Source: a virus. Taken from it: a stretch of DNA of 40,714 nt. The notes beneath the pieces are model-generated. The model was not told the DNA's origin and did no database searches. It worked only from the letters and a program-made list of their open reading frames with translations. Positions 1 to 40,714 of the stretch are shown here, one piece after another. The stretch is from the IMG/VR virus record IMGVR_UViG_3300048588_000134, positions 1-40,714 of that record; one strand, 5' to 3'. The position numbers and the translations under genes were made by a program. The first letter of the stretch is position 1, and every line of letters begins with the position of its first letter.

Positions 1-1964
1 CCTTTACCTAATAATTTTTCTGCTCCATCCTCGTCGATCATAACCCGTGAGTCTACACCCTTGGACATTCTAAACACGACTTTTACCGGAAAGTTTGTTT
101 TGACGTCCCCATCAATTACCTTGGTGCTTGCTCTTTGAGTAGCGATAATCAAGTGTATACCGCACGCACGGCCTTTTTGGGCCAATAATTTGATATTGTT
201 GTCGACTTTTTCTCTAAACTTAAGATCGGCATACTCGTCAATCACTACAAATTTATAGGTCATTGTAGTCTCCGAAATGTTCTTAACCTTTAGTTTCTTC
301 ATCTGCGAATATCTTTGCTCCATCAAGGCTACTAGATTTTCCAAAGAGGCCGCAATACCGTCGTGGCTATGCTTGTACTCCTCGACACTTTCCTCGTACT
401 GGTTTAATTCAACCTGTTTTGGATCGAATAAATGAAGATCTACATTCCTAATATCAAGCAATTGTTTGATTAAAGAATGAAGAAAAACAGACTTACCAGA
501 GCCAGAACTACCAGCAACTAGGATATGCGGAGCCTCACGAACGTCAAAGGTTCTGACTCCCTGCATAGACTGGCCGATAATAAGATTAAAGGTTTTATCG
601 TGTTCTGGGAGCGCTGGAAACACACGGTCCTTTTTAGGTATCTCAAAACCTACCATATTTGTATTCGCAATAGGCGCTAGGATGCGAATACCGCTCACAC
701 CCGTTACTTGTTCCACATCATCCACGAAATTGCGAACCTTGCTCATTTTTACGCCAATAGAGGGATTGTAGCGGTATAGATCAACCGATGAACCCTCAAC
801 TTTGGAGTCAAACTGGAGCATAATACCAAATTCCAGCAATTTAGTTTGTATTTTTTCTTCTGTTTTCATCTTTTCGTAATCAATTTTTTTAGCAGACACA
901 AATTTTTCTTCGACGGCTTTCAATAGCTTGCGCATATTGCCAGCACTTTGTATCTCCTTTTTTAATAAATCGGTCAGAGTATCCACCTTGTGCTTTTTCA
1001 TCAGCTTGGCAGTGTCCTCTTGAACATCCAAGTGATGGATATAGGATACGATGGCCACTTCATTGTCAAAAATGGCGTGGACGTTTGGAAAGTACACCAT
1101 CTCACCGTTTAAGGCTCGGATTGTGTCCTCGTAAAAGCGGAAATAAAAGTCAAAGTACAAATCATTTTCAGCGAATATCATCTCGTAAGTCTTTACCTGT
1201 GGCCCACCGTCCTTGTTTTTAGTTCTCTTGATCTCCTCGAAAACACAAGAGTAAGGCTCCTCTCCAAATTTAGCGTATGCCAGTAAATAATACTCGACGG
1301 CCGCCAAGATCTTTGCTCCATCAATTTTATCCGGATCAGAGAAAGTGGAGACTAGCTTGTAATCGACAATCTTTAGTTTTCCGTCCTCCCGATCTATTCG
1401 GTCGATATATCCCTTAAGTTTAATTGGCAAGGTAAGTCTTTTACCTCTCCATTCTACGTCAATTTTCTCGATAATTTTATCTTCCGTACAGACCACAACA
1501 TCCGGTCTATATGGTTTTTCCTTGACGTAAGAATTGAAAGCGAAAGCAAACACTTCCTGCGCCTTTTGCTTGTTTTCTATTGTTTTGGAATACTCGATAA
1601 AACCATCATTGTGCTGGGCCAAAAACTCCATCCCTGTTTTCAATCCGTATTGAATAGCCTCTGACTCGCTTGTGATCGCTACATCGTCACTACCCCCGTA
1701 ATAAACCTCCATTGCTTTGTGGAAAGCCCTACCAAGGATAGACGAGATACCGCTTGTCGTTTCGATCACATCCCGATTGACGTATTTTATTTTGAACAAG
1801 ATCGGATTTGTCGACAAAGAGACCATTGAGCTAGCCGATAGGTGTTCTACCGGAAAATCACTAGGATTGTCTGTCGTCTTTTGGCCACTCTGGACTTTCC
1901 ATACCTTGGGAAGTATCAGTTTGGTTTTTATCTTCTTTGGTTTCTTTAGCTTTTTTGTTTTCAT
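1..1964 (-). CDS. PD-(D/E)XK nuclease fused to FtsK/SpoIIIE-type DNA translocase (partial here; complete across the circle junction)
   Basis: The frame is open from 1964 down to position 1 and, on the circularised genome, ends at a TAG at 40527-40529, giving about 674 residues. The N-terminal half has a RecB/Cas4-like nuclease pattern: LSASS near residue 40, GRAFHKAME with H82, GYIDRID with D188 and IVDYK with D201 and K203. After a helical linker comes an FtsK motor: PHILVAG followed by Walker A GSSGSGKS (485-492), Walker B VVIDEYAD (D576, E577), then KGRACGIHLIIATQRAS, and GAEKLLGKGD near the C-terminus. No FtsK gamma (DNA-reading) domain and no membrane segments are visible. I infer a single-chain end-resection or DNA-processing machine working with the RecT encoded just upstream. 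The start is uncertain: ATG 1964 overlaps recT by 101 bases without a good ribosome site, and the next ATG (1826) would cut into the conserved N-terminal motif. Confidence 0.85.
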   Translation of the reverse strand, partial: MKTKKLKKPKKIKTKLILPKVWKVQSGQKTTDNPSDFPVEHLSASSMVSLSTNPILFKIKYVNRDVIETTSGISSILGRAFHKAMEVYYGGSDDVAITSESEAIQYGLKTGMEFLAQHNDGFIEYSKTIENKQKAQEVFAFAFNSYVKEKPYRPDVVVCTEDKIIEKIDVEWRGKRLTLPIKLKGYIDRIDREDGKLKIVDYKLVSTFSDPDKIDGAKILAAVEYYLLAYAKFGEEPYSCVFEEIKRTKNKDGGPQVKTYEMIFAENDLYFDFYFRFYEDTIRALNGEMVYFPNVHAIFDNEVAIVSYIHHLDVQEDTAKLMKKHKVDTLTDLLKKEIQSAGNMRKLLKAVEEKFVSAKKIDYEKMKTEEKIQTKLLEFGIMLQFDSKVEGSSVDLYRYNPSIGVKMSKVRNFVDDVEQVTGVSGIRILAPIANTNMVGFEIPKKDRVFPALPEHDKTFNLIIGQSMQGVRTFDVREAPHILVAGSSGSGKSVFLHSLIKQLLDIRNVDLHLFDPKQVELNQYEESVEEYKHSHDGIAASLENLVALMEQRYSQMKKLKVKNISETTMTYKFVVIDEYADLKFREKVDNNIKLLAQKGRACGIHLIIATQRASTKVIDGDVKTNFPVKVVFRMSKGVDSRVMIDEDGAEKLLGK

Positions 1965-2745
1965 CTGGCGATTTGATTAAATTACCCATTGTTAAAGAGC
2001 TTGTTTCCTCCTTGGCAGGCTCCAGCCTGTCGGAGATTATGCTATCAGCATTATCAATTGCGAGGGCCTTATTAATGATCTCGTTTTTAGGCAAGAATTT
2101 TTGCTGTTGTTTTAGCACGGTCTTTTTCCACATATTCAATTCTGGATCGTTTGCGGAGTTCCAAGGTGAGAATTTTCCAGTAAGATCAAAAGACTTTGAA
2201 AACTTTTTGGCGTGATCCAAGATGTCTTTAGCGTTCATATACTTCACGTTATCGACACCTCTAAAAGTCACACGGACGTAAGCACCGATCGGTTCTCCAC
2301 GTTCCGAGCTAGATTTGGTTAGATCTATTTCGTGTCTCAATTCTCCATTGATAAAGCTAGTTTTGTCTCCCTTTCGGACGATGTCTGATGTAATTCTCTC
2401 AATACCGGCTTGGTAGAAAAGAGTCACAAAGCCTTGATAACCAATTTGCAATTGAGCAAGCATTGTCCCCTTGATTGAATAGGGGATGACGTATGCCTCG
2501 CCCGATATTTGGGACGGCATAAATCCGAGCTGGGCCATTGTCATATAAGAATTGACCAAAGACTCTCTCGTACATTCGAGCAGTTTTGGGTTTCTTTGTA
2601 TGTCGGCCACAATTGAACTGATGAACTTACCGGCTTTTTTGTCGTCGCCGAGAAAGTTTGTGATTTGTTTCTTGTAGACCGTATTAAGATCTAGGCCAAA
2701 TCTCTGTAAAGGTGATAGCGCTAGTGTCTTGTTTTGTTCTGACAT
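1861..2745 (-). CDS. recT: RecT-family single-strand annealing protein
   Basis: At 294 residues this has the usual RecT size and sequence character: FISSIVADIQRNPKL near the N-terminus, then SLVNSYMTMAQLGFMPSQ, EAYVIPY, AQLQIGYQGFVTLFYQAG and the PIGAYVRVTF strand. The C-terminal 60 residues are charged and lysine-rich, a typical disordered tail. RecT proteins coat single-stranded DNA and anneal it to complementary strands during phage recombination and replication. The gene sits directly upstream of, and overlaps, the nuclease-FtsK gene, the position normally held by a RecE-type exonuclease partner, which supports a shared job. Confidence 0.93.
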   Translation of the reverse strand: MSEQNKTLALSPLQRFGLDLNTVYKKQITNFLGDDKKAGKFISSIVADIQRNPKLLECTRESLVNSYMTMAQLGFMPSQISGEAYVIPYSIKGTMLAQLQIGYQGFVTLFYQAGIERITSDIVRKGDKTSFINGELRHEIDLTKSSSERGEPIGAYVRVTFRGVDNVKYMNAKDILDHAKKFSKSFDLTGKFSPWNSANDPELNMWKKTVLKQQQKFLPKNEIINKALAIDNADSIISDRLEPAKEETSSLTMGNLIKSPDENKKAKETKEDKNQTDTSQGMESPEWPKDDRQS

Positions 2746-2784
2746 TATGATATACTTAGGTTACTATTCTGGTAAATTGTTCGA

Positions 2785-2811
2785 GAAAAGTGCCTTAAAG
2801 GGGCATTTTTC
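2785..2811. terminator. Hairpin with flanking A and T tracts between the 50-residue gene and recT
   Basis: TGCC (2791-2794) pairs with GGCA (2802-2805) around a 7-base loop, and the arms extend through an A tract and a T tract to about ten pairs. On the rightward strand it is followed by T-rich sequence, so it would stop rightward transcripts well. On the leftward strand it ends in CTTTTC and could act as an attenuator reducing recT expression. Confidence 0.4.
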
Positions 2812-2812
2812 T

Positions 2813-2965
2813 TTATTTTTGGCCATTCTTTTGGGCCTTGCGATAGTTTTTCCATCTCTTGGCTACCATTTTTTTGTAATGATCCGGTCCGTACTTTTTA
2901 AAAGTGGCCGCACCACCAAGTTTTGAAAGCTGTTTTTGAGTGATTATTTTCTTTTTCATCTTCAT
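2813..2965 (-). CDS. Small basic protein with LGG-x-AT-x-KKYG motif
   Basis: A 50-residue ORF, very rich in lysine, with the pattern LSKLGGAATFKKYGPDHYKKM followed by a KRWK segment. This resembles a family of tiny basic proteins, often annotated as KGG or stress-induced-like, in which a GG-x-AT-x-KYG core is followed by an RW. The function is not established; nucleic-acid binding is plausible from charge. It is the first gene after the leftward early promoter at 2998-3027, and recT follows. There is no clear Shine-Dalgarno before ATG 2965; a second ATG lies two codons later. Confidence 0.6.
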   Translation of the reverse strand: MKMKKKIITQKQLSKLGGAATFKKYGPDHYKKMVAKRWKNYRKAQKNGQK

Positions 2966-2997
2966 TGTTTTTTAATGAATAAAATCGACCTGCCAAT

Positions 2998-3027
2998 ATT
3001 ATATCGTTCCGGCTGTAAGAAAGTCAA
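2998..3027 (-). promoter_or_regulatory. Leftward early promoter (TTGACT-18-TATAAT)
   Basis: On the minus strand TTGACT (3022-3027) is followed after 18 bases by TATAAT (2998-3003), a strong sigma70-type match. Transcription would start near 2991 and read the small basic gene, recT and the nuclease-FtsK gene. The -35 touches the near-palindrome at 3027-3038, a natural place for a regulator to act. Confidence 0.7.
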
Positions 3028-3038
3028 CTGCCAGCAGT
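3027..3038. promoter_or_regulatory. Operator-like near-palindrome ACTGCCAGCAGT
   Basis: The 12-base word has ACTGC and GCAGT as inverted arms. The same word occurs once more, at 38624-38635, also inside a promoter. Here it abuts the -35 of the leftward early promoter and lies about 40 bases upstream of the rightward -10. It is probably a binding site for an unknown host or phage regulator. Confidence 0.45.
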
Positions 3039-3060
3039 ATGGCTACAAACAAGACTTTTC

Positions 3061-3074
3061 TTGAGTTATCCACA
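3061..3074 (+). promoter_or_regulatory. TTGAGTTATCCACA word containing a consensus DnaA box
   Basis: TTATCCACA (3066-3074) matches the bacterial DnaA box consensus. The 14-base word recurs exactly, inverted, at 38649-38662 beside the second copy of the operator-like word. Here it lies immediately upstream of the extended -10 of the rightward promoter, so bound DnaA or a regulator would cover that promoter. Confidence 0.45.
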
Positions 3075-3075
3075 G

Positions 3076-3084
3076 TGCTATAAT
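3076..3084 (+). promoter_or_regulatory. Rightward extended -10 promoter (TGCTATAAT)
   Basis: TGCTATAAT is an extended -10 element with no good -35 at the usual spacing. Only six bases (TGACCT) separate TATAAT from the ATG at 3091, so the predicted transcript start falls on or beside the start codon and the message would be leaderless. Confidence 0.6.
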
Positions 3085-3090
3085 TGACCT

Positions 3091-3456
3091 ATGCTAGTTT
3101 CCGAATATTTAAAAACAAATCCACGACAAGATCGAAAATCAAAATATGGAAATTTAAAAACCGAGTATGACGGTTACGTTTATATGAGCAAAAAAGAGGC
3201 AAACTACGCCCAGCAATTGGACTACTTAAAAAAAGCAAAGGATCCTAGAGACAAAGTGATTAGTTTTGAAAGGCAAGTACCTTTTCAAATTATTTTAAAC
3301 GGTGTAAAAATATGTAAATATATGGCTGATTTTAAGGTTATTTTTGGGGATGGCCATATTGAAATAATAGACGTAAAAGGCGTTCGGACTCAAACCTATA
3401 GACTGAAAAAAAAGTTAGTGGAGGCTCAATACGGAATTGTGATAAAAGAAGTATAA
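3091..3456 (+). CDS. DUF1064-like phage nuclease (PD-(D/E)XK fold)
   Basis: This 121-residue protein has the DUF1064 layout: an N-terminal KYGNLKTEYDGYVYMSKKEA region, then a core with CKYMADFKV, HIEIIDVKG (the D-x-K catalytic pair) and TYRLKKKLVEAQYGI. Members of this family are small phage endonucleases, thought to resemble Holliday-junction resolvases. It is the only convincing rightward gene, transcribed divergently from the recT operon out of a shared control region, so a role in resolving recombination or replication intermediates is likely. The message is probably leaderless. Confidence 0.85.
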   Translation: MLVSEYLKTNPRQDRKSKYGNLKTEYDGYVYMSKKEANYAQQLDYLKKAKDPRDKVISFERQVPFQIILNGVKICKYMADFKVIFGDGHIEIIDVKGVRTQTYRLKKKLVEAQYGIVIKEV

Positions 3457-3462
3457 AAGGTA

Positions 3463-3488
3463 AACCAGCCGGTATTGCACGGCTGGTT
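3463..3488. terminator. Bidirectional terminator between convergent genes
   Basis: AACCAGCCG (3463-3471) and CGGCTGGTT (3480-3488) form a perfect 9-bp stem around an 8-base loop. It sits between the rightward nuclease gene and the leftward end of the late operon and can serve both. Confidence 0.8.
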
Positions 3489-3508
3489 ACTTTCTCCTTG
3501 ATCCACGA

Positions 3509-3718
3509 TCAATTTCTTGGCACGACCACTAGCTTGTAAGCTGGGTCTAGCCAAGTGTTATTTAACTGATCGGCCACTGCTGACGGATGTGGATTTGGAA
3601 ACAAGAAGTGAAAAGCATCGTGCAATTTCTTCTCGACTCTCACGACATTTGGTATACCTTGTATCCTCCCGTTTCCTCCTCCTTGGCTTTTAGCCCTGCG
3701 GTGGTGCCGGTTTTTCAT
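3509..3718 (-). CDS. Small RHH-start protein, HNH-like (His-rich) family
   Basis: A 69-residue protein beginning KNRHHRRAKSQGG, followed by NVVRVEKKLHDAFHFLFPNPHP and a C-terminal NNTWLDP segment. The RHH, GG and H-x3-H pattern resembles a trimmed HNH nuclease fold, but the usual complete HNH triad is not clear, so nuclease activity is unproven. The start at 3718 is chosen because an AAAGGAG ribosome site lies just before it; a longer frame to 3772 has no such site. It overlaps the preceding gene by 29 bases and is the last gene of the late operon. Confidence 0.65.
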   Translation of the reverse strand: MKNRHHRRAKSQGGGNGRIQGIPNVVRVEKKLHDAFHFLFPNPHPSAVADQLNNTWLDPAYKLVVVPRN

Positions 3719-3893
3719 ACCTCTCCTTTCTGTGTTTTTCTGCAAAATCTCTAGCCCCTCCAGACTCGACATAGAACATCAAGGCCTCGTCTGTATCCTT
3801 TGGACTCCTCTGGTATTTAAGCCAGAAAAAGTAAAAGTTTACGGGCGACCGTGCCTCGTCAACCTGCATAGCGTTCCAAGTTTTGACATCCAT
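3690..3893 (-). CDS. Small protein of unknown function
   Basis: This ORF encodes 67 residues, rich in charged and aromatic residues (VNFYFFWLKYQRS, then KHRKERYEKPAPPQG), with no recognised domain. Start 3893 is set by a very strong AGGAGGT ribosome site five bases upstream; upstream codons in the same frame lack one. It follows a long structured leader and its own extended -10 promoter, and is translationally coupled to the RHH protein gene that overlaps its end. Confidence 0.6.
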   Translation of the reverse strand: MDVKTWNAMQVDEARSPVNFYFFWLKYQRSPKDTDEALMFYVESGGARDFAEKHRKERYEKPAPPQG

Positions 3894-3928
3894 TATGGAC
3901 CTCCTAATAAAGAACAATGACGATTTAT

Positions 3929-3994
3929 TGGGGATAAATTACGTTGGTAGGCTAGCTACCCTCGGACAAAAGTTAAAAACTTTTAGTATCCCCA
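3929..3994 (-). ncRNA. Three-stem structured leader upstream of the 67-residue gene
   Basis: An 8-bp closing stem (3929-3936 with 3987-3994) encloses two hairpins: GGTAG/CTACC (3946-3960) and AAAAGTT/AACTTTT with a 3-base loop (3968-3984). A further hairpin GGTGT-AAA-ACACC lies at 3997-4009. The size and closing stem suggest a tRNA, but there is no T-loop, anticodon arm or CCA, so it is more likely a cis-acting RNA element in the 5' leader. Confidence 0.4.
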
Positions 3995-4035
3995 TTGGTG
4001 TAAAACACCCCCAGCAAATCACCATCTACCCAGTC

Positions 4036-4044
4036 ATTATAGCA
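4036..4044 (-). promoter_or_regulatory. Leftward extended -10 promoter (TGCTATAAT)
   Basis: The minus strand reads TGCTATAAT, preceded by a T-rich stretch (TTTTTTTGA). Transcription would begin near 4029 and give a leader of about 136 bases, containing the three-stem structure, before the 67-residue gene. Confidence 0.6.
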
Positions 4045-4212
4045 TATTTTTGCCATCAAAAAAAGCGTGGCTTAAAACTAAATGTTTGTTCCTCGCTCTT
4101 TTGACCGTATTAAATCAGGCGAAAAAATACGGGTTATTATTTTCCTAACAAACCTATCGTTGTATTACTTCTCCCCCTATACGAGTTTTGAAGTCTCTGA
4201 CGGAAAGGCGAG
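4045..4212. other. Non-coding stretch between holin gene and last promoter
   Basis: No supported ORF was seen on either strand. It holds an inverted repeat CCGTATT (4105-4111) and AATACGG (4126-4132) with a 14-base loop, which may end the lysis transcripts although no clean T tract follows on the minus strand. Confidence 0.35.
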
Positions 4213-4458
4213 TTAAGATTTAAAACTATTCCATTTGTCAAACGCTAATATGATCCCGACCAAGCTACCGTACATCAAAGAAAGAAGAAGAATATGCTGG
4301 ATCTCCACACTGTCAATTGTTTCTTTTGGCACGGCAATTATTACCAGTAAAAATAGAGCCACAACTCCAGCCGTCGTACCTTTAAAAAATCTTTTCATCG
4401 TGGATCTAACTCTTAAATTTGGTATAGCTCTCTCTGAAAATGTTTTTTCGTATTTCAT
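4213..4458 (-). CDS. Putative holin (two membrane segments)
   Basis: An 81-residue protein with a basic N-terminus (MKYEKTFSERAIPNLRVRS), a first hydrophobic segment around residues 27-44, and a second around residues 55-73. Size, topology and position right behind the lysin gene fit a class II-type holin that permeabilises the membrane so the lysin can reach the wall. There is no sequence-family recognition beyond this; another small membrane accessory protein is possible. Confidence 0.65.
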   Translation of the reverse strand: MKYEKTFSERAIPNLRVRSTMKRFFKGTTAGVVALFLLVIIAVPKETIDSVEIQHILLLSLMYGSLVGIILAFDKWNSFKS

Positions 4459-4462
4459 TTTA

Positions 4463-5530
4463 TTATAAACCCATTAATTTATGGACCTTTGATCTTGAAC
4501 TCAATCCAAAATAACCAGTGGCCACAGACAAACCAAGTGGAGTCAAAATCTCATCCCTAAATGCTAGTTGAAAGGCTTTTACGGCCGATCTGGTATATCC
4601 TCCAAAATATCCGGTACTTTCTGGATAGGTAAAATAACCAAGCTCCCTAAGCGCATCTTGGAGCTTTACCACATCCTCGCCGGTATGACCGACAGTAAGA
4701 TCACGTTTAAATTCGTATTTGAAAGAAATTTTTGGAGCTACAGGCTCGTTTGTCGGATTTGGTAGAGTCAACCAATAAAGACCCATAACCACACGTCTTT
4801 TTACCCAGTCCTCACTAATATGGCGGTAAACACGGCCACCAAAATGGGAGCTGTCTTTTATGATAAAATATTTTTTCTTTTTATAGGTGTAGCCAGAATT
4901 TGGCAAAATTGTGACAAGGTGACGGACGTATGCTTTTTCTAGTGTAAGTGTTTCATCCAAAACTTCCGGTATTTCTTTTGACCATTCTGCTTGAGAACCC
5001 CAAACAAATAGGGTAGCGGGTAAGCCAAGGCCATTACACACCGCTACAAAGGCATCAATATTTAAAGTGGTGATACCAAAATGCGCACCACCTCTAAATT
5101 GTGCGGCCTCTTTTTTCATCGCATCAGTAATTACGACAGCATTTACTTTTTCCTCGGTACCTTGAATTGGTAAAGTAGAGTCCAAAGGAGTACCGATATT
5201 CGAGCCGATTTCTCCAAGGTTATAAACATACATTCCCTCTTTATCGAAGTTTGAACGAAGTCTATAAATAAAGGATGAAGATAGTCTTTTGAAAGGACGG
5301 CCCTCGACTACCTCGTGTTGGCCCAAGGTCTCGGCTCCTGCGTTAGCCGCACAGGAGCTTTCACCTTTCTGATTTCTTTCCGGATATAGGCCGATCACTT
5401 TTACAGCCTTGGCCCTAGTAAGATATTTTACTTCTGTAGAGCTTGCCACAATTTCACGACTATCAAAATCTTTTTCTTTCGCCTCGGTCGTTCGATTGTC
5501 GATCAACACTTGGTGAGACTTTTTTTCCAT
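4463..5530 (-). CDS. Lysin: papain-fold (C1-type) cysteine peptidase with C-terminal peptidoglycan-binding domain
   Basis: The catalytic domain (about residues 35-255) shows the papain arrangement: oxyanion Q54, nucleophile C60 in GESSCAANAGAETL, LSSSFIYRLR, H204 in RHLVTIL and D226 in FIIKDSSHFGG, where papains usually have Asn. The last 80 residues form a PG_binding_1-type domain (GHTGEDVVKLQDALRELGYF, then TGYFGGYT and TGYFGLSS). No signal peptide is seen, so export needs the neighbouring holin. I infer that it cuts cell-wall peptides or surface protein. The TGYFG wall-binding style is common, as far as I know, in Patescibacteria proteins. TATAAT lies six bases before the ATG, suggesting a leaderless, separately boosted lysis message. 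Confidence 0.85.
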   Translation of the reverse strand: MEKKSHQVLIDNRTTEAKEKDFDSREIVASSTEVKYLTRAKAVKVIGLYPERNQKGESSCAANAGAETLGQHEVVEGRPFKRLSSSFIYRLRSNFDKEGMYVYNLGEIGSNIGTPLDSTLPIQGTEEKVNAVVITDAMKKEAAQFRGGAHFGITTLNIDAFVAVCNGLGLPATLFVWGSQAEWSKEIPEVLDETLTLEKAYVRHLVTILPNSGYTYKKKKYFIIKDSSHFGGRVYRHISEDWVKRRVVMGLYWLTLPNPTNEPVAPKISFKYEFKRDLTVGHTGEDVVKLQDALRELGYFTYPESTGYFGGYTRSAVKAFQLAFRDEILTPLGLSVATGYFGLSSRSKVHKLMGL

Positions 5531-5536
5531 AGGATA

Positions 5537-5565
5537 ATTATATTATTAAACTAATAAAGTGTCTA
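5537..5565 (-). promoter_or_regulatory. Promoter for the lysis cassette (TAGACA-17-TATAAT)
   Basis: On the minus strand TAGACA (5560-5565) and TATAAT (5537-5542) are separated by 17 bases. The -10 is followed by only six bases before the lysin ATG at 5530, so transcription would start at the start codon. Confidence 0.6.
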
Positions 5566-8500
5566 TAGACTTTTCAACCTATATAATAATTCCGGTGTTA
5601 CGATCTGATCTTCAACAAGACCCTGCTTAAACTTCTTAAATTCCTCGGCCGTCATATCTTCTTCAATGGCCTTAAGAACCTCTAGCTTTTGATTGTTTGA
5701 AGTGGCACTTATGATTACAGACACCCTAGGATCGTCATTTAGGCCTCTCTTTAGCGATCTTTTAAACTTTGTGACTAGGTTATCGGCATAGATCTTTTCC
5801 TCCTCATTTTCGGGCAATTTACCGCCCAAAGCCTCCATAACTAGATCTTTCCTATATTTTGATACTGCGAATATGGTGGCTTTATCCTCACGAGCTTGTT
5901 TGACGTATTTAGCGATTAGCTCCCTGTCTTTTAGAGTCTGTTTTGCGCCCTCCTGTTTTGCCTCTTGTGAGATTTCATTTAATTGCTCTTGCTGTCCGTA
6001 ATTAGAAACTTTGAATAAGCTAGAGAACCAAGGAGTCACCTGCAAAGCTGTTTCCAAGCCGGTATTTTTTGAAGTATCGTATGTCGCAAATTTGGTAAAG
6101 CCTAGATTGTTTGTAGTCCACTGGGCCATTTTCTTAAGTGATGCACCTCCGCCAGCCAAGAAAGTAGTATCGTCAATCACGTTTCTTCCTCGGAAATTAT
6201 CGTAAGGATTTTTTCCAGACAAATATTGTTCCCAAGCAATCGCAAGACTGATTGCCGGCGTGACTGACGGTAATTGTCCGGCACCTAGAGCAAAGATATC
6301 TTGCAAGTCTTTTGTGTCTCCACCATCCTTAATTGAGTTTGCCATCTTCCAGAAAGCGGAAGAAAGTAGACGACCAGTTTCATCGTGTGGAATACGCATA
6401 TAGACGGCCTTATCGTTATAGTAACCAAGTGGAATGATCAAGTAGTTTGTTTTGTCATACTCGGAAACATTATCGTAAAAGTCTTTTAATACGGTTCCGG
6501 CGGCACCAGCGCTGGCCAAGAACATCAAAAGTTTTGGCAAAAGATCCATTTTGACAGTCTTATACCAGTACCCAGATCGTGTATTTGGATCCGTCGCAAT
6601 TCGGTAATCTGATTTTAGACCCTCTTTCATAATGTTAGAAAACACGAAAATAGCGTTTGTAGTTTGAGTCTGTAGACCTTTGACTTTATAGTTTGGTGTA
6701 CCAGTGAAGTTTCTCAAATTATAAGCGAGTCCTTTTCCACTTTCACCACCAGCAATACGCACTTTGGCACCAGCGATTTTAGACACAATTTCAAAAGTAT
6801 TTGCTACAAAGCGGATACCCTCTAGCACTTGGGCCACTGGTTTTAATAAAGTCTTTCTGACGGCCTCGGCCACTGCACCCGTATATGGCTCGTCTTTTTT
6901 AATCAAGCCGTACCTTTCCATTATTCGGCCCAGCTCATCTTCTCTTGGGTCGAAGTTGTAATCATTGACTGGAGCGTTTATGGCCTTGCTTTCTACCAGC
7001 GAACGAGTAAATTCATCAAGCTCGCCCTTGGCATATTTGATTGATTGAGGGAGGCTACTTGCGTAAGCCTTTAGCAAATTTCCAACGGTGGCACTAGGGA
7101 TAATTTTATAATTTCTTTTGAAGTCTCTGATCGGGTTAAAAGCGGCCGCAAATCCTAGGTTGTAAGTAGTGACGACCGGCTTAAATAATTTATTGTTAAA
7201 CTTGTCTAGCAAAGAGACTAGGATATTTGTGTTGCCGATTGGATCGTAAGTAAAGCTCTCGGCTATGTATGGGTCCACGTCGTAACTGTCCATTTTACCG
7301 TCTACCAAAACTTCGATTGAGCCTTTGCCTCTAGCTGGTTTGAATACAGAAAGACGGCCATCGGTGGTGATCCTTTTGGTCTTTGATATATCCTCTGGAA
7401 AATTCTCGGTTAATAACTTGATGGTACCGTTTTTAGCACGTTGGTAAGCGTTTAAACGGTTCAAGGCGACGGTCTTGAGTATGGTACTGATAAAAGGGTT
7501 AGCCACTTCTTTCAAGGTACCGACTTGGCCCTTTACGGTTGCTGGGATGTAGTCCTGCATATAATCAACAACTTGGAATGAGGCATAAGTATCTTTGTTT
7601 GGTTTGATTTTTGTCTCAAATAATTCTTTATTGTAGCTACCAACAGCCACCGCCTCCTCGACGGATTTAAATACTAGATCGTGGAAATACTGGGCCTTTT
7701 CTTTCAAAAGCTCAAAGTTTTGCTCGCCAACATTTTGTCTCAAAAACTCTAATTGTTTTCCGGCATTTTCTTTATTAAAGCCAAATGGATTAGCGATATC
7801 AGCACGATCATTTTGTATACGATTAAGCAAAAGATATTCTCCAAGATCGTCGATGATCATTCCGGCATCTTCGATAGGTTTGACGACGTTTCGATCTATA
7901 TCTTCGACAAGCAAAAAGTTTTCGTTATCAATATATGATTGTTCCTGTAATAAATATTTAGGACTATTTTCATCAGAAAACACCACACCTTTTGCCTCCG
8001 CCTCTCTTTGTTTTTTCAAGATAGGGTAGTAAACATCATCTAATTGCTGGCGCAATCGTTCCCACAATGCCTTTTTATTTAAGTCTTTTTTATTGACAAA
8101 ATCTGCTTGGATTGCTTCGGCTTTAGCAAAACCAGTTCGGATATCCTCCTTTCTAGCACTAAATAACTGCTCGCTTGTACCGTTCAAGAGTTCTTGTAAT
8201 TCAAAGTAGCTAGCCTTTACTTCCGGCTTAAGATCCAAGGCTCCAAAAAATTCACGATAAAAGTTAGGTGCCATTTCCTCCAACATTCCGGGGGAGTTAA
8301 ATAGCATTGAGATCGCATCGGCATATAGTTCGTTTGGTTTGTTACGATATTTTAGATAGGTCGGGCTAGAATTTACTTTGTCGTAAGGTCTCCAGTATTC
8401 TGAAACCCTAGAAAGCTCCGCCTTTATTGTAGAGTCTTTGATTGCCCCAGTCTCGTCAACAAGTTCGTTATATCTATTTTTTATATCTTCTTTCAAACTT

Positions 8501-11500
8501 TCCCGTATTGATTTTGTCGTAATATAATCACCGTATTTTATTCCTTTCTCGGCTAGAATTTGTTTAAGGGCGTCATTTCTTAGTTTGGATAGATCAATAT
8601 TTTCTCCTGTACCTTTATTGAAAGTAGAGGACATAAATTTGCGCAAGCTAAATATTCTTCCAAGGAGGTTACCCCTTTTCATTGTTTTGTCTGGCAACCA
8701 GTCAACCAAGTGACCTATTTCGTGGGCCAAAAGTTTTGATAATTGTGCCTCATTTCCTTGCTTAAACTGATCAGCTCTTAAATAGATTTGACCCTCGGCT
8801 GGTTTAAAGTAACCGAGTTTGTCTCTCATTTTTTCTCTGATCTTTGGAGCGGCGCCAGTCAATTCTCGTGCGAGTCTGACTAATTCCGGCATCTCGATCG
8901 GCCTTATTTTATCCAAGGATCCAAGTTTGATCGGAGTACCATCACGGAATACACCAATGTCAGCATTATCAGCGCCACCAGTGTAAGCCAGTAGCTCATC
9001 AGTTTTTTCAGCTATTTTTTCGTATTCGCTGTAGAGTTTTTCGAGTTCTTCGTCTGTATAGCTTTCTCCTCTCTCAATGCTTTCAGCAACGATATCGCTA
9101 ACTTCTTCTTTGGGTGTTTTTTCATATTGTTTTAAAATGTTATTTCTGATTTCGCTCGTATCAATACCAAGCTCCAAATCAAGATTGTCTAATAATAAAT
9201 TATAAAATTCTCTTTGGGCTGGACGATTTCCCTCTGGGAATTTAATTGTATCAATGCTAGAAAAGTTTGGCATAATCTTTTCAAACAATTCTTTTGATCT
9301 ATATTCTTCCGGCATCCACTTTGGAAAAGTAGAGGCTACACCAGTGACTTCACGGTCAGCGCCGTATCCTTTCATTAAGCGATAACCAGCCTCGGAAAGA
9401 TCCATCTGAAGATAGATTTTTGATATTGCCTCCTCCGCCTTGTCTCCAAGGTTTTCATACTCTGATTTTAAGACAGCCGTTAGCTTTTCTATTTCCTCCT
9501 TATCTACTGGCTTTGCCTCTGGCCTTTTCTTTTTCGTTTCTACTTTTGGTCTATAAATATATTCTTCACCAAGTGGTTCGGTTTTATCATCCAAAACTTC
9601 TGACAACTTGACCTCTTTTTCTAATATCTTTCCGGTACCGGCATAATCCTTAGCCAATTGTTTGTTTGTTGTGACAAAATCTCCAGCGACAATTTCTTTT
9701 TGATTTTTATCAGCCCCTCTGTATATTTTTATAAGCTCGTTCGGTTGCTTGCCTAGTGTCTTGTCTAGTGTTGTTATGTTTGGACCAAGACTAGCTTTCG
9801 CTCTTTGATCTGGTCTATATTCCTCCATAATTCCCCTTTTTGATGGATTGACGGTGCTGATTACTTCTTTTTTTTGTGTATTTTGTTTTATTCCAGCACT
9901 CAACAACTCTGCATCCGTCGCTAATCTTATTTGATTTGCATAAAAGATATGATCCTGTTTATCGTTAAGCCCTTTAATTCTTAGATAACCAATATTGTCT
10001 CCAGACTTTTCACTATTACCGGATGTAACAATAGAAAGATTGCCGTCTCTATCAACGACATAATCACCAGTATTTACAACTAATTCAGTATCACTTAATT
10101 CTGCTGGTTCAAGGTTTTTTAAACTATTATCAATTTTTACTTTCTTGCCACTTAAACCATTCAAAATACTTTCGATAGCAGTGGCATCTTCCTCGGTACC
10201 ACTTCTCTTTTGCACGTCCTTGGCCCAATTTTCTACCTCTCTTTTGGCCTCGGCAATTGCTTGTTTCTCGGTAGCATAAAGTTTGCTCTGATTAAAATCA
10301 GTATTAAGACCGTGACTCGGCGTGCTTGCTGTTATCTTTACGGCAAATTTGCCATCGCTATATTCGATTGTATCAATTTTTGCTAGTGTCGAGTTATCAT
10401 CTCCTTTTATAAAAACGGCAGTGTCGCTCGCTACATTGTGGTACTGCTCTAGCGCCGACTGTAATTCTCCAAGCTGTGCTTGGTATTTTTGGACCTCAAT
10501 AGGATTAGCTTTGACTCCCTTACTTTGTTTTAAAAGAGTTTCAATCTCGGTTCTTAATTCTGATGATGTCATCTCTGACGCTTTTTTAGTGGCCTCTGGC
10601 GCTGATGCTGGAGTCACTACGTTTTGTGGGCCGTTGTCCTTTACATTGAAAGGAATTTTTTTGTCTTTGACTACCTTTCCCTCTATCCAAGACTTCAAAT
10701 TTTCGTACAAGCTCGGTTTGGTCTGAAATGCCTCTATATCGAGTTTTGTTAGTGTAGCTGGGTTACTTGCGCCAACCGCCCTCTCACTGGCCGTAATGCT
10801 TGATTTTGGCACAAATTGGACCCCATTAGCCGTGACTTTGAGTAATTGTGAGTCATCTTTAGGATTTTTGAACCAAAGAGTCTTTGATACCTGTGATTGA
10901 TTGACTGCCGGATCATTTAGGGCCTTACTCAAATTTGGTGTGACTTCCATCTTTCCAACACTAGCAATGATCGGTTTAAAGAAAGTAAAAATAGGATAGG
11001 CAAAAGCTGTAAAGCCAGCAAATAGGCCAGCCGTCTCAATAACATTTTCAGCCACACTTTTTTTATTGTTCTGTATTAAACCGAATAATCCACCGGTACC
11101 AGCGCTTTTTAAAATTTCAGCTCCGTATCCGACAGTCCAAGGGCTTACGATGCTTTTTGTCTTTATAGCATTAAGCAAATTAGTACCCCCCGGAATTTTA
11201 GTTATTAAGTTTACCGCACCAGCCTCAATAAGTGGCTGGGCTACAGTCATTGTCACCACGTTACCAATTGCCTCGGCGATCTTTTGTTGTTTAGTTGCTG
11301 GATCTGGTAGATCTTCAAGTGACAAACCAGTTTCTTGGCCGGTTATAAAGTCTTTAGTTTTTTGGTATATGTCTAAATCGTTTCCAAAAGATAGCCCCCG
11401 ACGAAAATACTCCATAGGATCAACCTTTTCTGGATTTTCTTGCATCAATTTTTTAGTAACCAAATTTCCTTGGTATGTAACAAAGTCGGCGCCGGATAAT

Positions 11501-11820
11501 TGCTGTGTTTTTCTTTGGCTCTCGTCTATACCAAATTCTTTTTCCAAAAATTGGGGCAACACAACACGTCCAAGTCTGGCCCAAACACTATCCTCTTTTC
11601 TATTATCTTTAGGCGTCTGATATATCTCTGATCCAGCAAATTTGTCTGTAGGTGATGGTGTTTTCTCCTTGGCCACGTCCTCAACCTTGGAATTTGGCAA
11701 AGAAGATGAGCGTTCTAACAAAGATTGCAGGCCACTTGTTCGTGACGGCTGGGTTATCTTTGACTCGACTTCTTCATCTTTGGTCTTTTTGGCATTTAAG
11801 ATTAGATCTTGTAGAGACAT
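5563..11820 (-). CDS. Giant multidomain virion protein: ADP-ribosyltransferase-like, zinc-metallopeptidase-like and LPD38-like regions
   Basis: The largest gene, 2085 residues. The first 190 residues are polar; hydrophobic helices lie around 190-290. At about 690-770 a region reads IYRGAD (R701), GDFVTTNKQLAKDYA and LGEEYIYRP, the R, S/T-T and E pattern of ADP-ribosyltransferase-like domains found in large phage polyvalent proteins. HEIGHLVDW at 1033 is a zincin HExxH motif, with a downstream NELYADA segment that may supply the third ligand. Around 1550-1570 FNPIRDFKRN resembles the large polyvalent-protein domain LPD38, and a hydrophobic segment follows near 1760. Such proteins are packaged and delivered with the DNA; I infer ejection, with enzyme activities acting on the wall or host proteins. 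The ribosome site AGGAGGT lies within the end of the preceding gene. Confidence 0.75.
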   Translation of the reverse strand: MSLQDLILNAKKTKDEEVESKITQPSRTSGLQSLLERSSSLPNSKVEDVAKEKTPSPTDKFAGSEIYQTPKDNRKEDSVWARLGRVVLPQFLEKEFGIDESQRKTQQLSGADFVTYQGNLVTKKLMQENPEKVDPMEYFRRGLSFGNDLDIYQKTKDFITGQETGLSLEDLPDPATKQQKIAEAIGNVVTMTVAQPLIEAGAVNLITKIPGGTNLLNAIKTKSIVSPWTVGYGAEILKSAGTGGLFGLIQNNKKSVAENVIETAGLFAGFTAFAYPIFTFFKPIIASVGKMEVTPNLSKALNDPAVNQSQVSKTLWFKNPKDDSQLLKVTANGVQFVPKSSITASERAVGASNPATLTKLDIEAFQTKPSLYENLKSWIEGKVVKDKKIPFNVKDNGPQNVVTPASAPEATKKASEMTSSELRTEIETLLKQSKGVKANPIEVQKYQAQLGELQSALEQYHNVASDTAVFIKGDDNSTLAKIDTIEYSDGKFAVKITASTPSHGLNTDFNQSKLYATEKQAIAEAKREVENWAKDVQKRSGTEEDATAIESILNGLSGKKVKIDNSLKNLEPAELSDTELVVNTGDYVVDRDGNLSIVTSGNSEKSGDNIGYLRIKGLNDKQDHIFYANQIRLATDAELLSAGIKQNTQKKEVISTVNPSKRGIMEEYRPDQRAKASLGPNITTLDKTLGKQPNELIKIYRGADKNQKEIVAGDFVTTNKQLAKDYAGTGKILEKEVKLSEVLDDKTEPLGEEYIYRPKVETKKKRPEAKPVDKEEIEKLTAVLKSEYENLGDKAEEAISKIYLQMDLSEAGYRLMKGYGADREVTGVASTFPKWMPEEYRSKELFEKIMPNFSSIDTIKFPEGNRPAQREFYNLLLDNLDLELGIDTSEIRNNILKQYEKTPKEEVSDIVAESIERGESYTDEELEKLYSEYEKIAEKTDELLAYTGGADNADIGVFRDGTPIKLGSLDKIRPIEMPELVRLARELTGAAPKIREKMRDKLGYFKPAEGQIYLRADQFKQGNEAQLSKLLAHEIGHLVDWLPDKTMKRGNLLGRIFSLRKFMSSTFNKGTGENIDLSKLRNDALKQILAEKGIKYGDYITTKSIRESLKEDIKNRYNELVDETGAIKDSTIKAELSRVSEYWRPYDKVNSSPTYLKYRNKPNELYADAISMLFNSPGMLEEMAPNFYREFFGALDLKPEVKASYFELQELLNGTSEQLFSARKEDIRTGFAKAEAIQADFVNKKDLNKKALWERLRQQLDDVYYPILKKQREAEAKGVVFSDENSPKYLLQEQSYIDNENFLLVEDIDRNVVKPIEDAGMIIDDLGEYLLLNRIQNDRADIANPFGFNKENAGKQLEFLRQNVGEQNFELLKEKAQYFHDLVFKSVEEAVAVGSYNKELFETKIKPNKDTYASFQVVDYMQDYIPATVKGQVGTLKEVANPFISTILKTVALNRLNAYQRAKNGTIKLLTENFPEDISKTKRITTDGRLSVFKPARGKGSIEVLVDGKMDSYDVDPYIAESFTYDPIGNTNILVSLLDKFNNKLFKPVVTTYNLGFAAAFNPIRDFKRNYKIIPSATVGNLLKAYASSLPQSIKYAKGELDEFTRSLVESKAINAPVNDYNFDPREDELGRIMERYGLIKKDEPYTGAVAEAVRKTLLKPVAQVLEGIRFVANTFEIVSKIAGAKVRIAGGESGKGLAYNLRNFTGTPNYKVKGLQTQTTNAIFVFSNIMKEGLKSDYRIATDPNTRSGYWYKTVKMDLLPKLLMFLASAGAAGTVLKDFYDNVSEYDKTNYLIIPLGYYNDKAVYMRIPHDETGRLLSSAFWKMANSIKDGGDTKDLQDIFALGAGQLPSVTPAISLAIAWEQYLSGKNPYDNFRGRNVIDDTTFLAGGGASLKKMAQWTTNNLGFTKFATYDTSKNTGLETALQVTPWFSSLFKVSNYGQQEQLNEISQEAKQEGAKQTLKDRELIAKYVKQAREDKATIFAVSKYRKDLVMEALGGKLPENEEEKIYADNLVTKFKRSLKRGLNDDPRVSVIISATSNNQKLEVLKAIEEDMTAEEFKKFKQGLVEDQIVTPELLYRLKSL

Positions 11821-11829
11821 ATTTTTATT

Positions 11830-13143
11830 TTAGTAACCTCCTAGACTTACTTTTTCTTTTGCAGTTAAACCATAATTATCTAAAACATCCGGATTTAAGT
11901 AGTCTCCGTATTGTGCAATAAATTCTGCTCGGCTTACCCCATCCTCGGCCGCATTTTTTACTAAAGTTTTAAAGCCTTTCGCTGTGAAATATCCACTTCC
12001 ATCGGTATAAGGTGTGCCGTCAGCGTCCACTCTGTCAATCAACTGATTGATTATACCAAATGCTTTGGCTTTTTTCTCACCCTCTGTTTCGTTTCCTCCG
12101 CCAGTCGCACTTCCAAGGGTAATAGTCTTTGTGGATAGTGAACCGTCATCATTTCGGATGATCACGTCAGCATATTTTGTACCGTTGGACTCTCTTGTCG
12201 TCGTCGAAAGAATATCAGCTTTAGGATTAGAGTTTGTGACATTTTCGTAAAAGCCTTGTGGTAAACCAGCTTGAAGTTCAAGTTTAGAAATGTTTGCCTT
12301 TTGCGTTGCATCAGTTATGCCGTCTGATGGGATGTTGTTATAAATAATTTGTAGGTTGGCACGAGCATTATCAGTCTCTCTTTCAGCATCATCTTTCTCG
12401 GTATCAATAATACCTTTGGCCATATTCATTACCTGTAAGTTTTGAGAAAACTGTTTGTCGTAAGCATCAACGGCGTTAGAATAATCTTGCCCTGTATATT
12501 TCATAATCGTGTCAATCGCACTATACTTGGTCTGCAACTGTGATGTAATAGTCTGAATTGAATTATTTATAGCCGTCAATCTTTCTTGATCTTGTCTTTC
12601 TTCTTCTGAAACACGGCCAGCGATAACATTCATCGCCACTGGTTTAGCCTTTTCAGCATCCGTTCTCGCTTTGCTTATCGCCATTAGGTCACGGGCTTGG
12701 CCTTGTAGACTAGATAAATTAGTTTCGAGATCATTCACTCCTTGGTCCTCCCTTAATTTTTTATAGGTGTCTGCCAAATTGATTGTTTCTGGCTTATCAC
12801 CAAGGCCTTTGGTTAAGGTGCTAGTGACTTGATTTACGATGTCAGAATACTTTGATGTTTTTGTTGGAACATCATTTTTCTTAGAGGCATTGTTAAAATC
12901 GGTATTTTGATTTTCGTTAATCTTTTCTGTCACGTTTGCAGGTGTAATTTGAGACACAGCACTTCCAGTATTGCTTTTACCTCTCAATGCGTTTAAAAGG
13001 GCGATGTTTTGGGTAGCGTAATTATCTGTCGTCTTTCCATAGTCAATACCGTACTCTTTACCAAGTTTCATACGAGCGGAAAGACTGCTGTCCTTTCCAC
13101 TACTCTTTAGATAATCGACAATTGAATTAGGGTCTGATGCCAT
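11830..13143 (-). CDS. Probable internal virion or tail protein, helical
   Basis: The product is 437 residues. The central part (about 90-290) is strongly helical and coiled-coil-like, with many Q, A, D and K; the C-terminal 100 residues contain a glycine linker (ATGGGNETEG) and a compact domain ending in LGGY. No family was recognised. It lies immediately before the giant virion protein and its last codons overlap that gene's ribosome site, so the two are made together. A partner in the ejected internal core or tail is likely from position only. Confidence 0.6.
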   Translation of the reverse strand: MASDPNSIVDYLKSSGKDSSLSARMKLGKEYGIDYGKTTDNYATQNIALLNALRGKSNTGSAVSQITPANVTEKINENQNTDFNNASKKNDVPTKTSKYSDIVNQVTSTLTKGLGDKPETINLADTYKKLREDQGVNDLETNLSSLQGQARDLMAISKARTDAEKAKPVAMNVIAGRVSEEERQDQERLTAINNSIQTITSQLQTKYSAIDTIMKYTGQDYSNAVDAYDKQFSQNLQVMNMAKGIIDTEKDDAERETDNARANLQIIYNNIPSDGITDATQKANISKLELQAGLPQGFYENVTNSNPKADILSTTTRESNGTKYADVIIRNDDGSLSTKTITLGSATGGGNETEGEKKAKAFGIINQLIDRVDADGTPYTDGSGYFTAKGFKTLVKNAAEDGVSRAEFIAQYGDYLNPDVLDNYGLTAKEKVSLGGY

Positions 13144-13147
13144 ATGG

Positions 13148-13381
13148 TTATTTCTTTAGATTAAAAAATTGTATATCTAAAAATCCTCCACTCTTGGAGA
13201 CGAATGACATACAAAGCCTTGATAAAAGCGGTGGTTTGGTTATCTTTTTTTCTGATCTAAAATTGACAATCAGTCTCTTTGAGATCTGGTATTTTTTGAG
13301 TAAGGCTTTTTCTTCCTCATTATATTTCTTGAGTCTGTTATCAAAATCCTCTTGAGGAGATACTTTTGCTGTTCTTTTCAT
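13148..13381 (-). CDS. Small basic protein of unknown function
   Basis: This 77-residue protein has a charged helical first half (DNRLKKYNEEEKALLKKYQ) and a basic second half. No domain was recognised. It has its own extended -10 promoter (13395-13403) only about 13 bases upstream, unusual inside a structural block, so it may be expressed independently of the surrounding tail genes. Confidence 0.5.
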   Translation of the reverse strand: MKRTAKVSPQEDFDNRLKKYNEEEKALLKKYQISKRLIVNFRSEKKITKPPLLSRLCMSFVSKSGGFLDIQFFNLKK

Positions 13382-13394
13382 ATGATTATCTATA

Positions 13395-13403
13395 ATTATA
13401 CCA
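13395..13403 (-). promoter_or_regulatory. Leftward extended -10 promoter (TGGTATAAT)
   Basis: The minus strand reads TGGTATAAT just ahead of the start codon at 13381, giving a predicted leader of only a few bases. No convincing -35 is present. Confidence 0.45.
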
Positions 13404-13420
13404 CATTAATAAATTTAAGA

Positions 13421-14749
13421 CTACTTTGTTTTATTTATAGCCTCTATTTTGGCGTCCAACTCTTTTATCGCACCAAGCATTATCGAAAGAAGTGCGGTAG
13501 TTTCTGCTCCATCTTGTGCCTGTACAATTTTTTCTTCTGTCCAAATTTTCTTCTTACCAGTTTTGGGATCACGATCTACTCTCCTCACCTTTTTTATTTT
13601 GTATGGCTTGTCGTTTTCGTCTCTTGGTAATTTTTTCCCTGTTTTTTTATCAAAAGCCTGTACATAAACGTGTTTTGGCATTGATCTGTAATCTAAACGG
13701 CGAGCGCCAGCCGGTGTTTTCTCTTTTGGATCGTCGTGTAGTTTTATGGCCTTTAGTGCCTCTATATCTGAAAGAATTGTACCATCTCGCATCTCTACAC
13801 CCTCGTCATACCAGCCTAAACAGCCACGATCCACAAGTGTTTTGTAGTTTATTTCACCAAAATAATCAGACGAATCTCCTATGTCTTGGCTACCAGAACC
13901 ATTAGCAAAAATATCCCCCATTAATAAAAGATTTTCTTCAAAAACTGCACCAGTGTCGGTGAAAAAGTATTTAATATCACCATCAAAAGCTAAACCCGTT
14001 ATACCAGTATCGTCGGCATCGACAATAAAACTTCCATCTACTTGGCTGGATACGTCAACCACAATAAAGTCACTCGCACCAGCGAATGTACTTGCGGCGT
14101 AAATCTCACCAATTGAATCGCCATTCTCATCAAAAAACTCAATGCCGTCGTCTCCGCTTTCTACACGAACAGTGTCAGAACTGTCATAGAATTTAATGGT
14201 ACTAGACGACATACGCACTCTCTTTCCAGAAGTACCAGTTTGGATAACGACACCTGTGATAGTACCAGAGGTCAGAGTACCAACATTGGCACTGATCGCC
14301 GACAAAGTGGAGACGTTTATTTTTGTTGCGGTTACGGCCCCAGCTTCAATTTTGCTTGCGGTTACGGCATCGGTAGCGATTTTACTTGCTACCACTGCAT
14401 TGGCGATAATATTGTTAGTGGCTATAGCATTTGCACCGATGTAGGTGTTTGTTATATTTCCAGCTCCTATGTCGGTTAAGGCTCCACCCGTTGGTATAAA
14501 ACCAGTCAAAGTAATAGAATCAGCCGTGACGTGGCCATCCATATCCACGCTAAAAGGAGCGTCAGCAAATCTTGCGGCACCTAGCCAGATACCACTTTGA
14601 TCAGCTCGAAAGACAATATTTCCAGATCCGACTTGTAGCTCTTTCACATTACGAAAAACATCAGACCCAAAACGGGACCCGTCCTTTTCTTCAAAATCGG
14701 CATAACCGATATTTTGATCTTTATATATATCTAAAAATTCTTTTGCCAT
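13421..14749 (-). CDS. Tail fibre protein with trimerising repeats and C-terminal chaperone-like domain
   Basis: At 442 residues, this has an N-terminal region typical of attachment to the virion (VGSGNIVFRADQSGIWLG), then repeats of the form AV-A-KIATDAVTASKIEAGAV (about 110-150), then beta-rich segments. The last 170 residues contain QDIGDSSDYFGEINYKTLV, a basic linker, and a final helix AIKELDAKIEAI resembling the end of S74-type intramolecular chaperone domains. Self-cleavage is not demonstrable from sequence. Role: receptor binding. Confidence 0.7.
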   Translation of the reverse strand: MAKEFLDIYKDQNIGYADFEEKDGSRFGSDVFRNVKELQVGSGNIVFRADQSGIWLGAARFADAPFSVDMDGHVTADSITLTGFIPTGGALTDIGAGNITNTYIGANAIATNNIIANAVVASKIATDAVTASKIEAGAVTATKINVSTLSAISANVGTLTSGTITGVVIQTGTSGKRVRMSSSTIKFYDSSDTVRVESGDDGIEFFDENGDSIGEIYAASTFAGASDFIVVDVSSQVDGSFIVDADDTGITGLAFDGDIKYFFTDTGAVFEENLLLMGDIFANGSGSQDIGDSSDYFGEINYKTLVDRGCLGWYDEGVEMRDGTILSDIEALKAIKLHDDPKEKTPAGARRLDYRSMPKHVYVQAFDKKTGKKLPRDENDKPYKIKKVRRVDRDPKTGKKKIWTEEKIVQAQDGAETTALLSIMLGAIKELDAKIEAINKTK

Positions 14750-14752
14750 ATT

Positions 14753-16171
14753 TTATGTATTAACCACAACCTCAAAGCCCTCAATCTCTGGGGCGCTATT
14801 TGTCGAAACAGTAGGGGCAATCTTGATTTGAACGGTCGTAGCGTCGTCAATATTGACCTCTGTAGAGAAAATCTTGCGTTGCACGTCATCTTGGCAGTCT
14901 CCAGCGTCAAAGGCCACTATAGACCCATCATTGACCTTTTTAGACACAGTAAAGGTGGTATTTGCAGGTAGTGTCCTGTAAGCGATATTTACTAGATTAT
15001 AAGTCAGTAAAGCGAAACGATCGGCCATCATTACTCTTGTCATCAAATAGGCACCAGCGTATTTGGCCTCTAGGTCCATTTTGTCCACTCCATATACCGT
15101 TCCAGTGGTGGTATCTTTCCAAGTCACCAAGTAAATATCCCCAACACCGACAATACATCCGATCTCGACATTACTTAAGTTACCGCTTGATATACCGACT
15201 TCTCCATTAAGGACCAAAGGATAGTTTCTATTTGCTCGGCCAAGGGAATAAATACCCAAGTTTGTAGGTGATCCAGATAAGTAAGAAAGACCAAACAATG
15301 GTAGGCCGTTAAAGTTTAGGCCAGCATTAGAATGAACGATTGCTTTGTTTGTTGAATTCCAAGAACCCTTTATTTTTTTGTAAGGCTCCAGTGTTTCTCC
15401 ATTATAAATATAGGTGTTTCCTTTAGTGCCAGCGTTCACAATTACACCGTTGTCGATCGGTAAGAAAGCATTAATCCCGACTTCTGGGATAGGATCAGAG
15501 TTTGTAAAAGACACACTCCAAGTATTCCAGCGATAGATTTCTGTAGAAACGATATTACTTGAAACATAGGTACCTAAAAGAATATCAGTACCCATTTGTC
15601 CTAGGCATCTTATTCTTAGAGGCTGTGATATATCGAGAGCATTTGCGCTAAATACTCCGGCATCTACTTGAGCTAAAAAATGAGCATCACCGATATATAA
15701 AACAAGATTAAGGATAATCATTGGATGCCATAAAGCGTCTGTGTTTGTGAAAGTGGCCCAGCTATCATTTCTGGTTGACCAAGCGGTGCCAATCTGCCAC
15801 CTACCAAGCCTGCTTTGCATCGCATAATAGATATAACCTTGATATTCTCTTGCATCTAAAATACCGACGGCACCTGCGGCTGGAGCGGCAGTGGCCTCAA
15901 GACTGTAAGTTCCGCCGGATGTTCTTTTCCAAATCTTTCCGTTCGTGCTACCAAATAAATAGGTATTACCATCAGAACAGGGGACACCAGCTTTTACAAA
16001 ATCATCCACAGTTGATCCACTTTCTTTAGTCAATTTTTGATTAACTTTTGCGATACCCGGCTCGGAATGTATATCAAAACCCCATAGATCGGCCAAGGAA
16101 TTTTCAGCACCCAAATAATCACTGTCTGCGATGCCTCCAAGATTAAAATTTTTAAAGGGTATTCTTTGCAT
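14753..16171 (-). CDS. Tail protein, beta-propeller-like
   Basis: A 472-residue, beta-rich protein starting MQRIPFKNFNLGGIADSDY, with repeated short blade-like units such as NTYLFGSTNGKIWKR, GYIYYAMQSRLGRW and DIYLVTWKDT. This pattern occurs in podovirus tail-hub or stabilisation proteins, which attach near the connector. No enzyme motifs. It is placed between two fibre genes, with spacings of a few bases, consistent with one tail module. Confidence 0.55.
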   Translation of the reverse strand: MQRIPFKNFNLGGIADSDYLGAENSLADLWGFDIHSEPGIAKVNQKLTKESGSTVDDFVKAGVPCSDGNTYLFGSTNGKIWKRTSGGTYSLEATAAPAAGAVGILDAREYQGYIYYAMQSRLGRWQIGTAWSTRNDSWATFTNTDALWHPMIILNLVLYIGDAHFLAQVDAGVFSANALDISQPLRIRCLGQMGTDILLGTYVSSNIVSTEIYRWNTWSVSFTNSDPIPEVGINAFLPIDNGVIVNAGTKGNTYIYNGETLEPYKKIKGSWNSTNKAIVHSNAGLNFNGLPLFGLSYLSGSPTNLGIYSLGRANRNYPLVLNGEVGISSGNLSNVEIGCIVGVGDIYLVTWKDTTTGTVYGVDKMDLEAKYAGAYLMTRVMMADRFALLTYNLVNIAYRTLPANTTFTVSKKVNDGSIVAFDAGDCQDDVQRKIFSTEVNIDDATTVQIKIAPTVSTNSAPEIEGFEVVVNT

Positions 16172-16172
16172 A

Positions 16173-16478
16173 TTATTTTCTTGGTAAGCGTTCGTCTAGT
16201 AAAGTTTCGAGTCTAGTGAACCTCTTAGTATTTTCTTGTGAGGCCAATTGCTGGTCCGAAATGTGCTTATCTAATTTTACTTCCAGCGTGTGGATGTGGT
16301 TGTCTCTTAAGTTTATAAACAAATCTTTCATTGTGCCTAATCTTTCTTCAAACAAAACATCGTTTAACTTTGACTTTTCTTGTGGTTGTTTTATTGATTT
16401 TACGACGGCAAAAACAATACCCCCAAGGGTTAATATTTGTATTAAAAATGATAAACTTTCTGGTGTTATTGATGTCAT
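16173..16478 (-). CDS. Small membrane-anchored coiled-coil protein
   Basis: The encoded 101 residues have a hydrophobic segment at about 8-28 (FLIQILTLGGIVFAVV) and a helical, charged remainder likely to form a coiled coil. The shape resembles phage accessory lysis or tail-associated membrane proteins, and a second holin-like or spanin-like role is possible. There is no family match I can name. It is tightly packed between the propeller-like and LamG-type tail genes. Confidence 0.5.
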   Translation of the reverse strand: MTSITPESLSFLIQILTLGGIVFAVVKSIKQPQEKSKLNDVLFEERLGTMKDLFINLRDNHIHTLEVKLDKHISDQQLASQENTKRFTRLETLLDERLPRK

Positions 16479-16483
16479 ATGTT

Positions 16484-19096
16484 TTATAAATCTCTAGGTG
16501 TTTCTACCCATTCATCGGCATCACCATCTTGTGGTTGCTTGGTCCAAAGCAAATCAATGGACGAGCTTAAAACAAGATTGATACCTGTCAAAATGAATGT
16601 ACCCACAGAGGCAATCAATTTATAGCCACGACTTATTAAAATATTTACTCCTGTCACAGTAAACTCACCAACAGCAAGGGCTATAGTTATTGCTTTGATG
16701 ATCAAAATATCTTTTCCCTCTAAGGTAAAATTTCCTGTGGCGCACAGAATACCGAAACCTCTTTTTAAGATCGCATCTATACCAGTAAGGGTGAAAGTCC
16801 CAACGGAGGTGACTAGGTTTAAAGCCTTTTGAATTATTATATTTACTCCAGTGAGAGCGAAAGTACCTACAGTACAAACAATTGAATATACGATACCAGT
16901 CCAAGGATACTGCTTACCACTTCCTGAAGCGTATAATTCAGTTACTTCTGTTGAGGTGAGGGAGCGGTTGAAAACGACCACCTCGTCAATCGTTCCAGCA
17001 AAGTTTATGGAGTTACTCTCACGGCTACCGATTTGGAACGGGCCAGTCCAAACACTAGAACCTGTAAAGTTATTAAATACTGTGGTTAAAGATTGTGATA
17101 CCCCATTAACATATATCTTTGTTCCGCTTGGTGTTTTTGTGCCGTCGTAAGTAACGACCACATTATACCAAGCTCCAGTGGTGATTGAGGACGATGGTGT
17201 TGTCAAATATAATAGACTAGAACCAGTGTTATTATCTCCAATATAAAACAAAACCTTACCTGTATTGTCTATTTGCAAAACGTATCCCTCGTTATTGGCC
17301 GTGGCTTTTATGTGAGATATTAAATATCCATCATTTGCTAACGTCGTCTGATTAGACCAAGTTGAGAAAGAAAATGGGGTAGCACCTGTAAAGTTCAAGT
17401 TAGTAATTGTGGTCGTTGAAAGGGAATCAGTTGTTCCGTTAAATACAGCCCCATTATTTATTTTACCAGTTCCATAGGTTACATTGGTATTTGTTAAAGT
17501 ATTACCTCCTATATCATCACTCGCATCGCCGCTACTCTCATCTAATTTATAATAAGCCACACCACCATAAAGTGTCGGAGCTGTTAGGGGATAAGCTAAA
17601 GCACGATTGGAGTTATAAAGTTGTGAGACCTCATCAGCAGTTAAGGCACGAGACCAGATGCCGAGTTCGTCTATTGAGCCATTTAGCCATCGGTCTGAGT
17701 TACCTCTTGAGCCGATGTTAAAATTTATTGAATTATTCGTGCTTTGGTTTACAGTGTCAGCTGTCTTTGTTATTGGAACAGACACCCCATTCACATAAAC
17801 CACAAGCACCTTATTGTTATAAGAAAAAGCTACGTGTTGCCAAACACCAGTAGTCAATACAGCAGAATCAGTAACGAATTCTATACCCGTTGCGTTTGGT
17901 GCGGCATAATCAAAGTTTAATACACCGCTACCGTTAGTATATATCTGCCAACCATCAAAAGCACCAGAAGGGTCTTTTTTATTAAGGTGCTGCTGATTAC
18001 CTGTAAAATTTGTTGGTTTAATCCAATAAGCAAATGATATAGTTCCAGTATAGGCAAAGTCAAATATGTCCCCCCCAGTTAAAGAGGCCGAACTTCCGTT
18101 AAATACTGCCCCATTATTCAATTTACCAGCAGAATAGGTTACATTAGAATTCGTCAGCGTATTAGAACCCACTGAGTCAGAGGCGTTGCCACTTGATTCA
18201 TCAAGTTTATAATAAGAGATCAGAGAAGTCGTTAAGGGTAGTACATCAGCCGCAATTGCGATTGAGTGATATGTTTTTGTATTTCCGTTTACGGTTGCAT
18301 CTGTACCAACTTGGAAAGAATAGTTAGAAAAAGATTGTATTTTATTTGCGGAATAAGCATTATTTGCTCGAACCAATGAGGTGCTATCCCCAGAAAAATC
18401 ATTTGTTCTGATCACGGCTTGGTCGGTTGTGGTATTTTTTATAAATACAAAGACTGGTAGTAAGTTTAGGGTGCTTCGATCCACGTTATCGCTTCCATTA
18501 CCAGTATAAGTTTCATTGATAATATTTGCCGTATTTTTAAAACAAACATAACGATAAGCCACAGCATTTGCATTTACAGTCGAAGAAGTACCAAGCTGGA
18601 AACCATCACCATTTAGATTTTGTATTGAGTTGGAAAGATCTGCTATAACCGTACCATATTGGGCCGAGTCAGTTGAGGCACCAGTTGAAAGCATCTTGTG
18701 TATAGTATGTTCCGTTCCTCCTTGTATAATAGCCCAGACAGGAAGAAAACCGACACCGGTTATATTACGGTTATCGCTCCCATTTCCAGTGTAGGTACCG
18801 GCCACAATGTCATCACCAGCAAATGCGATAAAACTATAAACTGTACCACTATTATTTCCGTAAGCACTTGAACCCAAGGTAAATCCATCAGCATCTAAAG
18901 AGGTAATCACTCCAGCTTGTGTACCATTTTCACCAAAACTTGATGTTATATCTGAACCCGTAGACCATTGCGCACCGTTTCCGCCGGATGTTTGAGGCGT
19001 GGTAATAATAACCAATTTAGGTGTAAAACCTAAACCTGTTATATTATGTGTGGCACCAGTGCCTGTATAGTGTCCAGTTTGAATTTGTAAAGACAT
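16484..19096 (-). CDS. Adhesin-like tail protein with two LamG/concanavalin-type domains and three kinds of repeat
   Basis: This 870-residue protein opens with three or four copies of a 60-75-residue unit (TGNGSDNRNITGVGFLP). Two laminin-G-like lectin domains follow (about 290-480 and 510-720); both start YYKLDESSG and contain GAVFNG and SIDELGIWSRALTADEV or equivalents. The C-terminal part has five tandem 22-residue repeats (VGTFTLTGIDAIL type). LamG domains bind glycans or glycoproteins, so this is a good candidate for host-surface recognition. No transmembrane segment or signal peptide is needed for virion attachment. Two hairpins precede the gene. Confidence 0.75.
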   Translation of the reverse strand: MSLQIQTGHYTGTGATHNITGLGFTPKLVIITTPQTSGGNGAQWSTGSDITSSFGENGTQAGVITSLDADGFTLGSSAYGNNSGTVYSFIAFAGDDIVAGTYTGNGSDNRNITGVGFLPVWAIIQGGTEHTIHKMLSTGASTDSAQYGTVIADLSNSIQNLNGDGFQLGTSSTVNANAVAYRYVCFKNTANIINETYTGNGSDNVDRSTLNLLPVFVFIKNTTTDQAVIRTNDFSGDSTSLVRANNAYSANKIQSFSNYSFQVGTDATVNGNTKTYHSIAIAADVLPLTTSLISYYKLDESSGNASDSVGSNTLTNSNVTYSAGKLNNGAVFNGSSASLTGGDIFDFAYTGTISFAYWIKPTNFTGNQQHLNKKDPSGAFDGWQIYTNGSGVLNFDYAAPNATGIEFVTDSAVLTTGVWQHVAFSYNNKVLVVYVNGVSVPITKTADTVNQSTNNSINFNIGSRGNSDRWLNGSIDELGIWSRALTADEVSQLYNSNRALAYPLTAPTLYGGVAYYKLDESSGDASDDIGGNTLTNTNVTYGTGKINNGAVFNGTTDSLSTTTITNLNFTGATPFSFSTWSNQTTLANDGYLISHIKATANNEGYVLQIDNTGKVLFYIGDNNTGSSLLYLTTPSSSITTGAWYNVVVTYDGTKTPSGTKIYVNGVSQSLTTVFNNFTGSSVWTGPFQIGSRESNSINFAGTIDEVVVFNRSLTSTEVTELYASGSGKQYPWTGIVYSIVCTVGTFALTGVNIIIQKALNLVTSVGTFTLTGIDAILKRGFGILCATGNFTLEGKDILIIKAITIALAVGEFTVTGVNILISRGYKLIASVGTFILTGINLVLSSSIDLLWTKQPQDGDADEWVETPRDL

Positions 19097-19102
19097 AATT
19101 TT

Positions 19103-19147
19103 GAGCTTTGATGCTCGTTCCTACTCCCAAGTCAAATTTAGGAGTAG
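19103..19147 (-). promoter_or_regulatory. Pair of hairpins just upstream of the LamG gene
   Basis: On the transcript, CTACTCC/GGAGTAG (19121-19127 with 19141-19147) and GAGC/GCTC (19103-19116) form consecutive stems seven bases before the ATG. There is no terminator-like T tract, so RNA processing, stability or translation control is more likely than termination. Confidence 0.4.
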
Positions 19148-19156
19148 AGCAAGGAT

Positions 19157-19567
19157 CTAAGCGATGGTTAATACCCCGTTGGATGCGTCAAAATCAAGCG
19201 TAAACGTGTCTCCAGAGGCTAAGGTGACAGGACTACCATTATCATAATATCCAATCAATTTATCGCCTGTAGAGGCATCGTCATAAAGATAGATATACTG
19301 GAATGGACCAACAGCACCAGTGGCCGTAAGTACCAAGTCAGTTAGAGTCAACTTGTAGGTACCAGAAGTCTGGGCCGATGAGGCTACCGTCACCGCTCTT
19401 GAGGAGAGGTTTGTATAAGATATTTCCGTCAAATCCGCTAACTCATCCCAAGCGGCATTATGGGCGGTGTTGGTCAAAGCAACCTTTAGACCAGATCCCC
19501 CAAGGTCAATCAACTTTTCTGCTAAACATTCTACGAAACTATTTACTTTGCTAAATGCGACTGCCAT
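19157..19567 (-). CDS. Small virion (probably tail or decoration) protein
   Basis: A 136-residue beta-rich protein (KVALTNTAHNAAWDELADL, YIYLYDDASTGDKLIGYYD, GDTFTLDFDAS). The pattern is familiar from phage structural clusters next to capsid or connector genes, but I cannot assign a precise role. It lies between the connector-like gene and the LamG adhesin. Confidence 0.55.
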   Translation of the reverse strand: MAVAFSKVNSFVECLAEKLIDLGGSGLKVALTNTAHNAAWDELADLTEISYTNLSSRAVTVASSAQTSGTYKLTLTDLVLTATGAVGPFQYIYLYDDASTGDKLIGYYDNGSPVTLASGDTFTLDFDASNGVLTIA

Positions 19568-19586
19568 ATTTTTGTATATTAATTAA

Positions 19587-20300
19587 TTAATAATCTTGGC
19601 CATTGTTACTGTGGTCCGGCACAGTAGCGATAACCGTTCGATCTAAATTTTGTGCTTTTAAAGCGTTCAAAGCTAGTTGAAGATCAGCATTGACATTAAG
19701 CTCTCTTTCGGTAAGCGGTAAAGGCTTTTCCTTAGAACTTTTATATTCAATGATAACTTTTGTAGCCCAAACCCAGTGTAATTGTCTAGGCAATCCGAAT
19801 GATGTGGTGTCAGTAGGTACCGACATATCAATCACTCCAGAAAGCGAGGACAAATCTTTGGGGTAGATAATGGCCCATAATTTCAAACCATTCGTGACAT
19901 TCGTAATAGCGACATCGCTATAAATGGCCAATTCTTCGCCAAAAATATCAAAGCTCGGATCTTTACCAGCCCAGTTAGAAAGTATTGAACTTTCATCGGT
20001 TGGTCTTTGATATGATGTAACGTCAAATTCAGTAAGTCTTTTCCAGTTAGTACCATCTATTTTTGCTTGGGTGTATTTAATTTGATTTAAAATTCCAAGA
20101 GGAAAGCGATATTTTCTTTGTCCAGCAACTAAATTGCGGAGAAATTCCATACCGAAATAGTCCTCATTAACTTTGGTGACTTCCTTTGCCAAATCGTCTT
20201 TGATTATATTCGCATATAGCAAAATATCCGCATCTGGGAAAGTAGTTGCGTTTGTCTTGGTTCTTTTACGAATGTAATCAGCAAATTGTACGGGTGTCAT
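19587..20300 (-). CDS. Probable head-tail connector / adaptor protein
   Basis: At 237 residues the protein has an N-terminal helical part (QFADYIRKRTKTNATTFPDADILLYANIIKDDLAKEV) and a central mixed region with RKYRFPLGILN and KRLTEFDV, then SFGLPRQLHWVWATKVIIEYK. This fits the class of adaptor proteins encoded after capsid genes in podoviruses and related phages. The assignment rests on layout and general sequence character. A strong intergenic stem-loop precedes it. Confidence 0.5.
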   Translation of the reverse strand: MTPVQFADYIRKRTKTNATTFPDADILLYANIIKDDLAKEVTKVNEDYFGMEFLRNLVAGQRKYRFPLGILNQIKYTQAKIDGTNWKRLTEFDVTSYQRPTDESSILSNWAGKDPSFDIFGEELAIYSDVAITNVTNGLKLWAIIYPKDLSSLSGVIDMSVPTDTTSFGLPRQLHWVWATKVIIEYKSSKEKPLPLTERELNVNADLQLALNALKAQNLDRTVIATVPDHSNNGQDY

Positions 20301-20312
20301 TGGTTTTTTGGG

Positions 20313-20365
20313 TTTTTATCTTCGTCGCCAGCCCCAAAAATTTAGGGCCAGAGCGAAGATAAAAA
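20313..20365. terminator. Long stem-loop between virion genes
   Basis: TTTTTATCTTCG (20313-20324) and CGAAGATAAAAA (20354-20365) are perfect 12-bp inverted arms, and the 29-base interior can pair further. The A/T ends make it a possible partial terminator or processing stem that lowers expression of genes downstream of the capsid. Confidence 0.55.
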
Positions 20366-20372
20366 TTATCTA

Positions 20373-20723
20373 CTAAGCTGTGACAGTAAGAGTCTTTGGA
20401 AGAACTCGAACGGTTACAGTACCCGATGCTAAGTCAACGGCACCACCAGTGTTGTTAAGCAACTGATAGGTGACAGTGTTAGCCGCAGTAACCGCCGCAG
20501 TAATAGCGAGGTCAGCAACATCGAGGCTGTGAGACACGAGAACGAAATCGCCTAGAGCGGCACCTGTTACGGTGATCTCTCCAACTTCTTCGTCTCCATC
20601 TGCGATTGATCCAGCGTCAAATGTTTCAGAGGCCTGCAATCCTCCAAAGTCTGCTAGCATAGCTAACAAAAGGGCCTTGGTATCTGCGTGGTCTGATGCG
20701 TGAACTGATGCAATTGATGGCAT
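20373..20723 (-). CDS. Small beta-rich virion protein, possible capsid decoration
   Basis: This ORF encodes 116 residues, strongly biased to A, T, V and D: DHADTKALLLAMLADFGGL, then VTGAALGDFVLVSH, AANTVTYQLLNNTGG and DLASGTVTVRV. This composition is common in small proteins downstream of major capsid genes and fits capsid decoration. No catalytic motif. High expression is expected from its place between capsid and connector genes. Confidence 0.5.
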   Translation of the reverse strand: MPSIASVHASDHADTKALLLAMLADFGGLQASETFDAGSIADGDEEVGEITVTGAALGDFVLVSHSLDVADLAITAAVTAANTVTYQLLNNTGGAVDLASGTVTVRVLPKTLTVTA

Positions 20724-20753
20724 AATTTATTTTATAAATTAAGTCCTAATAAA

Positions 20754-21221
20754 TTAACTTAGTGCGTCCTCTTTGTCCTTGTTTCGGTCAAGTCGGAAAT
20801 CGGCACCTGCCTCGGAGCTAATTTTATAATAATTAGCGAGAAGTTCGGCCACCGATCGAGGAATTTTAGTCATAACTCCCTTTTTAACAGTTACTTTGTA
20901 ACCATTAATAAAGCAATCGTGTACTGATCCAGACTTTTCTCCCTCGGCTAGAGGGATCAAGAAGTGGACCTGTTCCTCGGCATCTAAGATCTGTTTAGTT
21001 GCTCTAATGTCAGATAAAGCGGCTTGCGCAATATCAACCTTTGCAACTGGGGCGACTGGAGCCGGAGCTTTTCCAGCTTTTTTAGGAGCTTTAGGCTTCG
21101 GCTTTTCGTCTACTTGATTATCCCCAGACTCATTCTCGGTAGAGTCCGCACCTGTTTCTTCCTCGTTTGAGGTATCCTCATCTAAAAGAGGATTTTTTTT
21201 GTTTTTAGTTTCCTTTGACAT
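20754..21221 (-). CDS. Head-associated protein with acidic, proline/alanine/lysine-rich N-terminus
   Basis: A 155-residue protein with a charged disordered first half (EETGADSTENESG, then KPKPKAPKKAGKAPAPVAPV) and a compact C-terminal part (VHFLIPLAEGEKSG, CFINGYKVTVKKGV, VAELLANYYKI). The second half resembles small proteins encoded beside N4-gp56-type capsid genes. The function is unknown; a minor capsid or assembly role is suggested by position. Confidence 0.5.
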   Translation of the reverse strand: MSKETKNKKNPLLDEDTSNEEETGADSTENESGDNQVDEKPKPKAPKKAGKAPAPVAPVAKVDIAQAALSDIRATKQILDAEEQVHFLIPLAEGEKSGSVHDCFINGYKVTVKKGVMTKIPRSVAELLANYYKISSEAGADFRLDRNKDKEDALS

Positions 21222-21258
21222 AATTTTTAATTAAGTGGCTTTGGACTAATTACCCAGA

Positions 21259-22230
21259 CTAGGCGCTTACTGCGTGTTCGATACGAGCTAGAAAGGCGTC
21301 ATTCAAGATTTTAGCTACGAATGTTGCTTTCCAACCAGATGTTGCTCGCTGATCTAATGGATCGGCTGAACCAGCAGAACCTAGAGGTTTAACAATGTTT
21401 TTCAAGGCTTCCCCAGAAATACGAGTTGTACCATAGGCATCTGAACCAAAGATAATGGTTGAATAAACGTCGATAGATGAGGCGCCCTCGCCAGCAAATA
21501 CCTTAGCATTGGTAGTTTCAACAAAGCGAACTTCGTCAACCTTACCAATTTCTCCATCCATAACACCGTTAGTGGATGAATACTTCTCAACTGATGTAAA
21601 GCCTGTAACCGCCTTAAGATCGTAAGTAGTATTTGGGTGACAAATACCGATGTATGATGCGTTAAGAGGGGTAGTACCGTAACCAGTAGTTGCGTTCACC
21701 ATCTTAGTCATTCTTCGTGCTTTGTTATTCTTTAACAAACGTACGATTTTCTTGATCAAGGTGTCAGTGATTAATTCACCTGCGGCAACTTGACTTCTAA
21801 GAGTGTGGCCTGTACCTGCGTAATATACGTTAGTACCTGCATTTAGGATGTCTCTAGTAAGCTGATCAAGAGTATCTCCTGCTTGATCTCCCAAGATTTC
21901 AGCCGCCTCCATAAGCACTGGATCTTGTGACTGATAGTCAACGACATCAGTAATGGTGATAAAGTCACCGTATTGCGCTACTGTAGCGGTAATATCTGTT
22001 ACTGATAAAGATGAACCAGCCGGTGTTGTACCCTCTGTAAGTGGGGTAGTAGCCGCAGTCAAATTGCCGTAACGACGGAATTTGATAGTAACTGTACCTG
22101 CCTTTCGAGGAATATCTCTAACTTGCGCCCAGCGAGTGTGGACAAACAATGGTACTGCACGGAACAATAAAGTTCTGTCGTAAAAATTGTTTACCTCTGC
22201 TGGGATTTGAACTGTAGTTGTAGCTCCCAT
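21259..22230 (-). CDS. Major capsid protein, N4-gp56 family
   Basis: The 323-residue product matches the N4-gp56 family closely at its N-terminus: IPAEVNNFYDRTLLFRAVP, TVTIKFRRYGNL, LTEGTTPAGSSLSVTDI, VAQYGDFITITDVVD and EILGDQAGDTLDQLTRD. The fold is HK97-type. It is preceded by the acidic scaffold-like protein and followed by small head proteins, the usual head-gene order. No N-terminal prohead propeptide is evident. Confidence 0.93.
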   Translation of the reverse strand: MGATTTVQIPAEVNNFYDRTLLFRAVPLFVHTRWAQVRDIPRKAGTVTIKFRRYGNLTAATTPLTEGTTPAGSSLSVTDITATVAQYGDFITITDVVDYQSQDPVLMEAAEILGDQAGDTLDQLTRDILNAGTNVYYAGTGHTLRSQVAAGELITDTLIKKIVRLLKNNKARRMTKMVNATTGYGTTPLNASYIGICHPNTTYDLKAVTGFTSVEKYSSTNGVMDGEIGKVDEVRFVETTNAKVFAGEGASSIDVYSTIIFGSDAYGTTRISGEALKNIVKPLGSAGSADPLDQRATSGWKATFVAKILNDAFLARIEHAVSA

Positions 22231-22264
22231 ATTTTTTGTAAAATTAGTTTATAAATTGAGTAAA

Positions 22265-23014
22265 TTATTCACGTTGCTTTCGTCGGATTTCTTCTTGCTT
22301 TAAAGCAAATTCCTCCGGCGATAGATCCCAGACGCCTTTCTCGGTGTCAACTTTTGAGTCGCCACCAGCTCCAGCTCCAGATTCTCTAGCCTCGTCATCC
22401 GCCTTTTTTCGCCTATCTGCTCCGATCTTCAAGAGATCTGGACCAGCCACCTCGTAGAATATACTTGAAACTGGTATATCCTTTCTGCTTGGATGTTGGA
22501 GGTATTTTTGTACCTTTGCAACATAGGGCGCAAAGTCGGGATTTGCCTTTACGAAAGAGTCAATTTCAATCTTGTCCTCCTCCTGCATTTGCTTGGAAAT
22601 AAAAGGTGAAAGGATCTTGCCAACTCGACGGTCAATGATTTCAGCATCTTCCGGATCAAGTCCGTCATCGTCCTCATCCTCTTTCTTACCAGCATCGTCT
22701 TTCTTATCCTTGAGCTTTTCAATCTTTCGATTTTTGCGCTCGATTATAAAATCGACGTTTCGCTTACGAGTCTTTGGCTCCTCGTCGGCATTTGGGGTTG
22801 GCTTGGATTTAGACTCACCATCCTTTTTATCGTCTGGTTCGCCATCATCTGCCCCGTCACCGTCGTCTCCGTCGGTGTTGTCGTCATCTGATTTATCGGC
22901 ACCCTCTGCCTCTCCATCAGCTCCGCCGTCTTTCTGACTTTCGTCTTGGTTGTCGGCACCATCCTCGGTCTTGATGTCTTTCTCATCTTCACCGGACTTG
23001 TTTATCTCTCCCAT
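22265..23014 (-). CDS. Scaffolding-like acidic protein
   Basis: At 249 residues; the first 80 are almost entirely D, E, G, K and S (DDNTDGDDGDGADDGEPDDK), followed by a charged helical stretch (FIIERKNRKIEKLKDKK) and a C-terminal helical part with NPDFAPYVAKVQKYLQ. Composition, size and position immediately before the capsid gene fit a capsid assembly scaffold. Low-complexity acidic sequence prevents a family-level call. Confidence 0.7.
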   Translation of the reverse strand: MGEINKSGEDEKDIKTEDGADNQDESQKDGGADGEAEGADKSDDDNTDGDDGDGADDGEPDDKKDGESKSKPTPNADEEPKTRKRNVDFIIERKNRKIEKLKDKKDDAGKKEDEDDDGLDPEDAEIIDRRVGKILSPFISKQMQEEDKIEIDSFVKANPDFAPYVAKVQKYLQHPSRKDIPVSSIFYEVAGPDLLKIGADRRKKADDEARESGAGAGGDSKVDTEKGVWDLSPEEFALKQEEIRRKQRE

Positions 23015-23241
23015 AGATTTTTTTATAGCCCTCGGACATATGGAAAATGGGGTTTAAAAACCATTATCCGGACGGCTGTACGATTAAAACATACGGCTCG
23101 ACACCGTATGCGAGTTTGTAGACTCGGACGGATTGGCTTCACAACAAAGGAAATCGCCAAAGCCCTTGCGCTTATTTAAAAGCTAGAAACCAACCCCTCT
23201 AAGTCTACAAACCTATTTATTTTTCAAAGAACTCTCACTTT
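23015..23241 (-). ncRNA. Structured non-coding region upstream of the scaffold/capsid genes
   Basis: There is no supported ORF in these 227 bases. An 11-bp inverted repeat (23114-23124 with 23202-23212) has 77 bases between its arms. A separate perfect 7-bp hairpin CATACGG/CCGTATG (23090-23096 with 23104-23110, 7-base loop) lies beside it, and AATGG/CCATT (23046-23065) forms a third. CGGACGG occurs twice. It could be a structured 5' leader or an independent RNA; no known class was recognised. Confidence 0.45.
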
Positions 23242-23595
23242 TTATTTGTCGTATGGGTCATTATCAATCTCTGGCGTGTCTTGCTTGCTTAACTGCTTGA
23301 TGAAATAATCGGGCTTTTCCAGTAATTCAGTAAGGTACTCGTATTTAAACCTCAATTCGTCAACCTCTGGATCTTTGAGTATCTCTCTGTTAGGTCCTCT
23401 TTTACTGATTATCTGTCTTGAAAGTTCGCTTAAGTTAGCTTGGAATACTTGACTTAAGAAAACCCAGCCAGCATTTACCTTTAATTGTTCTAGTGCCTCA
23501 AGGATTTTAACATTGTTGATCTTGCTACCAAAATTCAGATCAAATTTCGGTGGCTTTTCTCTTTTGACTACGATTGTTTTTAACTTCTTTGCCAT
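23242..23595 (-). CDS. Unknown head-module protein
   Basis: The product is 117 residues, with a basic N-terminus (AKKLKTIVVKREKPPKFDLN) and a helical centre (ALEQLKVNAGWVFLSQVFQANLS shortened here), ending acidic (DTPEIDNDPYDK). No domain was recognised. It lies one base from the portal gene and before the scaffold, so a portal- or assembly-associated role is the only contextual clue. Confidence 0.5.
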   Translation of the reverse strand: MAKKLKTIVVKREKPPKFDLNFGSKINNVKILEALEQLKVNAGWVFLSQVFQANLSELSRQIISKRGPNREILKDPEVDELRFKYEYLTELLEKPDYFIKQLSKQDTPEIDNDPYDK

Positions 23596-23596
23596 A

Positions 23597-25519
23597 TTAT
23601 TCGTTTGTTTTCTTTATCATTTCTGGTAAAGCCTTGTCTCCGACACCCATTCCGGCAGTCATATTTGTTGCGCTTGGTCCAGCAGGGAACAGCTCTGGGT
23701 TCGTTTTCTTGAGCATCATCGCTTTCTTGTGAGCATTAATGTGAGCATACTTTGCTGGAGTATCTGATAGTTTGTTATGTATCTCCATATGAATAACGTG
23801 ATCATCTTCTGGCTTTACTACCACAATACCGTTGGCCTCTAGTACCTTGTTTTCATCTTCGGCAATAAGCTCATCGATAACTGGTGGCAATATTTGGTCA
23901 ATCTCATCTTTTTTGAGTCCAGATAAACGGCCCATCTTCTTTAAGGCATAGCGTAGATTGGCATTTGGATCTTGAGCGATCATTTGAACATAGCCTCTAA
24001 ACACCTGTAGCTTGTTGTAATTCTTAGCCTCGCTTACAACACGGCTTTCAACCTTAACATCGGGGTCAACACTAGCCACGATGTTTTCACGTCGTAGCGG
24101 TCTAAATTTAGCTCCTAGCGCCCCGCTAATACGGATGGACTTCTCGTCTATACCGTCCTTAAAATAGGTTTTGTACAAGAAATACCACTGTTGCCAAAAT
24201 CTCTTTTCGGACCAGCCAAAGATTTTAGCGGTCAAAGAGTAGCGAGTATCGACTTTATTGTTCACAATATTAAGCTCGGTAGCTGTTCTCTTTTCCCCAC
24301 CAACCTGTCCTTGCTGAATGTCCGGCGTTGCTGTTGCCTTTTGTGCGGCCAAGTCTAGGGTAGTCAAAATGTAATTAACATCGTTCTTTAAACCATCCTT
24401 TGCCATAATTTGAACGGCGCCACTAGGGTTTCCGTCGACACCAATAAATTTGTTTTGCTCGTAATTTAGATCTGCTCGGTTCTTGATTTTGTTTGTGTCA
24501 AACAAATACATAGGATATAGGCCACTTTCTGCCACCTTGATACCTAAGTTTGTTAGTTTTGCTCTAGCTCTCTGCTTATCCTCAACTAGATCGGGAATAG
24601 ACACACCATCCCAATCATTTGAAATAGGATACAAAGAACGGTCCATAATAGGGATTTTTTTACCCTTTAATTCGGTGTAGCGCACAACCGTCTTTCGTCC
24701 ATCAGCCAAGCCAACTAAAACTAATTTACCCTTGTAAGTAGTGATCCACTCAAGCACTCGATAAGTAGAACTCTCACCTTTTAAGTCTCCTTGATATTTT
24801 GAGGTGCTTGCGTATCCTTGAGCCTCTTGTCTCGCTTGTTCATTACGGTCAATTAAAGAGGTTATATCGGTATTGTCTGGTTTTAGGCTCTGAATATTGA
24901 AGTAATAGCCAGCGTCTTTCATTTCTTGCTTAGTAGGTCTGATCTCACGGCCGATAAAACGTGCCTTTCCACGTCCTTTCATATCGCCATTGACACTTTT
25001 TGCTCTAGGGTCACGCAGGGTATTCATTGGATCCCAGTTTTCTGGTACGGGGGTTTTCTTTTCTCGGTCAAATTCCATCAACATAACTAGTCCACGCCCG
25101 AAAAAGGAAGTATCCCAATCCCAAACGTAGTCAACAACATCTTTTTGCATCTCGTCGTAATCATAAGTGGCCAAATCATCTAGGTTTTCCACAGTTTCCT
25201 CGTCTCCAGACTCTCTAGGTTCAAAATTAACCATCAATCTATCGTCATAAAGAGACGCCAAGACGGTTTGGTGTATAGTAAATAGCAAAGGATCACCCAC
25301 TGCTGACTTATCCCTCTTTTGATTGTTATATAATTTGAGTCTCAAAGCCCATTCGTCCCATTTAGGCTTCATAAACCAGTAGGCTAGCTGGTATTCGCTC
25401 TCAATTTGAGCAATCAAATCCTTAAAATCTCGCTTTGAGTTAAGCTCGTTCTTTTCTTCAAGTGTTTCCGGTACTGCGATTTCTATTTTTTTATTTATTT
25501 TAGATTTTGTCTTAGGCAT
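23597..25519 (-). CDS. Portal protein
   Basis: This 640-residue protein has an early KPKWDEWALRLKLYNN segment, a VGDPLLFTIHQTVLASLYD helix, a conserved central wing (LYPISNDWDGVSIPDLVEDKQ, shortened), and a C-terminal half including TPDIQQGQVGGEKRTATELN and a RYSLTAKIFGWSEKRFWQQW helix. This matches the general layout of large podovirus portals, which form the dodecameric DNA entry ring. The gene is followed by scaffold and capsid as expected. It has its own extended -10 promoter upstream. Confidence 0.8.
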   Translation of the reverse strand: MPKTKSKINKKIEIAVPETLEEKNELNSKRDFKDLIAQIESEYQLAYWFMKPKWDEWALRLKLYNNQKRDKSAVGDPLLFTIHQTVLASLYDDRLMVNFEPRESGDEETVENLDDLATYDYDEMQKDVVDYVWDWDTSFFGRGLVMLMEFDREKKTPVPENWDPMNTLRDPRAKSVNGDMKGRGKARFIGREIRPTKQEMKDAGYYFNIQSLKPDNTDITSLIDRNEQARQEAQGYASTSKYQGDLKGESSTYRVLEWITTYKGKLVLVGLADGRKTVVRYTELKGKKIPIMDRSLYPISNDWDGVSIPDLVEDKQRARAKLTNLGIKVAESGLYPMYLFDTNKIKNRADLNYEQNKFIGVDGNPSGAVQIMAKDGLKNDVNYILTTLDLAAQKATATPDIQQGQVGGEKRTATELNIVNNKVDTRYSLTAKIFGWSEKRFWQQWYFLYKTYFKDGIDEKSIRISGALGAKFRPLRRENIVASVDPDVKVESRVVSEAKNYNKLQVFRGYVQMIAQDPNANLRYALKKMGRLSGLKKDEIDQILPPVIDELIAEDENKVLEANGIVVVKPEDDHVIHMEIHNKLSDTPAKYAHINAHKKAMMLKKTNPELFPAGPSATNMTAGMGVGDKALPEMIKKTNE

Positions 25520-25557
25520 TTGGAAACTGGCGATTTCCTTTGACTACTGTTTTATTA

Positions 25558-25566
25558 ATTATAGCA
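25558..25566 (-). promoter_or_regulatory. Leftward extended -10 promoter (TGCTATAAT) for the head genes
   Basis: The minus strand reads TTTTGAGAAGTG then TGCTATAAT, closely similar to the sequence before the gene at 32384. The portal ATG lies 38 bases beyond the -10. Confidence 0.6.
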
Positions 25567-25589
25567 CACTTCTCAAAAAAAACATATTG

Positions 25590-26072
25590 TCAACTAACTT
25601 TATTAAAAATCTTGTGCTTACATAGATCCGATATTGTTTTTGGTGTGCAAATTAGACCCTCGCCCAAAGTGTAGTAGTAGCAAAAATCGACCAACTCGCT
25701 ACAGATCACCAACGTCTCGTCATTGTTCTGTAATTTAAATTTTAAAACCTTAGCCTTGAAGATCCACCACAGTCTTGAAAAATCGTATTTACGGCCCACC
25801 ATTTCAAGCATTTCGTGTTCTGGCCTAGGTAGTAGCGTTTCCGTGCGGTATACGTCAAAATTACCCCATTCTTGGAGCTTGTTGATCACTACTCCACCTC
25901 GTTTTTCGTGGCTTTCTATAAAGAGCGGTATACCGTGTTCATACTTCCAAAAAATAGCGGCGTGAGAATAATCTGATCCGTCTACAAAACTAATAAGACG
26001 ACTTACGAAACCGTTTGTAGGCTTGAATAAGATAATATCTCCATATTGATATTTGTTTTGTAGGTTAGGCAT
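25590..26072 (-). CDS. Permuted NlpC/P60-like (YiiX/LRAT-type) papain-fold protein
   Basis: A 160-residue protein with the circularly permuted papain arrangement: GDIILFKPTNGFVSRLI, catalytic-type H in SDYSHAAIFW, E in FIESHEKRGG and a later C in VICSELVDF. Such domains act as amidases, peptidases or acyltransferases. Because it sits between spike and portal genes rather than with the holin, it may be a virion-borne wall enzyme or a maturation factor. ATG 26072 is preferred over an upstream TTG at 26099 lying within the TTGACAAT direct repeats. Confidence 0.7.
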   Translation of the reverse strand: MPNLQNKYQYGDIILFKPTNGFVSRLISFVDGSDYSHAAIFWKYEHGIPLFIESHEKRGGVVINKLQEWGNFDVYRTETLLPRPEHEMLEMVGRKYDFSRLWWIFKAKVLKFKLQNNDETLVICSELVDFCYYYTLGEGLICTPKTISDLCKHKIFNKVS

Positions 26073-26078
26073 TTGGTT

Positions 26079-26100
26079 TGGTTGACAATGGGTTGACAAT
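26079..26100. repeat. Tandem TTGACAAT direct repeat
   Basis: Two TTGACAAT copies separated by GGG lie immediately upstream of the NlpC-like gene. They may be a small regulatory site or a remnant of slippage; nothing decides between these. Confidence 0.3.
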
Positions 26101-26119
26101 TATTAAGCTGTGGTTGTCA

Positions 26120-26359
26120 TTAGGCATTTAATTCTACTAATTTATTGACCATTGGTGTTTGGAAATTTTGCTGTAAGAAAGTAAGGACTACTGTAACCAT
26201 TTCTGGTGAGATGTTATAGCCATAATAATAAGTTTTCAAAATATCTTCACCATCTAAAATTTCAATTTTAAACTGAACGTAAATCGCCTCGCTGATTAAA
26301 TTATATTCAAATTTATCTAGCGTATATCTTTTGTTTTCTACTGTTGTTGTGATTATCAT
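26120..26359 (-). CDS. Small protein of unknown function
   Basis: A 79-residue, beta-to-helix protein (RYTLDKFEYNLISEAIYVQF, then VVLTFLQQNF). No domain was recognised. It follows the spike gene and a 46-residue ORF with short spacings, and probably encodes a minor structural or chaperone protein. Confidence 0.5.
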   Translation of the reverse strand: MIITTTVENKRYTLDKFEYNLISEAIYVQFKIEILDGEDILKTYYYGYNISPEMVTVVLTFLQQNFQTPMVNKLVELNA

Positions 26360-26363
26360 ATAT

Positions 26364-26504
26364 TTAATTTACGGTTACTGACCACTCTACTTGCTCTTGC
26401 GTATAATCGGCTTTATATTCGGGTATTGGCTCACCACTTCCTAAGTTCATTTTAACATTAGTATTTAAAATCCATAATTCGCCTTGTAAAATTGGGTGTA
26501 TCAT
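26364..26504 (-). CDS. Very small protein downstream of the tail spike
   Basis: This 46-residue ORF (MIHPILQGELWILNTNVKMN start, ending YTQEQVEWSVTVN) fills the gap between the spike gene and the 79-residue gene with only a few bases on each side. Nothing in it suggests a function; the tight packing is the main support that it is real. Confidence 0.5.
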   Translation of the reverse strand: MIHPILQGELWILNTNVKMNLGSGEPIPEYKADYTQEQVEWSVTVN

Positions 26505-26508
26505 AATT

Positions 26509-29004
26509 TTATGTTATCGCTGGATCGTCTAGCCAAATTGCCACGTTATTAGCATTGTAAATAAATTCCAAAGCTAGTTCGCCATTATGGTCTATTTCAC
26601 CACCAGTTGCCGAGATTGAATATTGAACCCAAGATGCAGTAAGTGAGGTAATATCTGAACCGACCTTTATCACTTTTCCACCAAGTCTTAATTGAGGTGT
26701 AATAGTTCCTGCCCAAGCACCGCTATCTCGTTTTAGCCAGTATGATATTGTTCTGCCGACTCCTGAATTTACTCCATAGGAAAGCATTTTTTGTGGCGAC
26801 ACTATACTTGCGATAGTAGAGCTGTTTTGTAACTTCATTGAGTAACCTGCTGTGCGATAAACAGAGGTGTCTTTGACATAAGAACCATTGGCGTAATATG
26901 AGCCGTCTGGTAAGCCGAACGAGTTTTCAAGAGTATATTGAGGTCGGTTATAACTAGCACCTGCTACAATCTGGTATGCCTTTGCGATACTTGGTGCGTC
27001 TATTGAACAGTCACGAACATCAATAGTATCTCCGTTTAATACTCTTGATAAAAAATAATTGACTGGTGTTGTAGTATCACAATCCCAAACCTTTAATCCG
27101 TGAGTATATTGGTCTTGGTTTATATCGTTATTATTAGAGCTAAAAGAGCAACCAAATATATTTGTCTGAAAGTTTTGCTGTAATACTATTGCGTTAGAAG
27201 TATTATTTGATAATGTGCAGTTTTGAATATTGATTGATATGGTTGTCGTTAAGGTCTGCATACCAGTGATACAAGCGTTTGAGGTGCAACCAATTAAAGT
27301 TGTATTTGATCCAAGCTGAAATCCAGTAGAGAGTGTGCAAGTATCAGCAATACAGTTATCTAGTCTTGTTGCTGAGTTAACAACAAAACCAGTTCCACAT
27401 TCTGCTTTACAGTTATTGACTCCACCATTTGTCGTAAGCGTATAAGCTCCGTTTGATCTTGAAATAGAATAACAATAATCAAATCTTGCATTTGAGTTTG
27501 TATAAAAAGGTGCTAGGTTTGCGGTATTTCCAACACCAGAGCAATATCTAGTAATAGCAGACGAGCTATCGGCTTGAAAACCATAATAAAGTCTGGTGTT
27601 TGCGTAACAATATTCAACAATATTATTTGTGCCTACTGGTCTAATACCCCTTGCCGACTCGAACGATCCGATATAACGAATTGTATCGGCTACACCAGAA
27701 AAACTCCATTGATAAATATCTCCCGTTGAAGTAACTGGCTTGATTGCTGTTTCGCCATTAGTTCGGGCGATTGCGGTATTGTGAATAAAGTCATAACCAC
27801 CCTCATATAATACTCCGTTTGTGTTTGTCGTGATTGCTGTCGTTCCTGCGATACCTGCCGATACGATTTCAGTACCACTTCTTAATCTATTAACTGATGA
27901 TACTGTTGCTGAAATACCACCATAAGGAGCGTCTAAAGTGATTGTACTCGCTGTAATACCTGCAATTTTATAATAGACAGGTGGTCTATCTGCGTAAGTT
28001 CCTATATCCCAACCCTCTACTGTGGCAGAAGTTAAGCCGATATAATTTCCTACAGATAATACACTTCTCAAATCTACTGTTGTGGTAACTACTTGCTGAT
28101 TTCTTTGAAAAACAATATCACCAGAACCGACTTGAATTGAAGAGTCACGAACAAAAGTTTTTGCGATTTTTACTTCGTCACCTGCATAAAATCTACCCTC
28201 TAAAGAAGAAGAATAATAAGTTGTAAGATCGTTTATTGTTTTAAACGGTCTAGTAACTGTTCCTGCTGTAAAAGTTCCATAAGCAGAGGAGTCTACACCA
28301 CTTAATTCAAAAGTGTCAGTCGTTTTATTTGCGACTGTATATGCCTTTTCATTTATTTCTGTCATACCAGAAACTTCTGGTATAACCAAGTCACCATTAT
28401 TATATCCGTGTCCTTTAGCATTAACGACAGCAGGATTTGCTTTTGTGACACTTTGAATAGCAATCTTACGCCATTGAGTCCAAGTACCGGCATTAGTACA
28501 GTGACCGCCAAAACCAGATGAGTCAAAATTACTTCCGTCTAAATTCATAAGTTCAAAGGTGTCGGCTGTCAAAACAGTTTTTACTTTATAATTCAATCCG
28601 TTTAAAGTTGTAAATCCTGTTCCTGCTAAGCTAGTAGGTGTAACAATTTGACCAGCACCAAAGCCGTGACCTATTGAAGATACAACCATTGGATTTGACC
28701 GAGAACAAGCAGGTGTTGCTTGACCGCCTGATGTGTAAGTAGCATAAGCAGTCGAGTCAACTCCGTCTAGTGTAAAATTATTGGCGTCAACGACTGTGAT
28801 TTGATGAGTGATATTGTTTACTTGTGACATACCACCAACAGAGGCAAGGTGTACAAACATACCAGTAGAAAATCCGTGCGAGTTTAAGGTAACTTGGCAA
28901 GGATTTGCTTTTGAAATAGCAGAAATACCTGTTTTTATAGTTGTAGTTTTTGCTACAAGTGCCGAGTCTGAACCATTTAAAAAATCTACATATTGTTTTG
29001 CCAT
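26509..29004 (-). CDS. Tail spike with right-handed beta-helix
   Basis: At 831 residues, the first 250 contain three related 70-85-residue beta modules (NSHGFSTGMFVHL, GHGFGAGQIVTP and GHGYNNGDLVIP), a layout typical of phage fibre bases. Residues about 420-660 carry short turn-rich repeats with many N, C and T (RLDNCIADTC, TTLIGCTSNAC, SINIQNCTLSN), the ladder pattern of a pectate-lyase-like beta-helix. A carbohydrate-binding-like beta-sandwich closes the protein (SYWLKRDSGAW). I infer a receptor-binding spike, possibly depolymerising; catalytic residues cannot be assigned. Confidence 0.75.
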   Translation of the reverse strand: MAKQYVDFLNGSDSALVAKTTTIKTGISAISKANPCQVTLNSHGFSTGMFVHLASVGGMSQVNNITHQITVVDANNFTLDGVDSTAYATYTSGGQATPACSRSNPMVVSSIGHGFGAGQIVTPTSLAGTGFTTLNGLNYKVKTVLTADTFELMNLDGSNFDSSGFGGHCTNAGTWTQWRKIAIQSVTKANPAVVNAKGHGYNNGDLVIPEVSGMTEINEKAYTVANKTTDTFELSGVDSSAYGTFTAGTVTRPFKTINDLTTYYSSSLEGRFYAGDEVKIAKTFVRDSSIQVGSGDIVFQRNQQVVTTTVDLRSVLSVGNYIGLTSATVEGWDIGTYADRPPVYYKIAGITASTITLDAPYGGISATVSSVNRLRSGTEIVSAGIAGTTAITTNTNGVLYEGGYDFIHNTAIARTNGETAIKPVTSTGDIYQWSFSGVADTIRYIGSFESARGIRPVGTNNIVEYCYANTRLYYGFQADSSSAITRYCSGVGNTANLAPFYTNSNARFDYCYSISRSNGAYTLTTNGGVNNCKAECGTGFVVNSATRLDNCIADTCTLSTGFQLGSNTTLIGCTSNACITGMQTLTTTISINIQNCTLSNNTSNAIVLQQNFQTNIFGCSFSSNNNDINQDQYTHGLKVWDCDTTTPVNYFLSRVLNGDTIDVRDCSIDAPSIAKAYQIVAGASYNRPQYTLENSFGLPDGSYYANGSYVKDTSVYRTAGYSMKLQNSSTIASIVSPQKMLSYGVNSGVGRTISYWLKRDSGAWAGTITPQLRLGGKVIKVGSDITSLTASWVQYSISATGGEIDHNGELALEFIYNANNVAIWLDDPAIT

Positions 29005-29005
29005 A

Positions 29006-29275
29006 TTATTTAATTCTATTCATTAGCTCATCTGAATATCGTTTGTGACTTCTTTTGTTTTGCTCTAGGTTTAGGCGGTCTAGGTTTAATTGCGTTATCA
29101 TTTCTAACTTCATTGGATAGTGTGGGTGTCCTTTTTTAATGTCTTTGTAGGCGTTATTTAAAACTCCCTCTTTTCCGTAAATTTCTTTTTGAACATCTAA
29201 AATTATAGCGTCATAGTTTTTGAGCTGTGCTACTATCTCCGTCATTGTTAATCTTATATTTTGAGTGAAGTTCAT
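29006..29275 (-). CDS. Small helical protein upstream of the spike
   Basis: The encoded 89 residues are nearly all helical and charged (TEIVAQLKNYDAIILDVQKE, then LNLDRLNLEQNKRS). No family was recognised. The gene ends two bases before the spike start, so it may be a spike assembly factor or connector. Confidence 0.5.
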   Translation of the reverse strand: MNFTQNIRLTMTEIVAQLKNYDAIILDVQKEIYGKEGVLNNAYKDIKKGHPHYPMKLEMITQLNLDRLNLEQNKRSHKRYSDELMNRIK

Positions 29276-29287
29276 ATATTTATTTTA

Positions 29288-30124
29288 TCACGATTTTAGT
29301 GTTTTTAAAACCACAACAAACTTTTTTCCGACATCATTACTTTCTAAATAAAGTGCAAAACAATCGCCACCATTGAAAGCGGTAGTCATAGAAGTAAGTG
29401 ACTCATCTTTGTTTGTTTTTTGTGCAGTAAGTGTCGGCTTTTCTGATCCAGCAATACTATCTGCGACTGTCGGTGGATAATTTCCTGTCGTATCTTTCCA
29501 AACATCAAAGACTGCGGTACAAGCGACTGGCGGATTTGAAACTTCGCTGATATACCAAGCCACGATAGTACCAGAGTATAGGGCTTGTGGAATATGAAAA
29601 ACTAAACCAGCAGGGACAATATCAATTCCGTTTCCGATAGTAAAAGCGATTGAACCTGTAATATTTGGCTGTGCGAATAAAAGCTCTACCCAATCAGTTA
29701 GTTCGGTAGGGTCTGAACCTTGTAAAATAAAAGTGGTATCAATATCTGTTCTAATCGCAATATCTCCTTGACCGGCTGCTGTAAGAGCAAGCATAGCGGC
29801 CTCACTTGAAACTACGAAAGTATCAATCAAAACTGTTGACGGTAATTGCGAAACAGGAATTTTTCCACCGGCGTCTAGGGTAGCAACACCATTGTTCGCA
29901 CCTTTTTCAGAAGTATCTATCTTGTCATCTAAGGCATCTTGTGTGTCGTCTGAAATCGGTTTGTCTGCATCACTTGTATTATCCACGTTACCTAAGCCAA
30001 CATCACCTTTCACGAGTGTTGTTTCAATAACTTTACCAGAGCCGTTAGTACCCAAAACCTTTTTTGTAACTAAAGTCTCTATATATAAATCCTTTTTTAT
30101 TATTTTATCTCCTCTTGTTTCCAT
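29288..30124 (-). CDS. Tail fibre protein
   Basis: A 278-residue protein with a standard phage fibre motif: GLGNVDNTSDADKPIS, a DALDDKID segment and NGVATLDAGGKIPVSQLPS, followed by a beta-rich tip domain (GNGIDIVPAGLVFHIPQ and KKFVVVLKTL). The repeated DADKP and LDAGGKIP units are characteristic of trimeric fibre shafts. It probably contributes to host attachment with the spike and LamG proteins. Confidence 0.75.
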   Translation of the reverse strand: METRGDKIIKKDLYIETLVTKKVLGTNGSGKVIETTLVKGDVGLGNVDNTSDADKPISDDTQDALDDKIDTSEKGANNGVATLDAGGKIPVSQLPSTVLIDTFVVSSEAAMLALTAAGQGDIAIRTDIDTTFILQGSDPTELTDWVELLFAQPNITGSIAFTIGNGIDIVPAGLVFHIPQALYSGTIVAWYISEVSNPPVACTAVFDVWKDTTGNYPPTVADSIAGSEKPTLTAQKTNKDESLTSMTTAFNGGDCFALYLESNDVGKKFVVVLKTLKS

Positions 30125-30138
30125 TTTAATTCACTAGT

Positions 30139-30193
30139 CTTTGACCTCTTTCAGTTATTAAGTTTTTCCTAACAACTGAACCTAAGATCAAAG
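30139..30193. terminator. Nested stem-loop upstream of the tail fibre gene
   Basis: CTTTGA/TCAAAG (30139-30144 and 30188-30193) encloses TTCAGTT/AACTGAA (30150-30156 and 30174-30180). It lies between two structural genes and may attenuate or protect the message; no clean T tract follows on the minus strand. Confidence 0.4.
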
Positions 30194-30212
30194 TTAATGC
30201 ACTAACCTTGTT

Positions 30213-30860
30213 TTAGACTACGATAATACGTCCAGCAAACCTCAAATCTGGGCTATCTGGTACCCTAAATGATATATCCCCATTGGCCTCTACATTCGTC
30301 TCGTCTGGTTCTACTGCATTGTAGCCAGTACCACCATCCGTGATCTGTAGTTTGACACTTGGAGTAGTACCCCTCGTGTGAGTGGCCTGCGTGACCGTAA
30401 TGGTGTAATAACCACCGCTTGCGGATCCCCAATCAGTTGTGGCATCAAACGTCGCTGTGTAGCGTGTAGCGGCTGTGACGGCGGCTGTGTCCATAGGCTC
30501 TACGAACCAAGTACCACCGGCTGTGCCGTTGTCCAATAGAATATAGCGATTTGCATTACCAACGGCGATGCTATCGTATGTTCCTGTATCAGTATCATCT
30601 TCAACTAACAAAGCTACAGCACCATCGTTTAGGATGACCACTTCCCAGCCCTCTGGCAAGGTTGTAGCGTCTGGCAATACCACCAAATCATTACTTGTTG
30701 TCGCATTGAGTAATTGATAATACTCGGCGTGTCGAGTTAGGACCAAACTTGTCGATATTGTCTGATCGTTCAAGCCTTGGTCCGCTCTTTTGGCAAACGT
30801 ACCAGTTCTACCGACTGACTGGTCTCTACCTATATTTTGATCTCCTCTTACTTCTGCCAT
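30213..30860 (-). CDS. Beta-rich virion protein (paralogue of the 94-residue protein upstream)
   Basis: This 215-residue protein has an N-terminal stretch with EYYQLLNATTSNDLVVLPD and GWEVVILNDGAVALLVED, as in small fibre or neck modules. Its last part (ISFRVPDSPDLRFAGRI) mirrors the end of the next upstream gene product, indicating a duplicated C-terminal domain. Likely a virion surface or fibre-base protein; no enzyme signature. Confidence 0.55.
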   Translation of the reverse strand: MAEVRGDQNIGRDQSVGRTGTFAKRADQGLNDQTISTSLVLTRHAEYYQLLNATTSNDLVVLPDATTLPEGWEVVILNDGAVALLVEDDTDTGTYDSIAVGNANRYILLDNGTAGGTWFVEPMDTAAVTAATRYTATFDATTDWGSASGGYYTITVTQATHTRGTTPSVKLQITDGGTGYNAVEPDETNVEANGDISFRVPDSPDLRFAGRIIVV

Positions 30861-30896
30861 AATATTTTTTGATTAAAAACCTAATAAAACCGACCT

Positions 30897-31181
30897 TTAG
30901 TCCACTTTCACTATCGAGACGACACCATCAAATCTTAGATCTGGATCGACTGGCACCTTAAGTCTCGTAGTATCTGCATCGACATTTTCGACACTGTCCA
31001 CTTGTATAATTCTTCCATCCTTTCGTATCTGAACGACTGGATCAGTAGAATTAAGCGAATGGACAATATCTAAAATATAATAAGCACCACTGACCGACCA
31101 ATCAGCAATTAAAAACTCATCATCAAATGAAGTACCTTGCGCCGTCTGACTTTTTGGTGTTGAAATTCCGGGTTGTAACAT
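30897..31181 (-). CDS. Small virion protein sharing a PDLRF C-terminal domain with its neighbour
   Basis: A 94-residue protein (ADWSVSGAYYILDIVHSLNS, then RLKVPVDPDLRFDGVVSI). The VP-x2-PDLRF end matches the C-terminus of the 215-residue protein encoded just downstream, so the pair probably arose by duplication and may assemble together. Function otherwise unknown. Confidence 0.5.
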   Translation of the reverse strand: MLQPGISTPKSQTAQGTSFDDEFLIADWSVSGAYYILDIVHSLNSTDPVVQIRKDGRIIQVDSVENVDADTTRLKVPVDPDLRFDGVVSIVKVD

Positions 31182-31187
31182 ATATTT

Positions 31188-31466
31188 TTAGGCCCACGTT
31201 TCTATTTCGACTACATCGGTTATAGTTGATTGAAAATAGAGAATTATATCGCTCATTGTTTCTCGTTCAGTACCAACCATAGTCTTTGTGGAGGTGGCTG
31301 GTATAGTAATATACTCGGTACCACTTTTACCTACATCATAAGCCATCTTAATATCAGCTAGACCAGAACGGCCCTTGATAATTAGATGCTTTGTATTCGA
31401 CGGGACCTTAAACGAGTATTCGGTATTCGCCGATGCCATAGTGACATTGTGCGCTTTTCCAGTCAT
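31188..31466 (-). CDS. Small virion protein, beta-rich
   Basis: The 92-residue product (TMASANTEYSFKVPSNTKHL, then GTEYITIPATSTKTM) is rich in T, S and V with alternating hydrophobics, as in small neck or decoration proteins. No domain was named with confidence. It abuts the upstream gene, whose stop lies at 31467. Confidence 0.5.
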   Translation of the reverse strand: MTGKAHNVTMASANTEYSFKVPSNTKHLIIKGRSGLADIKMAYDVGKSGTEYITIPATSTKTMVGTERETMSDIILYFQSTITDVVEIETWA

Positions 31467-31817
31467 TTATTTATTAATATTAATGACGATTTTGCTGTCT
31501 CTATTGCTAGGGTCCATCTTCTCGGCATAATCAGCCTCGTATGTGCTAGGATCATTCTCATTTTCTTCTTCCTTTGGTATTTCTTTACCATCTACGGCCA
31601 TAACGTCTTGAATTTCTAGCGTTCCAACCTTGATACTGTTGTTTTGTACTGCACCCTCGGCCGCCTCTTGAGTAGGCAGATCATATTTTTCAGCTTGGCG
31701 TACTCCAGTCATCTCTACCACGACCTCTAAAACATATCTTTTACCGACTTCCCAATCCTTAATCGGAGGCAATTGTTGTGAAGTGAGCTGGATTGTAGGA
31801 AAATATTTTGGTTCCAT
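31467..31817 (-). CDS. Unknown structural-module protein
   Basis: At 116 residues, an N-terminal beta part (KYFPTIQLTSQQLPPIKDWE, GKRYVLEVVVEMTGV) is followed by an acidic disordered tail (EEENENDPSTYEADYAEKMD). The tail word YEADYAEKMD echoes YESDYAKKMS in the next upstream protein, suggesting a shared binding motif. The function is unknown; it is probably head- or neck-associated. Confidence 0.5.
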   Translation of the reverse strand: MEPKYFPTIQLTSQQLPPIKDWEVGKRYVLEVVVEMTGVRQAEKYDLPTQEAAEGAVQNNSIKVGTLEIQDVMAVDGKEIPKEEENENDPSTYEADYAEKMDPSNRDSKIVININK

Positions 31818-31840
31818 ATTGTTATATTAAAATTAATAAA

Positions 31841-32104
31841 TTAATAACGAGTAGATTTACCACTCATTTTTTTAGCATAGTCACTTTCATATTTCATATG
31901 ATTTACCATCACTCTAGCTCTAAATAGAGGATCACTCTCGTCTCCTTTATCAGCACGGCCTCTACTTTCACGGACCATTTTGATCATCTTAACTTCATTA
32001 TCCGCTTTTGTTTGCGCACTCCTTGACTTCATTCGAGCTGGAGCGCTCATAATATCTGATGTAACGTCGATAACTTTGTTTTTTACTTTATTTAAAATAC
32101 CCAT
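31841..32104 (-). CDS. Small basic protein of unknown function
   Basis: An 87-residue, lysine- and arginine-rich protein (ILNKVKNKVIDVTSDIMSAP, then RMKSRSAQTKADNEVKMIK) ending MKYESDYAKKMSGKS. ATG 32104 is preferred over upstream in-frame codons that run into the previous gene. Its YESDYAKKM segment resembles one in the adjacent acidic protein, so the pair may interact. Confidence 0.5.
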   Translation of the reverse strand: MGILNKVKNKVIDVTSDIMSAPARMKSRSAQTKADNEVKMIKMVRESRGRADKGDESDPLFRARVMVNHMKYESDYAKKMSGKSTRY

Positions 32105-32111
32105 AATATTA

Positions 32112-32384
32112 TTATTTAATTGGTACTGCTGGCTGTTCACTACTAAGCACAGTGTCAATAGTAGTTTGAGCCATAGCGACCATATAATTTGTAATTCTAT
32201 TCACGTCTTTGCTTGTATGAGGCAACAAAAAGAGCCTACGAATAAGGCTTTTTCTGGCATTTACATAAGACGAGTATATTTCCCCATTAACACTAGTGAT
32301 GTATTCAAAGTTTTCTCCGAGTTGTCTGATTACGATCGGGCAATTTTTATAATCCAATCTTTTTTGCAAAACCTTGATGTTCAT
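32112..32384 (-). CDS. Small protein of unknown function
   Basis: A 90-residue protein, basic in the middle (YVNARKSLIRRLFLLPHTSK), with no recognised domain. It has its own extended -10 promoter only seven bases upstream of the start codon, giving an almost leaderless message and marking the start of the neck and fibre gene cluster. Confidence 0.5.
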   Translation of the reverse strand: MNIKVLQKRLDYKNCPIVIRQLGENFEYITSVNGEIYSSYVNARKSLIRRLFLLPHTSKDVNRITNYMVAMAQTTIDTVLSSEQPAVPIK

Positions 32385-32391
32385 AAAACTT

Positions 32392-32400
32392 ATTATAGCA
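32392..32400 (-). promoter_or_regulatory. Leftward extended -10 promoter (TGCTATAAT)
   Basis: The minus strand has TTTTGAAAATG directly before TGCTATAAT, close to the upstream sequence of the portal promoter. The start codon of the 90-residue gene follows seven bases after TATAAT. Confidence 0.6.
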
Positions 32401-32405
32401 CATTT

Positions 32406-32813
32406 TCAAAATAAAAGCACTCTAACTCCTTTTCTACTGTTACAGGATCCACAAAGTGGTTGTATGTTTTCTATATTGTTACTCCCCCCTTTACATACTG
32501 GTACAATATGATCAATAGTGAGCTTAATCTCCGGCTCTTTTCTATGGCAACTAGGACAAGTCAAATTATATTGTATTTTCAAAGTTTCCCATTCCCCTAT
32601 TGTGAAAGAACCACCTACCTGTACCTTTCTGGCTCGTCTAATCTGGCTGTGTATTGCTCTGTATATTTTAGTTTGAGATAATCCGTGTGTCTTGCCTTGC
32701 CCCTTGTGAGACTCACTTTGTTTCTTAATTACCCAAGGTGGATGTTTCCTCCCTTTATTTGCCTTGCCGTAGTTATTACCTATATTTATTTTGTGGCCTT
32801 TTTGAAACGGCAT
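32406..32813 (-). CDS. HNH endonuclease
   Basis: The N-terminal half of this 135-residue protein is basic, with a NUMOD-like flavour ([20 protein letters not shown]). The C-terminal HNH domain is complete: [20 protein letters not shown], then [21 protein letters not shown], with two CxxC pairs and the DH, N and H positions. HNH proteins beside terminase genes can assist DNA packaging; the basic N-terminus and free-standing form also fit a homing endonuclease. Context cannot separate these. Confidence 0.85.
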
Positions 32814-32814
32814 A

Positions 32815-34317
32815 TTAATTATATGGATCTAATTCGATTGGTTGGTTTGGAACTGGACGAGTATAAGGAACAAAACTGATCTCGTTAAAAAGCGCTCTAC
32901 CTAAATTTTCAATTTGGTGATCATCTTTGTCGACGGGTTTCTCTTTGGCGTTATGATTATCAGCCCCAACACCTGTATATTCTTGCCAGCGATAGTGTTC
33001 AAACTCAAATATGGTTCTCTTACAGGTACTAAAAACGTACACCTCCGGCGCTTTCATCATATATCCCTTGATTTCAACATAGGAAAGGGCTGTTTCAATG
33101 CGCCGATCGGCCAAAGCTCTTGATTTTGTGGCCTCTTGATAGCTTAAACCTTGATCGGCAAGCCTACTAGCAAGACTTTTACCATCCCTATCGTGCTGAT
33201 TTTGGATAAAGGCTGACGGATCGGCCATTCTCCTAATAATCCGGTACTGGCTAGCTTTGTTTTTAATCTTACCAGCCAAGTCCTCATCACTTGCGACCTT
33301 AATAAACAGTTCATCGCAAACATATTTTGTCCCGTTCTTGTCCACTGCTACCCACATAACGGCATCTGGATTTCTAGGGTGTGGATCTAGGAATTCATAT
33401 ACTGAAAAATTACGATTATCAATGTTGAAAGGCTCGATAACGTGTACTTTTGGCGAGAAAGACTTGAATACCAAGCCAACAAGGTGCTGGAATTTACCAT
33501 AAATACGGGCCTGCTTTTCATCTTCCGAATACTCGGCAATCATATTTTCAATATCTTGGTGCCTTAAGTGTCCTCTAACGCCGTGTTCACGACAAGCGGA
33601 CTCAATATCCGCCTCGATATAAGCAACCTTTCTTTGAAATTTAGTCATCGCCCCATTCTCTTGGGACTTGATCTCTACCTCATAATTACCCTTAGCAAAG
33701 GAGTCGTACATATACGCTGATCCAGCCAATGGAGTAGCACCAATGAAGATAATACCTCCACGTCTTAAACGAGACACACAAGCCTTGAAAATAGCCTCTG
33801 GTGGTGGCTCATCAAACCAAATCCAGCCCAAGGTGATAGACTCAAATTCTTTTATGTCCTGCTCATAGGTCATAATGTCAAAGCTCCAGCCGGTATCTGT
33901 TTGCCATTGGCTTTCAAATTTCTTATTACCCTTTCTCGTAACATATCTACCAGCAGGGAACCAGTCTTTAAGCTCTGGAATAATGTTTTTCTCCACGTTT
34001 GTCGGGGATGAAACAATACGTCCTCGTTTTAAATAGGGAAAGTCTTTGAATAGCTTACCTTGAAAATAGGGGTTATCATCCGTTGGCCAAAATTGATGCG
34101 CTAGTACGTTTGTACACGTCGCTGTTTTACCCACACCGTTGGCGGCAGAATACAAGACAATAAAGTTCTCACCACTAGCATAGGCATTAATAAACTCCTC
34201 ACCTTTTCCAGATGGCTCGTAATACCTATATTTTTCTTGGGCCAAGCGTCTAGCCTCCTCCTCCTTAGCTATTCGTAGTTCTTCAAGAAGTTCTGTTTGA
34301 TTTACCTTTTTTGCCAT
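32815..34317 (-). CDS. terL: Terminase large subunit
   Basis: A 500-residue protein with an ATPase domain: Walker [10 protein letters not shown] (57-65), Walker B WIWFDEPP (about 165-172) and coupling motif IGATPL (about 192-197). The C-terminal RNase H-like nuclease carries acidic positions in [22 protein letters not shown] and [13 protein letters not shown]. It packages and cuts phage DNA into proheads through the portal. The HNH gene follows immediately and a 120-residue gene overlaps its start by 35 bases. This confirms that packaging does not depend on the separate FtsK-type motor. Confidence 0.9.
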
Positions 34318-34645
34318 TACGTTTTTGTATAATGTTTGTCGCCTCCATTAAGACATCAGTGACTTCATCCTCCTTTTCTTTCTCCTTAGATTTTAAATAT
34401 GACTCTAGTTCTCCACTTGCCTCCTCAATAGCATACTTCATAGCGTCAAGAATATTCTGCCAACCAACCATATAGTCCAATGTTCTGCCAGCAAAAATCC
34501 ATTTCTTAGCTACCCAGTATGTGGCACTACACTCCGGTCCACCACCACCCTCAACTAAAGAAATATCCTTTGCGTCGTAGTCGATCTTTACAGTAATATT
34601 CACCCCCATATACTCGTAAGTCTTAATCTCAATGTGTTTAATCAT
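34283..34645 (-). CDS. Unknown protein preceding terL
   Basis: A 120-residue protein with a beta-rich N-terminal part (IKTYEYMGVNITVKIDYDAK) and SATYWVAKKWIFAGRTLDYM, followed by a helical, charged C-terminus (LKSKEKEKEDEVTDVLMEAT). No domain was recognised. It overlaps the terminase start by 35 bases, so it is translationally tied to packaging genes. Confidence 0.55.
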   Translation of the reverse strand: MIKHIEIKTYEYMGVNITVKIDYDAKDISLVEGGGGPECSATYWVAKKWIFAGRTLDYMVGWQNILDAMKYAIEEASGELESYLKSKEKEKEDEVTDVLMEATNIIQKRNGKKGKSNRTS

Positions 34646-34724
34646 ATTTTGAATTAATTACTAAAATGATAATAAAAATAAAGAAAATCATAAAAGCCCC
34701 AACACCCAGAATATTCTCTTTCAT
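34638..34724 (-). CDS. 28-residue single-span membrane peptide
   Basis: A tiny ORF whose ATG overlaps the deformylase stop as ATGA, a classic coupling arrangement, and whose end overlaps the following gene. Residues about 7-23 are strongly hydrophobic (VGAFMIFFIFIIILVIN). The exact overlaps argue that it is real; its function is unknown. Confidence 0.45.
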   Translation of the reverse strand: MKENILGVGAFMIFFIFIIILVINSKYD

Positions 34725-35461
34725 CGTTTGTAGTGGATATTAATAGCTTTAGCGTGATCACACTCGTGTTGGAAAATGTGAGATTTCAAACCCTCGACCC
34801 ATTCTTTATGCGTCACCAAGATGCCAAAAATGCCCTTGGTTTGATATTTAACCTTAATTCGATAGAAACGCTTAGTAGTCTTACTTGTACGGTTAGGAAA
34901 GCTCATACAAGCGTCTGGGACGTCAATCATATTCGATACTAGCTTTCGTTCGTGTACAATCTTGGACCCGACCTTGCCATCTATCTTGGTAAGCTCTCTC
35001 TTTGGTACATTGGCCTCAATCTTTTCTGGTGCCTCTAATATCTCGGCATTAAAGATTGCTTGCTTAGGAAACCAGAAGTTTTTATTGTTTTGTTTTCTCG
35101 TCTGTTTGATCTTCAAAGAATTAACCAGCTCTTTGGCCACCACGAACAAACGGCTTGGATCATCACAAATCTGACAATGTGAGATAGCATAAGCGGTAAC
35201 ATAGGGCTTTTCAAAGTGTCCGTTGTTGTTATTTAACCAGTTTATGATGCGATCAGCCTCTTTTATCACTGGATCAAACCATTTTACAGGCCTAGAAACG
35301 GCGTATATGCCCTTTCCCGACTTGTGGTCGTGCTTGGTATTGATAGAAAAGTCCTTATTTGAACCGGGAATATAAATTGGGGACATCCCAGCATTTAAAG
35401 TATTCTCGATAACTTGATTGCGTAAAGTATCTATTGCTTTTTGTTTTGACGATATATCCAT
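34721..35461 (-). CDS. Peptide-deformylase-like enzyme, active site retained
   Basis: This 246-residue protein carries all three deformylase motifs in order. AISHCQI (Q97) aligns with the GLAAPQ motif, DACMSFP (C185) with EGCLS, and HECDH (232-236) is the metal-binding helix. C185, H232 and H236 would bind the metal and E233 would be catalytic. About 85 N-terminal residues and insertions around 115-135 exceed the usual 170-residue enzyme. Deformylases remove the N-formyl group from nascent proteins; viral versions are known in marine phages. Here it sits between terminase genes and is translationally coupled to a membrane peptide, which suggests maturation of late proteins. Substrate specificity is unproven. 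Confidence 0.75.
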   Translation of the reverse strand: MDISSKQKAIDTLRNQVIENTLNAGMSPIYIPGSNKDFSINTKHDHKSGKGIYAVSRPVKWFDPVIKEADRIINWLNNNNGHFEKPYVTAYAISHCQICDDPSRLFVVAKELVNSLKIKQTRKQNNKNFWFPKQAIFNAEILEAPEKIEANVPKRELTKIDGKVGSKIVHERKLVSNMIDVPDACMSFPNRTSKTTKRFYRIKVKYQTKGIFGILVTHKEWVEGLKSHIFQHECDHAKAINIHYKR

Positions 35462-35468
35462 ATGGCGA

Positions 35469-35636
35469 TTATTTATTTAAAACTCCTAATAAGCTCAAGC
35501 GATAGGCTACCCATCGACGGAGTAGTGCTAACGGTTTGATTAAAAACTCGGCAATATCCCAGAGTAAGCCCTCTATGTCTATCAAAAATAGGAGAACGGA
35601 GTAAAGAATTTTTATTTTGATTTGTTTATTTTCCAT
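35469..35636 (-). CDS. 55-residue membrane-associated protein
   Basis: The product has a hydrophobic segment (LYSVLLFLIDIEGLLWDIA) followed by an amphipathic, arginine-containing helix (LLRRWVAYRLSLLG). It overlaps the 39-residue membrane ORF upstream and ends just before the deformylase gene. It may be a small inner-membrane or holin-like accessory protein. Confidence 0.5.
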   Translation of the reverse strand: MENKQIKIKILYSVLLFLIDIEGLLWDIAEFLIKPLALLRRWVAYRLSLLGVLNK

Positions 35637-35731
35637 TTTGGCGATGGCTTTAAAATCTTTTTAATATTATATATCACATACAAGACCAGCGCAACTACAA
35701 GTATTAAAATGATTATTCCCGTGTTTGACAT
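35612..35731 (-). CDS. 39-residue single-span membrane protein
   Basis: This ORF begins one base after the small terminase stop. Residues 5-22 form a membrane segment (GIIILILVVALVLYVIYN), followed by a short basic tail (KKILKPSPKWKINKSK). Its tight packing on both sides supports it; the function is unknown. Confidence 0.5.
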   Translation of the reverse strand: MSNTGIIILILVVALVLYVIYNIKKILKPSPKWKINKSK

Positions 35732-35732
35732 T

Positions 35733-36386
35733 TTAGTCTGTTTTAGTGAATTTAGATTTAAGAGTACGAATATGATTAGCCAACTCTGCGTCTGTCATCG
35801 CTCTAATGCCGGTTTGCTCGACTTCAAATTTCTCTGGAGCCATCTTACCTCTTACTTTGTAGGCTAGTTCAGTGGCATCCTTTCTAATTCGGCCATCTGG
35901 CAACCAAAACCAAACGTGAACGCCAGCGATACCGTGAATAATCTTCTTTGGAATACAATTCACCGACTCCATAAGCTCGTAAATGTCTTTGTCCTTGATG
36001 TCGTGATTAAAAAGCATATAGTCTAGCTTTTTAAAATTCAAAAGTTCCTCGTGAGTCTGGGCCAATTTGTCATCACTCAAATGTATTTCCATCAATTGGT
36101 TCCAAGTCTTTCCAGATTTTATATGTCCGCTCTTGGCGTAGCTAGGTTTATATCCAGCATCTACCATAGCTTTCTCCATAGTATTTTTCCGATTTTTTCC
36201 GATATTTTTTGTTAGCTTATCCAACACCACTTTCTGTTTAATAGCCACTATTCCCAGTGTTTTCTTCTCTTTCTTAGGCTTTAATGGCTCCCCATCCTGT
36301 TCCTCGGCATCTCTCTTATCAAAAGACTCCGTTACTTTCCCCACCTTAGCCGGTTCTTGGACCTTTGGCGACTTAGCTTTACTCAT
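35733..36386 (-). CDS. terS: Terminase small subunit
   Basis: At 218 residues, a charged N-terminus is followed by KNTMEKAMVDAGYKPSYAKSG, the helix-turn-helix pattern of small terminases that recognise the packaging site, and a helical oligomerisation part. The C-terminal half contains VWFWLPDGRIRKDATELAYK. It is the first gene of the late block, with the large subunit a few genes downstream. ATG 36386 is chosen; a longer frame would run back through the promoter. TATAAT lies six bases before the start, so the message may be leaderless. Confidence 0.75.
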   Translation of the reverse strand: MSKAKSPKVQEPAKVGKVTESFDKRDAEEQDGEPLKPKKEKKTLGIVAIKQKVVLDKLTKNIGKNRKNTMEKAMVDAGYKPSYAKSGHIKSGKTWNQLMEIHLSDDKLAQTHEELLNFKKLDYMLFNHDIKDKDIYELMESVNCIPKKIIHGIAGVHVWFWLPDGRIRKDATELAYKVRGKMAPEKFEVEQTGIRAMTDAELANHIRTLKSKFTKTD

Positions 36387-36392
36387 ATGGAT

Positions 36393-36404
36393 ATTATAAT
36401 ACCA
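36393..36404 (-). promoter_or_regulatory. Late promoter before small terminase (overlapping TGGTATTAT and TATAAT)
   Basis: The minus strand reads TGGTATTATAAT, giving an extended -10 (TGGTATTAT) and an overlapping TATAAT that ends six bases before the start codon. It lies directly downstream of the early-block terminator, at the boundary between the two blocks. Confidence 0.55.
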
Positions 36405-36424
36405 CATAATTTAGATAAAACAAA

Positions 36425-36444
36425 AGCGACCTGTTAGGATCGCT
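36425..36444 (-). terminator. Intrinsic terminator ending the early block
   Basis: On the transcript AGCGA-t-CCT pairs with AGG-TCGCT around an AAC loop, followed by TTTGTTTTA. This is a clean hairpin-plus-U-tract terminator placed just after the last early gene and before the late promoter. Confidence 0.75.
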
Positions 36445-36461
36445 CGTGTTTCATACTAAAT

Positions 36462-36671
36462 TTATCTATCTATACCTAATTCTTCAAAATCATCGTAATC
36501 AATTCTACTTTCCAACTTTTCTATCATCTTGCCATTATAGTGAGGCAACCATTTTGGTTCTTTTTCGTAACCACAATGTGTACAACTACCTATTATGATG
36601 AACTCGTCGAGGCCATTAACCATAATACTATCAATCTTTGCAAATTTTTTACAGGTTTTACAAGTGATCAT
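36462..36671 (-). CDS. Small zinc-ribbon protein
   Basis: A 69-residue protein with CKTCKK at the N-terminus and CTHCG about 27 residues later, a two-knuckle zinc ribbon, followed by an acidic tail (SRIDYDDFEELGIDR). Such proteins often regulate transcription or bind nucleic acid. It is the last gene of the early block. Confidence 0.6.
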   Translation of the reverse strand: MITCKTCKKFAKIDSIMVNGLDEFIIIGSCTHCGYEKEPKWLPHYNGKMIEKLESRIDYDDFEELGIDR

Positions 36672-36884
36672 CTATTTTGGGTTGATTAGTTTTCCATTTA
36701 AATACACGACCTTTGGATCTGGAAACTCACTGGCGTATAATTTTAATATACCCTCTGGTTGTTCTTCATTTATCACTCCTTTCTCGAATAACTCCTTACC
36801 GTCTTGATCAAGATATTTGATCTCGTAATGACTCTTTTCCCTTTCTAAATAACCCTCTGGGTAGAAGTGTTTATCTTCTTTCAT
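36672..36884 (-). CDS. Small protein of unknown function
   Basis: A 70-residue, charged, beta-type protein (REKSHYEIKYLDQDGKELFE, then KVVYLNGKLINPK). No family was recognised. It stops at the base before the zinc-ribbon start, so the two genes are coupled. Confidence 0.5.
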   Translation of the reverse strand: MKEDKHFYPEGYLEREKSHYEIKYLDQDGKELFEKGVINEEQPEGILKLYASEFPDPKVVYLNGKLINPK

Positions 36885-36887
36885 TTT

Positions 36888-36971
36888 TTAAATGATTAAA
36901 TACTTTAACATTGAGACTATTGCGAGCCAGAAGAATATATTTAGGACAATTCTTGTGTATAGGTCTAGCAT
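36888..36971 (-). CDS. 27-residue membrane peptide (tentative)
   Basis: The ORF starts immediately after the 58-residue zinc protein and ends just before the 70-residue gene. Most of it is one hydrophobic segment (IVLNIFFWLAIVSMLKYLII). There is no ribosome site, so support is limited to packing and composition. Confidence 0.35.
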   Translation of the reverse strand: MLDLYTRIVLNIFFWLAIVSMLKYLII

Positions 36972-36972
36972 A

Positions 36973-37149
36973 TCATTTTTTCAATTCTTTTTTAAGACCG
37001 TGTTCCCCAAACTTTACCCCACAGTGACAGATGTAATAATTATCGCACTTAGGATTGTCACAAAAGTGTTGAGTTCGACCACTTAATTGTATATTAACCT
37101 CTATAAGTTTTCCTCCGCAATCTTTTCTTTTACAAATTTTGTTTTTCAT
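36973..37149 (-). CDS. Small Cys/His-rich zinc protein
   Basis: A 58-residue protein with seven cysteines and several histidines: CKRKDCGGK, then HFCDNPKCDNYYICHCGVKF. This fits two compact zinc sites. It is the most cysteine-rich member of a run of small metal-binding early proteins; such proteins commonly remodel host transcription, but that is inference. Confidence 0.6.
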   Translation of the reverse strand: MKNKICKRKDCGGKLIEVNIQLSGRTQHFCDNPKCDNYYICHCGVKFGEHGLKKELKK

Positions 37150-37152
37150 TTC

Positions 37153-37323
37153 TTACTCTGCTAATCTTAAATTCTCTCTAATATATCCATTGAGTATGCT
37201 CGGATCGGCCACCGGCATTGTACTAGTCTCAAAATATTCCCTTATGATCTGCTCAATCTCCTTTCGAGTCTCCTCTTTCACCCTATGCTTTATCTCTGCA
37301 ATTGCTTTTTCAATGTTTGACAT
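37153..37323 (-). CDS. Small helical protein
   Basis: This ORF encodes 56 residues, almost fully helical and charged (SNIEKAIAEIKHRVKEETRK, then IEQIIREYFE). The longer frame starting at 37437 overlaps the preceding gene and is not preferred. Function unknown. Confidence 0.5.
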   Translation of the reverse strand: MSNIEKAIAEIKHRVKEETRKEIEQIIREYFETSTMPVADPSILNGYIRENLRLAE

Positions 37324-37327
37324 AACT

Positions 37328-37519
37328 TTAATTATTAACTTGCGCTCGTTCTCTGGCCTCTGTTGCGGCCTCGGCACTTTTAACACTTGCATACTCATCC
37401 CCATACTGTATCCATTCATCTGGTGATAACTCCGCAAGCCAGTTCTCGAAAGCGTCTGGCATAGCGTCGTCTGTTCCGGTGTAGTCCTTTGCGTGTTGTT
37501 CTTTTAAAAATTCTTCCAT
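37328..37519 (-). CDS. Small acidic protein
   Basis: A 63-residue, acidic product (DDAMPDAFENWLAELSPDEW, then EYASVKSAEAATEARERAQ). No family was recognised. Small acidic early phage proteins often mimic DNA or bind host factors; nothing here shows that directly. Confidence 0.5.
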   Translation of the reverse strand: MEEFLKEQHAKDYTGTDDAMPDAFENWLAELSPDEWIQYGDEYASVKSAEAATEARERAQVNN

Positions 37520-37553
37520 ATTTTTAATTTAATCTTATTTAGTAAGGGAGTGA

Positions 37554-37862
37554 TTAGTTAGATAAAAAATCACTAAAATCCTTTGCGACTTGTTCATAAA
37601 CCATAGAGGGCGGTTCACTAAATTTTCCATTAGGATTTGCTTTTTTATAAGCATATTCAGCTATCCAACAACCTATTTCAAATTTAGATTTTGGCAAGGT
37701 GGTTATATTAGTTTCATCAATTACATCTTCTGGGCAACCAAGTAAAATGAACTTTGGTCTAGTATCTCCTAATAAACTCTCTGGTATTTTATCTCCAATA
37801 TAGAGTATTCTATCTAGCAATGATTGTTCTATTGTCTTTTTTGGTTTTTCAATTTTGCTCAT
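37554..37862 (-). CDS. Unknown early protein
   Basis: A 102-residue protein (LLDRILYIGDKIPESLLGDT, KFILLGCPEDVIDETNITTL, and a C-terminal EQVAKDFSDFLSN). No domain was assigned. It is in the early run between small genes with short spacings. Confidence 0.5.
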   Translation of the reverse strand: MSKIEKPKKTIEQSLLDRILYIGDKIPESLLGDTRPKFILLGCPEDVIDETNITTLPKSKFEIGCWIAEYAYKKANPNGKFSEPPSMVYEQVAKDFSDFLSN

Positions 37863-37863
37863 T

Positions 37864-37995
37864 TTATTTTCTGCAAGTTATATGATCTAGTGCTTTTAAA
37901 ATACAATCCATCCTACTTAAACATCGAACAACATACTTGGTCCCATTGACACTGTATACGCCGGTATAAGCAAACTTATCCTTGAAAATTAACAT
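37864..37995 (-). CDS. 43-residue early protein (tentative)
   Basis: A short ORF (KFAYTGVYSVNGTKYVVRCL, then MDCILKALDHITCRK) whose start overlaps the zinc-finger-like gene upstream by 20 bases and which ends just before the next gene. The tight fit supports it; the function is unknown. Confidence 0.45.
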   Translation of the reverse strand: MLIFKDKFAYTGVYSVNGTKYVVRCLSRMDCILKALDHITCRK

Positions 37996-38167
37996 TTTGT
38001 TGGTTTTGAGAACTACTATTTTGATTGTAATTCTCGTGTAATTTGTTAGTTTGTAAATTCGACTTTCTCTCCCATCTGGCCTTATTTGCTATATGGTGCA
38101 TCATAAATTCCTTGCTCACCATTTTTCCGCAAACTGGGCAAACCGCTAAAATTTCACTTGACTTCAT
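37976..38167 (-). CDS. Zinc-finger-like early protein
   Basis: A 63-residue protein with CPVCGKMVSKEFMMHHIANK, a C-x2-C...H-H arrangement like a single zinc finger, followed by a polar glutamine- and asparagine-rich tail. The start at 38167 follows the previous stop by four bases; an in-frame ATG at 38200 would overlap that gene. DNA or protein binding is plausible. Confidence 0.6.
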   Translation of the reverse strand: MKSSEILAVCPVCGKMVSKEFMMHHIANKARWERKSNLQTNKLHENYNQNSSSQNQQNVNFQG

Positions 38168-38171
38168 ACCC

Positions 38172-38396
38172 TTAAATAATATTTGACTCGACTGGGGCAT
38201 CGACCTTTATATTCCAGCGATCGCACATCTCCTTTTGCCATTTGGTGATAAAGAACCCTCGGCGATACTCTTGTGATTGCTCCTGCAATTTGTAACACTC
38301 TATCTGTTCCTCCTTATCTATTCCCTTGATAATTAATCCAAGGAAAAACCATAGGCCGAGCGCAATGACTAAAGCTAGAATTAATTTATTTAACAT
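38172..38396 (-). CDS. Small membrane protein
   Basis: At 74 residues, a hydrophobic N-terminal segment (LILALVIALGLWFFLGLIIK) is followed by a charged soluble part with two cysteines. It overlaps the upstream gene by 11 bases. A membrane-anchored early protein such as an exclusion factor is possible, but there is no direct evidence. Confidence 0.5.
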   Translation of the reverse strand: MLNKLILALVIALGLWFFLGLIIKGIDKEEQIECYKLQEQSQEYRRGFFITKWQKEMCDRWNIKVDAPVESNII

Positions 38397-38583
38397 CTTT
38401 TTCTTCGGTTATAAATTTCTTGCAATTATTAATTTTATCGACCAATACCCAAAAATCCGGTGCCATACCTGTATCACGACAGGTATCAGTATTTTCTAAC
38501 GCACTTAATGCACTTTGTATCGTTATAATTTCCCTTAAATTAAGACCAACGTGAGCTTCTATTTTTTCAATTTCTATTTTCAT
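38386..38583 (-). CDS. Small early protein of unknown function
   Basis: A 65-residue, helical protein (KIEAHVGLNLREIITIQSAL, then LVDKINNCKKFITEEKDVK). No family was recognised. It is the first gene after the internal promoter at 38614-38641, so it may be under the regulator that binds the shared operator word. Confidence 0.5.
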   Translation of the reverse strand: MKIEIEKIEAHVGLNLREIITIQSALSALENTDTCRDTGMAPDFWVLVDKINNCKKFITEEKDVK

Positions 38584-38613
38584 TTTTTTAATGAATTAGC
38601 TGATATACATACC

Positions 38614-38641
38614 ATTATAAACTACTGCTGGCAGTATGCAA
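38614..38641 (-). promoter_or_regulatory. Internal early promoter (TTGCAT-16-TATAAT) with operator in the spacer
   Basis: On the minus strand TTGCAT (38636-38641) and TATAAT (38614-38619) are 16 bases apart, and the spacer contains the near-palindrome found also at 3027-3038. It overlaps the end of the 71-residue gene and serves the gene starting at 38583. Confidence 0.55.
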
Positions 38642-38830
38642 GTCAGATTGTGGATAACTCAAATTTAAATATTCACAAATCATTTCTATGCTTGGTATAT
38701 ATACCTTTTCTGGCACTCCATTTAAACCGCCCATAATTACATAAGGCCCCAACTCATCACTTTTTATGTCGTTTAGTGTCCGTCCGCCGTGATGATTTAG
38801 CCACCTTGCTATCAATTCCATTTGATCCAT
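38615..38830 (-). CDS. Small early protein of unknown function
   Basis: A 71-residue protein (ELIARWLNHHGGRTLNDIKS, GPYVIMGGLNGVPEKVYIPS, ICEYLNLSYPQSD). No domain was recognised. Its 3' end carries the operator-like word and the DnaA-box word, so part of this coding sequence doubles as control DNA for the next gene. Confidence 0.5.
   Translation of the reverse strand: MDQMELIARWLNHHGGRTLNDIKSDELGPYVIMGGLNGVPEKVYIPSIEMICEYLNLSYPQSDLHTASSSL
38624..38662. promoter_or_regulatory. Second copy of the operator-like and DnaA-box words
   Basis: The near-palindrome lies at 38624-38635, and the complement of TTGAGTTATCCACA at 38649-38662 includes a consensus DnaA box (38649-38657). Both words are on the same strand as the promoter they flank, as at the first site, but in swapped order. 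Confidence 0.45.
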
Positions 38831-38836
38831 AATCTT

Positions 38837-39190
38837 TTAGTCTATTCCGAGGTGCCTCTCCTCGGATTTAGTAAATTTAGGCTGTCCCATTCTCGCTCTC
38901 CACACTTCTTCATTCAATTTTCTTTGTAGCGCCACTTCCAATTTTGTCGGTAAGAATTTCAAGAAGTCATTTTGGATCTTGGCCCTATGTCTTTTGACTG
39001 CGTCCTCTCTAGGCAAAGAAAATAAATCGTTTAAATAAACCCCAAACTCTCCGGATGATGTTGTCTTTATCTTTTCTGGATAGTATTTCTTCCAAATTTC
39101 GATTGTGAGCGTGATATCACTGTCTCTCGACTCTGGTATCGTTTTTAGTATTTCCTCGACCATAACGCTTAATTTACGCTTTGTAGCCAT
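38837..39190 (-). CDS. Phage early protein with S-D-x-L...R-x-RAKIQND pattern
   Basis: The 117-residue sequence (TIPESRDSDITLTIEIWKKY, LPREDAVKRHRAKIQNDF, LPTKLEVALQRK) follows a pattern I have seen in early phage proteins near replication genes, with a possible winged-helix or DNA-binding character. The function is not established. It lies two genes downstream of the replisome-organiser-like gene. Confidence 0.55.
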   Translation of the reverse strand: MATKRKLSVMVEEILKTIPESRDSDITLTIEIWKKYYPEKIKTTSSGEFGVYLNDLFSLPREDAVKRHRAKIQNDFLKFLPTKLEVALQRKLNEEVWRARMGQPKFTKSEERHLGID

Positions 39191-39194
39191 ATGT

Positions 39195-39452
39195 TTATTC
39201 TTTTATGAAGTCTTCGCCTTGCTCTGCTAGAATTTTACCAATTCCATAAATCTGCTCCTTGGTAAAACCGACTGATCCACCAGATATTAAATGCCCTTGG
39301 CAAGTTTCTGGAGTACAGTTTTTGGCCGCATCTTGATCAATCATAAGCAAGACACATTCGACCCCTAGTAATTTTCTAACTGCCTGCAAATCTTCTGCCG
39401 TCACTTCCCTTTGTTTTTTAATAAAAGGGCTTAAAATAGGTTTATTTTCCAT
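39195..39452 (-). CDS. Small early protein of unknown function
   Basis: An 85-residue protein (EVTAEDLQAVRKLLGVECVL, then TPETCQGHLISGGSVGFTKE, ending KILAEQGEDFIKE). No family was recognised. It overlaps the upstream gene by 11 bases, indicating coupled translation. Confidence 0.5.
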   Translation of the reverse strand: MENKPILSPFIKKQREVTAEDLQAVRKLLGVECVLLMIDQDAAKNCTPETCQGHLISGGSVGFTKEQIYGIGKILAEQGEDFIKE

Positions 39453-39780
39453 TTCCTTTTAGTTGTTTAACTCCGCTTGATAAACTCGCATTTGTATTTC
39501 TAATTGACTCAAACAAGTCTTGTAATGGCGGTATCCCAGCCTTGATCTTAGCCTCTCTCTCATCTCCCTCAAGGTATCTTATATCATCAAGAAACTTCCC
39601 CCTCCTTTGAACATCCTCGACGACAACCGACATCGTATTTGGATTTTGAACAAACGCTTGCTTAAGGAATATACTACTCCCATTCTTTGTAGCCTCGGCA
39701 ATCTTAATTATTTCTTCTTCCTCAATTTTGACCTCGACGCCAGAAGTCAGAACTAACTTAAAACATTTTGGTATTCTCAT
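39442..39780 (-). CDS. Early protein of unknown function
   Basis: The product is 112 residues, with a beta-type start (KCFKLVLTSGVEVKIEEEEI) and a helical C-terminal part (PPLQDLFESIRNTNASLS). No domain was assigned. The start codon overlaps the stop of the replisome-organiser-like gene, so it is co-translated with it. Confidence 0.5.
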   Translation of the reverse strand: MRIPKCFKLVLTSGVEVKIEEEEIIKIAEATKNGSSIFLKQAFVQNPNTMSVVVEDVQRRGKFLDDIRYLEGDEREAKIKAGIPPLQDLFESIRNTNASLSSGVKQLKGNGK

Positions 39781-40523
39781 AAAATTATATCTCTACCCTT
39801 ATTAATTACTGGTCCTTTCGACTTAGACCACTCTTTTTTGTTTCTAAACCAAGTCCTCAATCTCTTATCCACCTCGAAAGTCTTTTGCAATTGCCATCGC
39901 TCATACTTTCCGGCCGGATCCTTTTCTTGCCAATAGTCCCCAAAAGCCACTATTTCGTCCCAAAAGGCTTTTTTCCTAACTATGCTATCTATGCCATATT
40001 CGGACGAAACGCTTTGTAAGAACTCCCCCATCTTCTTGGACTCCTCACTACTTACCTTGGTGATAAAATCTGTAATTCCCTTGAAAAAGAAAACGGCTTT
40101 GTCCTTTGGCCTATCTTCTTTATTATCATTATTATCATTATTGTTTGTGTCCGCTTGTTGTCTTTTTGTTGTTCGCTTGCTGTCCGCTTTGTTGTCCGAA
40201 TTTTGATACTTTTCCCAATTTAGTATTGTAATTAGACGGTATTTTGTTGTCTTTTGTTGTCCGATTTGGTGTTCGATTTCTAGGTATTTTAACACCCTCT
40301 CGACTAAACTTGGTGAGACTCCACATTTCTTGGCCAATTCATCTCTACCAGTAAGCAATTGCCCTCTTTTTACTGTAATCTTTCTGTCGTTCCAAATGAA
40401 GTCATTATCGTTGTGGTTAGCCATTAAAAGTAAATGGACCCACACGGAAAACCAAGCTGGACGTGAGCTTATTGCATTTTCTAATATCCGCCTATGTAAG
40501 CTGATCCATCCAGAGTTTTCCAT
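39777..40523 (-). CDS. Replisome-organiser-like replication initiation protein
   Basis: This 248-residue protein begins SGWISLHRRILENAISSRPA and continues VHLLLMANHNDNDFIW, VKRGQLLTGRDELAKKCGVS, the winged-helix N-terminal pattern of phage replisome organisers (DnaD-like family). A polar, asparagine-rich linker (about 115-140) follows, then a C-terminal domain (KAFWDEIVAFGDYWQEKDP). No helicase, primase or polymerase is encoded, so this protein would recruit host replication proteins. Its own coding DNA contains the iteron-like repeats, as in other phages where the initiator gene carries the origin. It starts four bases after the nuclease-FtsK stop. Confidence 0.8.
   Translation of the reverse strand: MENSGWISLHRRILENAISSRPAWFSVWVHLLLMANHNDNDFIWNDRKITVKRGQLLTGRDELAKKCGVSPSLVERVLKYLEIEHQIGQQKTTKYRLITILNWEKYQNSDNKADSKRTTKRQQADTNNNDNNDNKEDRPKDKAVFFFKGITDFITKVSSEESKKMGEFLQSVSSEYGIDSIVRKKAFWDEIVAFGDYWQEKDPAGKYERWQLQKTFEVDKRLRTWFRNKKEWSKSKGPVINKGRDIIL
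40126..40278. repeat. Iteron-like repeats with adjacent AT-rich stretch (putative replication origin)
   Basis: Six direct copies of a 9-base word TGTYCGMTT, one with a mismatch, start at 40148, 40170, 40181, 40193, 40258 and 40270. Spacings are 22, 11, 12, 65 and 12 bases, close to whole helical turns. An AT-only-like stretch of TTATTATCA units lies directly beside them (about 40120-40145). The arrangement fits binding sites for the initiator encoded by the same gene. Confidence 0.5.
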
Positions 40524-40526
40524 AGT

Positions 40527-40714
40527 CTATAGTGGATTATATGCTTGAAGTCTGTCGATACCCCAATCTCCACTAAAGAGACAGTCCCCTTTACCTAATA
40601 ATTTTTCTGCTCCATCCTCGTCGATCATAACCCGTGAGTCTACACCCTTGGACATTCTAAACACGACTTTTACCGGAAAGTTTGTTTTGACGTCCCCATC
40701 AATTACCTTGGTGC
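40527..40714 (-). CDS. C-terminal end of the nuclease-FtsK gene (continuation across the junction)
   Basis: This stretch encodes the last 62 residues of the fusion protein, ending GDWGIDRLQAYNPL and a TAG at 40527. Bases 40588-40714 duplicate positions 1-127, so this is the same gene as the one entering the window at position 1. Together they make one uninterrupted frame. Confidence 0.85.
   Translation of the reverse strand, partial: TKVIDGDVKTNFPVKVVFRMSKGVDSRVMIDEDGAEKLLGKGDCLFSGDWGIDRLQAYNPL
40588..40714. repeat. 127-base exact copy of the window start (circular overlap)
   Basis: Bases 40588-40714 are identical to 1-127. The length equals a common assembler k-mer and the repeat lies within a coding sequence that becomes continuous when merged, so it marks circular assembly and not necessarily a physical terminal repeat. 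Confidence 0.9.

Follow-up and report, generated by a model that had tools for sequence, protein, structure and literature searches.

A phage family of single-chain nuclease-FtsK fusions encoded beside recT: probable motor-driven partners of single-strand annealing proteins

The locus and its genomic context

The window analyzed here is the whole 40,714-nucleotide IMG/VR virus record IMGVR_UViG_3300048588_000134. At its left edge, on the minus strand, lie a gene that joins a PD-(D/E)XK nuclease to an FtsK-type motor and, upstream of it, a recT gene (Table 1). Within the window, the frame of the fusion, 3-1964, encodes 654 amino acids without any stop codon. The ends of the window form an exact 127-bp terminal repeat, with positions 40588-40714 copying positions 1-127, and the closed circle of 40,587 bp looks like a complete circular virus contig. 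On this circle, the open reading frame starts at 1964, runs off position 1, continues through the repeat and ends with a stop at 40527, for a total of 674 amino acids. Closing the circle thus yields a full-length fusion without a frameshift, the apparent truncation being merely the contig edge. The single uninterrupted frame claimed in the initial annotation, which had been made from the sequence alone, is therefore real, and a stop or frameshift between the two halves was sought and found neither in the window nor in the relatives described below. The same annotation placed the fusion directly after recT: the two genes are indeed adjacent, but rather than simply following one another they overlap, the 3' end of recT and the beginning of the fusion sharing 104 nucleotides that are read in different frames.

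Table 1. Features of the fusion locus and of the related genes in the window (positions in the 40,714-nucleotide record; aa, residues of the encoded protein)
Feature	Position	Strand	Evidence or remark
Nuclease-FtsK fusion gene, residues 1-654	1..1964	-	open frame, Pfam; leaves the contig at its edge
FtsK beta (RecA-type ATPase) domain, from aa 444	1..635	-	Pfam, alignment, mapping to P. aeruginosa FtsK
FtsK alpha domain, aa 359-443	636..890	-	Pfam FtsK_alpha
Flexible helical linker, aa 311-358	891..1034	-	low pLDDT at 311-319 and 329-359
PD-(D/E)XK nuclease domain (RecB/Dna2/MGME1-like), aa 41-310	1035..1844	-	Pfam, invariant residues, Foldseek
Lys-rich N-terminal tail, aa 1-40, net charge +9, IKTKLILPKV	1845..1964	-	typical of one family sub-clade
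recT (single-strand annealing protein)	1861..2745	-	PF03837 E 7.9e-31; TIGR00616 4.7e-32
RecT tail motif LTMGNL, aa 251-256	1978..1995	-	seen solely in fusion-paired RecTs among 65 loci
Small KGG-like basic ORF, 50 aa, upstream of recT	2813..2965	-	similar ORFs in relatives
DUF1064 / Holliday-junction-resolvase-type gene, divergent from recT	3091..3456	+	PF06356 6e-17; phrog_190 5.6e-33
Large terminase subunit, separate packaging motor	32815..34317	-	phrog_5653 1.2e-9
DnaD-like helicase loader / phage replisome organiser, immediately downstream of the fusion gene	39777..40523	-	phrog_2514 8e-35; PF09681 weak
Fusion gene 3' end across the circular join	40527..40714	-	stop codon 40527-40529; self-match

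The terminase, portal, capsid and tail genes are located away from the fusion and recT. The conventional terminase noted earlier is accompanied by a portal protein, and the fusion itself is not the phage terminase, terminase and portal being encoded separately. Elsewhere in the window (34721-35461), a gene encodes a protein whose C-terminal part gives a peptide-deformylase-like match (Pfam 9.7e-8). Among the other loci collected in this work (designated by L numbers), KGG-like basic open reading frames lie near recombination genes in L004 (4297-4545), L005 (13356-13577), L006 (13285-13497) and L017 (5797-6051), and the 32-kb phage contig L004, which bears a fusion, also encodes groES- and groEL-like proteins (7045-8918).

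Domain architecture and catalytic residues

Pfam profiles partition the fusion protein into PDDEXK_1 (residues 41-251, E 1.2e-12), FtsK_alpha (359-443, E 3.6e-13) and FtsK_SpoIIIE (from about residue 470, E 6.4e-25). No match to the FtsK gamma domain was obtained, in agreement with the initial annotation, and the protein terminates with the beta domain; the membrane domain is absent as well, the N-terminus being occupied by the nuclease. Lacking both the N-terminal membrane and the C-terminal gamma domains, the fusion is not a bona fide cellular FtsK/SpoIIIE. The HerA profile (DUF87) gave a weak match to the fusion, below the cut-off, and the NurA profile none; the fusion, whose motor has an FtsK alpha domain, is not a HerA-NurA system. 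phrog_2666 matched weakly, within the ATPase region.

The residues that had been read from the sequence (H82, D188, D201 and K203 of the nuclease, Walker A, Walker B and the GRACGIHLIIATQR signature of the motor) were all recovered. The complete nuclease set of the window copy is H82, E161, D188, D201 and K203; the motor carries Walker A at about K491, Walker B at D576-E577, an arginine finger at R599 and the DNA-loop residues R611 and K622. The arginine-finger and DNA-loop assignments follow Pseudomonas aeruginosa FtsK, for which Jean et al. (PMC7321959) identified the arginine finger R620 and the loop II residues R632 and K643; in our alignment, R620 corresponds to R599, and R632/K643 to R611/K622. 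The basic residues of loop I are not strictly retained in the fusion, with a lysine displaced by one position and the R661 position sometimes non-basic.

In an alignment of 33 rows (the window copy and 32 other intact fusions), the nuclease residues are invariant (H73, E148, D175, D188 and K190 in L008), as are the Walker A GKS, the DPKxxE motif, the Walker B catalytic glutamate and the arginine finger of the motor; the Walker B aspartate and the DNA-loop arginine and lysine are nearly so. The glutamine of the RecB-type QxxxY motif is replaced by A221 in the window copy and retained in all 14 relatives aligned with it. No cysteine is conserved among 15 aligned members, two of which have none at all, so there is no sign of an Fe-S cluster of the AddB/Cas4 type. 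By its FtsK_alpha and FtsK_SpoIIIE matches, Walker motifs and arginine finger, the motor half is an FtsK alpha-beta translocase; by its H...D...DxK signature within a PD-(D/E)XK fold, the nuclease half is of the RecB type.

The mean pLDDT of the AlphaFold2 models, which were predicted as monomers, is 75.7 (window protein) and 85.1 (L008). Foldseek matched the motor half to DNA-bound FtsK alpha-beta structures (6t8o, 6t8b and 2iut; TMt up to 0.73); for the nuclease half, the matches were Dna2 and MGME1, which confirms at the level of predicted structure the PD-(D/E)XK fold proposed for this half; HerA-DUF4297 structures were also among the matches. The pTM is about 0.5 and confidence in the linker is low, so that the model does not fix the position of the nuclease relative to the motor. 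Given that FtsK translocates DNA from beta to alpha (PMC7321959) and that the nuclease is attached to the N-terminus of alpha, the nuclease would sit at the DNA exit.

A widespread family with a single apparent origin

Relatives were gathered by iterated IMG/VR searches, the first rounds of which yielded one relative at 58% identity, then full-length relatives at about 30%, and then many more. Besides the window copy, IMG/VR contigs provided 32 intact fusions, and a Patescibacteria metagenome-assembled genome (MAG) contig provided one more; further fusions are cut by contig ends or were obtained through the RecT search described below. A close member, L007, is 67% identical to the window fusion and retains the QxxxY glutamine. 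The fusion beside recT is thus a widespread family and not a single oddity. Full-length relatives at 67% to about 30% identity keep the architecture, the catalytic residues and the position, which places the fusion pattern far above chance; chance, frameshift or assembly artefact as a source of the fusion is ruled out by the 33-row alignment.

Three fusions require an altered genetic code. In L022 and L042, in-frame TGA codons fall at invariant glycines, among them that of Walker A, which indicates that TGA encodes glycine (code 25); in L214, TGA occupies a conserved tryptophan position of RecT and apparently encodes tryptophan.

Among 264 records containing the motor half in 50,697 annotated phage genomes, none has a fused nuclease. 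A scan of genome contigs with the full fusion alignment, whose patterns sat in the ATPase, retrieved ordinary FtsK proteins, which were reused as a control set. The motor-domain tree included as comparators FtsKs of Patescibacteria (27) and of other bacteria (20) as well as unfused FtsKs of phages (21), from all of which the fused proteins are separated by one branch (SH-aLRT 93); by this tree, the fusion arose once. No split ancestor, that is, separate nuclease and FtsK genes together with recT, was detected, none of the unfused phage FtsKs having recT within 8 kb. A weak nuclease match about 5 kb from an unfused phage FtsK was seen in seven loci, and BFVD matches include single phages in which FtsK and nuclease are separate entries.

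Patescibacteria as probable hosts

Standalone homologues of the nuclease half are encoded in the chromosomes of Patescibacteria (E 1e-54 to 6e-66), and searches of three other phyla (249, 249 and 247 genomes) recovered no close relatives of this half. The standalone proteins at L167, L168 and L169 are 275-300 amino acids long and have no adjoining FtsK or recT; L223-L226 are additional chromosomal homologues of this kind in Patescibacteria. On the 6.4-kb MAG contig, which looks like a putative provirus, iscS- and iscU-like genes precede recT and a fusion that shares 75% identity with L008. Together, the nuclease homologues, this contig and code 25 point to Patescibacteria as hosts and suggest that they harbor at least part of the fusion-carrying phages.

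Linkage to annealases and exchange with YqaJ

An annealase (Pfam RecT) is encoded no more than three genes upstream of the fusion in all 37 loci with upstream sequence, although the match at L192 is weak and below the Pfam cut-off. The possibility that the relatives are always encoded far from recombination genes, which would have undermined the proposed pairing, is contradicted by this linkage. RecT was found within about 8 kb of an unfused phage or cellular FtsK in none of 142 control loci, searched with a RecT profile that had been derived from the fusion loci and that remote annealases could escape, and none of these loci encodes a fused nuclease. The annealase and fusion genes overlap by 62-131 nucleotides in 24 of 29 measured loci, in a constant relative frame. 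By BLAST, the annealases of the family fall into six groups, and the 34 typed fusions require six group changes along the tree, so that the pairing persists despite changes of partner. With an annealase gene adjoining a nuclease gene, the locus has the arrangement of a Red/RecET-type module.

A reciprocal search from RecT provided 65 loci with enough downstream sequence, in 22 of which the downstream slot holds the fusion and in 43 of which it does not. The fusion-free RecTs nearest to the family, L269 and L271, share 75% and 68% identity with the RecT of L008, and in both the slot of the fusion is occupied by a YqaJ/lambda-exo-type exonuclease (Pfam 3.6e-19 and 1.8e-17), with one small gene intervening between RecT and YqaJ in L271. 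YqaJ is among the commonest neighbors of recT in Firmicutes phages (PMC8093625). The replacement of the fusion by YqaJ beside close RecT relatives makes a recombination role of the fusion more likely, and this displacement at the same locus is the strongest functional evidence of our analysis. At L269 (3965-5595) and L271 (2018-3932), the C-terminal segment of RecT differs from that of the fusion-linked RecTs; the RecT tail thus seems to have been exchanged together with the nuclease partner.

A motif in the RecT tail

Shortly before the overlap, the RecT tail contains the motif Lx(M/L)GNL in 18 of the 22 loci with the fusion, compared with none of the 43 without it. The motif is borne by the annealase tails of the window, L007-L014, L200-L220 and L227, and is also present in an unlike annealase type (L013, L209 and L218) without a BLAST link to the others at 1e-15. 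The motif is encoded by differing synonymous codons, and its distance from the start codon of the fusion gene varies by 7-52 nucleotides, except at one locus where the called fusion start precedes the motif. This variation in codons and spacing indicates that the motif is probably a peptide signal and disfavors an RNA element. In the sub-clade that bears the motif, the fusion has a lysine-rich N-terminal tail with a net charge of +4 to +12; the other sub-clade has neither the RecT motif nor the fusion tail. It is possible, judging from this pattern, that the RecT tail is a nuclease-docking peptide for the fusion.

Proposed function and alternatives

Annealase linkage, replacement by YqaJ and the pairing-specific RecT motif all argue for a joint function with RecT, and the resolvase and replisome-organiser genes that flank the fusion support a role in recombination. 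We consider it likely that the fusion is the nuclease partner of RecT in a Red/RecET-like module and contributes its own motor, performing an ATP-driven end resection that supplies RecT with single-stranded DNA. FtsK alpha-beta rings, probably hexamers, would load onto double-stranded DNA, perhaps at its ends, and drive it in through beta and out on the side of alpha, where the RecB-type nuclease domains would digest the emerging end or strand. The remaining single strand would be the loading substrate for RecT, which in the motif-bearing sub-clade would probably be tethered through its C-terminal LxMGNL tail. Within this scheme, the hexamer, the ATP-driven resection, the strand polarity and the docking are the parts that we infer. 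Points against it are the behavior of HerA-NurA, its closest mechanistic analogue, which cut both strands in vitro and left no 3' tails (PMC12977600), the alanine at the QxxxY glutamine position of the window copy, and the absence of both the RecT motif and the N-terminal fusion tail from one sub-clade.

The principal alternative is that the motor-nuclease fully degrades host or competing phage DNA and occupies its early-operon position by convenience. HerA-NurA cuts both strands in vitro and leaves no 3' tails (PMC12977600), HerA-group ATPase-nuclease pairs serve defense (PMC11291478) and HerA-nuclease complexes act against phages; HerA-DUF4297 is among the structural matches of the fusion, and the fusion has its FtsK module in common with PADLOC SspH. 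Nevertheless, the annealase linkage in all 37 loci, the presence of YqaJ at the same locus, the motif specific to RecT-fusion pairs and the position of the fusion within a phage replication and recombination operon make wholesale degradation unlikely. Even less probable is a pump for DNA partitioning, concatemer resolution or assistance of packaging, with the nuclease trimming or resolving DNA and the link to RecT being secondary: FtsK-type ATPases do pump DNA, and large phages commonly encode unfused FtsK-like proteins, but those lack a recT context, and the fusion is distant from the head genes and adjoins recT and a replisome gene. A packaging role in particular is disfavored by the phage's own terminase and portal. 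That the nuclease half of the window copy is degenerate or structural, the motor acting alone, is very improbable: the loss of the QxxxY glutamine would fit this reading, but all five catalytic residues are intact and L007 retains the glutamine.

Beyond the likely partnership with RecT, we are inclined, with less assurance, to regard these loci as a distinct phage recombination system centered on Patescibacteria phages, in which an annealase would recruit, through an exchangeable C-terminal docking motif, a single-chain, self-assembling pump-nuclease with six motors and six nucleases per ring.

Relationship to known systems and implications

The closest relatives of the motor are FtsK and SpoIIIE (P. 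aeruginosa and E. coli; 2iut, 2ius and 6t8b/g/o), which share with the fusion the alpha and beta domains, the Walker motifs, the arginine finger and the loop II residues, at 33-35% identity in the structure-based match; the fusion differs in having no membrane domain, FtsK linker or gamma domain, in the nuclease at its N-terminus and in the basic residues of loop I. HerA-NurA of archaea and Deinococcus likewise combines a ring translocase of the FtsK-HerA superfamily with a nuclease and has been proposed to resect ends. However, it consists of separate chains at 6:2, with a HAS-barrel HerA and a NurA-family nuclease, whereas the fusion, with its FtsK-type motor and RecB-type nuclease in one chain, would have a 6:6 stoichiometry if hexameric. 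The initial annotation correctly treated HerA and NurA as separate chains but confined them to archaea; they are also present in bacteria (PMC9960219). RecBCD, AddAB, AdnAB and Dna2 follow the same principle of nuclease plus motor with a RecB-family PD-(D/E)XK domain, which MGME1 also has, Dna2 and MGME1 being closest in fold to the nuclease of the fusion; their motors are SF1 helicases on single-stranded DNA (MGME1 has none), in contrast to a double-stranded DNA pump without Fe-S cysteines.

Lambda Red (Exo-Beta), RecET and RecT-YqaJ share the order of an annealase gene followed by a nuclease gene, in a slot interchangeable with YqaJ, but their usual nucleases are small exonucleases without a motor domain. 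Unfused phage FtsK-like proteins (Minerva gp199 and those of Bacillus phages) belong to the same motor family but, in the annotated phages examined, have neither a fused nuclease nor recT nearby. In mycobacteriophage Minerva (L231), a gene for a Ku-like end-binding protein is located three genes away from the unfused FtsK-like gene, a hint that phage FtsKs participate in DNA-end metabolism. The BFVD entry A0A8S5RDL0 (virus sp. ctkyY8, 400 amino acids, named PD-(D/E)XK nuclease) may be a fragment or a member of the fusion family. The literature that we searched contains no description of a nuclease-FtsK fusion or of a RecT-FtsK pair, although Iyer et al. 2004, on the FtsK-HerA superfamily, may mention one earlier. 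The components and the motor-plus-nuclease principle are already known; the single-chain fusion of FtsK and a RecB-type nuclease as a phage annealase partner is apparently new.

Phage annealases underlie recombineering, and their nuclease partners are regarded as small exonucleases without a motor. If the proposed function is correct, the partner would contain a double-stranded DNA motor and thus be a compact, one-gene phage counterpart of RecBCD or HerA-NurA. The interest of the fusion lies in a widespread family, a sharp linkage and testable predictions: the co-varying RecT tail motif makes the choice of nuclease by the annealase directly accessible to experiment. The fusion and its RecT are a candidate processive nuclease-annealase pair for use as a tool, and they would represent a recombination module for the phages of Patescibacteria, where genetic tools are scarce.
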